A stretch of 50,779 bases of DNA. Origin: Gammaproteobacteria bacterium. Its GTDB lineage: Bacteria > Pseudomonadota > Gammaproteobacteria > Natronospirales > JAJUFS01. The position numbers were made by a program, and so were the translations under genes. Positions within the stretch are counted from its first letter, which is position 1. Each line of letters starts with the position of its first letter. Shown in pieces: positions 1 to 50,779 of the stretch. Under the pieces are notes generated by a model. That model was not told the origin of the DNA. It worked only from the letters and a program-made list of their open reading frames with translations, and did not search any database. Location: the NCBI GenBank assembly GCA_033720895.1, contig JAWWBS010000008.1, positions 1 to 50,779 on the forward strand, written 5' to 3'.

Positions 1-878
1 AGCTTCGAAGTCGGTTCGCGACCCAGGGTGTCGTTGATCCACTTCGAGGTTTCCAGCAGGCGGGTCAGGTCGATACCGGTATCGATGCCCATGCCATGCA
101 GCATGTACACGACTTCTTCCGTTGCCACGTTGCCAGCGGCACCCGCAGCATAAGGGCAGCCGCCCAGTCCCGAGATCGATGAATCAACCGTCGCGATACC
201 CATGTCCAGGCAGGCCAGGATGTTGGCCAGCGCCTGGTTGCGCGTGTCGTGGAAATGAATGGCCAGGCGTTCCATAGGGACCCGTCGGGCGCAGTGATAG
301 ACCATCTGTCGCGCAACACGCGGCGTGCCGACGCCGATGGTGTCGCCCAGCGAGATTTCATAGCAGCCCATGCGGAACAGCTCGGCGGCCACTTCGGCAA
401 CCGCCTCCGGTGCGATGTCGCCCTCGTAGGGGCAGCCCAGCACGCAGGACACGTAGCCCCGCACCAGGATGTCGTTGTCGCGGGCCATCGCCATCACTGG
501 CTCGAAGCGTTCCAATGATTCGGAGATCGAGGCGTTGATGTTCTTCTGGTTGAAGGACTCGGAAGCGGCGGTGAAAATCGAGACTTCCTTCGCACCCACC
601 TCGATGGCGCGTTCCATGCCTTTTTCATTCGGGACCAGCACGGGGTAGTGCACGCCTTCGCGCTTCTGGATGCCCTGGAAGACGTCCGATGCGTCGGCCA
701 GCTGCGGAATCCATTTCGGCGAGACAAAGCTGGTGACCTCGATCGACTCCAGGCCGGTCGTGGTCAGGCGATCGATGAACTCGATCTTGGTCGCGGTGTC
801 GATTTCCTGCTTCTCGTTCTGCAGGCCGTCGCGGGGACCGACTTCGACAATGCGCACCTTGTCCGGAATCATCAGCAT
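1..878 (-). CDS. liuE: Hydroxymethylglutaryl-CoA lyase (3' end cut by window edge)
   Basis: Cleaves HMG-CoA to acetoacetate and acetyl-CoA, the last step of leucine degradation. I translated the minus strand by hand: the frame opens with MLMIPDKVRIVEVGPRDGLQ, the conserved start of HMG-CoA lyases, where VGPRDGLQ carries the metal- and substrate-binding Arg-Asp. It continues through FHDTRNQALAN and GLGGCPYA, which holds the conserved catalytic cysteine of the family. About 292 residues are visible and the family is usually near 300, so only about ten residues are missing past position 1. An AGGAAGGA ribosome-binding site precedes the ATG. It follows liuD by 15 nt and is the last visible gene of the leucine operon. 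Function is secure from motifs and context. Confidence 0.95.
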   Translation of the reverse strand, partial: MLMIPDKVRIVEVGPRDGLQNEKQEIDTATKIEFIDRLTTTGLESIEVTSFVSPKWIPQLADASDVFQGIQKREGVHYPVLVPNEKGMERAIEVGAKEVSIFTAASESFNQKNINASISESLERFEPVMAMARDNDILVRGYVSCVLGCPYEGDIAPEAVAEVAAELFRMGCYEISLGDTIGVGTPRVARQMVYHCARRVPMERLAIHFHDTRNQALANILACLDMGIATVDSSISGLGGCPYAAGAAGNVATEEVVYMLHGMGIDTGIDLTRLLETSKWINDTLGREPTSK

Positions 879-893
879 GGTCTGCTTCCTTCC

Positions 894-2858
894 TTATTCG
901 TCTGCAGCGATGTCGACCAATGGGACTTCCGCGTCGACCATGTCGCCTTCACCGTAAAGCAGCTTCTCGATCTTGCCCTCGACACCCGCCTTCAGGGTGT
1001 ATTCCATCTTCATGCCTTCCAGCACCAGGATCGGGTCACCGATCGCCACTTCGTCGCCTTCCTTGACGTGCACGGCCACGATGCGCCCCGGCATCGGCGA
1101 GCCCGGGTGTTTCTCGTCGGCACCGCCGACATCGGTAGCGGCGAAGGGATGCATGCGCGTCAGCTCGACCGTCTGCTCGTCGCAGGCCACCTGCACACGG
1201 TCATCCAGGCGCAGGATGGTGTAGCGACGGGTCATGTTGCCATCGGATACGGCAATGTCGGTTTCGTTCAGCAGTTCCGCAGCCAGTTCGCGCTCACCGT
1301 CTTCATTGCGAACAATGAAGCTGCCATTGCGACGACGGACGAAGCGGGTTGATTCGTTGTCGGCTTCATCCTTGAACATGAAGCGCCGACCACCCAGAGC
1401 GTTGACCTGGAAGCCGTCGTTGCGATCCCAGTCGGCTTCATCGGCATCATCCAGCATGAAGTCGAGTGCTGCTGCATCCAGCAGGTGCTCGGCAGCAGGT
1501 TCGGCCTGGTTCAGGGCGTCGAGATGCGTGTCGATGTAACGGGTATCGACATCACCCTTCACGAACGCCTCTTCCTGCGCAATGCGACGCAGCAGGGGCA
1601 GGTTGGTCGTGACGCCGAACACCGCCGTCTGGCCAAGCATTTCTCGCAATGACCCTAGGGCGCTTTCGCGGTCGTCGTTGTAGACCACCAGCTTGGCGAT
1701 CATCGGGTCGTAATGGATGGTGATTTCATCACCCGTCTCCACACCGGTATCCAGTCGGAACTGCTCCGACTCGGGTGGTGTCACGAAGGCGTCGAGATGC
1801 CCCACCGAGGGCAGGAAGTCCTGTCGCGGCTTCTCCGCATAGAGTCGAACCTCTATGGCATGACCATCACGATCCAGTTCATCCTGCGCGAAGGGCAGGG
1901 GCTCTCCCGCAGCAACACGCAACTGCAACTCGACCAGGTCCATGCCGGTTGTCAGTTCGGTAACCGGGTGCTCCACCTGCAGGCGGGTGTTCATTTCCAT
2001 GAAAAAGAAACTGCGATCGCTGCCGACGATGAATTCCACCGTACCAGCGTTGACGTAGTCGACTGCTTTCGCGGCTGCGACAGCAGCCTTGCCCATTTCC
2101 TCGCGCATCTTGTCATCAAGGAAGGGCGAGGGCGTTTCCTCGATGATCTTCTGGTAACGGCGCTGCACCGAGCATTCGCGCTCGAACAGGTGCACGACGT
2201 TGCCGTGCTTGTCGCCGAAGACCTGGAACTCGATATGGCGCGGGCCGTCGACAAAACGTTCCAGCAAGACGTTGTCATCGCCGAAGGCGGATTTGGCTTC
2301 GCGCTTCGCCGAGGTCAGCGCGTCGGCGAACTCGCCCTTGTCGCGCACGATGCGCATGCCCTTGCCGCCACCGCCGGCCGAGGCCTTGATCATCAGCGGG
2401 AAGCCGATCTTGTCGGCCTCGCCCGCCAGGAATTTCTCGTCCTGGTTCTCGCCGTGGTAGCCGGGTACGACCGGCACACCGGCCTTTTCCATGATCGACT
2501 TGGCAGTGTCTTTCGCGCCCATCTGGTCCATGACATCACCGGACGGACCAATGAACACCAGGCCGGCATCCTCCACCGCTTTCACGAACGCGGAGCGCTC
2601 GGAAAGGAAGCCGAAGCCGGGGTGAATGGCCTGTGCGCCAGTGGCTTTTGCAGCCTCGATGATCACGTCGCCCTTGAGGTAGGACTCGGACGGCGCGGCC
2701 CCACCGATGTGCACGGCTTCATCGGCCATGCGCACGTGACGGCCCTTGGCATCGGCATCCGAATACACCGCCACCGTCTTCACGCCAAGGTGGCGGCAGG
2801 TATCGATGATGCGGCAGGCGATTTCGCCTCGATTGGCGATCAGAATCTTGTTGAACAT
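894..2858 (-). CDS. liuD: Methylcrotonyl-CoA carboxylase biotin-containing alpha subunit
   Basis: Carboxylates biotin with ATP and bicarbonate for conversion of 3-methylcrotonyl-CoA to 3-methylglutaconyl-CoA. The 654 residues show an N-terminal biotin carboxylase domain (FNKILIANRGEIACRI at 2-17), the ATP-grasp glycine loop KASAGGGGKGM near 158-168, and a C-terminal biotinyl domain with EGMKMEYT whose lysine (about K617) carries biotin. A TTG codon 18 nt further upstream lies inside the end of liuC. I chose the ATG at 2858 because MFNKILIANRGE is the conserved start of the family. The gap from the liuC stop is 2 nt, so the two genes are probably translationally coupled. The related acetyl- and propionyl-CoA carboxylases share this layout; the liu neighbours decide the substrate. 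Confidence 0.95.
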   Translation of the reverse strand: MFNKILIANRGEIACRIIDTCRHLGVKTVAVYSDADAKGRHVRMADEAVHIGGAAPSESYLKGDVIIEAAKATGAQAIHPGFGFLSERSAFVKAVEDAGLVFIGPSGDVMDQMGAKDTAKSIMEKAGVPVVPGYHGENQDEKFLAGEADKIGFPLMIKASAGGGGKGMRIVRDKGEFADALTSAKREAKSAFGDDNVLLERFVDGPRHIEFQVFGDKHGNVVHLFERECSVQRRYQKIIEETPSPFLDDKMREEMGKAAVAAAKAVDYVNAGTVEFIVGSDRSFFFMEMNTRLQVEHPVTELTTGMDLVELQLRVAAGEPLPFAQDELDRDGHAIEVRLYAEKPRQDFLPSVGHLDAFVTPPESEQFRLDTGVETGDEITIHYDPMIAKLVVYNDDRESALGSLREMLGQTAVFGVTTNLPLLRRIAQEEAFVKGDVDTRYIDTHLDALNQAEPAAEHLLDAAALDFMLDDADEADWDRNDGFQVNALGGRRFMFKDEADNESTRFVRRRNGSFIVRNEDGERELAAELLNETDIAVSDGNMTRRYTILRLDDRVQVACDEQTVELTRMHPFAATDVGGADEKHPGSPMPGRIVAVHVKEGDEVAIGDPILVLEGMKMEYTLKAGVEGKIEKLLYGEGDMVDAEVPLVDIAADE

Positions 2859-2860
2859 GC

Positions 2861-3661
2861 TCAGTCCTTGATCCAATTCGGAGGGCGCTTGTCGAGGAAG
2901 GCGCCCAGGCCTTCCTGTCCTTCGTCGGAGACGCGGATCTGTGCGATCAGCTCGGCGGTGGTCTTGATCAGGTGCTGTTCGGCATCATCGCCATGGTGGC
3001 AGACCTGACGCACCAGTTCCTTGGCCGCGCGCTGGGCTGCGGGACCGCCGGCGAGCAGCAGTTCAATTTCCTTCTCCACGGCAGAGTCCAGCTCATCCAG
3101 GGGAACCGATTCGTGTACCAGGCCAATGTGACGGGCCGTGGCGCAATCCATGGCTTCGGCCGTCAGGAAGAAGCGACGCGCATGGCGTTCGCCGATGGCG
3201 GCGATCACATAGGGCGAGATTACCGCGGGAACGAGGCCCAGCTTCACTTCGGACAGCGCGAACCTTGCATGTTCTGCCGCAATGGCAATATCGCAGCAGG
3301 CCACCAGGCCGACACCGCCACCGAACACGTGGCCGTTGACGCGGGCAATGGTCGGCTTGGGCAGGTTGTCCAGCACCTGCATGAGTTCGGCCAGCTTCAG
3401 CGAGTCCTCGAGGTTCTCGTCCTCGGAGTAGCTCGCCATGGATTTCATCCAGTTCAGGTCGGCTCCGGCGGAGAACGACTTGCCGTCACCGGTCAGGATC
3501 ACGACTCGTACATCGTCATTGCGGCCGACCGCGAGCAGGGCGTCGGTAAGCTCGGCGATGATCTCCGCATTGAATGCGTTGTGCTTGTCGGCACGATCGA
3601 TCATTACCGTGGCGATGCCGCGGGTGTCGATCGTGGTCTTGACGAAATTCGTTTCGGACAT
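2861..3661 (-). CDS. liuC: Methylglutaconyl-CoA hydratase (enoyl-CoA hydratase family)
   Basis: Hydrates 3-methylglutaconyl-CoA to HMG-CoA in leucine degradation. The 266-residue protein is a full-length crotonase-fold enzyme. Its two oxyanion-hole segments are SFSAGADLNWM and GHVFGGGVGLVACCDIAIA, and RRFFLTAEAMDCATARHIGL is typical of the family. It sits between liuB and liuD with 2-nt gaps on each side, the position of liuC in liuABCDE operons of Pseudomonas and relatives. The fold is certain. The exact substrate rests on operon context, since generic enoyl-CoA hydratases have the same motifs. Confidence 0.93.
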   Translation of the reverse strand: MSETNFVKTTIDTRGIATVMIDRADKHNAFNAEIIAELTDALLAVGRNDDVRVVILTGDGKSFSAGADLNWMKSMASYSEDENLEDSLKLAELMQVLDNLPKPTIARVNGHVFGGGVGLVACCDIAIAAEHARFALSEVKLGLVPAVISPYVIAAIGERHARRFFLTAEAMDCATARHIGLVHESVPLDELDSAVEKEIELLLAGGPAAQRAAKELVRQVCHHGDDAEQHLIKTTAELIAQIRVSDEGQEGLGAFLDKRPPNWIKD

Positions 3662-3663
3662 CG

Positions 3664-5286
3664 TTACATCCTGTAGATGCCATAGCGATCCACATCGCCA
3701 TTGGCATTGAAGTTGTTCATCGAGGTGGCAAGTGCGAGCGACAGCACGCGACGGGTGTCGGCCGGGTCGATGATGCCGTCATCCCAGAGTCGCGCCGAGG
3801 CGTAGTAGGGATGGCCCTGGTCCTCGTACTGCTCGCGAATCGGTGCCTTGAAGCTTTCCTCGTCCTTGTCGCTCCATTCCTGGCCGCGTGCTTCCATGCC
3901 GTCGCGCTTGACGGTGGCCAGCACCGAGGCGGCCTGTTCGCCACCCATGACCGAGATGCGGGCGTTCGGCCACATCCACAGCATGCGGGCGCCGTAGGCT
4001 CGACCGCACATCGCGTAGTTGCCGGCACCGAAGGAGCCGCCAATGATCACGGTAAACTTCGGTACGGAAGCGGTCGCGACAGCGTTCACCATCTTGGCGC
4101 CGTTCTTGGCGATGCCTTCGTTCTCGTATTTCTGGCCGACCATGAAGCCGGTGATGTTCTGCAGGAAGATCAGCGGAATCCTGCGTTGCTCGCAGAGCTG
4201 GATGAAGTGCGCGCCCTTGAGCGCGGACTCGGAGAACAGGATGCCGTTGTTGGCAATGATACCGACGGGGTAGCCGTCGATGTGCGCAAAGCCGCAGACC
4301 AGCGTCTTGCCGTAAAGCTGCTTGAATTCCTGGAACTCGGAACCGTCGACAATGCGTGCGATCACTTCACGGATGTCATATGGAAAACGGGTTTCCTGCG
4401 GCACGATGCCGTAGACATCCTCGATCGGGTACTTCGGTTCCAGCGGCTCGCGCAGTGTTACGGGCAAGTCGGGTCGCGTGATGTTCAGGTAGGAAACGAT
4501 GTCGCGGGCAATCGCCAGCGCGTGCTGGTCGTTGTCGGCGAGATGGTCGGTCACGCCCGAGGTTCGGGAGTGCACATCACCACCACCCAGCGATTCGGCA
4601 TCGACTTCTTCACCGGTAGCGGCCTTCACCAGCGGTGGGCCACCGAGGAAGATGGTGCCTTGCTCCTTGACGATGATGGCTTCGTCGCACATTGCCGGCA
4701 CGTAGGCGCCACCGGCGGTACAGGAGCCCATCACCACGGCGATCTGCGGAATGCCCAGCGCGGAAAGTCGCGCCTGGTTGTAAAAAATGCGGCCGAAGTG
4801 GTCCTTGTCCGGAAAGACCTCGTCCTGCAAGGGCAGGAAAGCGCCGCCGGAATCCACCAGGTAGATGCAGGGCAGGCGATTCTCCTGCGCGATTTCCTGG
4901 GCGCGGAGGTGCTTCTTGACCGTCAGCGGATAGTAGGTGCCGCCCTTGACCGTGGCGTCGTTGGCAACGATCACGCATTCGCGACCGTTCACGCGGCCAA
5001 TGCCGGTGATCACGCCCGCGGCGGCCGGCGAGTCTTCGCCATACACGCCGTAGGCAGCAAGCTGCGAGAACTCGAGGAAGGGACTGCCATCATCGAGCAG
5101 CGCTTCGATGCGCTCGCGCGGCAACAGCTTGCCGCGATCGAGATGCTTCTGGCGGGCCTTTTCCGGGCCACCCAGTGCGGCAGTTGCGACCTTGTCGCGG
5201 AGGTCATCGACAATCGCCTGCATGTGCTTGGCATTGGCCTGGAATTCTTCCGAAGCCGGGTCTACCTGGCTCTTGATCACAGCCAT
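3664..5286 (-). CDS. liuB: Methylcrotonyl-CoA carboxylase carboxyltransferase beta subunit
   Basis: Transfers the carboxyl group from biotin on LiuD to 3-methylcrotonyl-CoA. The 540 residues have the two crotonase-like carboxyltransferase halves. The first carries [15 protein letters not shown] and [13 protein letters not shown], the second carries [19 protein letters not shown] and [20 protein letters not shown]. Length and the [16 protein letters not shown] block match methylcrotonyl-CoA carboxylases rather than the shorter acetyl-CoA AccD. It is separated from the thiolase gene by 131 nt containing a hairpin, and from liuC by only 2 nt. Confidence 0.95.
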
Positions 5287-5359
5287 GGGGTTGCTCCCTG
5301 GTCAGGTTGTCTTTCTTGTGGCGCCCCTCATTCTAGTGGAAGGGCTTGCTTTGCACACG

Positions 5360-5397
5360 GCAAGGCCGGGATGTATCGCTACAGTGCCCGGCCTTGC
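5360..5397 (-). repeat. Inverted repeat between thiolase gene and liuB
   Basis: Perfect 11-nt arms (GCAAGGCCGGG at 5360-5370, CCCGGCCTTGC at 5387-5397) enclose a 16-nt loop that itself contains TGTA-TCGC-TACA. It follows the thiolase stop codon on the transcribed strand. No T-tract follows, so it is not a classical terminator. It may slow decay of one side of the polycistronic message. Confidence 0.6.
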
Positions 5398-5417
5398 TTG
5401 CGAGAATCCTGCCGGAT

Positions 5418-6602
5418 TCAGAGCATTTCGACAGCAATCGCCGTTGCTTCGCCGCCGCCGATGCACAGCGAGGCCACGCCCTTCTTGCCGCCACGCGCTT
5501 TCAGGGCGTGCAGCAGGGTGACGATCAGGCGGGCACCAGTGGCACCGATCGGATGACCCAGCGCGCAGGCGCCGCCGTTCACGTTGACCTTGTCGTGCGG
5601 CAGGTTGTGTTCCTTCATTGCGGCCATAGCGACCACGGCAAAGGCTTCGTTGATTTCGTAGAGATCGACGTCGTCGGCCTTCCAGTCGACTTTCTTCAGC
5701 ACATTGGCAATCGCGCCGACCGGGGCGGTCGTGAACCATTCCGGCTCCTGCGCATGGCCGGCGTGGCCGACGATCTTTGCCAGCGGCTTGAGGCCGCGCC
5801 TTTCGGCTTCGGACTGGCGCATCAGTACCAGCGCCGCCGCACCGTCGGAAATCGAGGAAGAAGAAGCCGCCGTCACGGTGCCTTCCTTGGAGAAGGCAGC
5901 GCGCAGCGTCGGGATCTTTTCGATGTTGCAACGCGCCGGCTCTTCGTCGGTGTCGACGACCGTCTCGCCCTTGCGGTGCTTGACCGTGACCGGAACGATT
6001 TCGTCCTTGAAGCTGCCGTCTTCGACCGCCTTCTGGGCGCGCTTGACGGATTCAATGGAAAAGTTGTCCTGGTCTTCGCGCGAGAAGTTGTACTTGGTCG
6101 CGCACTGGTCGCCGAACATGCCCATCATCTGGCCGTCGTAGGGATTCTGCAGGCCGTCAAAGAACATGTGGTCGATCACCTGCTGGTGACCCATGCGCAT
6201 GCCGCCACGCGCGTTCGGCAGCAGGTAGGGAGCATTGGTCATGGATTCCATGCCGCCGGCAACGATGACGTCGGCAGAACCGGCCGTGATCAGGTCGGCC
6301 GCCATCATGGTGGTCTTCATGCCGGAGCCACAGACCTTGTTCAGGGTCACGCAACCGGTTTCCTTCGGCAGGCCGGCACCGAGTGCAGCCTGGCGTGCCG
6401 GTGCCTGGCCCAATCCTGCCGGCAGCACGCAGCCCATGAAGACTTCATTGACGTCCTCACCCTTGATGCCGGCCGCTTCGACAGCCGCCTTGATGGCGGT
6501 GGCGCCGAGGTCCTGGGACTGGGCGCCGGACAGGCCGCCCTGGAAGGCGCCGATGGGCGTGCGCTTGGCGGATACGATGACGACGGGATCGTTGTTGCTC
6601 AT
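5418..6602 (-). CDS. Acetyl-CoA C-acetyltransferase (thiolase)
   Basis: Reversibly condenses two acetyl-CoA to acetoacetyl-CoA. Here it more likely works in the cleavage direction on acetoacetyl-CoA formed from leucine breakdown, or on 2-methylacetoacetyl-CoA from isoleucine. The 394-residue protein is full length for the biosynthetic-type thiolase II family. Visible catalytic residues are the acylated cysteine C91 in NKVCGSGMK, His350 in GGACALGHPIGATGAR and C380 in LCIGGGEA. It lies 24 nt after isovaleryl-CoA dehydrogenase, so it belongs to the leucine operon. Many liu operons lack a thiolase at this place. Substrate chain length cannot be read from the sequence. Confidence 0.93.
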   Translation of the reverse strand: MSNNDPVVIVSAKRTPIGAFQGGLSGAQSQDLGATAIKAAVEAAGIKGEDVNEVFMGCVLPAGLGQAPARQAALGAGLPKETGCVTLNKVCGSGMKTTMMAADLITAGSADVIVAGGMESMTNAPYLLPNARGGMRMGHQQVIDHMFFDGLQNPYDGQMMGMFGDQCATKYNFSREDQDNFSIESVKRAQKAVEDGSFKDEIVPVTVKHRKGETVVDTDEEPARCNIEKIPTLRAAFSKEGTVTAASSSSISDGAAALVLMRQSEAERRGLKPLAKIVGHAGHAQEPEWFTTAPVGAIANVLKKVDWKADDVDLYEINEAFAVVAMAAMKEHNLPHDKVNVNGGACALGHPIGATGARLIVTLLHALKARGGKKGVASLCIGGGEATAIAVEML

Positions 6603-6626
6603 TGCTTGCTCCGAACTCGTAGAGAT

Positions 6627-7799
6627 TTATTCGCTGTCGCCGGATGCCTTGAACAGCTCGCGGCCGATCAGCATGCGACGGATTTCGTTGGTGCCGGCGC
6701 CGATGTCATACAGCTTGGCATCGCGCAGCAGGCGGCCGGTCGGGTATTCGTTGATGTAGCCGTTGCCGCCCAGCGTCTGGATGGCTTCCAATGACACCTT
6801 GACGGCATTTTCCGAGGCCATCAGCAGGCAGGCAGCCGCGTCAGTACGGACCTGTTCGCCGTTGTCGAACTGCTCGGCAATGCGATAGCTGAACGCTCGC
6901 GCCGACTGCAGCATGGTGTACATGTCCGCGACCTTGGCCTGCATGATGCCGAAGCTGCCGATGGATTCACCGAACTGCTTGCGCTCGTGCAGGTAGGGCA
7001 GGACCACATCCATCGCCGACTGCATGATGCCGATCGGGCCGCCGGACAGCACCAGGCGTTCCGAATCCAGGCCGCGCATCAGGATGTAGACCGCTTCGTT
7101 CACATTGCCGAGCACGTTTTCCTCGGGAATCTCGCAGTCCTCGAACACCAGCTCGCAGGTGTTCGAACCGCGCATGCCGAGCTTGTCCAGCTTCTGGGCC
7201 GTGGAGAAACCCTTCATGCCTTTTTCCACCAGGAAGGCGGTCATGCACTTCGAGCCTGCTTCCTTGCCAGCGGTGCGCATGTAGACGATCAGCACGTCGG
7301 CTTCCGGACCATTGGTGATCCACATCTTGTTGCCGTTGGCGACCCACACGTCGCCTTTCTTTTCGGCGCGGCAGGACATCGAGCCGACGACATCGGAGCC
7401 GGCGCCCGGTTCGGACATGGCCAGCGCGCCCTTGAACTCGCCAGAGCAGAGCTTAGGCAGGAACTTCTGGCGCTGTTCGTCAGTACCGTTCAGGTAGAGA
7501 TTGTTCACGCACAGGTTGGAATGCGCACCGTATGAGAGACCGACCGACGCCGAGGCGCGGGAGATTTCTTCCATCGCGACGACATGCGCCAGGTAGCCCA
7601 TGCCGGAACCGCCGAATTCCTCGGGGACGGTCATGCCCAGCAGGCCCATCTCGCCGAGCTTCGGCCAGAGTTCCTGCGGGAATTCGTTCTTTTCGTCGAT
7701 TTCCGCTGCGCGCGGGGCAATCTCGGTCTCCGCAAAGCGGCGAACCGCATCGCGCAGCATGTCGAGATCTTCGTTGATGTTTGCCTTGATGACGCTCAC
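6627..7799 (-). CDS. liuA: Isovaleryl-CoA dehydrogenase
   Basis: FAD-dependent oxidation of isovaleryl-CoA to 3-methylcrotonyl-CoA, passing electrons to ETF. The 390 residues show the acyl-CoA dehydrogenase fold, with [11 protein letters not shown] and [17 protein letters not shown] around the flavin. The segment [17 protein letters not shown] contains the glutamate used as catalytic base specifically in isovaleryl-CoA dehydrogenases; other family members place their base near the C-terminus. The start is GTG (GTGAGCGTC), preceded by AGAGGGAT. It is followed by the thiolase and preceded by leucine dehydrogenase after a 155-nt gap containing a strong hairpin. Confidence 0.95.
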
Positions 7800-7914
7800 G
7801 TGAAAATCCCTCTGGTCCGTGTCGAGCTTCGCAGCAGGTCATCGAGATGACCGGCGAAACCCGCGAATGTCAGTGCTGATGAATGACAGGGTGGCGTTCG
7901 CGGTATGGCGGGAT

Positions 7915-7944
7915 ACCGGTCGACTGCCCCCGCAGTCGACCGGT
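7915..7944 (-). repeat. 13-bp perfect hairpin downstream of leucine dehydrogenase
   Basis: Arms ACCGGTCGACTGC (7915-7927) and GCAGTCGACCGGT (7932-7944) enclose CCCC. It begins about 10 nt after the leucine dehydrogenase stop on the transcribed strand. No T-run follows on either strand. It could be a partial attenuator or RNA-stabilising element that lowers liu expression relative to the first gene. Confidence 0.65.
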
Positions 7945-7954
7945 CCCGAAGGTC

Positions 7955-9055
7955 TTACTTGCGACCGCTGTAACGGTCGGCTTTCTGCTTGATGGTCGGC
8001 AGCTTGACCTGGCTCATGCGCGCAATGCGCTCTTCGGCCATGCGGTCTGCAGCCTTGTGACTGCCAATGCCATCGCGGTCGGCAACCTTGTAGATGTTCT
8101 CGATGATGTCGTAGACACCCGAGACCATGCGGTAGGCGCGTTCCTGGTCGTAGCCCTGCAGCTCGACGTAAACGTTCATCAGGCCGCCAGCGTTGATCGC
8201 GTAGTCAGGCGCGTAGACGATGCCTTTCTTGTTCAGCTCGTCGCCACAGGCGTCGTCGGCCAGCTGGTTGTTGGCGCAACCGGCAACGATGTCGAACTTG
8301 AACTGCGGGATGGTCTCTTCGTTGACCGTTGCGCCCAGTGCGCAAGGCACGTAGACGTCGGCGTCGAGGCCGTAGATGTCCTTGCCGTCGACCGCTTCGG
8401 CGCCCATTTCCACGCAGGCATCGATGCGCTCCTGGTTGATGTCGGCAACGAATACTTTCGCGCCTGCATCGGTCAGGGTCTTGACGATGTGCTGGCCGAC
8501 ATGACCCACGCCTTCAACGGCGTAGCTGCACTTGGACAGGTCGATGTGACCGTACTTCTTGTTCAGCGAAGCCTTGATGCCCTGGATGGTGCCGTAGGCC
8601 GTGAACGGGGACGGGTCGCCGCCGCCGCCATGGACCGGGTGCACGCCGACCACGTGGTCGGTTTCCATGTGGATGTAGTCCATCAGTTCGACGCTGGTGT
8701 TGACGTCCTCGGCAGTGATGTAACGACCGTTCAGCGACTCGATGAAGCGGCCGAAGGCGCGGAAGAAGGACTCACGCAGGGTGGCATCCTTGATCGGCTC
8801 GCCAATGATGACGGACTTGCCGCCACCGAGGTTCAGGCCGGACACGGCCGCCTTGTAAGTCATGCCGCGCGACAGGCGAAGCACGTCATTCAGGGCTTCT
8901 TCCTCCGACTTGTACGGCCACATGCGGCAGCCGCCCAGTGCAGGGCCCAGAACGGTGTTGTGAATTCCGATGATGGCCTTCAGCCCGGAATCCTGGTGAT
9001 GGAAAAACACGACCTCTTCGTGGCCCATCTTCTCCAGGGTGGCGAAAAGCTCCAT
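7955..9055 (-). CDS. ldh: Leucine dehydrogenase (NAD-dependent)
   Basis: Oxidatively deaminates leucine, and also valine and isoleucine, to 2-oxo acids. This is the entry point of the pathway encoded downstream. The 366 residues match leucine dehydrogenases in length. The conserved glycine-rich substrate region GLNLGGGKSVIIG holds K80, and TYKAAVSG holds K68; both are the catalytic lysines of the family. A Rossmann motif, GVGHVGQH, follows near residue 181. The start ATG is preceded by GAGGAGG, a strong ribosome-binding site. As the promoter-proximal gene it probably leads the whole liu operon. A 5' leader of about 110 nt contains a hairpin. Confidence 0.95.
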   Translation of the reverse strand: MELFATLEKMGHEEVVFFHHQDSGLKAIIGIHNTVLGPALGGCRMWPYKSEEEALNDVLRLSRGMTYKAAVSGLNLGGGKSVIIGEPIKDATLRESFFRAFGRFIESLNGRYITAEDVNTSVELMDYIHMETDHVVGVHPVHGGGGDPSPFTAYGTIQGIKASLNKKYGHIDLSKCSYAVEGVGHVGQHIVKTLTDAGAKVFVADINQERIDACVEMGAEAVDGKDIYGLDADVYVPCALGATVNEETIPQFKFDIVAGCANNQLADDACGDELNKKGIVYAPDYAINAGGLMNVYVELQGYDQERAYRMVSGVYDIIENIYKVADRDGIGSHKAADRMAEERIARMSQVKLPTIKQKADRYSGRK

Positions 9056-9135
9056 AACGTCCTCCTCGACGGAATATTGTCGTTTACTGCCAGCTCCGAC
9101 CGACCCTCAAAATCGACCGTAGCGGGCTTCGCGAC

Positions 9136-9160
9136 AGCGGCCCTCTTGGGGAGGGCCGCT
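9136..9160 (-). repeat. Hairpin in the leucine dehydrogenase leader
   Basis: Perfect 10-bp arms AGCGGCCCTC and GAGGGCCGCT around a 5-nt loop. It lies between the TATAAT at 9175-9180 and the start codon at 9055, so it would be transcribed in the 5' untranslated region. No U-tract follows, so it is not a rho-independent terminator. Confidence 0.6.
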
Positions 9161-9174
9161 GGATTGGGTGGCGA

Positions 9175-9180
9175 ATTATA
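9175..9180 (-). promoter_or_regulatory. Likely -10 box for the leucine operon
   Basis: The minus strand reads a perfect TATAAT 120 nt before the leucine dehydrogenase ATG. I see no good -35 at 16-18 nt (the minus strand there reads GTGCCT), which suggests activator dependence. Just upstream the minus strand reads TGACGAATTTTACGTG, an imperfect dyad in the place where a MerR-type LiuR could bind; that is only a guess. Confidence 0.5.
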
Positions 9181-9257
9181 GACGCATAGACCATTTCAGG
9201 CACGTAAAATTCGTCATAGCGGGATTGCGGTCGTTTCTGCAGCAGCCCAAAGCGGGG

Positions 9258-9263
9258 TATAAT
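9258..9263 (+). promoter_or_regulatory. Likely -10 box for icmF, with long leader
   Basis: A perfect TATAAT in the 359-nt divergent gap between leucine dehydrogenase and icmF. No convincing -35 is present at the usual distance (TTCTGC with 17-nt spacing). Transcription from here would give a leader of about 145 nt before the icmF ATG. The leader has no ORF with a good ribosome-binding site and no recognisable cobalamin riboswitch core. The rest of the gap holds only the opposing TATAAT at 9175 and the leader hairpin at 9136. Confidence 0.5.
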
Positions 9264-9414
9264 CGTCGAGTTTTTCACAAGATAATTCGCGCATTCTGCG
9301 CGTCGGAATCCGCAGAAAACCCCGTCAGCAAGGGCTTTTCGAACCCCTGGCTCCCGGAAGGATGCCCAGGGCCCGGCAGGACGCCGAGAAAATTCGCATA
9401 TAAGAGGTGTAGGC

Positions 9415-12400
9415 ATGAACACGGCAGCTACGGAAATGCAGCAGGAGAAAGGCCAGGCGAAAAATCGCCCCTTGCGGTTCATCACCGCGGCTTCCCTGTT
9501 TGATGGTCACGATGCCGCGATCAACCTGATTCGCCGCCTGCTGCAACAGCATGGCGCCGAGGTCATTCACCTGGGCCACAATCGCTCGGTCCGGGAAATC
9601 GTGCGTGCTGCGCTGCAGGAGGATGCGGACGCCATTGCCTGCTCGTCCTACCAGGGCGGTCATAACGAGTACTTCAAGTACATGGTCGACATGCTCAAGG
9701 AAGAGGGCGCCGAGCACATCCGCGTGATCGTCGGTGGTGGCGGCACCATTTCACCGGAGGAGATCTCGACGCTGGAGTCGCAGGGCGTGGAAAAGATCTA
9801 TACCCCGGACCACGGCATGGAAATGGGCCTGAACGGCATGATCGAGGACGTCTTCAAGCGCGTCCGTGCCTGGCAGAAGGCCGATTACGACAGTGCGAGT
9901 GCGAAGCCCGGCGACCACAAGGAGATCGCGCATGCCATTTCCCTGCTGGAGGCAACCGACCCGGATGACCCCAAGGTCGAGGCCTGGCGCAAGCAGTGGC
10001 GCGCGACCACCAACCAGCCCCCCGTTGTCGGACTGACCGGCACGGGTGGCGCCGGCAAGTCCAGTCTGACCGATGAGCTCCTGAACCGCTTTCGCCGTCA
10101 TTTCCCGGAACTGAAGATTGCCGTACTGGCTGTCGACCCGACGCGTCGCCGCACCGGTGGTGCGCTGCTGGGCGACCGCATCCGCATGAACTCGCTGGAC
10201 GAGGACGGCATCTTCATGCGCTCCATGGCGACCCGCCGCCAGCACCTGGCAACCAGCGCCACGTTGAAGGACGCCATCCAGTACCTCAAGTACGTCGGCT
10301 TTGGCCTGATCATCGTCGAGACTGCCGGCATCGGCCAGTCCGACACCGAGATCGTCGACCTGGTGGATTTCGCCGGTTACGTGATGACCTCGGATTTCGG
10401 CGCGGCCTCCCAGCTCGAAAAGATCGACATGCTGGATTTTGCCGACCTGGTCGCGATCAACAAGTTCGAAAAGCGGGGGGCCAAGGATGCGCTTCGTGAT
10501 GTCCGCAAGCAGTGGAAGCGCAATCGCCTGAAATTCGACCTGGCCGACGACCAGGTACCGGTCTACCCGACCATCGCCAGCCAGTTCAACGACCCGGGTG
10601 TGAACCGCATGTTCAAGGCCCTGGTGGACAGCATGGTCGCGAAGCTGGACCTGCCGGCCGAGGCCTGGAAGGTCGATGGCGAATTCCCGGAAGTGGCAGT
10701 CGAGAAGCATGCCCTGATTCCGCCGCAGCGCGAACGCTACCTGGCCGAGATCGCCGAAGGTGGGCGCAAGGTGCACTCGGTCATCGCGAAGGAAGCCGAG
10801 GCGGCCTCCGAGGCGCATGGTTACTTCCAGGCGCTCAAGGCGCTGGAGGATGCCAGGCTGCCGAAGCCGCTGGACCTGTTCGAGGCTGATGACCTGCAGG
10901 ACAAGGATTCGGATCTCTCGATTCGCACCCTGCGCCAACGCTACAACGAGGCGGTCAAATCCCTGTCACCCGAGAGCATCGAGCTGCTGAAGGACTGGGA
11001 TATGGCGAAACAGGGCGCACGAACCGAGCAGTTTTCCTACGAAGTGCGGGGCAAGGAAATCAAGGGTGACAACTACACCGAATCGCTGTCGCACCTGCAG
11101 ATTCCGAAGATCGGCCTGCCGAAATTCAGTGACTGGGGCGAGATCCTGCGCTGGCGTCGGGAGGAGAATCTCCCGGGCCATTACCCGTACACGGCGGGCG
11201 TGTTTCCCTACCGCCGCACGGGCGAAGATCCGGCGCGCATGTTCGCGGGCGAGGGTACGCCGGAGCGCACCAACCGCCGCTTCCATTACGTCTCGCACGG
11301 CCTGCCCGCCGCGCGCCTGTCCACTGCATTCGACTCGGTGACGCTGTACGGCGAAGACCCGGACGAGCGCCCGGATATTTACGGCCGCATTGGCAATTCC
11401 GGTGTCTCCATTGCCTCGGTGGACGACATGAAGAAGCTTTACTCAGGCTTCGACCTGTCCGCGCCGACAACGTCGGTGTCGATGACCATCAATGGTCCGG
11501 CGCCGATGATCCTGGCGATGTTCATGAACGCAGCGATCGATCAGAACGTCGAGCGTTACCTGAAAGAGCAGGGCAAGTGGGAAGAAGCAGAGAAGAAGAT
11601 CGCGGCCATGTACAAGGACGGTTTGCGCCCGACCTACAATCGCGACCTGCCGGAAGGCCACGACGCTTTCGGCCTGGGCACGTTGGGCGTGCCCGGTGAC
11701 CGCCTGGTCGACAAGGTCACCTACGACAGGATCAAGGCCCAGACACTCGCTACCGTGCGTGGCACCGTGCAGGCCGACATCCTCAAGGAAGACCAGGCGC
11801 AGAATACCTGCATCTTTTCCACGGATTTCGCCCTGCGCATGATGGGTGACGTGCAGCAGTACTTCATCGATAACAAGGTGCGAAATTTCTATTCCGTCTC
11901 GATCTCCGGCTATCACATCGCCGAGGCGGGCGCGAACCCGATCAGTCAGCTGGCCTTCACCCTGGCCAACGGTTTCACGCTGCTGGAGTACTATCTCGCG
12001 CGCGGCATGGACGTGAACGATTTCGCACCGAACTTCTCGTTCTTCTTCTCCAATGGCATGGACCCGGAGTACTCGGTCATCGGCCGCGTCGCGCGCCGCA
12101 TCTGGGCACGAGCCCTGCGCGACCTGTACGAAGCCGGCCCGCGGGCGCAGATGCTGAAGTATCACATCCAGACGTCGGGGCGCTCGCTGCACGCGCAGGA
12201 GATCCAGTTCAACGATATCCGTACCACGTTGCAGGCCCTCTACGCGCTGTATGACAACTGCAACAGCCTGCATACCAACGCCTATGACGAGGCGTTGACC
12301 ACGCCGACCGAGGAATCGGTTCGACGCGCGTTGGCGATCCAGCTGATCATCAACAAGGAGCTGGGGCTTAACAAGAACGAGAATCCGCTGCAGGGCTCTT

Positions 12401-12855
12401 TCATCATCGAGGAGCTCACCGACCTGGTCGAAGAGGCGGTCTACCAGGAATTCGAGCGGATCTCGGAGCGCGGTGGCGTGCTGGGCGCCATGGAAACCAT
12501 GTACCAGCGCGGCAAGATCCAGGAAGAGTCCCTGTACTACGAGGGCAAGAAGCATGATGGCTCCTTGCCGATCGTGGGCGTCAACACCTTCCTCGGCAAG
12601 GACGACGAGGGTACGGAGGAGCCAGAACTGATCCGCTCCACCGAAGAAGAAAAACAGGCCCAGATTCAGGCCGTGCAGACCCAGCACAAGCATCATGCCG
12701 AAGCCATCGAAAAGGCGCTCAAGGACCTGAAGGATGCGGCCGCATCGGGAGGCAATGTCTTTGCGGAGCTGATGGAGGCGGTCAAGGTTTGCACCCTCGG
12801 TCAGATCAGCCAGGCCTTGTACGAAGTTGGTGGGCGTTACCGTAGGAATATGTAA
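9415..12855 (+). CDS. icmF: Fused isobutyryl-CoA mutase (B12 domain + G-protein chaperone + mutase)
   Basis: Adenosylcobalamin-dependent interconversion of isobutyryl-CoA and n-butyryl-CoA; known family members also act slowly on isovaleryl-CoA/pivalyl-CoA. The 1146 residues show, in order, a B12-binding domain with FDGHDAAI (H32 is the expected lower axial cobalt ligand), a MeaI-type GTPase chaperone with Walker [15 protein letters not shown] near 206-219, and a C-terminal mutase barrel from about residue 540. The base-recognition motif reads NKFE rather than the usual NKxD. The start has AGAGGTG upstream. It is divergent from the leucine operon, fitting a role in valine- or leucine-derived acyl-CoA metabolism. 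Substrate preference among ICM, PCM and related variants cannot be fixed here. Confidence 0.93.
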
Positions 12856-12871
12856 TGTGAACTGCGTCACA
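12856..12871. promoter_or_regulatory. CRP/Clp/Vfr-type operator
   Basis: Perfect TGTGA-ACTGCG-TCACA, flanked by AA on both sides, directly after the icmF stop codon and overlapping the first base of its terminator. This is the consensus of the CRP family (CRP, Vfr, Clp). It lies 255 nt before the first gene of the TonB operon, so control of that operon is possible but not shown. Confidence 0.5.
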
Positions 12872-12906
12872 AAACGGCCCCGGCGACAGGCGGGGCCGTT
12901 TTTTTT
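12871..12906 (+). terminator. Rho-independent terminator of icmF
   Basis: A 12-bp perfect stem (AAAACGGCCCCG / CGGGGCCGTTTT) with an 8-nt loop, ending in eight consecutive T, 16 nt after the icmF stop. The following 219 nt up to the DUF3450 gene hold no other gene. I see no strong sigma-70 promoter there, only weak candidates such as TACATT at 13037. Confidence 0.9.
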
Positions 12907-13125
12907 GGATTCGGGGGACGCATATCCGGGGCGTTTTGGCAAGTGCCCGCAACCATGCTGCATAAGCGAAAAATATCAAGTCCAGCAAGGGGTTATACCT
13001 GCTTTTTGCTCCCTTTCCTTTTCCAAAGGTCTTTGCTACATTCGATGGCCGCGCTGCGTAAGACAGCGCAGCGGTACGCCTTTGCTGAACCTTTTTCAGT
13101 AACTCAGAAAAATCAAGGTATCGAA

Positions 13126-13920
13126 ATGTCGAACTCAATCAACAGAAAGCTGATCACGGCCGTCGGCGGCCTTTGCGCGCTGTTTGCCGTGACCGCTTCG
13201 CAGGCGGCTCCTGAGGACGTCCTCAAGACCACCGTCCAGACCCAGCAGCAGACCAACACGGCTTCTGCCCGCTCACAGGCCCGCGTTGACCAGGTCAGTG
13301 ACGAGACGCAGAACATGCTGGCTGAATACCTGGTGACCACGCAGCAGACCGATCGCCTGCGTGTCTACAACCAGCAGCTGGAAAAGCTCATCCGTGACCA
13401 GGAAGAGGAAAAGATCTCCATCCGCAAGCAGCTTGAGGATGTCGAGGTCGTGGAGAAGGAAATTCTCCCCTTGATGATCCGCATGGTCGACAGCCTCGAG
13501 AAATTCGTGAAGCTGGACATGCCGTTCCTGCTGGAAGAGCGCACCAATCGCGTCCTCGAGCTGAAAGACATGCTCGATAAGGCCAATGTGACGGTGTCCG
13601 AAAAGTACCGTCGCGTGATGGAAGCCTATTCGACGGAAACCGAGTACGGCCGCACCATCGAGGCCTATCGTGGCTTGTTGCCGCTGGGTGAAGGTGGCGA
13701 AGACACCAACGTCGATATCCTTCGCGTTGGCCGCGTACTTCTCGCTTACCAGACCACCGACCGCGAAAACGTCGGTTTCTGGAACAAGGCGACGGGTCAG
13801 TGGCAAGAGCTGCCGAGCGACTACAACGATGCCATTTCCGATGGCCTGCGTATCGCCCGCAAGCAGATGGCCCCTGAACTCATGACGCTTCCTGTTTCTG
13901 CTCCGGAGTCAGCCAAATGA
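13126..13920 (+). CDS. DUF3450 family periplasmic coiled-coil protein of TonB system
   Basis: Secreted protein of unknown biochemical role that is regularly encoded first in TtpC-type TonB operons. The 264 residues begin with a clear signal peptide (KLITAVGGLCALFAVTASQA, cleavage before APEDV). A long Gln/Glu-rich coiled coil follows (about 35-120), then a globular C-terminal half ending in QWQELPSDYNDAISDGLRIA. In-frame upstream codons exist, but AAGGT before ATG at 13126 and the signal peptide fix this start. The stop overlaps the next start (ATGA). In Vibrio and Shewanella, related operons drive iron-siderophore uptake. A role here in coupling the motor to the outer membrane is inference. 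Confidence 0.85.
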   Translation: MSNSINRKLITAVGGLCALFAVTASQAAPEDVLKTTVQTQQQTNTASARSQARVDQVSDETQNMLAEYLVTTQQTDRLRVYNQQLEKLIRDQEEEKISIRKQLEDVEVVEKEILPLMIRMVDSLEKFVKLDMPFLLEERTNRVLELKDMLDKANVTVSEKYRRVMEAYSTETEYGRTIEAYRGLLPLGEGGEDTNVDILRVGRVLLAYQTTDRENVGFWNKATGQWQELPSDYNDAISDGLRIARKQMAPELMTLPVSAPESAK

Positions 13921-15278
13921 GAACTCTTATTATTAGTGCAATGATGTCGCTGCTGGTTGTCTCCGGCTCCGCTTTCGCGGGCCAGCCGGCCAGCGAACCG
14001 ACAACCCTGGACGAACTGCTGCAGCAGGTTCGCCAGGCAAGCCGCTCGGTTGCCGCTGAGAACCAGCGTCGCGAGCGTGAATTCAACCAGGCGCTTGATC
14101 GCCAGCAGCAGTTGCTGGAGCAGGCCCGCCAGGAGCTGGCCACCGAGGAGGCCCGTTCGGACCGCCTTCGCTCCAGCTTCGACGCCAACGAGCGTGAACT
14201 GACCCAGCTGTCCGAGACCCTGCGTACCCGCATGGGTAACCTGGGCGAAGTCTTCGGTGTCGTTCGCCAGATGGCTGGTAACGCCAAGTCCATGGTTGAT
14301 AACTCTCTGGTATCCGCACAGATCGAAGACCGCGGCGAGGTGCTTTCCAAGCTGGCACAGTCGCGCGCACTGCCGACGATTTCGGAACTCGAGCAGCTGT
14401 GGTTCACCTTCCAGACCGAAATGACGGAATCGGGCAAGGTCATTCGATTCAACGACGAAGTTGTTGGTCAGGACGGTGTCCCGATGCAGTCGCAAGTCGT
14501 TCGCGTCGGTACTTTCGTTACGATCAACCAGGATGGCTTCCTGCAGTTCCTGCCTGAGACGGGCGCCCTTGTCGAGCTGGGTCGCCAGCCGGCTGGTCGT
14601 TATGTCGACATGGCTGAGGAGCTTTACACCGCCGAGGGCGGTGATAGCCCGGTCATGATGGCCATCGATCCGACCCGCGGTCAGTTGCTGGGTGCGCTGA
14701 TCCAGGCGCCGACCCTTGCCGAGCGTATCGACCAGGGTGGCATCATCGGTTACATCACCCTGACGCTGGGTCTTGGTGGCGTGATCATCGCCCTGATGCG
14801 CCTTGGCTACCTGTTCGGTGCCGGCCGCAAGATCAAGGCGCAGTTGGGTACTGGCAAGGCCAGCCCGGACAACGCGCTGGGTCGCGTACTGGGTGTCTAT
14901 GCCGAGAACCGCAACGACGATATCGAGACGCTGGAGCTGAAGCTCGACGAGGCAATCCTCAAGGAAACGCCGGAATTCGAGAAGTGGCAGAACGGCATCA
15001 AGATCCTGGCCGCGGTAGCACCGCTGATGGGTCTGCTCGGTACCGTTACCGGCATGATCCAGACCTTCCAGTCGATCACCCTGTTCGGTACTGGTGATCC
15101 GAAGCTGATGGCCGGCGGTATTTCGCAGGCGCTGGTTACGACCGTAGAAGGTCTCGTGGTCGCGATTCCGCTGGTGCTGCTGCACAGCGTTGTTGCCTCG
15201 CGCAGCAAGGAACTGATCCAGATTCTCGAGGAGCAGAGCGCGGGCATCATTGCAGCGCATGCTGAAAAGCAGCAATGA
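13917..15278 (+). CDS. TtpC-like MotA/TolQ/ExbB proton channel protein with periplasmic extension
   Basis: Component of a TonB energy-transducing complex in the inner membrane. The 453 residues open with a signal peptide (MRTLIISAMMSLLVVSGSAFA). A coiled coil follows (about 30-110), then a periplasmic domain to about 260, and finally the MotA/TolQ/ExbB module with membrane segments GGIIGYITLTLGLGGVIIAL and PLMGLLGTVTGMIQTFQSI. Length and layout match TtpC of Vibrio TonB2 systems, which is needed there in addition to a normal ExbB. It overlaps both neighbours by 4 nt, so translation is coupled. The short ExbB that follows shows that this is the accessory one. Confidence 0.88.
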   Translation: MRTLIISAMMSLLVVSGSAFAGQPASEPTTLDELLQQVRQASRSVAAENQRREREFNQALDRQQQLLEQARQELATEEARSDRLRSSFDANERELTQLSETLRTRMGNLGEVFGVVRQMAGNAKSMVDNSLVSAQIEDRGEVLSKLAQSRALPTISELEQLWFTFQTEMTESGKVIRFNDEVVGQDGVPMQSQVVRVGTFVTINQDGFLQFLPETGALVELGRQPAGRYVDMAEELYTAEGGDSPVMMAIDPTRGQLLGALIQAPTLAERIDQGGIIGYITLTLGLGGVIIALMRLGYLFGAGRKIKAQLGTGKASPDNALGRVLGVYAENRNDDIETLELKLDEAILKETPEFEKWQNGIKILAAVAPLMGLLGTVTGMIQTFQSITLFGTGDPKLMAGGISQALVTTVEGLVVAIPLVLLHSVVASRSKELIQILEEQSAGIIAAHAEKQQ

Positions 15279-15799
15279 ACGGAATCGTCAGAACATTCGA
15301 AGGCATCCGCGACTTCTTTGAAGCCGGCGGGGACGTCCTCTGGATCGTTCTGTTCATCACGATCCTGATGTGGACCTTCATCATTGAACGGCTCTGGTAC
15401 TACAGAGCCATTCATCCGGGCCGCATCGAGAAGACGATTCGTGACTGGCAGTCTCGGGAGGACCAGGAAAGCTGGTTCGCGAAGCGTATTCGCGAGCAGA
15501 TGATTTCCGAGGTTTCCATCGAGGCCCATCGTTTCGTCATTCTCATCAAGACCCTCATTGCGGTACTGCCGCTGGTGGGTCTGCTGGGAACGGTGACCGG
15601 GATGATCCAGGTTTTCGACGTCATGGCTGTCATGGGTACCGGTAACGCTCGCGAAATGGCGGGCGGTGTATCGGCCGCGACGCTCCCGACAATGGCCGGC
15701 ATGGTTGCGGCTCTGTCCGGGCTCTACTTCGGTACGTTCCTTGACCGCAAGGCCAAGATCGAAGTGGAGAAGGTCGAAGACGAGCTGCGTCATTACTGA
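15275..15799 (+). CDS. exbB: ExbB proton channel subunit
   Basis: Inner-membrane subunit that, with ExbD, uses the proton gradient to energise TonB. The 174 residues have three membrane segments: WIVLFITILMWTFIIERLWY near 23-42, LIKTLIAVLPLVGLLGTVTG near 90-109 and TLPTMAGMVAALSGLYFGTF near 130-150. The GLLGTVTGMIQVF signature is shared with the upstream TtpC-like protein. It lacks the N-terminal extension of that protein. Start overlaps the previous stop (ATGA) and exbD follows after 11 nt. Confidence 0.92.
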   Translation: MNGIVRTFEGIRDFFEAGGDVLWIVLFITILMWTFIIERLWYYRAIHPGRIEKTIRDWQSREDQESWFAKRIREQMISEVSIEAHRFVILIKTLIAVLPLVGLLGTVTGMIQVFDVMAVMGTGNAREMAGGVSAATLPTMAGMVAALSGLYFGTFLDRKAKIEVEKVEDELRHY

Positions 15800-15810
15800 A
15801 CAGGTGAACA

Positions 15811-16212
15811 ATGAGACGCAAGCATAAGCGCGATCAGGAAGAAGCTGACATCAACATGACCCCGATGCTCGACATCGTGTTCATCATGCTCATCTTCTTC
15901 ATCGTGACGACCTCCTTCGTGAAGGAGATCGGTATCGACGTGAACCGCCCCACTGATTCTCCGCCGGAGACGAAAGAGGAAAGTGAGGTCGTATTGATCG
16001 AGATCTCGGAAACCGGCGAGATCAGCATTGCTGGTCGTACCGTTGACGTCCGTGCCGTGCAGGCCAACGTCGAGCGGGCGCGGGCCGAGAAGCCGGATGC
16101 CACGGTCGTGGTATCAGCCGCCAAGGAAGCGGATGCAGGCGTGATGGTCAGGGTTATCGACCAGGCCCGGCTTGCCGGTGCCAAGAACGTCTCGATCGCG
16201 TCGGATAACTAA
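15811..16212 (+). CDS. exbD: ExbD/TolR subunit, first copy
   Basis: Partner of ExbB in the TonB motor. The 133 residues have a short cytoplasmic N-terminus, the canonical DINMTPMLDIVFIMLIFFIV segment with the conserved Asp (LDIVF) that carries protons, and a periplasmic domain from about residue 45. A second exbD follows 51 nt later. Their membrane-segment DNA is nearly identical (78 nt, one mismatch) while the periplasmic domains differ, so the two copies probably form a hetero-dimer or serve different contacts. Confidence 0.92.
   Translation: MRRKHKRDQEEADINMTPMLDIVFIMLIFFIVTTSFVKEIGIDVNRPTDSPPETKEESEVVLIEISETGEISIAGRTVDVRAVQANVERARAEKPDATVVVSAAKEADAGVMVRVIDQARLAGAKNVSIASDN
15850..15927 (+). 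repeat. Direct repeat copy 1 within tandem exbD genes
   Basis: 78 nt coding for the ExbD membrane segment, matching 16303-16380 except for one base (g15921 versus c16374, synonymous). Flanking coding DNA diverges quickly on the 3' side. Confidence 0.95.
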
Positions 16213-16263
16213 CTCGGTTTCCGGGGGCACTTGTGGCTCCCGGGACTGTCTAAAGAGAAGATC

Positions 16264-16671
16264 ATGGCTAGAAGACACGCTCAACCTGAGGAAGATGCTG
16301 AGATCAACATGACCCCGATGCTCGACATCGTGTTCATCATGCTCATCTTCTTCATCGTGACGACCTCCTTCGTCAAGGAGGCTGGCTTCGAGGTCACTCG
16401 ACCGCCGGCATCCACTGCGGAGGAGAAGAAGCTGGGCAACGTGATGATCGCCATCACCGACACGGGTGCCGTGTGGATGTCCAAGCGTGAAGTCGAGCTG
16501 ACTCAGGTTCGCCTGCTGGTCGAACAGGCCAAGTCGGAGAATCCCGAGGGCAGCGTTGTCATCATCGCTGATGAAAATGCACCGACCGGTGTTGTCGTCC
16601 AGGTCATGGACGAAGCCCGGAAGGCTGGCGCCGACCGGGTTGCCCTGGCCGCGCAGGAGGGTAGCAGCTGA
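16264..16671 (+). CDS. exbD: ExbD/TolR subunit, second copy
   Basis: Second ExbD-family protein of the same operon, 135 residues, with the same EINMTPMLDIVFIMLIFFIV membrane segment and proton-carrying Asp, and a distinct periplasmic domain ending ADRVALAAQEGSS. The start is ATG at 16264 (MARRHAQPEED). An in-frame ATG 33 nt upstream lies in the intergenic DNA and would add an odd MWLPGLSKEKI leader. Vibrio TonB2 operons usually have one ExbD, so two is notable. The stop overlaps the tonB start by one base. Confidence 0.92.
   Translation: MARRHAQPEEDAEINMTPMLDIVFIMLIFFIVTTSFVKEAGFEVTRPPASTAEEKKLGNVMIAITDTGAVWMSKREVELTQVRLLVEQAKSENPEGSVVIIADENAPTGVVVQVMDEARKAGADRVALAAQEGSS
16303..16380 (+). 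repeat. Direct repeat copy 2 within tandem exbD genes
   Basis: Second member of the 78-nt direct repeat, 453 nt from the first. Identity at synonymous sites points to recent duplication or gene conversion. Confidence 0.95.
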
Positions 16672-17297
16672 TGAGATACGGAATTTCACTCGTACTTGGC
16701 GTAATCATGGCAATTGCCCTGTTTGCGCTGATGGATCGGCTGGTCTCGGGCTCGGGTACCGGTAACTTCGACAAGGAATCGACCCAGTTCGTCGACTTCA
16801 TCCGCGTCAAGCGTGACGAACAGACACGAACGAAGGATCGCCAGATTCCAGAGAAGCCGGAGCCGCCGAAGAAGCCGCCACCGCCGCAGATTGCGACGAC
16901 CAGTGCGGATACCCGTCCGCAGACGCCGGAGCTCAACATGAACCTGCCGCAGATCGGCACCTCGGTTGGTGCCGGTGGACCGTTCATGGGTAATCCCTTC
17001 CAGGGCATGGCCACCGGTGACGGTGATGTCATTCCTATCGTGCAGGTCCAGCCGCGGTATCCGCGTGAAGCGCTGCGTAACTGCATTACCGGATCGGTGA
17101 AGCTCGAGTTCACCATCCTGGAAGATGGCTCTGTCGAAGACCCGCGAGTCATCGAAGCCGATCCGCCGCGCTTGTTCAATCGCGAGGCCGAGCGAGCCAT
17201 TCTCCGGTGGAAATTCAAACCGCGCATCATTGACGGTCGTCCGGTTTCGCGTCCGGCATCGTTGACCATGGGCTTTGAGCCTCCTCAGGGCTGCTGA
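16671..17297 (+). CDS. tonB: TonB family protein
   Basis: Transmits energy from the ExbB/ExbD motor to outer-membrane TonB-dependent receptors. The 208 residues show an N-terminal membrane anchor (SLVLGVIMAIALFALMDRLV near 5-24), a proline-rich spacer (PEKPEPPKKPPPPQ near 61-74) and a C-terminal TonB domain (PRYPREALRNCITGSVKLEF, then AERAILRWKFKPRIIDGRPV). The spacer is short, as in TonB2-type proteins, which may explain why DUF3450 and TtpC-like proteins are needed to reach the outer membrane. The start overlaps the exbD stop (TGATG). Confidence 0.92.
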   Translation: MRYGISLVLGVIMAIALFALMDRLVSGSGTGNFDKESTQFVDFIRVKRDEQTRTKDRQIPEKPEPPKKPPPPQIATTSADTRPQTPELNMNLPQIGTSVGAGGPFMGNPFQGMATGDGDVIPIVQVQPRYPREALRNCITGSVKLEFTILEDGSVEDPRVIEADPPRLFNREAERAILRWKFKPRIIDGRPVSRPASLTMGFEPPQGC

Positions 17298-17321
17298 TAG
17301 CCGCTGAGGGGAGGAAACAAT

Positions 17322-18557
17322 ATGAAACATGCATTCAAGATCCTGATTGCCGCACTGTGCCTGGCGGTTTCCGCCAACGGTTTCGCGGGCCAGCAGGAGA
17401 AGAAAGAAGAAGCGAAGTTCATGTCGCCCCGCACGGCAAAGAAACTGGAGACCGTGCAGGAGCATTTCGACAAGGAAGAGTTCAACGAAGCCTTGGCGGT
17501 GTTGCGTGACCTCGAAGAGTCTTCCAAGGATAACCCCTATGAGCAGGCGGTTACCTTGCAGTGGATCGGGTATGTCTACGTCAACATGGACGAAATGGAG
17601 AAGGCGCTGCAGTACCTGGAGCGTGCCTTGCGCATGAACGAGTTGCCGAGTTCAGCCGAGAGCGCCGTCATCTACATGGTGGCGCAGATCTATTCGCAGC
17701 TTGAGCAGTACCAGAAGGTCATTGACCTGATGCTGGACTGGTTCAAGACCGCGGAAGATCCTCCGGCCAATGCATTCCTGATCGTTGCCAACGCCTATTC
17801 CGCGCTGGAAAAGTGGCAGCCAGCCTATCCGTACATCAGCAAGGCTGTCGAGAAGGCCGAGCGGAAGACCGAGAGCTGGTGGCAGCTCAAGGTGACCATC
17901 GAGTTCAAGCTCGACAAGTTCCCGGAAGCCGCCAAGACGTTGGAAGTCCTTGTGGCCTACTGGCCGAAGGAGCGTTACTGGCGAATGCTCACAGGCGTCT
18001 ACATGGAGCTTGGCCAGGAGTCCAAGGCCTTGTCGGCAATCTCTGCAGGTTACGAGCAGGGCATGATCACCGACGAGTCCGACATCCTGAACCTGGTGCG
18101 TCTCTACATGATGATGGAAGTGCCGTACCAGGCGGGCAAGATCCTTGAAAAGGAAATTGCCGATGAACGCGTCGAGGGCACGAAGAAGAACTTCGAACTG
18201 CTCTCTACGGCATGGATTCAGGCTCGTGAGTACGAGAAGGGGATTGATGCCCTGGGTCGCGCTGCTGCACTTGCCGATGACGGAGAGCTGTATCTTCGCC
18301 AGGCCCAGCTTTACATGAACGTAATCGATCATGAGGGTGCGCGTGTCGCTGCCATGAAGGCCCTGGAAAAGGGTGGATTGGAAGACAAGCAGAAAGGCCA
18401 GGCGTGGCTGATTCGCGGTAGCGCATCGGCCGAGCTGAAGCGTTTCAGTGACGCCGAAGAGGCTTTCAACAAGGCGCGTGGCTACCAGGAAACTCGTCGT
18501 ATCGCGACGAGTTGGCTGGAGTTCATTCGTACCGAGCAGTCTGTCAGCCAGCTCTGA
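17322..18557 (+). CDS. TPR-repeat periplasmic protein of the TonB operon
   Basis: The 411 residues begin with a signal peptide (MKHAFKILIAALCLAVSANG, FAGQQ after it). Tetratricopeptide repeats follow through most of the protein (for example YVNMDEMEKALQYLERALRM and ADDGELYLRQAQLYMNV). It is probably a periplasmic scaffold for the TonB complex, as similar TPR proteins close TtpC-type operons in marine gammaproteobacteria. A GGAGG site precedes the ATG and a strong terminator follows. No catalytic motif is seen, so its exact partner is unknown. Confidence 0.85.
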   Translation: MKHAFKILIAALCLAVSANGFAGQQEKKEEAKFMSPRTAKKLETVQEHFDKEEFNEALAVLRDLEESSKDNPYEQAVTLQWIGYVYVNMDEMEKALQYLERALRMNELPSSAESAVIYMVAQIYSQLEQYQKVIDLMLDWFKTAEDPPANAFLIVANAYSALEKWQPAYPYISKAVEKAERKTESWWQLKVTIEFKLDKFPEAAKTLEVLVAYWPKERYWRMLTGVYMELGQESKALSAISAGYEQGMITDESDILNLVRLYMMMEVPYQAGKILEKEIADERVEGTKKNFELLSTAWIQAREYEKGIDALGRAAALADDGELYLRQAQLYMNVIDHEGARVAAMKALEKGGLEDKQKGQAWLIRGSASAELKRFSDAEEAFNKARGYQETRRIATSWLEFIRTEQSVSQL

Positions 18558-18581
18558 GTTCTACCCTCGAAAGGGTTGAAG

Positions 18582-18608
18582 AAGGGGGCGCTTTGCGCCC
18601 CCTTTTTT
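18582..18608 (+). terminator. Rho-independent terminator of the TonB operon
   Basis: 10-bp stem AAGGGGGCGC / GCGCCCCCTT with a TTT loop and a following T-run, 25 nt after the TPR gene stop. It ends the seven-gene operon. Confidence 0.92.
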
Positions 18609-18684
18609 CTGAGGAACTCATGATTTTCCTCTATAAATCAACCTCTTGCAGATACTGCCCAGGCCAGGCAGTTTTTACATAAGC

Positions 18685-18700
18685 TGTGATAGCTGTCACA
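18685..18700. promoter_or_regulatory. CRP/Clp/Vfr-type operator upstream of xerD
   Basis: Perfect TGTGA-TAGCTG-TCACA, extended to a 20-bp dyad by GC on both sides. A further half site GCTGTGAC (18708-18715) makes a second perfect dyad with GTCACAGC (18695-18702). A TAAAAT at 18721-18726 would place a start near 18733 and the site centre near -41, the class II activator position. The surrounding 18609-18811 is AT-rich and otherwise holds only a TTGTAAAATT direct repeat. Confidence 0.55.
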
Positions 18701-18717
18701 GCGCGCGGCTGTGACTT

Positions 18718-18771
18718 TTGTAAAATTTCATACATCGGCTGATAGCTATCTAGCAGAATTATTGTAAAATT
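18718..18771 (+). repeat. TTGTAAAATT direct repeat in xerD upstream region
   Basis: Two identical decamers at 18718-18727 and 18762-18771, 44 nt apart (about four helical turns). Each contains a TAAAAT that could act as a -10 element. Confidence 0.6.
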
Positions 18772-18811
18772 AACGGGTATCGCAGAGCGTCTGATGCGCA
18801 GCGGGGAAAAC

Positions 18812-19756
18812 ATGAAAACCACTGGGTTGGGTAAAGCGGAAGAGGCTGTCGAGCGCGGCATCATGCCCGCCGATGGTGTCGATATCGAAGCTTTTCTGGA
18901 TGCAATGTGGGTAGAGCGTGGTCTGTCCGCGAACACCCTCGCCGCCTACCGTGCCGACCTCGTCTCGCTCGCCCGCTGGCTCCGGGAATTCGATATTCCC
19001 GTGGCGGAAGCCCGCCGTGATCAGTTGATGAATTTCATTGCCTGGCGTGTGGAACAGGGCGCTCGCCCGCGATCGACCGCGAGGCAGCTGTCGAGCATCA
19101 GACGTTTCTATCGCTGGCTGATTCGTGAAGGCCGCATCACCGGGGATCCCAGCCAGAACATCGACATGCCCAAGTTGTCTCGCCCCTTGCCGAAATCGCT
19201 TTCGGAAGAGGAAGTCGAGCGGCTCCTGGCGGCACCCGATATCGGTGATCCCCTAGGCTTGCGCGACCGTGCCATGCTCGAAGTGCTGTACGCAACCGGT
19301 TTGCGTGTTTCCGAATTGACCGCCTTGCAGCTGGACGAGGTGAATCTTCGCCAGGGCGTCGTTCGCATCATGGGCAAGGGCGATCGCGAGCGCCTGGTTC
19401 CCCTGGGCGAAGAAGCGATGCGCTGGCTCGAGAAGTTCCTTGCTGAAGGTCGGCCGCAGATTCTGCGCCGGCGCCAGACGGTATACCTGTTTCCGACGCG
19501 GCGCAGCGACCACATGACGCGCCAGGCCTTCTGGCACATCATCAAGCGGTATGCGGAGCAGGCCGGTATCAGCAAGTCGCTTTCACCACATACCTTGCGC
19601 CATGCGTTTGCCACTCACCTCCTGAACAACGGCGCTGATTTGCGCGTCGTCCAGATGCTGCTCGGGCACAGTGACGTGTCCACCACGCAGATTTACACTC
19701 ACGTCGCGCGTGAACGTCTCAAGGAGCTCCACCAGGAGCATCACCCGCGCGGCTGA
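18812..19756 (+). CDS. xerD: Tyrosine recombinase XerD
   Basis: Resolves chromosome dimers at dif together with XerC. The 314 residues have an N-terminal SAM-like DNA-binding domain (SANTLAAYRADLVSLARWLR) and a catalytic domain with all active residues: Arg in ATGLRVSEL, Lys in GKGDRERLVPLG, HxxR in HTLRHAFATHLL, His in LLGHSDVSTTQIY, and Tyr in the same segment. An ATG 18 nt upstream is in frame, but GGGGAA before 18812 supports this start. It is followed by dsbC, the usual gammaproteobacterial order, so it is not a mobile-element integrase. Confidence 0.95.
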   Translation: MKTTGLGKAEEAVERGIMPADGVDIEAFLDAMWVERGLSANTLAAYRADLVSLARWLREFDIPVAEARRDQLMNFIAWRVEQGARPRSTARQLSSIRRFYRWLIREGRITGDPSQNIDMPKLSRPLPKSLSEEEVERLLAAPDIGDPLGLRDRAMLEVLYATGLRVSELTALQLDEVNLRQGVVRIMGKGDRERLVPLGEEAMRWLEKFLAEGRPQILRRRQTVYLFPTRRSDHMTRQAFWHIIKRYAEQAGISKSLSPHTLRHAFATHLLNNGADLRVVQMLLGHSDVSTTQIYTHVARERLKELHQEHHPRG

Positions 19757-19869
19757 CCGTCGCGGCGGACCGTCAGTTGAGACTCCGGCCCACCTCTGCC
19801 AGTATCCGGTCTCCCGGAACGAATCTCGGCCGGGGCTGTCAAAACCATTGATCAATCAAGAGTTCATCC

Positions 19870-20601
19870 ATGCGCCTTCCAATGTCCGCTACGCTGTTTG
19901 CTGCCATCCTTCTCACGCTGCCTGTGCCCGGTGCGGTTGCGGGTGAGGAGGAGGATCGACAGAAGATCATCCAGATGATTCCGCAGGTCGATCCTGACAG
20001 CATCCGCAAGACGCCGATCCCCGGTGTCTACGAAACCAAGGTCGGACCAGTTGTTCTGTATGTGTCGGCCGACGGTCGCTATGTATTGCGTGGCGAGTTG
20101 TTCGACCTGGAGCGTGATATCAACCTTACGGAGCATGGCCAGCGTCAAGCTCGGCAGGCCGTGCTTGCCAGCATGGACGAGTCTGAGTTCATCACGTTCT
20201 CGCCGGAGGCACCGGAATACACGGTAACCGTGTTCACGGATACCAGTTGCAGTTACTGCCGCCTGCTTCACAGCGAGATCGAGGAATACAACGATGCAGG
20301 GATTGCCGTGCGCTATGCACACTATCCGCGTCGGGGGCTGGCTTCGCCCAACTGGCAGGAGATGCAGAACCTGGCTTGCGCGACGGATCCGCAGGAAGCA
20401 ATGGGGCGTGCCAAGCAGGACCTGTCCTTTGAGTACACGGATTGCCCGCGCAAGGACCTGGTGATGAAGCATTTCAATATCGGCCGGTCCCTTGGCATTC
20501 GCGGCACGCCGGCGATATTTTCGGAAAGTGGTGCTTTCTACCGTGGCTACCTGCCACCTGCGCAGTTGCTGGAGCGACTGAAAGCGGAGCAGAACGACTG
20601 A
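19870..20601 (+). CDS. dsbC: Thiol:disulfide interchange protein DsbC
   Basis: Periplasmic disulfide isomerase kept reduced by DsbD. The 243 residues start with a signal peptide (LFAAILLTLPVPGAVAG), then an N-terminal dimerisation domain and a thioredoxin-like domain. The active site is C127-S-Y-C130, the cis-proline is TP at 213-214, and C170/C192 form the usual structural pair. It lies 113 nt after xerD and convergent to fdxA across a shared terminator. Confidence 0.95.
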   Translation: MRLPMSATLFAAILLTLPVPGAVAGEEEDRQKIIQMIPQVDPDSIRKTPIPGVYETKVGPVVLYVSADGRYVLRGELFDLERDINLTEHGQRQARQAVLASMDESEFITFSPEAPEYTVTVFTDTSCSYCRLLHSEIEEYNDAGIAVRYAHYPRRGLASPNWQEMQNLACATDPQEAMGRAKQDLSFEYTDCPRKDLVMKHFNIGRSLGIRGTPAIFSESGAFYRGYLPPAQLLERLKAEQND

Positions 20602-20630
20602 TCTCGCTGGCGTCGTGGAGTTGGAAACAG

Positions 20631-20655
20631 AAAGGGCCGCGACGCGGCCCTTTTT
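20631..20655. terminator. Bidirectional terminator between dsbC and fdxA
   Basis: 10-bp stem AAAGGGCCGC / GCGGCCCTTT with a GAC loop, T-run on the plus strand and A-run on the left side, so it can serve both convergent genes. Confidence 0.85.
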
Positions 20656-20673
20656 CATGCAAGCGATCGCGCT

Positions 20674-20997
20674 TCAGCGCTCCAGGTACTGGAGCTTGTC
20701 CGGCTTTCCATCCCATTCTTCGGCATCGGCCGGCGGCTCCTTCTGTTCCGTAATTACCGGCCAGTCCTGCGAAAGCTCTTCATTCAGCTTGAGGAAATGC
20801 TCTTGCTCTGCGGGCAGGTCATCCTCTGCAAAGATCGCATTGGCCGGGCACTCCGGTTCACAGAGCGAGCAGTCGATGCATTCCTCGGGATCGATTACCA
20901 GGAAATTGGGGCCTTCGTGAAAGCAGTCCACCGGGCAGACTTCGACGCAGTCGGTGTATTTGCACTTGATGCAGTTTTCGGTAACGACAAAGGTCAT
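20674..20997 (-). CDS. fdxA: Seven-iron ferredoxin FdxA
   Basis: Small electron carrier. The 107 residues contain two cluster motifs: [14 protein letters not shown] (C9, C12, C17, C21), of which three cysteines usually hold a 3Fe-4S cluster, and [12 protein letters not shown] (C40, C43, C46, C50) for a 4Fe-4S cluster. The C-terminal extension after residue 55 is typical of the Azotobacter FdI-type 7Fe family. A GGAGGT site precedes the ATG. It is a single-gene unit. The redox partner cannot be deduced. Confidence 0.95.
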
Positions 20998-21075
20998 GCG
21001 ACCTCCCGGGCTGTTTGATTGTCAGCGGCCATCAAGGGCCAGCGACGAAATTCTGCCATAGCTGGCCGGGGCAAA

Positions 21076-21615
21076 TCATGTCCGGCGGGGCTCGATTTCG
21101 GTGGTATGCAACGGGAATTCCGCGCCCTTGGAATCTTCCAGGAACTTCTCGAGCGTGAACCTGACACTTGGAAAGGCCAGCTCGTCCCAGGGTATTTCGT
21201 CGGGCAGCAACAAGGCTGTCTTCAGGCTCTCGGGCCCTGGCTCATGTCGACCGTCCTGCATGGTTCCCCGATACATCATGTGGACCTGGCTGATATGCGG
21301 CACATTGATGATGGTATACAAGGCCGCCAGCTCCACCTTTGCGCGTGCCTCTTCCCAGGTCTCGCGCGCAGCGGCAGCTTCGATGGTCTCGCCGTTCTCC
21401 ATGAAGCCCGCCGGCAGTGTCCACTTGCCGTAACGGGGTTCGATGGCCCTTTCGCAAAGCAGGATCCGTCCCTCGTGGGTCACCAGCGCACCGGCGACGA
21501 TGCGCGGGTTCTGGTAATGGACGGTGCCACAGTGGTCACAGACGTAGCGGGGCAGGTTGTCCCCGTCGGGAACACGGTGGGACACGGTTTTGCCGCAACT
21601 GCTGCAGAACTGCAT
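21076..21615 (-). CDS. Zinc-ribbon Nudix hydrolase (NudC-like)
   Basis: Probable hydrolase of a nucleoside diphosphate derivative. The 179 residues have an N-terminal zinc ribbon (C4, C7, C26, C29) and a Nudix fold with the box GFMENGETIEAAAARETWEE. The metal-binding RETWEE glutamates are present, but the glycine normally following (EExG) is replaced by arginine. It is much shorter than E. coli NudC (257 residues) and lacks its N-terminal half, so NADH pyrophosphatase activity is only one option. It lies downstream of tRNA-Leu on the same strand. Confidence 0.88.
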   Translation of the reverse strand: MQFCSSCGKTVSHRVPDGDNLPRYVCDHCGTVHYQNPRIVAGALVTHEGRILLCERAIEPRYGKWTLPAGFMENGETIEAAAARETWEEARAKVELAALYTIINVPHISQVHMMYRGTMQDGRHEPGPESLKTALLLPDEIPWDELAFPSVRFTLEKFLEDSKGAEFPLHTTEIEPRRT

Positions 21616-21704
21616 GGACGGGCCTCACGGGTAGCTTGTCGACATCCTGCCAGTGCCCGGGTCCCGGGTCCAGCAAGCCGCGGCTGCGGCGGAAAGGCGG
21701 AAGT

Positions 21705-21791
21705 TGGTGCCCGGGGTCGGAATCGAACCGACACTTCCTTGCGGAAACGAGATTTTGAATCTCGCGCGTCTACCAGTTTCGCCACCCGGGC
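21705..21791 (-). tRNA. tRNA-Leu (anticodon CAA)
   Basis: 87 nt with encoded CCA. The acceptor stem is GCCCGGG/CCCGGGC, the anticodon stem CGAGA/TCTCG has the loop TTCAAAA, giving anticodon CAA (complement of 21755-21757), and the T arm ends with the canonical GGTTCGATTCC. The long variable arm of class II tRNAs is present. Reads UUG codons. Confidence 0.98.
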
Positions 21792-21804
21792 GGGCAAGGC
21801 GCAC

Positions 21805-21832
21805 AGTATAGGCGATCAGCCATTTCGGGCAA
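21805..21832 (-). promoter_or_regulatory. Promoter of tRNA-Leu
   Basis: The minus strand reads TTGCCC (21827-21832), a 16-nt spacer, then TATACT (21805-21810). Transcription would begin about 7 nt before the mature tRNA 5' end. Confidence 0.7.
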
Positions 21833-21907
21833 GCCGAATCGCCGGGTGCCATTAAAAATCCTCCCTGGCTGCGACCCTTTTCCCGGCCCAGGCATCATAG
21901 TTAGCAG

Positions 21908-22471
21908 ATGAGCAGCAAATTTTCACAAGCGGTCGATACGGCGGTGATCGACAGGGCCCGGTCGGGTGACATGCAGGCCTTCGAAGCCCTGTATCGGCAG
22001 TTCGGCGGCCCCGTTCTCGGCCTGGCCAGGCGGATCCTGCAGCGCAACGACCTGGCCGACGAGGTGGTACAGGACACGTTCATCGACGTGATGCGCAAGA
22101 TCGACGGCTTTCGCGGTGACTCGCCGCTGGGCATGTGGATCCGGCGGATTGCCGTAAATCGCTGCCTGATGCTGCTGCGTTCCTACTGGGAACAACATCG
22201 GGTCGACGAAGCCGATGGCGAGAAATTCCATGCCGAGCGAGCCCTGGGTATCGACTTGCTGACCGCCAGCGACCTTGAAAGCCTGCTTGGGCAATTGAGC
22301 CCGGAAGGTCGCACCGTGCTCTGGTTGCATGAGGTCGAGGGTTACACGCACGAGGAAATCGGCGGCCTGCTGGGCAGGACCAGCAGCTTTTCGAAATCCC
22401 AGCTGGCTCGCAGCTACGCCAGGCTGCAAGCCCTGGTGGCGACAAGCGCCACGGAGGACAGAGCACCATGA
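21908..22471 (+). CDS. ECF-type RNA polymerase sigma factor
   Basis: Directs RNA polymerase to a stress or signal regulon. The 187 residues comprise sigma region 2 (FEALYRQFGGPVLGLARRIL, then LADEVVQDTFIDVMRKIDGF with the conserved DEVVQDTF) and region 4 (LSPEGRTVLWLHEVEGYTHE, then a helix-turn-helix). No region 3 is present, which defines the ECF class. Its stop overlaps the start of a zinc anti-sigma gene (ATGA), and a PDZ protein follows. I could not recognise its own target promoter upstream; the ECF subgroup is not assignable by eye. Confidence 0.92.
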   Translation: MSSKFSQAVDTAVIDRARSGDMQAFEALYRQFGGPVLGLARRILQRNDLADEVVQDTFIDVMRKIDGFRGDSPLGMWIRRIAVNRCLMLLRSYWEQHRVDEADGEKFHAERALGIDLLTASDLESLLGQLSPEGRTVLWLHEVEGYTHEEIGGLLGRTSSFSKSQLARSYARLQALVATSATEDRAP

Positions 22472-23163
22472 ACCAGACGACAACAGCACAGGCACATCCG
22501 GCCATCGACCAGCTGCTGGCGAGTCGAGACGGTCGACTGATCTCTACGGATGTCATGCAGCATCTCGAGCATTGCGGGGCATGCCAGGCCCGGCTTGCCG
22601 AGCTTGAGGGCGCGCCGGCGACGCTGGCGGGACTGCCTGATCCCGAGCCGGACATGGCGTTGTGGTCGCGACTGACGTCCAGCCACGAAGTATTGGTCCG
22701 CGATCGCAAGGCGGGCGTGCTGCCCTTGTCCTGGCAGGCACCGTGGCTGTCGGTCGCGGCCGGTCTCGGGCTGATGGCGCTGGGCGCCTTGCTCGCCCTG
22801 CAATTTGCAGGCTTGCAGTCTCCGAGCCTGCCAGTCGACCTGAACCCTGTCAGCAGCGTTCAGCCCGGGTCCGGGCTCAATGGCAGCGGCCAGGAGGCGC
22901 AGGTGTCGGTAGCCAGCCTGCAGCAACGTTCCGGAGAGCTTGAGGCCATGCTGGATCGTCTCGGACAGCCTGGCGTGCGCAGCATCCGGGAAGTCAGCGC
23001 TGTCGAGTCCCTGCAAAGCAGTATCGCGCTGGTGGATTACCAGCTGGCCGCCGGCACAGCGCTCGGCGAACAGCAACGCCGCGAACTCTGGCAACGACGC
23101 GTTGACCTGATGGAATCACTGGTCACGGTAAGCGTCGCTGCCGATCGCGCCAACAGTATCTGA
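22468..23163 (+). CDS. Membrane-bound zinc anti-sigma factor
   Basis: Probable inhibitor of the preceding ECF sigma factor. The 231 residues show an N-terminal zinc anti-sigma motif Hx3Cx2C (H32, C36, C39 in QHLEHCGAC) on the cytoplasmic side. One membrane helix lies near 89-113 (WLSVAAGLGLMALGALLALQ), followed by a periplasmic domain of about 115 residues with helical character. The 4-nt overlap with the sigma gene ensures coupled synthesis. How the signal releases the sigma factor is unknown. Confidence 0.85.
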   Translation: MNQTTTAQAHPAIDQLLASRDGRLISTDVMQHLEHCGACQARLAELEGAPATLAGLPDPEPDMALWSRLTSSHEVLVRDRKAGVLPLSWQAPWLSVAAGLGLMALGALLALQFAGLQSPSLPVDLNPVSSVQPGSGLNGSGQEAQVSVASLQQRSGELEAMLDRLGQPGVRSIREVSAVESLQSSIALVDYQLAAGTALGEQQRRELWQRRVDLMESLVTVSVAADRANSI

Positions 23164-23197
23164 CTCAGACAGTTTTCGATCGGAAAGGAGTGTCGAA

Positions 23198-24244
23198 ATG
23201 AACAACGAAAATCGTACAACGGGATGCAAGGGCCTGCTGGTCGCAGCGGTCTTCGGCCTGCTGGCAGTCACCAGTTTCCCTGCCAGCGCCCAGGACCCGG
23301 CTGATGCCGACAGTGACAAGGATCGTGAGGCCCAGCGCAAGGAATTGCGTGAAGCGCGCGAAGCGCTGGAGCAAGCCGCGCGGCGGGTTTCCGAGCTCTC
23401 CCGCAACATGGATGGCTTCGACAACAATGTAAGGGTATTCATGCGCGATCTCGGTGGCGCACCGGACCGGGCCGTACTTGGCATCGTGATCGGCAGCATG
23501 GATGGCGAGGACAAGGTTGATGGATTGAAGGTCCTGTCGGTCACGCCGGGAGGTCCCGCTGACAAGGCCGGACTTCGTTCCGGAGATATCCTTGTCGGAC
23601 TCGATGGCAAGGATCTGTCGGATGGCGACGAGAAGGCCCAGCGACGCCTGATGGAAATCATGAAGAGCAAGGAGCCGGGGGACGAGGCTGAGGTTGCCTA
23701 CCTGCGCGGTGACGACGAACGCAGCGTCACGATAACGACGGGTGAGTCGGAGCCGCTTGTTATCAGCCGCATGCTGTCGGGACCGATGGGTGAGGAATTC
23801 GATGTTCGCTTGCGTGGCCTGGAAGGGGAAGCTGTCCCGGAAGTCATGGCGCGATTCAAGGGCATCCCGGCACCCCCGGATGCACCGTTCTTCGTTCGCT
23901 TGATGAGCGGTATCGGCGATATGGAACTGGTTACCCTGAGCAAGGACCTCGGCGCCTACTTTGGCACCGACAAGGGCCTGCTGGTCGTGCGAGCCCCCCA
24001 TGAGGAGGCCTACAAGCTCAAGGATGGCGACGTGATCCTGGAAATTGATGGTCGCGAGCCGCGGGATCCGGGTCATGCGCTGAAGATCATGTCTTCCTAC
24101 GAGGGCGGCGAGGATCTCGAGCTAAAGATCCTGCGCAACAAGAAGCGCCAGACCGTCAGCATCAAGGTGCCCGAACGCGAGGTCGGCATGCGCTGGAGGC
24201 CGCGCCCGCCCGAGGCACCCGAGCCACCGGCTGCCGAAGGCTGA
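23198..24244 (+). CDS. Secreted double-PDZ domain protein, no protease domain
   Basis: The 348 residues begin with a signal peptide (KGLLVAAVFGLLAVTSFPAS, AQDPA after). A coiled coil follows (about 40-75), then a first PDZ (about 92-165, with VTPGGPADKAGLRSGDILVG) and a second PDZ (about 255-325, with KLKDGDVILEIDG). It ends in a proline-rich tail. There is no trypsin-like catalytic domain, unlike DegP or DegS. AAGGAG precedes the ATG. As third gene after a sigma/anti-sigma pair it may sense misfolded C-termini and control the anti-sigma factor; that is inference. Confidence 0.8.
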   Translation: MNNENRTTGCKGLLVAAVFGLLAVTSFPASAQDPADADSDKDREAQRKELREAREALEQAARRVSELSRNMDGFDNNVRVFMRDLGGAPDRAVLGIVIGSMDGEDKVDGLKVLSVTPGGPADKAGLRSGDILVGLDGKDLSDGDEKAQRRLMEIMKSKEPGDEAEVAYLRGDDERSVTITTGESEPLVISRMLSGPMGEEFDVRLRGLEGEAVPEVMARFKGIPAPPDAPFFVRLMSGIGDMELVTLSKDLGAYFGTDKGLLVVRAPHEEAYKLKDGDVILEIDGREPRDPGHALKIMSSYEGGEDLELKILRNKKRQTVSIKVPEREVGMRWRPRPPEAPEPPAAEG

Positions 24245-24270
24245 GCGACCGCGCAGCCGAGACAGCAACG

Positions 24271-24310
24271 GCCCGCCAGCGTCACTTCAGCCGCTGGCGG
24301 GCTTTTGTTT
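24271..24310 (+). terminator. Terminator after the sigma/anti-sigma/PDZ operon
   Basis: 11-bp stem GCCCGCCAGCG / CGCTGGCGGGC with a 10-nt loop followed by TTTTGTTTT. Confidence 0.9.
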
Positions 24311-24328
24311 TGCTAAACTGCGCATCCC

Positions 24329-26484
<2,156 letters not shown>

Positions 26485-26497
26485 TCGGCCACTTTCT

Positions 26498-26550
26498 CCG
26501 CCCGGCCTGGTCCGGGCGGCGCCGTAAACAGGGACCAGAAAGCCCTGTTT
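26498..26550 (+). repeat. Two hairpins in the tgt-yajC gap
   Basis: First dyad CCGCCCGG/CCGGGCGG (26498-26519), second AAACAGGG/CCCTGTTT (26526-26550). Neither has a T-tract. A CATAAT (26480-26485) just upstream could be a -10 for yajC, which would put both hairpins in its leader. Confidence 0.5.
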
Positions 26551-26589
26551 CAGCTCGAATTTCGCAAACCGCAATACAAGGATTCTGAC

Positions 26590-26919
26590 ATGGGATTTTT
26601 CATTAGCGACGCAATGGCTGCCAGCCAATCGGCCGGCGAACCCAACCTGCTGGCCCAGCTCCTGCCTTTGATCCTCATCTTCGTGGTGTTCTACTTCCTG
26701 CTGATTCGTCCGCAGAGCAAGCGCGCCAAGGAGCATCGCCAGATGGTAGAAGCACTGTCGGTCGGCGACGAGGTGGTTACCAATGGCGGCATCGCCGGCA
26801 AGCTCTCCAAGGTGGGCGAGCAATACCTGCACGTCGACGTTGCCGATGGCATGACGCTGAAAATCCAGAAGCATGCCGTGGCTACCGTCCTGCCGAAGGG
26901 CACGCTGAAGACGCTCTGA
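26590..26919 (+). CDS. yajC: Sec translocase accessory subunit YajC
   Basis: Single-span inner-membrane protein associated with SecDF. The 109 residues have a membrane helix LLPLILIFVVFYFLLIRPQS near 24-43, the conserved RPQSKRAKEH, and GDEVVTNGGIAGKL in the cytoplasmic domain. AAGGA precedes the start. secD follows after 28 nt. Confidence 0.96.
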   Translation: MGFFISDAMAASQSAGEPNLLAQLLPLILIFVVFYFLLIRPQSKRAKEHRQMVEALSVGDEVVTNGGIAGKLSKVGEQYLHVDVADGMTLKIQKHAVATVLPKGTLKTL

Positions 26920-26947
26920 TACCGATTCTCCCGAGGAAACTCGATTC

Positions 26948-28810
26948 ATGATGAACAAATACCCGCTCTGGAAGAACCTGCTGGTCGTCCTGGTGGCTGC
27001 CGCTGGCCTCTTGATCGCCATGCCGAACCTCTATGGCGAGGATCCGGCCGTCCAGGTTTCGCACGAGTCCGGTGAGGCCATCACCGTGTCGGCGCTGACC
27101 GAGGCGCGCGAGGTGCTCGCTGATGGTGGCATCGATCCCTTGTCGGTCGAGGTGGAAGATGGCCAGCTGCTGGCTCGATTCAAGAATACCGATGACCAGC
27201 TCAAGGCCGTCGACCTGCTGCAGGCCACGCTGGGCAATGACGACGATTACACCGTTGCGCTGAACCTGGCGGCCAAGACGCCGGACTGGCTGGCCGATCT
27301 CGGCCTGCAGCCGATGAACCTGGGTCTCGACCTGCGGGGTGGCGTGCACTTCCTGCTGGAAGTCGACATGGATGCGGCCCTCAACCAGCAGTTCGAGCGT
27401 TACGAGGGCGACTTCAAGACCACCATGCGCGAAGAGCGCATCCGGTACCTGGGTGTCGACCGGGAGGGCAATGACCTGCGCCTGGAGTTGCGCAAGGCCG
27501 ATGACCTCGAGGCTGCCGAACGCGAACTGCGCCAGAAATACCCCGAGCTGTCCTATCGAATCGACGCGGAGTCGGACGAGCCGGCGGTGGTCGCGACGCT
27601 GACCGAAGAGCGCATCAAGGAAATCAAGACCCAGGCAATCCAGCAGAACACGATCACGATTCGCAATCGTGTCAATGAACTCGGCGTGGCCGAACCGCTG
27701 GTGCAGCGCCAGGGCGAGGACCGTATCGTGGTCCAGCTGCCGGGCGTGCAGGACACCGCTCGCGCCAAGAAGATTCTCGGCGCCACGGCGACAGTCGAGT
27801 TCCGGATGCAATACGAAGGCGGTGACCCCGATGCGGCCGAACGCACGGGTCGCGTACCGGCAGGCGCCAAGCTCTACACCGATCGCGAGACCGGTCGCCC
27901 GGTCCTGTTGCAGCGAGAGGTCATCGTTTCCGGTGACCAGCTGACCGACGCGACCTCCGGCTTCGACCAGAACGGTGCACCGGCCGTGCACGTCAACCTG
28001 GATGCCCAGGGTGGTCGTCGCATGCTGCAGAATACCCAGGAAAACCTGGGCAAGCGCATGGGCGTGGTGTTCATCGAGAACAAGCCGTTCACGGTGTTGG
28101 AAAACGGCGAGCCGAAAACCCGTTTCCGCGCGGAAGAGGAAATCATTTCCTTGTCGAACATTGCCGGCGTGTTTTCCAACCGCTTCATGGTGACCGGCCT
28201 GCAGCCGAACGAGGCTCGCAGCCTTGCGCTGCTGTTGCGCGCCGGTTCGCTGGCAGCACCGATCAATATCGTCGAGGAGCGCACCATCGGCCCGAGCCTG
28301 GGCGCTGACAACATCGAGCAGGGCACGCTGGCCGTGCAGCTTGGTTTCCTGCTGGTGATCGTGTTCATGCTGGTCTACTACAAGATGTTCGGCCTGGTCG
28401 CGAATGCTGCCCTGACCATCAACCTGGTGTTGATGGTGGCAGTGCTGTCCTTGCTGCAGGCCACCCTGACCCTGCCCGGCATTGCCGGCATCGTGCTGAC
28501 AGTCGGCATGGCGGTCGACGCCAACGTGTTGATCTTCGAAAGAATCAGGGAAGAGCTGCGCGCCGGCAACACGCCGCAGGCGGCCATCCATGCCGGTTAC
28601 GACAAGGCCTTCTCGACCATTGCCGATGCCAACGTCACGACGTTGATCGCGGCACTGGTGCTGTTCATCTTTGGTACCGGCCCGATCAAGGGATTTGCGG
28701 TCACCTTGTCGATCGGCATCATCACATCCATGTTCACGGCCATCGTGGGAACGCGTGCGCTGGTGAATGCGATTTACGGTGGGCGTCGCGTCACGTCCAT
28801 CTCGATCTGA
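26948..28810 (+). CDS. secD: Protein translocase subunit SecD
   Basis: With SecF uses the proton gradient to complete protein export. The 620 residues have an N-terminal membrane helix (NLLVVLVAAAGLLIAMPNLY), the conserved LGLDLRGGVHFLLEV block, a large periplasmic P1 domain, and a C-terminal five-helix RND-like region with GMAVDANVLIFERIREEL. Two ATG codons are adjacent at the start. Length is close to E. coli SecD (615). Confidence 0.97.
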   Translation: MMNKYPLWKNLLVVLVAAAGLLIAMPNLYGEDPAVQVSHESGEAITVSALTEAREVLADGGIDPLSVEVEDGQLLARFKNTDDQLKAVDLLQATLGNDDDYTVALNLAAKTPDWLADLGLQPMNLGLDLRGGVHFLLEVDMDAALNQQFERYEGDFKTTMREERIRYLGVDREGNDLRLELRKADDLEAAERELRQKYPELSYRIDAESDEPAVVATLTEERIKEIKTQAIQQNTITIRNRVNELGVAEPLVQRQGEDRIVVQLPGVQDTARAKKILGATATVEFRMQYEGGDPDAAERTGRVPAGAKLYTDRETGRPVLLQREVIVSGDQLTDATSGFDQNGAPAVHVNLDAQGGRRMLQNTQENLGKRMGVVFIENKPFTVLENGEPKTRFRAEEEIISLSNIAGVFSNRFMVTGLQPNEARSLALLLRAGSLAAPINIVEERTIGPSLGADNIEQGTLAVQLGFLLVIVFMLVYYKMFGLVANAALTINLVLMVAVLSLLQATLTLPGIAGIVLTVGMAVDANVLIFERIREELRAGNTPQAAIHAGYDKAFSTIADANVTTLIAALVLFIFGTGPIKGFAVTLSIGIITSMFTAIVGTRALVNAIYGGRRVTSISI

Positions 28811-28819
28811 GGAACCGCC

Positions 28820-29752
28820 ATGGAATTCTTCAAGAAAGAGACGACCATCGATTTCCTGTCACTGCGCAAGTTCGCCTTCGTGATTTCGCTGGTGCTGATC
28901 CTCGTGGCAGCCGGCAGCCTGGTGACTCGCAGCCTCAACTTCGGCATCGACTTCACCGGAGGCGTGCTGCTGGAAGTGGGTTACCCGGAAGCCGTCGAGC
29001 TGGAACCGATTCGCGATACCCTGGCGTCCATCGACTACCCGGATGCCATCGTGCAGCACTTCGGTGTCACGTCGGATGTGTTGATCCGGCTGCAACCGGG
29101 AGACGAGCGTTCCAACGCGGAGATTTCGGATAACGTGCTGGGCGCCTTGCGCCAGCAGGACAGTGGCGCCGAGATGCGTCGCGTCGAATTCGTTGGCCCG
29201 CAGGTGGGCGAGCAGCTGAAGGAGCAGGGCATCCTGGCGATGATGTTCGCGCTGATGGGCATCCTGATCTACATTTCGCTGCGCTTCCAGTGGAAGCTGG
29301 CCATCGGCGCGGTCGCGGCACTGGCCCATGACGTGCTGCTGACTGTCGGCATGTTTTCCATCCTGCAGGCTCCGTTCGACCTGACGGTGCTGGCGGCCGT
29401 GCTGGCCGTGATCGGTTATTCGCTGAATGACACCATCGTGGTCTATGACCGCATTCGCGAGAACTTTAGGCTGGTGCGCAAGGGCACGCCGATGGAGATT
29501 GCCAACAAGTCGATCAATCAGAACCTGTCGCGCACCTTGATGACATCGTTCACGACCTTCCTGGTGCTGCTGGCGCTGTTCTACATCGGCGGCGAGGTGA
29601 TCCATTCCTTTGCGCTTGCCTTGTTGATCGGTGTGGTCGTGGGTACCTATTCCTCGATCTACATTGCCAGCGCGCTGACCCTGGCGCTGGGCCTGGAGAA
29701 GGAAGACCTGCTTCCCTTGTCGGAGAAGGAACCAATCGACGACATGCCGTAA
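28820..29752 (+). CDS. secF: Protein translocase subunit SecF
   Basis: Partner of SecD. The 310 residues show the N-terminal helix, NFGIDFTGGVLLEVGYP, and the RND segment VIGYSLNDTIVVYDRIRENF with RTLMTSFTTFLVLLALFYIG. It starts 9 nt after secD and ends before a bidirectional terminator facing suhB. Confidence 0.97.
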   Translation: MEFFKKETTIDFLSLRKFAFVISLVLILVAAGSLVTRSLNFGIDFTGGVLLEVGYPEAVELEPIRDTLASIDYPDAIVQHFGVTSDVLIRLQPGDERSNAEISDNVLGALRQQDSGAEMRRVEFVGPQVGEQLKEQGILAMMFALMGILIYISLRFQWKLAIGAVAALAHDVLLTVGMFSILQAPFDLTVLAAVLAVIGYSLNDTIVVYDRIRENFRLVRKGTPMEIANKSINQNLSRTLMTSFTTFLVLLALFYIGGEVIHSFALALLIGVVVGTYSSIYIASALTLALGLEKEDLLPLSEKEPIDDMP

Positions 29753-29767
29753 GGCAGTCATCGGGCA

Positions 29768-29802
29768 CGAAAAAAGCCGCTGCACTGCAGCGGCTTTTTT
29801 CG
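29768..29802. terminator. Bidirectional terminator between secF and suhB
   Basis: A nearly perfect 35-nt palindrome: CGAAAAAAGCCGCTGCA, C-less short loop, then its complement ending in TTTTTTCG. A-run and T-run on both sides fit termination of both convergent genes. Confidence 0.93.
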
Positions 29803-29820
29803 TTTCGAGCGGGGGAACTG

Positions 29821-30600
29821 CTACCTGGCGGCTTTCAGTACCCGCGCCATCTGTGCGAACAGCTTGGGATTGGCGGCGAGAATGTTGCCGGTTTCGAGAT
29901 GGTCGGTACCACCATCCAGCGAGCCAACCAGGCCGCCGGCCTCCTGCACCATCAAGGCACCGGCAGCGATGTCCCAGATCTGCAGGCCCATTTCGAAAAA
30001 GCCGTCGAGCCGGCCCGCTGCCACGTAGGCGAGATCCAGGGCAGCGGCTCCCGGGCGGCGCACGCCACGCGTCTGTTCCAGCATGGCGCGCAGCATCGGC
30101 ATGTAGGTGTCGAGATTCTCGGCGTCGCGGAAGGGGAAGCCGGTGCCGATCAGCGAATTGTTCAGCTCCTTGCGCTTGCCGACGCGAATGCGCTTGTCAT
30201 CCAGCGTGACGCCACCACCGCGCTCGGCAGTGAAGAGCTCCTGTCGCATGGGGTCGTAGATGATGCCCACTTCGGTCCGGCCCTTGACCTGCAAGGCCAG
30301 GGACACGGCAAACACCGGGAAGCCATGCAGGAAATTGGTCGTGCCATCGAGAGGGTCGATGATCCAGACATGATCGGAATCGCCCGTCTTGCCTGACTCC
30401 TCGGCGAGGAAGGCATGGTCACGATACGACTGGCGGATGGTATCGATAATGGCGGCCTCGGCCTTGCGGTCCACTTCCGAGACGAAATCGTTGTTCGCCT
30501 TGGTTTCGACCTTGATCTCCGGGAGTCGGTCCATGGACCGGGAGATGATGTCGCCTGCGCGCCGCGCGGCACGCACGCCGATTGTCAGCATGGGATGCAT
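29821..30600 (-). CDS. suhB: Inositol-1-monophosphatase SuhB
   Basis: Magnesium-dependent phosphatase that also takes part in rRNA transcription antitermination in E. coli. The 259 residues carry both family signatures: WIIDPLDGTTNFLHGFPVF with the metal-binding Asp residues, and WDIAAGALMVQEAGG near residue 217. Length is normal. It is divergent from trmJ, as in E. coli and relatives. Confidence 0.96.
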   Translation of the reverse strand: MHPMLTIGVRAARRAGDIISRSMDRLPEIKVETKANNDFVSEVDRKAEAAIIDTIRQSYRDHAFLAEESGKTGDSDHVWIIDPLDGTTNFLHGFPVFAVSLALQVKGRTEVGIIYDPMRQELFTAERGGGVTLDDKRIRVGKRKELNNSLIGTGFPFRDAENLDTYMPMLRAMLEQTRGVRRPGAAALDLAYVAAGRLDGFFEMGLQIWDIAAGALMVQEAGGLVGSLDGGTDHLETGNILAANPKLFAQMARVLKAAR

Positions 30601-30697
30601 GATTCCACCTTATCGATGTCAAAGAAGCTCCCGCCGGACTCGCGGCGGGGGCCAGACCCTGTCGGGCTGGCCAAGGTCGCGTAGAATAGCAGAATTT

Positions 30698-30717
30698 CCC
30701 GGCTGGCAGCAGCCGGG
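30698..30717 (+). repeat. Hairpin upstream of trmJ
   Basis: 8-bp arms CCCGGCTG / CAGCCGGG around GCAG. A TAGAAT at 30682-30687 upstream may be the trmJ -10, which would place this hairpin in the leader, about 30 nt before the GTG start. Confidence 0.4.
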
Positions 30718-30746
30718 GCACGGAAAACAGCCCATTGGAGTGTTTT

Positions 30747-31565
30747 GTGAGCGATAGCCAGTCCAGACAGGGTCTTGCGGCAGCCGAGCGCATTCGCGTG
30801 GTGCTGGTCGAGACCAGTCATCCCGGCAATATCGGTGCCGCAGCCCGCGCCATGAAAGTCATGGGACTGGGTGCCTTGCACCTGGTGAAGCCCTGGCATT
30901 TCCCCTCGGATGAAGCCTCCGATCGTGCCTCGGGCGCGGACGACATCCTCGCGAAGGCCACGGTGCACGAGGACCTGGCGTCGGCGGTGGCGGATTGCCA
31001 CCTGGTGCTGGGCACATCCGCACGCCTGCGTTCCATCCAGTGGGAGCAGCTCGATCCCCGCCAGGCAGGCGAACGGCTGGTCGAGGCGACGGGCGCCGGG
31101 CAGGTAGCCGTTGTATTCGGGCGGGAGAAATCCGGGCTCAGCAATGAAGAGCTCGACCTGTGCACCCACCTGGTTCACATCCCGGCCAACCCCGAGTACT
31201 CCTCGCTGAACCTCGGTGCGGCGGTGCAGGTGCTTGCCTACGAGCTGCGGATGGCGATGCTGGCCAGCAAGGTGCCGGTGCAGGAGCCGGACTTTCCGCC
31301 TGCCAGCCACGAGGACATGGAACGGCTCTACCACCACCTGCGCAACGTGCTGGCTCGACGTGATTTCCTCAAGCGTCACAACCCGGAGCACCTGATGCGG
31401 CGCTTCCGTGCGCTGTTCGGACGGGCCGGGCTGGATACCAATGAAGTCCAGATCCTGCGCGGCATGCTGCGCGCCTTTGCACCGGAGGTCGATCCCAAGG
31501 GACCGCTGCCCGAGGTGGACAAATCCTTGTTCGAGAAAGCGAGTCACGGCGACGAGCAGGAGTAG
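30747..31565 (+). CDS. trmJ: tRNA (Cm32/Um32) methyltransferase TrmJ
   Basis: 2'-O-methylates position 32 of tRNA anticodon loops. The 272 residues are a SPOUT-class methyltransferase with the knot motifs VLVETSHPGNIGAAARAMKV, VVFGREKSGLSNEEL and IPANPEYSSLNLGAAVQVL, plus a C-terminal extension. The GTG start is preceded by GGAG at 6 nt; an in-frame TTG 12 nt upstream overlaps this site and is less likely. In related genomes trmJ sits directly before the isc operon, as here. Confidence 0.95.
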   Translation: MSDSQSRQGLAAAERIRVVLVETSHPGNIGAAARAMKVMGLGALHLVKPWHFPSDEASDRASGADDILAKATVHEDLASAVADCHLVLGTSARLRSIQWEQLDPRQAGERLVEATGAGQVAVVFGREKSGLSNEELDLCTHLVHIPANPEYSSLNLGAAVQVLAYELRMAMLASKVPVQEPDFPPASHEDMERLYHHLRNVLARRDFLKRHNPEHLMRRFRALFGRAGLDTNEVQILRGMLRAFAPEVDPKGPLPEVDKSLFEKASHGDEQE

Positions 31566-31574
31566 AATGGACGA

Positions 31575-32741
31575 ATGATCTACTTCGACCACAACGCGAC
31601 GACGGCCGTGCTACCCGAGGTGCGGGAGGCCATGTTGCCCATGCTGGGCGGGAATTTTGGCAATCCTTCCAGCATCCATGCCCCAGGCCGCCTGGCGCGC
31701 AATGCGCTCGATGATGCCCGCGGCGCTGTTGCCGAGCTTGCCGGCGTGCATCCACGCCAGGTGGTGTTCACCAGCGGTGGCACGGAATCGAATGCGCTGG
31801 CACTGCGCGGCGTGGCCTTGCAGGCGCTGGCGACTGGCGCTGCGCGCCGCCGCCTGCTGGTTGGCAGCACCGAGCACGCAGCGGTGCGCGACGAGGCCTT
31901 CGCCCTGCGGCGGCTCGGATTCACCGTCGAGGAAGTTCCCGTGGCTGCCGACGGTCATATCGACCTGCCTGCCTACCGGTCCCTGCTCGATGATGAGGTC
32001 CTGCTGGTGTCACTGATGGCTGCCAACAACGAGACCGGCGTGCTGACCGACATCGCGCCATTGGCGGAGCTCGCCCACGCCGCGGGTGCCGTGTTCCATT
32101 GCGATGCCGTGCAACTGCCGGGCAAGCAGCCGTTCAGCATGGCCGAGCTGGGTGCCGACCTGGCGTCGATCTCCGGCCACAAGATCGGTGCGCCGAAGGG
32201 CGTGGGTGCCTTGTTGCTGGCTGGCGCCGTCGAGCTCTTTGCCGGCCAGCATGGCGGAGGACAGGAAGCCGGCTTGCGTTCGGGCACGGAAAACCTGCCG
32301 GGCATCGTGGGCTTCGGCGTTGCGGCGACACACGCGGTCGCAAGCCAGGCGGAATTTTCGACGCACACCCGCCAGTTGCGTGACCAGCTCGAGCGAGGCC
32401 TCGCGGCGATTCCCGGCATCACCCTCTTTGCCGCGGCCAGCGAGCGCCTCCCGAATACCTGCCAGTTCGGCGTCGCCGGCTATGCCGGCGATACCGTGCA
32501 GATGGGGCTGGACCGTGCGGGATTTGCGGTCTCGACCGGCTCGGCCTGCCATTCCGGTGACAGCGCGCCGAGTCACGTGCTGACCGCCATGGGCGTGCCG
32601 CCGGATGCCGCGCGCAGCGCGATCCGCGTGACCTTTGGCCTCGACAATACGCATGAACAAGTGAACGAATTTCTTGGTGCCCTGGAAAACCTCCGGGGCG
32701 CCTTGCCGAGTCAGTCCGCGGGTGGGGCTGTCGGCTGGTAG
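31575..32741 (+). CDS. Cysteine desulfurase, NifS/IscS-like (first copy)
   Basis: PLP enzyme that moves sulfur from cysteine to a catalytic cysteine persulfide. The 388 residues contain His101 (STEHAAV), the PLP lysine K203 (SGHKIGAPKGVG), HGGGQEAGLRSGTEN, and catalytic C325 in STGSACHSGDSAPSHVL on a long group I loop. It differs clearly from the neighbouring IscS (HGGGHERG there, HGGGQEAG here) and resembles generic NifS-type desulfurases. It occupies the place where iscR normally stands. RBS and start lie 9 nt after trmJ. The client is unknown: it could feed Fe-S assembly, thiouridine or thiamine synthesis. Confidence 0.9.
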   Translation: MIYFDHNATTAVLPEVREAMLPMLGGNFGNPSSIHAPGRLARNALDDARGAVAELAGVHPRQVVFTSGGTESNALALRGVALQALATGAARRRLLVGSTEHAAVRDEAFALRRLGFTVEEVPVAADGHIDLPAYRSLLDDEVLLVSLMAANNETGVLTDIAPLAELAHAAGAVFHCDAVQLPGKQPFSMAELGADLASISGHKIGAPKGVGALLLAGAVELFAGQHGGGQEAGLRSGTENLPGIVGFGVAATHAVASQAEFSTHTRQLRDQLERGLAAIPGITLFAAASERLPNTCQFGVAGYAGDTVQMGLDRAGFAVSTGSACHSGDSAPSHVLTAMGVPPDAARSAIRVTFGLDNTHEQVNEFLGALENLRGALPSQSAGGAVGW

Positions 32742-32779
32742 CGATACGGAACTGAAGAACGCGAAGGGGCAAGCGATCC

Positions 32780-33964
32780 ATGAATGCTGGCAGTGGAGAA
32801 ATGATTTACCTGGATTACGCGGCGACCACACCGGTCGATCCGCGGGTGGCGGAGGTCATGATGACATTCCTGACCCCGGCCGGTGTGTTTGCGAACCCGG
32901 CCTCGACCGGCCATGCCGCGGGCCGCGAAGCAGCCGAGGCCGTTGCGCAGGCGCGCGCCGAAGCCGCCGCCGCCTTGCATACCCGCCCCGAGAACCTGGT
33001 CTTTACCTCCGGCGCCACTGAAAGCGACAACTTGGCGATCAAGGGCATTGCCCGGGCGAGCCGTCGCGGCAAGCACATCGTGACCGACAAGACCTCGCAC
33101 AAGGCCGTGATCGATGCCTGCAAGGCGCTCGAAAAGGAGGGCTTCGAGGTCAGCTGGCTGGTGCCTGAAGCCGAAGGCCGCATCACGCCTGAGCAGTTGC
33201 GGACCGCACTGCGGGAGGACACGGCACTGGTCGCCTTGCTGCACGCGAACAACGAGACCGGCGTGGTCAATGACATCGCGGAGCTGGGCGCGGTCTGTCG
33301 CGAAGCGGGTGTCCCGTTCCACGTCGATGCCGCCCAGTCTGCCGGCAAGCTGCCGCTGAATCTCGATGAATTGCCGATCGATACCCTGGCGGCTAGCGGC
33401 CACAAGTTCTACGGGCCCAAGGGCATCGGCATCCTCTACGTCCGCCCGGGCTTCGGGCCGGTCGAGGCCCAGCAGCACGGTGGCGGCCACGAGCGCGGAC
33501 TTCGCTCCGGAACCTTGCCGACCCACCAGATCGTGGGCCTCAGCCGTGCGCTGGCACTGGCAGTCGAGGACCAGCTCGCCGAGGCCGAGAGGCTGGTCGG
33601 GCTGCGTGAGCAGCTCTGGCAGGGACTGGCAACGCTGGGCGGGGTACACCGCAATGCGCCGGCCGAGCACAGCCTGCCGGGCGTGTTGAACGTCAGTTTC
33701 GAGGGCGTCGATGGTGAATCCCTGCAGTTTGCCTTGCCGGCGCTGGCCGTGTCCGCGGGTTCGGCCTGCAATTCCGCCAGCCGTGAGCCCTCGTTCGTGC
33801 TCAGGGCCCTGGGCCGGTCTGATCGCCTGGCGGGCGCCAGCCTGCGCTTCAGCCTGGGGCGCTGGACCAGCGAACAGGACGTGGAACGCGCCGTGGAACT
33901 GGTCACGGAGGCAGTGAGCAAGCTGCGCGCGGTGGCCGGGGCCCTGCTGGCGCAAGGCGACTGA
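32780..33964 (+). CDS. iscS: Cysteine desulfurase IscS lacking the C-terminal IscU-binding tail
   Basis: Supplies persulfide sulfur for Fe-S clusters and tRNA thiolation. The 394 residues follow E. coli IscS closely: IYLDYAATTPVDPRVAE, K209 in SGHKFYGPKG, HGGGHERGLRSGTLPTHQIV, and catalytic C330 in SAGSACNSASREPSFVLRAL. The last helix reads VTEAVSKLRAVAGALLAQGD and stops; the roughly 15-residue tail of E. coli IscS (LWEMYKEGVDLNSIEWAHH), which contacts IscU, is absent. An alternative ATG at 32801 (MIYLDY) has GGAG close by and would match the E. coli start better. Its downstream partner is a degenerate IscU. Confidence 0.93.
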   Translation: MNAGSGEMIYLDYAATTPVDPRVAEVMMTFLTPAGVFANPASTGHAAGREAAEAVAQARAEAAAALHTRPENLVFTSGATESDNLAIKGIARASRRGKHIVTDKTSHKAVIDACKALEKEGFEVSWLVPEAEGRITPEQLRTALREDTALVALLHANNETGVVNDIAELGAVCREAGVPFHVDAAQSAGKLPLNLDELPIDTLAASGHKFYGPKGIGILYVRPGFGPVEAQQHGGGHERGLRSGTLPTHQIVGLSRALALAVEDQLAEAERLVGLREQLWQGLATLGGVHRNAPAEHSLPGVLNVSFEGVDGESLQFALPALAVSAGSACNSASREPSFVLRALGRSDRLAGASLRFSLGRWTSEQDVERAVELVTEAVSKLRAVAGALLAQGD

Positions 33965-34002
33965 CCGGAAACAGGCTGAAAATCCTGTTAAAATAAGGGC
34001 TT

Positions 34003-34407
34003 ATGAACGGCCCTGTACTGAATGATTATGGCCCAGAAGTGGCCCGACGCTTTGCCGAACCGCGGTTCTCGGGATCGCTGCCGGGCGCTGTGGCCGTTAC
34101 CCTGCGTTCCCGCGCCAGGGACGCTGAAATCTGTTTCCAGGCCCTTGTCGACGATCGCAAGCGACTGAAAAGACTGAGATTTCAGGCGATAGGCTGTCCC
34201 CACCTGGTGGCGGCTGCGGACCTGCTTGCCGAGCGCCTGGAGGGGGCTGCCGTGGTGGATTTGCAGGATTTCCGGGCAGGTTTCCTGGAGACCGAGCTGC
34301 CCTTGCCGGCCGAGAAGCTGGACTTGAAAATACTGCTGGAAGACGCCATCAAGGCTCTGTACCAGGCCATTTTGAACGAATCGCATCCCGAGGAAATCGC
34401 ATCGTGA
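34003..34407 (+). CDS. Degenerate IscU-like scaffold protein
   Basis: Recognisable IscU/NifU-N homologue of normal length (134 residues; E. coli IscU 128). [20 protein letters not shown] aligns with FKTYGC63GSAIASS and [11 protein letters not shown] with SILAEDAIKAA. Of the cluster ligands only C65 (equivalent to C63) remains. A gapless alignment puts R39 at C37, A41 at D39, D107 at H105 and L108 at C106. The HscA recognition motif LPPVK reads LPAEK. No frameshift is visible and the frame runs cleanly into iscA (4-nt overlap). It is therefore unlikely to hold a normal 2Fe-2S cluster. It may be a regulator or adaptor of desulfurases, or a decaying gene; I cannot tell. Confidence 0.8.
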
Positions 34408-34724
34408 TCACCCTGACCGAACAAGCTGCTGCCCACGTCCGGAACCACCTGGAAAAGCGTGGCAAGGGGCTTGGCCTGCGCCTGGGCGTGCGCAAGACCG
34501 GCTGCTCCGGCTGGGCCTATGACCTTGGTTTTGCTGATGAAATCAGGGAAGGCGAACAGACTTTCGAAAGCCAGGGCCTGACGGTCGTGGTGCCGGAAGA
34601 CGCGCTGACTTTCGTGGACGGCACCGAGGTGGACTACATCTCGGAGGGCCTGAACCAGATGTTCAAATTCCGCAATCCCAACGTCAAGGACGAGTGCGGC
34701 TGCGGCGAAAGCTTCACGGTCTGA
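34404..34724 (+). CDS. iscA: A-type Fe-S carrier IscA
   Basis: Iron or Fe-S cluster carrier. The 106 residues contain all three conserved cysteines, C34 in [10 protein letters not shown] and C98/C100 in DECGCGES, and [20 protein letters not shown] is close to E. coli IscA. The GTG start overlaps the stop of the IscU-like gene (GTGA). The gene that usually follows, hscB, is absent; ndk comes next after 183 nt. Confidence 0.93.
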
Positions 34725-34796
34725 TCGGCCGCTGGCCCCGGTCGGGCCGAAACTGTGAAAAACCGGGGATTTGACCGCCTTTTGGCGCTTCCTTGA

Positions 34797-34825
34797 TTGC
34801 CTGAAACCGGCCGTCAACGTACACT
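34797..34825 (+). promoter_or_regulatory. Candidate promoter of ndk
   Basis: TTGCCT (34797-34802), a 17-nt spacer and TACACT (34820-34825). Each hexamer matches the sigma-70 consensus at four of six positions. It lies in the 183-nt gap after iscA and gives a leader that contains the hairpin at 34845-34870. Confidence 0.45.
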
Positions 34826-34844
34826 TAAACCCTTGAATTTACCC

Positions 34845-34870
34845 GCAAACCCGCGATTTCGCGGGTTTGC
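34845..34870 (+). repeat. 12-bp perfect hairpin in the ndk leader
   Basis: GCAAACCCGCGA TT TCGCGGGTTTGC, then TTCATTTG, ending 37 nt before the ndk ATG. The weak U-rich stretch after the stem allows either a leaky terminator of the isc genes or an ndk leader element. Confidence 0.6.
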
Positions 34871-34907
34871 TTCATTTGTGCAATACGACTACGGAGATTT
34901 TTCGAAA

Positions 34908-35336
34908 ATGGCAGTTGAACGGACCCTTTCCATCATCAAGCCGGATGGCGTTGCAAAGAACATCATCGGTGACATCTACAGCCGCTTCGAGAAGGCCGGC
35001 CTGAAGGTGGTCGCCGCCAAGATGGTGCACCTGAGCAAGGAGCAGGCTGGCGAATTCTACGCGGTTCACAAGGAGCGTCCGTTCTACAACGACCTCGTTG
35101 GTTTCATGACCTCGGGTCCTGTCATGGTGCAGTGCCTGGAAGGCGAAGACGCCATTGCGAAGAATCGCGACCTGATGGGTGCGACCAACCCGGCCGAGGC
35201 CGAGGCTGGCACCATCCGCGCAGATTTCGCCAAGACCGTTGACGAGAACGTCGTGCACGGTTCGGATGCGCCGGAAACCGCCGCGGAAGAGATCAAGTTC
35301 TTCTTCCCGGAAGGCGTGTGCGAGCGCACGCGATAA
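34908..35336 (+). CDS. ndk: Nucleoside diphosphate kinase
   Basis: Balances nucleoside triphosphate pools by phosphate transfer from ATP. The 142 residues are full length, with [14 protein letters not shown] at the N-terminus and the phosphorylated histidine H117 in NVVHGSD. A longer upstream reading frame exists, but GGAG before ATG 34908 and the conserved [13 protein letters not shown] fix the start. It stands between the isc genes and rlmN as in other gammaproteobacteria. Confidence 0.97.
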
Positions 35337-35346
35337 AGCAGTACTG

Positions 35347-35372
35347 GCTGCCCGGCAATCAAGCCGGGCAGC
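35347..35372 (+). terminator. Weak terminator-like hairpin after ndk
   Basis: 10-bp stem GCTGCCCGGC / GCCGGGCAGC with a 6-nt loop, followed only by TACTTT. It lies 10 nt after the ndk stop and 16 nt before the rlmN start, so it may attenuate rather than stop read-through. Confidence 0.5.
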
Positions 35373-35388
35373 TACTTTGGAATTACAG

Positions 35389-36501
35389 ATGACCGAAGCC
35401 GCTGACAAGAAGATCAACCTGCTGGGCATGCCACGTGCCGAGCTGGAAGCGTTTTTCGCCGACATGGGCGAGAAACCGTTTCGCGCGCGCCAGGTCATGA
35501 AGTGGATCTATGCTGCGGGCGAGCACGACTTCGACCGCATGACCGATGTCAGCAAGAAGCTGCGCGACAAGCTCAAGCAGATTGCCGAAGTGCGTGTCCC
35601 CGAGGTGATGGTCGACAATGTTTCCAAGGACGGCACTCGCAAATGGCTGCTGAACATGGATGCCACCAACGGCATCGAGATGGTGTTCATTCCCGAGGAC
35701 GAGCGCGGCACCCTGTGCATTTCATCGCAGGTCGGTTGCGCGCTGGACTGCACCTTCTGTTCGACTGCCCAGCAGGGCTTCAATCGCAACCTGTCGGCTG
35801 CCGAGATCGTCGGCCAGGTCTGGCTGGCGAACAAGCTGCTGGGTTACTCCAAGGGTGGTGATCGCATCATCACCAACGTGGTTTTCATGGGCATGGGCGA
35901 GCCGCTGGCCAACTACCAGAACGTGCTGAGTTCCATCCATGTCCTGCTGGATGATTATGGTTACGGCATGTCCAAGCGCCGCGTCACGGTCAGCACTTCT
36001 GGCATCGTGCCTGCCATGCATCGGCTCAACGAGGAAGCCGAGTACGCGCTGGCGGTTTCGTTGCACGCGCCGAATGACGAGTTGCGTGACGTGCTGGTGC
36101 CGATCAACCAGAAATATCCCATCAAGGAACTCATGGAGGCCTGCTGGGCTTACGTGAAGAAGAAGCCGCATCGTCACATCTACGTCGAGTACGTGATGTT
36201 GAACGGCGTGAATGACAAGCCGGAGCATGCGCGCGAACTTGCGAAGCTCCTGGGCGGGCTGCCTTGCAAGGTCAACCTGATTCCGTTCAACCCCTTCCCG
36301 GGAACGCCTTACGAGCGTTCGCCCATTGAACGCATCAACGCATTCCGCGATATTCTGGTTCGCAAGGGCCTGGTAACGGTCACGCGCAAGACGCGCGGTG
36401 ATGACATCGATGCCGCCTGCGGGCAGCTGGCTGGCAAAGTGGCAGATCGCAGCAAGCGCGCAGAAAAAATGGCAGCTCACATGGCACGGGTGCAGACATG
36501 A
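35389..36501 (+). CDS. rlmN: 23S rRNA/tRNA adenine-C2 methyltransferase RlmN
   Basis: Dual-specificity radical SAM enzyme that methylates A2503 of 23S rRNA and A37 of tRNA. The 370 residues show the radical SAM motif C117-ALD-C121-TF-C124, [16 protein letters not shown], and the two catalytic cysteines (C110 in TLCISSQ, about C344 in DIDAACGQL). A much longer in-frame extension upstream crosses the ndk stop region; [13 protein letters not shown] at 35389 is the realistic start. The stop overlaps pilF (ATGA). Confidence 0.97.
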
Positions 36502-37259
36502 TGACAACAAGAATCAAAAGCACGTTTCTGCTGGTCCTGCTTTCGGTCGCGATGACCGGCTGTGTTTCGACGGCTGGAAAGAGCAAGGTCGATCCGCAGG
36601 CGTCGGCATCGAATACCAACCTGGCCCTCGAGTATTTCCGGATCGGGCAGCGAGAAGTCGCCATGGAAAAGATCGAGAAGGCCATCGAGCAGGATCCCGA
36701 CTATGCCCAGGCGCACCTGGTCAAGGGCATGCTGCTGGCAGAGCTGAAGGAATACTCGGCGGCCGAGGACAGCTTTGAAGAAGCGCTGGATCTCGCGCCC
36801 GAGGATGCCGCCGTGCAGAACAATTTCGGCGGCTTCCTTTGTGATCGCGGCGAGTATGATGACGGCATCGAGATGTTCATGCTGGCAGCCAACAATCAGT
36901 ACTACGGTCGTCCGGAGAGCGCCTGGACCAACGCTGGCACCTGTGCCAAGCGAAAGGGCGACTTCGCCGAAGCGGAGAACATGTATCGGCAGGCATTGAA
37001 GATCAATCCTGCTTACCCGCTGGCCCTGTGGCAGATGGCAGACCTGAGTTTCGAGCGCGGCAACTACCTGGGTGCGCGCGCGTTCATGCAGCGACTCGAG
37101 TCGACCGCAACCCTGCCGCCGGAAGCCATCTGGCTGGGGGTGCGTATCGAACGTCGCCTCGAGGACAAGCAGGCGGAGAAACGCTACAGCGACATTCTCA
37201 TGCGTGACTACCCGGATTCCCGTGAAGCCAACCTGCTGATGGAGAGTCGCAGTGACTGA
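36498..37259 (+). CDS. pilF: Type IV pilus biogenesis lipoprotein PilF/PilW
   Basis: Pilotin that brings the PilQ secretin to the outer membrane. The 253 residues have a lipoprotein signal with lipobox AMTGC22, followed by about six TPR repeats (for example [20 protein letters not shown], then [20 protein letters not shown]). It overlaps rlmN by 4 nt and rodZ by 8 nt, the standard order rlmN-pilF-rodZ. Other pilus genes are outside this window. Confidence 0.93.
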
Positions 37260-38283
37260 GCATCACGACGACGTCGACGCGGCAAGCGAAGAGCAGCAGC
37301 CGGCCGGCATTCAGCCTGGCGAGGCATTGAAGCGGGAACGAGAGTCCCATGACCTGACCCTGGGCCAGGTGGCCATGTCGCTGCATGTTGCCGAGGCCAT
37401 GCTCGCAGCGCTCGAGCGCGATGAGTACGCGTCTCTTGGTGCGCCGGTCTTCGTGAAGGGTCATATCAGGAACTATGCAAAGCTGCTGGACATGGAAGCG
37501 GCACCGCTGGTGGCAGCGTACGAAGCCAGCCAGCATCCGTCGGAACCAGGCCTTGTGAAGCGATCGGCCGAAGGGCCTTCCATGGCGCCGGGCGTCGGAC
37601 TTGGCTGGTTGCGCGTGGTCGGCGGCATCCTGTTGCTCGTCCTGCTGATCGGCTCCGCGGGCTGGTGGTATTACAACCACGATGCGATGCCTGCCGAGTC
37701 CCAGGAAGATATTTCGCAGGGCATGCTGCCTGCGGTCGACAGGCTTGAAGAGCCAGCTGTGGCCGCCGATGTTGCGGGTGCGGAGCCGGCAGGCGGTGAT
37801 AGCGAGCCGGTCTCAGGCAGCCCGGCCGGGCCCGACAAGGATCCCGAGACTGTATCGCCAGCAGAGGATGCCGATGCGAATGCGCTCGGGCGCGAAACTG
37901 GCCGACAGCCAGCGGCGAACAGCCGCCAGCTGTCGAGCAACAATGCTTCGACAGTGGAGCGTCCGTCGGAATCGAACACAGCGGATAATGTCGCGCCAGC
38001 CGTGACTGAGCAGCAGGCGGAGGCGGATGGCGTCCAGCGGACGATCGAGCTGGCCTTCGATGAAGAGTGCTGGGTGGAAATTTATGACAGCAATGGCAAG
38101 GCCCTGCTTTACGATCTGCAGACCGCGGGCAGCCGCCGGGTCGTGACGGCAGAAGGAGCCGTGCGGATCTTCCTGGGCAATGCGCCGGCCGTCAGCATCA
38201 TGGTCGACGGCGAAGAGTTCGACCTGGCGGATTACACCCGCCGCGACAATACCGCACGCTTTGGCATCCCCACTTCACGCTAA
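37252..38283 (+). CDS. rodZ: Cytoskeletal protein RodZ
   Basis: Links MreB to the membrane in rod-shape maintenance. The 343 residues have an N-terminal helix-turn-helix domain (LKRERESHDLTLGQVAMSLH), a membrane helix near 123-143 (VVGGILLLVLLIGSAGWWYY), a low-complexity linker rich in Pro, Asp and Ala, and a C-terminal DUF4115 domain (ELAFDEECWVEIYDSNGKAL). The start is GTG within the end of pilF. ispG, normally next, is missing; hisS follows. Confidence 0.92.
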   Translation: MTEHHDDVDAASEEQQPAGIQPGEALKRERESHDLTLGQVAMSLHVAEAMLAALERDEYASLGAPVFVKGHIRNYAKLLDMEAAPLVAAYEASQHPSEPGLVKRSAEGPSMAPGVGLGWLRVVGGILLLVLLIGSAGWWYYNHDAMPAESQEDISQGMLPAVDRLEEPAVAADVAGAEPAGGDSEPVSGSPAGPDKDPETVSPAEDADANALGRETGRQPAANSRQLSSNNASTVERPSESNTADNVAPAVTEQQAEADGVQRTIELAFDEECWVEIYDSNGKALLYDLQTAGSRRVVTAEGAVRIFLGNAPAVSIMVDGEEFDLADYTRRDNTARFGIPTSR

Positions 38284-38304
38284 GACAAAGAACCAGGAAC
38301 TGAC

Positions 38305-39576
38305 GTGAGCGACACCATCCAGTCCATCCGGGGCTTTAACGACATACTGCCCGAGCAGGTGGCCGTCTGGCAGCAGGTGGAAGCCGCCGCACAGGATGTC
38401 TTTGCGGCTTACGGTTACCAGGAAATGCGCATGCCGATCGTCGAATCGACCGCTCTTTTTGCGCGTTCGATCGGCGAAGTGACCGACATCGTCGAAAAGG
38501 AGATGTATACCTTCGACGATCGCAACGGCAAGAGCATGTCGCTGCGACCGGAGGGCACTGCCGGATGCGTTCGCGCCGGCATCCAGCACGGCCTTTTTCA
38601 CAACCAGATCCAGAAGCTCTGGTACTCCGGCCCGATGTTTCGCTACGAGCGACCGCAAAAGGGCCGGTACCGGCAGTTTCACCAGTTCGGTGTCGAGGTC
38701 TTCGGTATCGAGTCGGCGGCTGCCGATGTCGAGGTGATCCAGCTGTCGGCGCGCCTGTGGCAGCGCCTCGGGCTTGAGGGCCTGACACTGGAACTCAATT
38801 CGCTGGGTTCGGTCGAGGCGCGCTCGCAGTATCGTGCCGCCCTTGTCGAGTACTTCAGCGGTCACGAGGCCGAGCTGGATGACGACGGCAGGCGGCGCCT
38901 GCAGTCCAATCCGTTGCGCTTGCTGGACAGCAAGCACGAAGGAACCCGCGCCTTGCTGGCCGATGCGCCGGTGCTCGCTGACTTTCTGGATGACGATTCC
39001 AGGGCGCATTTCGAGCTGGTCTGTGGCCTGCTGGATGACTGCGGCATTGCCTGGACGCTGAATCCGCGGCTCGTACGTGGCCTGGATTACTACAATCGCA
39101 CCGTTTTCGAATGGACAACCGACAAGCTGGGCGCGCAAAGCGCGGTTTGCTCGGGTGGCCGGTACGACGGCCTGGTCGAGCAACTGGGTGGCAAGCCCGT
39201 GCCGGCCATCGGCTGGGGACTGGGCATCGAGCGACTTATCGCCCTGCTTGAAGTGGAAGGGCTGACCCCCGAGCCGCTGCTGCCTCACGCCTACCTCGTG
39301 CTGGTCGGAGAGGCTGCCGGGCGCAAGGGCGTCTTGCTTGCCGAACAGCTCAGGGATAAGGTGCCCGGCTTGCGCCTGGTGACGAATCTGGCGGGCGGCA
39401 GTTTCAAGTCGCAGTTCAAGAAGGCCGACAAGAGTGGCGCCGCGGTGGCGCTGGTGCTGGGGGATGACGAGGTCGCCTCCGGCGAGGTTGCCTTCAAGCC
39501 ACTGCGCGGTGGCGGGGAACAGGAAATGCTAGCGGAAGCCGAGGTCCTGGCGCGATTGCAGGCGCTGGTCGACTGA
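38305..39576 (+). CDS. hisS: Histidine--tRNA ligase
   Basis: Charges tRNA-His. The 423 residues show class II synthetase motif 2 ([20 protein letters not shown]), the histidine-specific block [14 protein letters not shown], motif 3 ([10 protein letters not shown]), and a C-terminal anticodon-binding domain. Length equals E. coli HisS (424). The start is GTG (GTGAGCGACACC). yfgM follows closely, as in E. coli. Confidence 0.97.
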
Positions 39577-39633
39577 CAACAAATTTTTTTGATATCTCGC
39601 ATCCGATCGATGCGAACAGTGGAGAGTAGGAAA

Positions 39634-40347
39634 GTGGCAACGAACGAACATGACGAATTGCAGGCACTGAAGGCCTGGTGGAACGAGAACTGGCTGTTCA
39701 TCACGGTAGGCCTGTTCATCAGCGTTGGTTCCGTGGTCGGGTATCGCATGTGGGAAGCCCGTCAGCTGGAGCTGACCGAGCAGGCGTCGAACGTGTTCGA
39801 GGCTGCTTCGGAGGCTGCCCTGGACGGAGACCTCGAGACCCTCGCAGCCCGGACGGGCACGCTGGAAAGCGACTACGCGGGCACGCCGTATGCCGCACAG
39901 GCTGCGTTGCTGCACGCCGCCAAGCTGGTCGAAAACGGCGAACTGCAGGCGGCAGCCGGCAAGCTTCGCTGGGCCATGAACAACAGCGATGATCCCGAAC
40001 TGGCCCTGCTGGCGCGCCTGCGCCTCGCGCGAGTCATGCTGATGACCGACCAGGCAGCCGACGCGACGTCGTTGCTGACTGCCGTGGAAGCCGGCGCATA
40101 TGACGCCCTTTACCAGGAGACCCTCGGTGATGCGGCCTTGTTGCAGGGCGACCGCGAACAGGCACGCGCTCACTACAGCGAAGCGCTGGCCTTGCTGGAT
40201 GGTGACGCGGTTGGTGATCGCCAGATGGTCGAAATGAAGCTGCAGAATGTCGAGATGCCGATGTCGGCACTCGATACGGCGAGTGCTGCTGACGAGCCTG
40301 CCGACGCAACAGCTGAATCCGGTGATGACAGCCAGGCTGGCGAATGA
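39634..40347 (+). CDS. yfgM: YfgM-like membrane-anchored TPR protein
   Basis: Periplasmic ancillary factor of the Sec translocon. The 237 residues have one N-terminal membrane helix (WLFITVGLFISVGSVVGYRM) after the typical LQALKAWWNEN, then a periplasmic TPR region. I use the GTG at 39634 (VATNEHDELQ) because TAGGA precedes it and it matches the family start; an ATG at 39589 would add 15 unusual residues. It overlaps bamB by 4 nt. Confidence 0.9.
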   Translation: MATNEHDELQALKAWWNENWLFITVGLFISVGSVVGYRMWEARQLELTEQASNVFEAASEAALDGDLETLAARTGTLESDYAGTPYAAQAALLHAAKLVENGELQAAAGKLRWAMNNSDDPELALLARLRLARVMLMTDQAADATSLLTAVEAGAYDALYQETLGDAALLQGDREQARAHYSEALALLDGDAVGDRQMVEMKLQNVEMPMSALDTASAADEPADATAESGDDSQAGE

Positions 40348-41534
40348 TGTCGATGCAGGTTTTCTCCCGAGTATCCGCACTGCTGGCCACGTTGGCGCTG
40401 GCCGCTGGTTGTGCGTCGAACGATCCGACGCCGCCGACCCCGCTGACCGACCTGCCGACGGCAGGCTATGAGGTCAGAGAGGTGTGGACGCATTCGCTGA
40501 GTTCCCTGGGTGAGGAGCTGCGCTTCGGTTTGCGCCCCTCCCATGCGGATGGCCGTATTTTCGTGGCCGACCACAAGGGTCATGTGGTGGCGCTGGATGC
40601 GCAGACCGGTTCCGTCCAGTGGGAGTTCGATTCCTATGAATTTGCCTGGTGGGGACCGTCCGAGTACATGCCGTTTTCCGGAGGACCATCGGTAGGCGAG
40701 GGGATCGTGGCTGTCGGTACCAGCGATGGTCGGGTTCTTGCGCTGGATGCAGGCAGCGGCGAGCAGCGCTGGCAGGCAGAAGTCACGGGTGAAGTCCTGG
40801 CACCGCCGGCCATCGGCGCGGGCCTCGTCGTGGTGCGCCTGGCCAATGGCTACCTGGTCGCGCTGGATGCGGCCAGCGGCGAAGTCCGCTGGGAAACCGG
40901 CCGGGAGATTCCAAGCCTGACCCTTCGTGGCCTCTCCACGCCCGTCATGGCGCGTGACAAGGTGATTGTCGGTTTCGACAACGGTCGCGTGGTCGCGGTC
41001 AGGACCGACGATGGCAGTACTGTCTGGGAGTCCCAGGTCAGTGTTCCGGGTGGACGCACGGTCATCAGCGAGCTGGTCGATGTCGATGCCGAAGTGGCCG
41101 TCTTTCGCGACGATGTCTATGTCACGGGGTACAACGGCGCGCTGGTCAACCTGATGCTTCAGACGGGCGACGAGCTCTGGAACGAAGAGCTTTCCAGCCT
41201 GCTGTCGCCGGCGGTGGATTTCAGCGATGTGTTCATCGTTGACGAAGAAGGCAAGGTTCGCGGGTTCGATCGCCTTTCGGGGCGTGATCTCTGGACCCAG
41301 GAAGGCTTGCTCTACCGCGGAGCCACCGCACCCGTCATTTTCCAGGACAAGGTCGTGGTGGGCGATGAAGAGGGCTACCTGCACTTCCTGAATCGCGCGA
41401 CTGGCGAAATCGAATATCGCATCGAGCACGATGGCGAACCCCTGCAGCAGCGGGGAGTCATTGCTGGCGAATTGCTGGTGGTGCAGTCGGCCGATGGTGA
41501 TGTTGCCGCCTACCGCCTGCAGTCACGGTCGTGA
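40344..41534 (+). CDS. bamB: Outer membrane protein assembly factor BamB
   Basis: Lipoprotein of the BAM complex that inserts beta-barrels into the outer membrane. The 396 residues have a lipobox ending LAAGC23 and an eight-bladed PQQ-like beta propeller, visible as repeated VVALDAxxGxxxW segments (VVALDAQTGSVQWEFDS, VLALDAGSGEQRWQAEV, LVALDAASGEVRWETGR). The order yfgM-bamB-der is the gammaproteobacterial standard. Confidence 0.96.
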   Translation: MMSMQVFSRVSALLATLALAAGCASNDPTPPTPLTDLPTAGYEVREVWTHSLSSLGEELRFGLRPSHADGRIFVADHKGHVVALDAQTGSVQWEFDSYEFAWWGPSEYMPFSGGPSVGEGIVAVGTSDGRVLALDAGSGEQRWQAEVTGEVLAPPAIGAGLVVVRLANGYLVALDAASGEVRWETGREIPSLTLRGLSTPVMARDKVIVGFDNGRVVAVRTDDGSTVWESQVSVPGGRTVISELVDVDAEVAVFRDDVYVTGYNGALVNLMLQTGDELWNEELSSLLSPAVDFSDVFIVDEEGKVRGFDRLSGRDLWTQEGLLYRGATAPVIFQDKVVVGDEEGYLHFLNRATGEIEYRIEHDGEPLQQRGVIAGELLVVQSADGDVAAYRLQSRS

Positions 41535-41557
41535 ACCCTGGCAGGAGTGACTGACTG

Positions 41558-42955
41558 ATGCTGCCGGTTGTTGCACTCCTGGGTCGACCCAATGTCGGCA
41601 AATCGACGCTGTTCAATTTCCTGACGCGTTCGCGTGACGCCCTGGTGGCCGATGCCCCGGGGCTGACGCGTGACCGACAGTACGGTTTCGGCAAGGTCGG
41701 GCCGCGCGGTTACATCGTGATCGATACTGGCGGCCTGTCGGGCGAAGACCAGGGCATCGATGCCCTGATGATGAAGCAGAGCATGCTCGCGCTCGAAGAA
41801 GCCGATGTGGCTATTTTCGTCGTCGACGGCAGGAACGGGCTCGCGTCAGGCGATGAACGCATTGCCGGAGAACTGCGCCGGGCCGGCAAGACGGTCCTGC
41901 TGGCCGTCAACAAGAGCGAAGGCCTGCAAGCCGAGATGGTCACGGCGGAATTCCATGCCCTCGGTCTTGGCGAGCCGAAGGCGATCGCCGCGGCCAACGG
42001 CCGTGGTGTCGAAGCGCTGATGACGGCTGCGCTTGCCGATTTTCCCGAAACCGATGACGAGGACCTGCTGCCCGAGGAAGAGGGCGTGCGGGTCGCCGTG
42101 CTCGGTCGTCCCAATGTCGGCAAATCCACCTTGATCAACCGCCTGATTGGCGAGGAACGACTCGTTGCTTTCGACCAGCCCGGGACCACGCGCGATGCGG
42201 TGGCGGTGCCTTTCGAACGCGACGGTCACAAGTACACCCTGGTCGATACCGCAGGCGTGCGCCGCAAATCGCGTGTCTCCGAGACCATCGAGAAATTCAG
42301 CATCGTCAAGACACTGCAGGCGATCGACCAGGCGCATGCCGTGATCATCGTGCTAGATGCCCGCGAGGGCATTACCGAGCAGGATGCTTCGCTGGCCGGT
42401 CTTGCCGTGGATCGTGGCCGCGCCATCGTGCTGGCGGTGAACAAGTGGGATGGACTGGACCCGTCCAAGCGCGATCGTGTCAAGGCGGAAGTCGACATCA
42501 AGCTGCCATTCCTGACGTTTGCGCGCCTGCATTACATTTCCGCACTCCATGGAACCGGCGTGGGCGACCTGATGGGATCCATCAACGAGGCCCACGATGC
42601 CGCCATGAAGGAACTGGCCACGCCTGAGCTGACGCGCGTGCTGGAACAGGCGGTGCAGCAGCACCAGCCACCGCTGATCCGCGGTCGCCGCATCAAGCTC
42701 CGATTCGCCCACCAGGGCGGTCGTCGTCCGCCGATCATCGTGATCCACGGCAACCAGACAGAGCGCGTGCCCGAGGCCTATCGCCGTTACCTGGAAAATC
42801 GCTTTCGCGACACCTTCCAGCTCTACGGCACGCCCGTGAAAATCGAGTTCAAGACGGGAACCAATCCGTATTCCGGGCGTCGAAACACTCTTACACCGCG
42901 TCAGCAGCGCAAGAAAGATCGCATGCTGAAGCACTTCAAAAGTCGCAAGAAATAG
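41558..42955 (+). CDS. der: Ribosome biogenesis GTPase Der (EngA)
   Basis: Essential 50S assembly GTPase. The 465 residues have two tandem G domains, each with GRPNVGKST (near 8 and 186) and NKxD-type motifs (AVNKSEG in the first, AVNKWDG in the second), followed by a C-terminal KH-like domain with the basic end [18 protein letters not shown]. In the first domain the NKxD reads NKSE. Length is normal. Confidence 0.97.
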
Positions 42956-42988
42956 TTAGACATTCGCATCAAGCAGAGGGGACTTGAA

Positions 42989-45733
42989 ATGTTGTCACGA
43001 CTTCGTCGTTACCTTGCCGTCATGGCACTCGCCGCACTGGCGTCTTCACCGGCCATGGCTGCTGACAGCCTGCCGGAAATCGAATACCAGAAGTTCACGC
43101 TGGACAACGGCCTGACCGTGATCATCAGCGAAGACAAGAAGGCGCCGATCGTGGCCGTCAATGTCTGGTACCACGTCGGTTCCAAGAACGAGAAGCTTGG
43201 CCGTACCGGCTTCGCGCACCTGTTCGAGCACCTGATGTTCAATGGCTCGGAGAATGCGCCAGGTGAATTTTTCGGGCCCTTTGATGCCGTTGGTGTGACT
43301 TCGCAGAACGGCACGACCAATTTCGACCGCACCAACTATTTCCAGAATGTGCCCAAGAACGCGCTCGACATGGCGTTGTGGATGGAATCCGATCGCATGG
43401 GGCACCTGCTGGGCGCGGTGACCCAGGACAAGCTGGACGAGCAGCGCGGCGTCGTGCAGAACGAAAAGCGCCAGGGCGAGAACCAGCCCTATGGTCGCCT
43501 GTTCACCATCCTGCTGGAGAATTCTTTCCCCAAGGGCCACCCGTATTCCTGGTCGGTGATAGGTTCGATGGAGGACCTGGACGCCGCATCACTGGAAGAC
43601 GTCAAGCAGTGGTTCCGCGATTACTACGGTGCTGCCAATGCGACGATTGCCGTGGTGGGCGATGTGGATACCGAGGAAGCACTGGCCAAGGTCCAGAAAT
43701 ATTTTGGTGACATCCAGGCCGGACCGCCGGTGGTTCGCCCGCAGGCATGGATTGCCAAGCGCGACGACAGCCGCCGCGTGGTGGTCGAGGATCGCGTGCC
43801 CCAGGCCCGTTTCTTCCGTTCCTGGAACGCACCGGAAATGGGTGCGATGGATACCGACCTGCTCGACCTCGCGGCCTTCGTGCTGGGCGGTGGCAAGAAT
43901 TCGCGCCTCTACAAGCGCCTGGTCATCGACGAGCCGCTGGCCAGCAGCGCCTCGGTCAGCATGTCCGAATTCGAGATCGCGGGCCTGTTCTACGTCGACG
44001 TGACCCTGAACCCAGGGGTCGACATGGCCAAGGTCGAGAAGATCGTCGAGGCCGAGCTCGCGAAATTCCTGCGCGAAGGTCCCACCGACGAGGAACTGGA
44101 GCGCGTCATCGCCGAGCAGCGTGCCGCTTACCTGCGTCGCCTCGAGAACATCGATGGCTTCGGTGGCAAGTCGAACATCCTGGCTGCTGCCGAGGTCTAT
44201 CTCGGTGCGCCGGATGCCTACCTCGAGAAGTATCGTCGCTTCGAACGCGCCACGGACGACATGGTCCGCAACGCGGCCCGTCGCTGGCTGTCGAGTGGCG
44301 ACCTGACGCTGGAATACCGCCCGTACCCGAAATACTCGACCACGCCGTCGACGGTGGATCGCAGCAAGGGCATTCCGGCAACCGGGCCCGATCCGGAAGT
44401 CTCCTTCCCGACGGTCGAAAAGGCCGTGCTGGACAATGGCCTGACGGTCCTGCTGACGCGCCGTGAAGGTGCGCCGGTGGTCGAAATGTCGTTGCAGGTA
44501 AATGCGGGTTATTCCTCGGACAGCAAGGACAAGGCCGGCAACGCCAAGCTCGCCATGTCGATGCTTGATGAAGGTACCGCTGACATGGATGCGCTGGAAA
44601 TCAGCGAAGCCCTTGCCTTGCTGGGTGCCCAGCTGTCGGCCGGCTCCAACCTCGACATGTCCTACCTGAACATGTCGGCCCTGCGTGGCAAGCTGGATGA
44701 TTCACTCGAACTGTTTGCCGATGTCGCGTTGAACCCGGCCTTCCCGGCGAAGGACTTCGAGCGCGTCAAGCAGCAGCAGGTGGTCGGCATCCAGCGCGAG
44801 AAGAATTCGCCGGTCAACATGGCCCTGCGTGTCTTCCCGGTGCTGCTGTACTCCGACGACCATCCTTATGCGATTCCCTACACGGGTTCGGGCTTCGAAG
44901 GCACGGTGTCCACGCTGACGCGTGCCGACATGCGCGCCTGGCACTCGACCTGGTTCCGTCCGAACAACGCCACCATGGTCGTGGCGGGCGACATCAGCAT
45001 GGACGCGCTGAAGCGCCAGCTGGAAGACCTGTTCGGTGACTGGGAAGCCGCCGAGGTTCCCGGCAAGACGCTGGCTGACGTTGCCCTGCCGGAAAAGAGC
45101 AAGGTCTACCTGATCGATCGTCCGGATTCCGTGCAGAGCATGATCATCGGCGGTCACCTCGTGCCTTCGAATGGCAACGAGCGCAACCTTGCCTTCGAAG
45201 CTGCCAACGAAGTGCTGGGTGGCAGCTTCTCGGCCCGCGTGAACATGAACCTGCGCGAGGACAAGAGCTGGGCCTACGGTGCTTACGCCGTGCTGCCCGA
45301 TGCCCGCGGCCAGCGACCGATGTTCCTGTACGCGCCGGTGCAATCGGACAAGACCAGCGAGTCGATGGTCGAGCTGATGAAGGAATTCCGTGGCATCGAC
45401 GGCAAGAAGCCGGCCACGCCGGCAGAACTGACGCGTGCCAAGGACGAATCCACCAAGACCTTGCCGGGACGCTGGGAAACCACCTCCGACCTCCTGCGTG
45501 ACACCATCGAGCTGGTCCGTTTCGACCTGCCGCTGGATCACTGGGATGGCTATGCCGACGAGGTTCGTTCCCTGAACCTGCAGCAGGTCAACAGCGCGGC
45601 GCAGGACTTCCTCCATCCGGACCGGATGGTCTGGGTCGTCGTGGGTGATCTCGAGCAGATCGAAGCCGGCATTCGCAAGCTGGGCTTCGGCGAGATTGTC
45701 ATTCTCGATGCCGACGGCAATGTCGTTGAATAA
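42989..45733 (+). CDS. Two-module M16 zinc peptidase, secreted
   Basis: Metallopeptidase of the pitrilysin/insulinase class. The 914 residues start with a signal peptide (YLAVMALAALASSPAMAADS). The N-terminal module has the inverted zinc motif HLFEH in FAHLFEHLMFNGSENA and the distal glutamate region near EQRGVVQNEKRQ. The second module (from about residue 475, AVLDNGLTVLLTRREG) lacks the HxxEH motif and is the usual inactive partner, with RPNNATMVVAGD in place. It is probably periplasmic and cuts peptides or defective proteins. It is not part of the usual der neighbourhood. Confidence 0.93.
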   Translation: MLSRLRRYLAVMALAALASSPAMAADSLPEIEYQKFTLDNGLTVIISEDKKAPIVAVNVWYHVGSKNEKLGRTGFAHLFEHLMFNGSENAPGEFFGPFDAVGVTSQNGTTNFDRTNYFQNVPKNALDMALWMESDRMGHLLGAVTQDKLDEQRGVVQNEKRQGENQPYGRLFTILLENSFPKGHPYSWSVIGSMEDLDAASLEDVKQWFRDYYGAANATIAVVGDVDTEEALAKVQKYFGDIQAGPPVVRPQAWIAKRDDSRRVVVEDRVPQARFFRSWNAPEMGAMDTDLLDLAAFVLGGGKNSRLYKRLVIDEPLASSASVSMSEFEIAGLFYVDVTLNPGVDMAKVEKIVEAELAKFLREGPTDEELERVIAEQRAAYLRRLENIDGFGGKSNILAAAEVYLGAPDAYLEKYRRFERATDDMVRNAARRWLSSGDLTLEYRPYPKYSTTPSTVDRSKGIPATGPDPEVSFPTVEKAVLDNGLTVLLTRREGAPVVEMSLQVNAGYSSDSKDKAGNAKLAMSMLDEGTADMDALEISEALALLGAQLSAGSNLDMSYLNMSALRGKLDDSLELFADVALNPAFPAKDFERVKQQQVVGIQREKNSPVNMALRVFPVLLYSDDHPYAIPYTGSGFEGTVSTLTRADMRAWHSTWFRPNNATMVVAGDISMDALKRQLEDLFGDWEAAEVPGKTLADVALPEKSKVYLIDRPDSVQSMIIGGHLVPSNGNERNLAFEAANEVLGGSFSARVNMNLREDKSWAYGAYAVLPDARGQRPMFLYAPVQSDKTSESMVELMKEFRGIDGKKPATPAELTRAKDESTKTLPGRWETTSDLLRDTIELVRFDLPLDHWDGYADEVRSLNLQQVNSAAQDFLHPDRMVWVVVGDLEQIEAGIRKLGFGEIVILDADGNVVE

Positions 45734-46349
45734 GGACAGCCAGGCTGTTCTTGATTTCTGGTTCGGGGTCGCCAGCGATGGCGACCCCGTTCTCGTTGGA
45801 GAGCAGCTGCAGGAGAAGATGAAATTCTGGTTCTCCGGTGGCGAAGAACTGGATCGCCAGATTGCCGAAAAGTTTGGCGAGCTGGTGAAAACCGCGCTGG
45901 CTGGCGGACTGGAAGAGTGGGAGCAGGATGTCGAGACATCATTGGCGCTCGTGCTGCTGCTGGACCAGTTTCCGCGCAACATCCATCGCGGCCAGCCAGC
46001 GGCATTCTCGGGGGACGATCGGGCGCTGCGACTGGCGCGGCGTTTTGCGGGCAGTGATGCCAGGCTGCGCCTGTCCGTACCACAGGCCGTGTTCCTGTTG
46101 ATGCCGTACCAGCATGTCGAAGATATCGAGCTGCAGGAAGAGGGCGTGAAACATTACTCGGCGCTGGAGCACAGCGCGCCCGAGGGGCAGCAGGCATTCG
46201 CGAAGGGTGTTCGCGAGTATGCGGAGCTGCACCGGGACATTGTTCGACGTTTTGGCCGTTTTCCGCACAGAAATCGCATATTGGACAGACGGGATACGCC
46301 GGAAGAAGCCGAATGGCTGGCTGACGGCGCACCGACTTTCGGCCAGTAA
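45720..46349 (+). CDS. DUF924 family protein
   Basis: Conserved all-helical cytoplasmic protein of unknown function. The 209 residues contain the family blocks VLDFWFG at the N-terminus, LVLLLDQFPRNIHRG, LPYQHVEDIE-like LMPYQHVEDIELQEEGV, and FGRFPHRNRILDR near the C-terminus. The start is taken at ATG 45720 (MSLNKDSQAVLDFWFG), overlapping the M16 gene by 14 nt; a longer upstream frame lies wholly inside that gene. No function should be assigned. Confidence 0.88.
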   Translation: MSLNKDSQAVLDFWFGVASDGDPVLVGEQLQEKMKFWFSGGEELDRQIAEKFGELVKTALAGGLEEWEQDVETSLALVLLLDQFPRNIHRGQPAAFSGDDRALRLARRFAGSDARLRLSVPQAVFLLMPYQHVEDIELQEEGVKHYSALEHSAPEGQQAFAKGVREYAELHRDIVRRFGRFPHRNRILDRRDTPEEAEWLADGAPTFGQ

Positions 46350-46433
46350 GCGGCCGCGAGGCTGGCATCGGCCCCCCTAAATGGCGACAATCCGGGGTCG
46401 GAAAACACGCATATCGAAGAAGCAGGGGCAGCA

Positions 46434-47543
46434 ATGAGCGGGGCTGGCAAAACAATCACACTCGAACGTGCATTGCCCATGTGGCAAGGCGGCGAGCTGG
46501 AAGACGTCACGCTGGCTTACGAGACCTGGGGCAAGGATCGGGGCGACAACCGCGTGCTGATCTTTACTGGCCTGTCACCGAGTGCCCATGCCGCTTCCTC
46601 GCCGGAGGACGATTCGCCGGGCTGGTGGGAAGACATCATCGGTCCGGGCAAGCCGCTCGATACCGACCACTACCATGTCATCTGTTTCAATTCGCTGGGC
46701 AGCTGTTTTGGCAGCACCGGGCCGGCCTCGATCAACCCGGCTAGCGGCAAGCCCTGGGCTATCGACTTTCCCGAGCTGCATATCGAGGACATCGCGCGCA
46801 GCATCGGCATGGCGCTCGAGCAGCTGGGCCTGGACGAGCTCGACACGATCGTCGGTCCTTCCATGGGGGGCATGATCGGCCTTGCGTACCTGCTGCTGCA
46901 CCCCGGCAAGACACGGCGTTTTCTCAGTATTTCCTCGGCCATGGCGGCCGATCCATATGCGATTGCCGTGCGCTCGCTGCAACGCGAACTGATTCGCTCG
47001 GACGCGGCCTGGCAGGACGGGCGCTATGCGCCGGACCAGCAGCCGATTGCCGGCATGCGCCTGGCGCGGAAACTTGGCATGACCACGTATCGCTCCGCCA
47101 CGGAATGGCGACAGCGCTTTGCTCGCGATCGCATCGCGGGCGAGAAGCCCGGCCATCCTGCGTTTCCGCTGGAATTCGAAGTCGAGGGCTACCTCGAAGC
47201 CGCTGCAGAAAAGTTTGTCGGTGGCTTCGATGCCAATTGCTACCAGTACCTGTCGCGGGCCATGGACCTGTTCGATGCTGCAGCCCATGCGGGTGGCGAC
47301 ATTGATGCGGCGATGGACAAGTTGCAGCTGGAGTCGGCCCATGTCATCGGTGTCGAGACGGACATCCTGTTTCCGCCGCACCAGCAGCGCGAGCTTGCCC
47401 GCGCCATCGATGCTGCCGGCATCCCGGTCGAATACACGCAGATGGCTTCCTTGCAGGGCCATGACGCCTTCCTGACCGACATGGAACGTTTCCAGCCGGT
47501 CATCGCCGAGTACTTGCGGCCAGCGGACCTGCGAGACGACTGA
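46434..47543 (+). CDS. MetX-family O-acyltransferase, probably serine O-succinyltransferase
   Basis: Alpha/beta hydrolase-fold enzyme that acylates serine or homoserine for sulfur amino acid synthesis. The 369 residues show the nucleophile S143 in VGPSMGGMIG, an acid Asp in VETDILFPP and the C-terminal His in QGHDAF. FNSLGSCFGSTGPASINPAS and RSLQRELIRSDAAWQDGRY resemble, from memory, the Xanthomonas serine O-succinyltransferase rather than homoserine acetyltransferases, which usually read LGGC..TTGP. AGGGG precedes the ATG. The next gene is a cysteine dioxygenase, which fits a cysteine connection. Homoserine as substrate cannot be excluded. Confidence 0.85.
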   Translation: MSGAGKTITLERALPMWQGGELEDVTLAYETWGKDRGDNRVLIFTGLSPSAHAASSPEDDSPGWWEDIIGPGKPLDTDHYHVICFNSLGSCFGSTGPASINPASGKPWAIDFPELHIEDIARSIGMALEQLGLDELDTIVGPSMGGMIGLAYLLLHPGKTRRFLSISSAMAADPYAIAVRSLQRELIRSDAAWQDGRYAPDQQPIAGMRLARKLGMTTYRSATEWRQRFARDRIAGEKPGHPAFPLEFEVEGYLEAAAEKFVGGFDANCYQYLSRAMDLFDAAAHAGGDIDAAMDKLQLESAHVIGVETDILFPPHQQRELARAIDAAGIPVEYTQMASLQGHDAFLTDMERFQPVIAEYLRPADLRDD

Positions 47544-47551
47544 GCCAGCGG

Positions 47552-47557
47552 TATAAT
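47552..47557 (+). promoter_or_regulatory. Likely -10 box of the cysteine dioxygenase gene
   Basis: Perfect TATAAT just after the MetX-family stop, 55 nt before the next ATG. No recognisable -35, so an activator may be needed. Confidence 0.45.
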
Positions 47558-47611
47558 CGGGACATTCACGTCGCTGCCAGAGGCGACCAGACAGAATCAC
47601 GGGGCGAAGCC

Positions 47612-48190
47612 ATGCAGACCATGCCATTCAAGGGCGACGAAGCACTGATCAAGATGATCGATCAGGCTGTCACCAAGGATTCCAGCGAAGCCATTACCGC
47701 TGCCATCAAGCAGGGTCTGTGCGAGCTCGTCGGCAAGCGCGAAGTCAAGCTGCCGGAGTGCTGCCTGGCACCGGTCGATGGCCATTACGCGCGTCGCCTG
47801 CTGTACCGGAGCGAAGAGCACGGCTATTCGGTGGTCGCGATGACCTGGGGTCCGGAGCAGGGCACGCCCATTCACGATCACGGTGGCCTGTGGTGCGTGG
47901 AAGCCGTGTGCTGCGGCCGCATCAAGGTCGTGCAGTACGAGCTGGAGAAGGAAGAGGGCTCGCTGTGCTATTTCGAAAACCAGGGCGAGCAGCTGGCCGA
48001 GGTCGGCACCGCGGGTTGCCTGATTCCGCCGCACGAATACCACACCATTCACAATGCCTGTGGCACGGACACGGCGGTGACCCTGCACATCTATGCCGAC
48101 GAGCTGGATTGCTGCTGCACATTCACGCCGACCGACAAGCCGGGCTGGTACGAGCGGGAACGCAAGGACCTGGGCTACGACGCCGCCTGA
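47612..48190 (+). CDS. Cysteine dioxygenase
   Basis: Iron enzyme that oxidises cysteine to cysteine sulfinate. The 192 residues have the cupin motif PIHDHGGLWC with iron ligands H88 and H90, the third ligand H144 (HTIHN), the substrate carboxylate Arg R61 (YARRLL), and the HxY pair H159/Y161. C95 lies five residues after H90, exactly where mammalian CDO has the cysteine that crosslinks to Tyr157 (here Y161); most bacterial CDOs are thought to have Gly there. The protein is cysteine-rich (12 Cys, including CCC at 167-169). 3-Mercaptopropionate dioxygenase is the alternative. Confidence 0.88.
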   Translation: MQTMPFKGDEALIKMIDQAVTKDSSEAITAAIKQGLCELVGKREVKLPECCLAPVDGHYARRLLYRSEEHGYSVVAMTWGPEQGTPIHDHGGLWCVEAVCCGRIKVVQYELEKEEGSLCYFENQGEQLAEVGTAGCLIPPHEYHTIHNACGTDTAVTLHIYADELDCCCTFTPTDKPGWYERERKDLGYDAA

Positions 48191-48211
48191 GCCTGGCGTC
48201 GCCAGCCGGGA

Positions 48212-49114
48212 CTAGTCGGTTCCGGTATTTCGCTCGCCGTCACCAAAGACCACCTGTTCTGCCGGCTCCGGCAGGAACAACCAGGGATTGACCCGCACAT
48301 CGTTCAATGACACGCCCCAGTGCAGGTGCGGCGCGGTCACCCGCCCGGTGGCGCCGACCTTGCCGATGACCTTGCCTTGCTCGACCACGTCGCCCGGAGA
48401 CACATCGATTTCGCTCATGTGGCAGTACATCGTGACCAGGCCCTGGCCATGGTCGAGAAACACGGTGTTGCCATTGAAAAAGTACTCGCCGGTCTCCAGC
48501 ACGATGCCGCGGGCTGGCGCCTTGATCGGCGTGCCTGCCGGCGCGACCAGGTCGATACCCGAGTGCGGTGCGCGTGGTTGCTCGTTGAAATAGCGTCGCA
48601 GCCCATAGGCACTGGACTGCGGACCCTCGATGGGCAGGATGAAGCGCATCTGCGGCGTTTCGGCCCAGGTGAACTGTTCCAGTGCCGCGTTGATTTCCTT
48701 GCGCTCGCGACCAATGCGTTCCAGGTCGTTCTTGTAGGGATTCACCATGCGGTCGTTCTTCAGGGTGATGTACTGGCTCTCGTACTCACGTGTATTCACC
48801 TCGAAACCGAAGACCTGCTCGCCACCCGCCGATGTCACGCGAACTTCCTGCGTGCCGGGTTTGGCGCTCAATGGAATGCCGACCACCGCATGCCATGCCC
48901 CGGCATGCCGGACCACCATGGCCGGGCGACCGTAGTACAGGGCTTCCGGCTGGGCGTCAGCGGCGATCCCGTCAAGCGTTACAACGGCTACGCCGCCTGG
49001 CACGGCCAGCGGCTCCGGCAGTTCGCCGACCTCGGCTGCATGGCTGGCGACGCTGGCCAGGGCTGCAAGGCAGGCCAGCAGGGACAACAGGCAGGTTCTG
49101 GACGTGGCAATCAT
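48212..49114 (-). CDS. Secreted M23 peptidase (LytM-type)
   Basis: Probable murein endopeptidase or amidase activator. The 300 residues have a signal peptide (CLLSLLACLAALASVASHAA), an N-terminal beta domain and a C-terminal LytM domain. The zinc ligands are visible as HSGIDLVAP (HxxxD) and HLHWG. All catalytic ligands are present, so it is probably active, unlike NlpD or EnvC. It overlaps xseA by one base (TGATG) and is convergent with the cysteine dioxygenase, leaving 21 nt. Confidence 0.92.
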   Translation of the reverse strand: MIATSRTCLLSLLACLAALASVASHAAEVGELPEPLAVPGGVAVVTLDGIAADAQPEALYYGRPAMVVRHAGAWHAVVGIPLSAKPGTQEVRVTSAGGEQVFGFEVNTREYESQYITLKNDRMVNPYKNDLERIGRERKEINAALEQFTWAETPQMRFILPIEGPQSSAYGLRRYFNEQPRAPHSGIDLVAPAGTPIKAPARGIVLETGEYFFNGNTVFLDHGQGLVTMYCHMSEIDVSPGDVVEQGKVIGKVGATGRVTAPHLHWGVSLNDVRVNPWLFLPEPAEQVVFGDGERNTGTD

Positions 49115-50499
49115 CAGGTCGGCTCCTTGCCGGGATTCCCGGGAGTGGGTTCGGTCTCTACGACGGTGCTGCGAATCTCGCCATCCTGCACACGAACGAG
49201 CAGGCTGTCACCGGCCTCCACGGCAGCAATGCTGCGAACCAGGCGCTGCTCGCCTGTCCGGGCGATGGCATAACCGCGATCCAGCGTGGCCAGGGGGCTG
49301 ACGGTCTGCAGGGCGCGGCTGGCCGCGCCAAGTCGCTGGCGACGGTCTGCCAGCAGGTCCCGGCCTTGCCGTTGCAGGCGATAGCGGAGCGTGGCGAGTC
49401 GCTCGCTGGCCAGCTGGATCCTGTTCGAGGGATTCTGGCTGCCAAGTTCGGCTGCGAGGGTGGCCAGCCGGGCGCGCCGACTCTGGACGCTTTCCTGGAG
49501 ACCGCGGCGCAAGCGATTGTCGAGCTCGTCCAGGCGTTGCATGCGTTGTTCGAGCTGCTGGCCCGGATGAACGCGCGCCAGCCGTCCTTGCAGCCAGCCA
49601 AATTGCTGCTGGCTTGCTGCCAGGCGGCCGCTGACGGAGGAGGCCAGGGAGCTGGCGGCTGCCTGCAGGCGGCGCGCCAGTGCGGTGCCATCCGGACTGA
49701 CCAGTTCGGCGGCAGCGGTCGGGGTTGCGGCTCGGACATCAGCGACGAAATCGGCAATGGTCACGTCGACCTCGTGGCCGACGCCGGACACTGTTGGCAG
49801 CGGACAGGCTGCAATGGCGCGAGCCACGGCCTCATCATTGAACGCCATCAGGTCTTCCAGCGAACCGCCACCTCGCGACACGATCAGCAGGTCCACTTCC
49901 TGTCGCTCGCCCGCAGCCTCGATGGCACGCACCAGCTGCTGGGGCGCTGTCGCACCCTGCACCTGGCTGGGATAGACCACGATTTCGAGGCCGGCAAATC
50001 GACGCCGGAATGTGGCCAGCATGTCGCGAATGGCCGCGCCGCTGGGTGAGGTGACTATGCCGATGCGCCGCGGGAAGGCCGGCAACGGCTGCTTGCGTTC
50101 CGCGGCGAACAGGCCCTCGGCTGACAGCCTGGCCTTGAGCTCCTCGAAGGCCCGTTGCAGGGCGCCGTGGCCCGCCTCTTCCATCGAGTCCACGATCAGC
50201 TGGTATTCGCCGCGCGGTTCGTAGACCGAGATTCGCGCCCGCAGCAGCACCTGCTGGCCATTGGCAGGCTGGAAGCGCAGCAATTGCTTGCGATTGCGAA
50301 ACATGGCGCAGCGCACCTGGGCGCTGGCGTCCTTGAGGGAAAAGTAGAGGTGGCCGGAGCGCGGTTCGGCCAGGTTGGAGATCTCGCCTTCCACCCACAG
50401 CACCGGGAAACCCTGCTCCAGCACCTGCCGGACCTCGCTGTTCAGCTGCGAGGGCGTCAGGACCAGGCGATCGGCGGAATCACTGCGGGCGATGCTCAT
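49114..50499 (-). CDS. xseA: Exodeoxyribonuclease VII large subunit
   Basis: Degrades single-stranded DNA with XseB. The 461 residues have the OB-fold N-terminus (VLWVEGEISNLAEPRSGHLY), the catalytic domain with RRIGIVTSPSGAAIRDML, RGGGSLEDLMAFNDEAVARA and VGHEVDVTIADFVADVRAAT, then a coiled-coil region. I take ATG 50499 (MSIARSDSADRLVLTPSQL). An ATG at 50550 adds 17 residues rich in Arg and is possible. It is divergent from guaB, as in E. coli. Confidence 0.95.
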   Translation of the reverse strand: MSIARSDSADRLVLTPSQLNSEVRQVLEQGFPVLWVEGEISNLAEPRSGHLYFSLKDASAQVRCAMFRNRKQLLRFQPANGQQVLLRARISVYEPRGEYQLIVDSMEEAGHGALQRAFEELKARLSAEGLFAAERKQPLPAFPRRIGIVTSPSGAAIRDMLATFRRRFAGLEIVVYPSQVQGATAPQQLVRAIEAAGERQEVDLLIVSRGGGSLEDLMAFNDEAVARAIAACPLPTVSGVGHEVDVTIADFVADVRAATPTAAAELVSPDGTALARRLQAAASSLASSVSGRLAASQQQFGWLQGRLARVHPGQQLEQRMQRLDELDNRLRRGLQESVQSRRARLATLAAELGSQNPSNRIQLASERLATLRYRLQRQGRDLLADRRQRLGAASRALQTVSPLATLDRGYAIARTGEQRLVRSIAAVEAGDSLLVRVQDGEIRSTVVETEPTPGNPGKEPT

Positions 50500-50640
50500 G
50501 CGGGCCAGTCTAGCGCCCTGTCGGGCGGGCGTCAGTCCCCTGGAAGACATTCAGCCCTGTTTGACGGAGTTTGGTGAAATATTGCCCGACTTCTGTCCAT
50601 TTCCGTGGTGACGAATGGTATTTTCCGGAGAGATAGCCGA

Positions 50641-50669
50641 TTTACGCGGAATCTGAATCCCGATATAAT
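50641..50669 (+). promoter_or_regulatory. Promoter of guaB
   Basis: TTTACG (50641-50646), a 17-nt spacer and perfect TATAAT (50664-50669), 39 nt before the guaB start. AGGAG at 50695-50699 is the ribosome-binding site. Confidence 0.8.
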
Positions 50670-50708
50670 TGTGCGATTTACCAGCCGAAACAGCAGGAGC
50701 CGCTGCCA

Positions 50709-50779
50709 ATGCGAATTGTCCAGGAAGCCTTGACCTTCGACGACGTCCTCCTGCAGCCCGCCTACTCGGACGTGCTGCC
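50709..50779 (+). CDS. guaB: IMP dehydrogenase (5' end only)
   Basis: First step of GMP synthesis from IMP. Only 23 codons are inside the window, reading MRIVQEALTFDDVLLQPAYS and then DVL. The TFDDVLLQPAYSDVLP segment is the conserved start of GuaB, and the position divergent from xseA is the standard one. The rest lies past the window edge. Confidence 0.93.
   Translation, partial: MRIVQEALTFDDVLLQPAYSDVL

Follow-up and report, generated by a model that had tools for sequence, protein, structure and literature searches.

Which function maintains an IscU-like gene whose product has lost most of the residues that bind an iron-sulfur cluster? This question is raised by a locus in the window, i.e. 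the complete stretch of 50,779 nt that was analysed. We use the label IscU* for the ligand-less IscU-fold protein encoded there and for its homologues.

An IscU-fold protein in a shortened isc operon

The iscU* gene (34003–34407, + strand) is an intact open reading frame of 134 aa, running from ATG to TGA. Its product matches the Pfam family NifU_N (PF01592) with an E value of 6.7e-9 and 36.4 bits (cut-off 22), placing it within this superfamily, and the closest proteins of known structure by sequence are IscU/ISCU. The scores against the equivalog models are below the respective cut-offs, i.e. 35.1 bits for IscU (TIGR01999, cut-off 192.4) and 14.2 bits for SufU (cut-off 92.5). The window protein and ten homologues served as input for an AlphaFold (AF2) model with a pLDDT of 86.3 and a pTM of 0.80. 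The nearest PDB structure is 3lvl_A (TM 0.82/0.88, rmsd 1.5), which is IscU from the E. coli IscS-IscU crystal complex. According to the predicted structure, IscU* is an IscU-fold protein of the NifU_N superfamily, in line with a preliminary description of the locus, which had claimed a full-length, in-frame IscU-like protein.

The gene order in the window is secF, suhB (opposite strand), trmJ, iscS1, iscS2, iscU*, iscA, ndk, rlmN, pilF, rodZ, hisS, and yfgM, with names of the neighbours assigned by similarity and position. Over the part that was compared, suhB-trmJ-isc, it matches the E. coli isc neighbourhood. As in E. coli, the ancestral isc slot is marked upstream by the tRNA methyltransferase gene trmJ (30735–31565, + strand). 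It is followed by iscS1 (31575–32741, +), encoding a second, NifS/DndA-like cysteine desulfurase of 388 aa, and by iscS2 (32780–33964, +), encoding an IscS-type cysteine desulfurase of 394 aa in which Cys, Lys, and His of the active site are retained. The distance from iscS1 to iscS2 is 38 bases, as is that from iscS2 to iscU*. The iscA gene (34404–34724, +) encodes an A-type carrier whose three cysteines (C34, C98, C100) are all present, and its start overlaps the end of iscU* by 4 bases (GTGA). The downstream marker ndk (34908–35336, +) comes directly after iscA because hscB-hscA-fdx-iscX are gone; iscR is likewise missing from the isc slot of the window. The locus, earlier designated the “isc locus”, thus does not contain the complete isc operon. 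A search of the source genome did not find HscB, and it revealed a canonical SufU gene beside sufS, with intact cysteines, as well as a SufB gene. PADLOC matched the two desulfurases of the window to the defence proteins SspA/DndA, which we put down to the shared ancestry of cysteine desulfurases.

Loss of the cluster ligands in the window protein

The alignment comprised IscU*, IscU of E. coli, and 42 canonical IscU proteins. The columns of E. coli C37, D39, C63, H105, and C106 are occupied by R39, A41, C65, D107, and L108 in IscU*, while they read CDCHC in 42 of 42 canonical proteins. Realignment did not restore the missing ligands. The losses and the retention of C65, both proposed earlier, were confirmed. 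The same applies to the change of the LPPVK motif to LPAEK and to the conservation of LLEDAIKAL. The protein had also been called a one-cysteine IscU, which is incorrect as a literal count, since it contains two cysteines, C44 and C65. Only C65 is at a ligand position; C44 falls in the column of K42 of E. coli IscU. K105, the equivalent of E. coli K103, is retained within the altered LPAEK motif, and the exchange K103E abolishes IscS binding of E. coli IscU (PMC2854127).

Of the features that define an IscU scaffold, IscU* thus shares the position of its gene within the isc slot, flanked by iscS and iscA. It lacks the set of three cluster cysteines together with D39 and H105, and the combination of LPPVK with HscB/HscA is replaced by LPAEK, the genome-wide absence of HscB, and the absence of hscA at the locus. 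The zinc/persulfide cysteines typical of SufU are also not present, because the ligand columns are missing.

Distribution and variability of IscU*

At least one NifU_N protein was found in 19 of 19 genomes of the Natronospirales, the order to which the source genome is assigned through its named relatives. In 18 of 18 relatives within this order a ligand-less IscU* is encoded in the same slot, full-length in all genomes examined, and the locus throughout the order is trmJ-iscS1-iscS2-iscU*-iscA-ndk, without hscB-hscA-fdx-iscX. For the class, an IscU*-type profile was run over 342 genomes and compared with the Pfam search. Selecting genomes with a best match that was strong by the IscU* profile and non-canonical by Pfam yielded 36 genomes, including one of the Natronospirales (G003), to which two genomes found earlier (G042 and G047) were added. 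Similar proteins thereby occur in 37 genomes of the class outside the Natronospirales, and in about 28 gammaproteobacterial families in all, in a set that was picked by score and is not a census. The slot is the same wherever the contig permits its recognition, and the ligand losses vary. With the single window protein as query, a search of the genome contigs gave no match. A canonical IscU elsewhere together with absence of the gene from sister genomes, which had been named as an argument against a retained function, was not observed; a canonical SufU does exist elsewhere in the source genome, and none of the sister genomes examined lacks iscU*.

The comparison of the ligand columns, which the preliminary description had suggested, covered 56 homologues. 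C37 is kept in 0, C63 in 28, and C106 in 10 of the 56 proteins; all three are missing in 25, and two contain no cysteine of any kind. Within the Natronospirales, C63 persists in families f1, f2, and f4 and in one genome of f3; GCP or GC is kept in f1, f2, f4, and genome G009. Three of the four f3 genomes (L068, L070, L142) carry G or S in place of C63. C37 is missing from family f66, and one member of this family is without C63 as well. L128 lacks both C37 and D39, and other homologues are devoid of any ligand. H105-C106 is kept in some homologues (f66, L128, L131). At the K103 column, 48% of the homologues have K, and 66% have one of the two residues K and R. New preferences throughout the family are F11, P64, and A107, and E111-D112-A113 is conserved.

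These values bear on the possibility that C65 acts as a persulfide acceptor, i.e. that in this lineage it takes sulfur from the active-site cysteine of IscS2 and passes it on, like SufU, SufE, or TusA. The retained GCP or GC motifs would fit, as would a disulfide between C63 of E. coli IscU and C328 of IscS (Kato 2002, as cited in PMC2854127) and the finding that TusA is only weakly detectable in the source genome and missing from many genomes with IscU*. Such a role cannot be the general function, however, because 28 of 56 homologues lack C63, including the three of the same order that have kept the gene, and two lack cysteines altogether; in addition, C37, the proposed first acceptor (PMC2854127), is never kept. 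Transfer via C65, one of the roles suggested earlier, is thus conceivable in this lineage and, overall, we regard it as unlikely. As C37 is always lost, C63 is kept in half of the proteins, and two have no cysteine, the alignments indicate that neither scaffolding nor thiol relay can be the general function of the IscU* family.

Purifying selection

The pairwise dN/dS values for IscU* range from about 0.1 to 0.57 and are mostly between 0.15 and 0.35. The lowest values were obtained where dS was high, and for several pairs no value could be computed. All are well under 1, whereas values near 1 would characterize a pseudogene. Together with the conserved fold and gene order this agrees with the earlier claim of constraint rather than decay. 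IscU* is not a pseudogene, and it is not peculiar to a single genome.

Could the gene nevertheless be a non-essential leftover of the isc operon that decays slowly, or that is maintained solely because its translation is coupled to that of iscA? The graded ligand losses among lineages, the 4-base overlap with iscA, and the fast divergence of IscU* are compatible with this. Yet the full-length protein is encoded in all examined Natronospirales genomes as well as in many families, the dN/dS values are low, the IscU fold is conserved, new residue preferences have arisen beside the conserved E111-D112-A113, and in-frame fusions to IscS exist (see below). A relic is therefore quite improbable.

Association with SUF and absence of HscB

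HscB was detected in 0 of 51 genomes with IscU*, but in 29 of 29 genomes with canonical IscU. Conversely, 50 of 51 and 5 of 29 genomes, respectively, have a match to the SufB model; these counts include SufD-like genes, and the genomes are related, so that neither the HscB nor the SufB counts are independent. The single IscU* genome without a match to the SufB model, G041, has no match to SUFBD_core either. In two further genomes, G042 and G249, the only match is SufD-like or partial, probably due to contig breaks. It was already known that ISC and SUF exclude each other in Gammaproteobacteria (PMC10631705). The ligand loss and the lack of HscB in 51 of 51 genomes give good support to the non-scaffold role that had been proposed.

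A different metal site would be another way to explain the retention of C65, which is at a ligand position, with D107 in place of H105; a cluster or zinc would then be bound by C65 and new residues, perhaps between two copies of IscU*. The H105-C106 pairs of f66, L128, and L131 could be seen in this light. Nevertheless, the alignment of the 56 homologues contains no set of potential ligands that is conserved, HscB is absent from all IscU* genomes tested, and SufU and SUFBD genes are present, making such a site highly improbable.

Family f81 contains intact as well as reduced forms of the operon. Genome G095 (L172) has the complete order trmJ-iscR-iscS1-iscS-iscU-iscA-hscB-hscA-fdx-iscX-ndk, while G206 (L138) has iscR-iscS1-iscS-iscU*-iscA-ndk. 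In a quick IscS tree with several long branches, all IscS proteins linked to IscU* are on one side of one branch (support 88). One label change is sufficient on this tree, and we do not claim many independent origins. The loci suggest that the isc operon persists in part after a takeover by SUF, with IscS, IscA, and the ligand-less IscU staying together. A counterpart of iscS1 is also present inside the intact operon of G095, and iscS1 is probably an old member of the isc operon.

IscS as the candidate partner

The IscS proteins encoded beside IscU* have retained H104, K206, and C328 in 51 of 51 cases, and thus have an intact active site. W401 is kept in only 5 of 51, compared to 34 of 34 canonical loci, and the canonical C-terminal tail is usually lost or replaced. 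IscS2 of the window lacks this tail (about residues 388–404 of E. coli IscS), which includes part of the IscU-binding segment of the E. coli enzyme. Several contact residues are changed on both sides (V40, K59, T60, and G64 of IscU; I314, M315, and E347 of IscS). Tail loss and changed contacts imply that the interface between IscS and IscU* has at least been remodelled. Whether IscS-contact residues are better preserved than ligands gave a mixed outcome, and this comparison was dropped as main evidence.

W45, which is a TusA contact in E. coli IscS, is replaced by R in IscS2 and, like the tail, is usually lost in IscS of IscU* loci. TusA was found at strong scores in 28 of 29 genomes with canonical IscU and in about 17 of 51 genomes with IscU*. 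A simple scenario of TusA loss was not adopted, because the presence of TusA does not track C63.

In two cases IscS and IscU* are fused in frame, each being a single case in a draft genome. One open reading frame comprises IscS-IscU* (G340, L133, 6053–7660, − strand), and another of about 790 codons comprises TrmJ-IscS-IscU* (G041, L160, 5323–7704, − strand). The latter may be the most telling example of a dedicated IscS partner. The genome that carries it has no match to SUFBD_core, HscB, or NifU_N.

To quantify co-variation, distances were compared for 20 loci against a background of HisS, TrmJ, and Ndk. The partial correlation between IscU* and IscS was 0.61 (permutation p 0.0005). The values were 0.25 (p 0.07) for IscA and 0.44 for the HisS control.

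On balance, IscU* is probably a pseudo-scaffold that docks on IscS2 and modulates its activity after the takeover by SUF. IscU*, descended in place from the IscU of the isc operon, would have stopped building clusters once SUF (here SufBCD with SufS-SufU) took over, and would have been retained through continued docking on the desulfurase. By occupying or shaping the IscU site of IscS2, it could tune the activity or set the destination of the persulfide, e.g. tRNA thiolation and other non-cluster uses. We infer the docking from the fusions, the correlated evolution, and the retention of K105, and with it a putative effect on IscS2 activity, in one direction or the other, and a putative client pathway. 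Counting against docking are the remodelled interface, the variable K103 column, the weaker correlation that HisS also shows, and the occurrence of each fusion in one draft genome. A docking modulator is favoured because the homologues share the fold and a genetic, sometimes covalent, bond with IscS, but not cysteine chemistry, and because IscU and TusA of E. coli compete for IscS, with IscU changing the activity of the enzyme (PMC11302665). Among the roles proposed earlier, that of an IscS adaptor or modulator agrees best with the fusions, the fixed adjacency, and the correlated evolution. More broadly, scaffold-dead IscU proteins could quite possibly form an undescribed, widespread class of dedicated IscS partners or regulators in SUF-dependent Gammaproteobacteria, directing persulfide to tRNA thiolation or other purposes besides cluster assembly.

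Comparison with known proteins

IscU* resembles E. coli IscU and human ISCU in its fold and in the slot between iscS and iscA, and it shares the aromatic residues at positions 3 and 11, G62, E111-D112-A113, and, in the window protein, K103. Unlike IscU, it lacks C37, D39, H105, and C106, has an altered LPPVK, and occurs in a genome without HscB. SufU, the zinc-dependent persulfide carrier of SufS, also belongs to the NifU_N superfamily and works beside a cysteine desulfurase; however, the source genome has a separate SufU beside SufS, and IscU* is far below the SufU cut-off. SufE and CsdE are single-cysteine persulfide acceptors with an IscU-like fold in published structures. IscU* would resemble them in the fold and in one candidate cysteine, but no sequence match was found and the candidate cysteine is not conserved in IscU*. 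With IscX and CyaY, IscU* would by analogy share only the proposed mode, i.e. that binding to IscS changes the output without cluster building; they are unrelated proteins that bind to a different site of IscS (PMC2854127). A description of a ligand-less IscU was not found in the literature searched, whose coverage excluded most subscription journals.

The loci point to a separation of the scaffold function of IscU from a second, non-cluster function, most likely on IscS. IscU* proteins would thus be natural separation-of-function variants for studying how IscU controls sulfur flow, which is an open question in E. coli (PMC11302665). For genome annotation, this means that a similarity-based label of “IscU” or “scaffold” may be attached to proteins that are not scaffolds, and counting these would overstate the number of genomes with ISC. 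A 93-residue fragment in one 1.0 Mb genome (G175; L155, 6076–6357, + strand) is a repeat of the C-terminal part of the IscU* encoded at L137 of the same genome.
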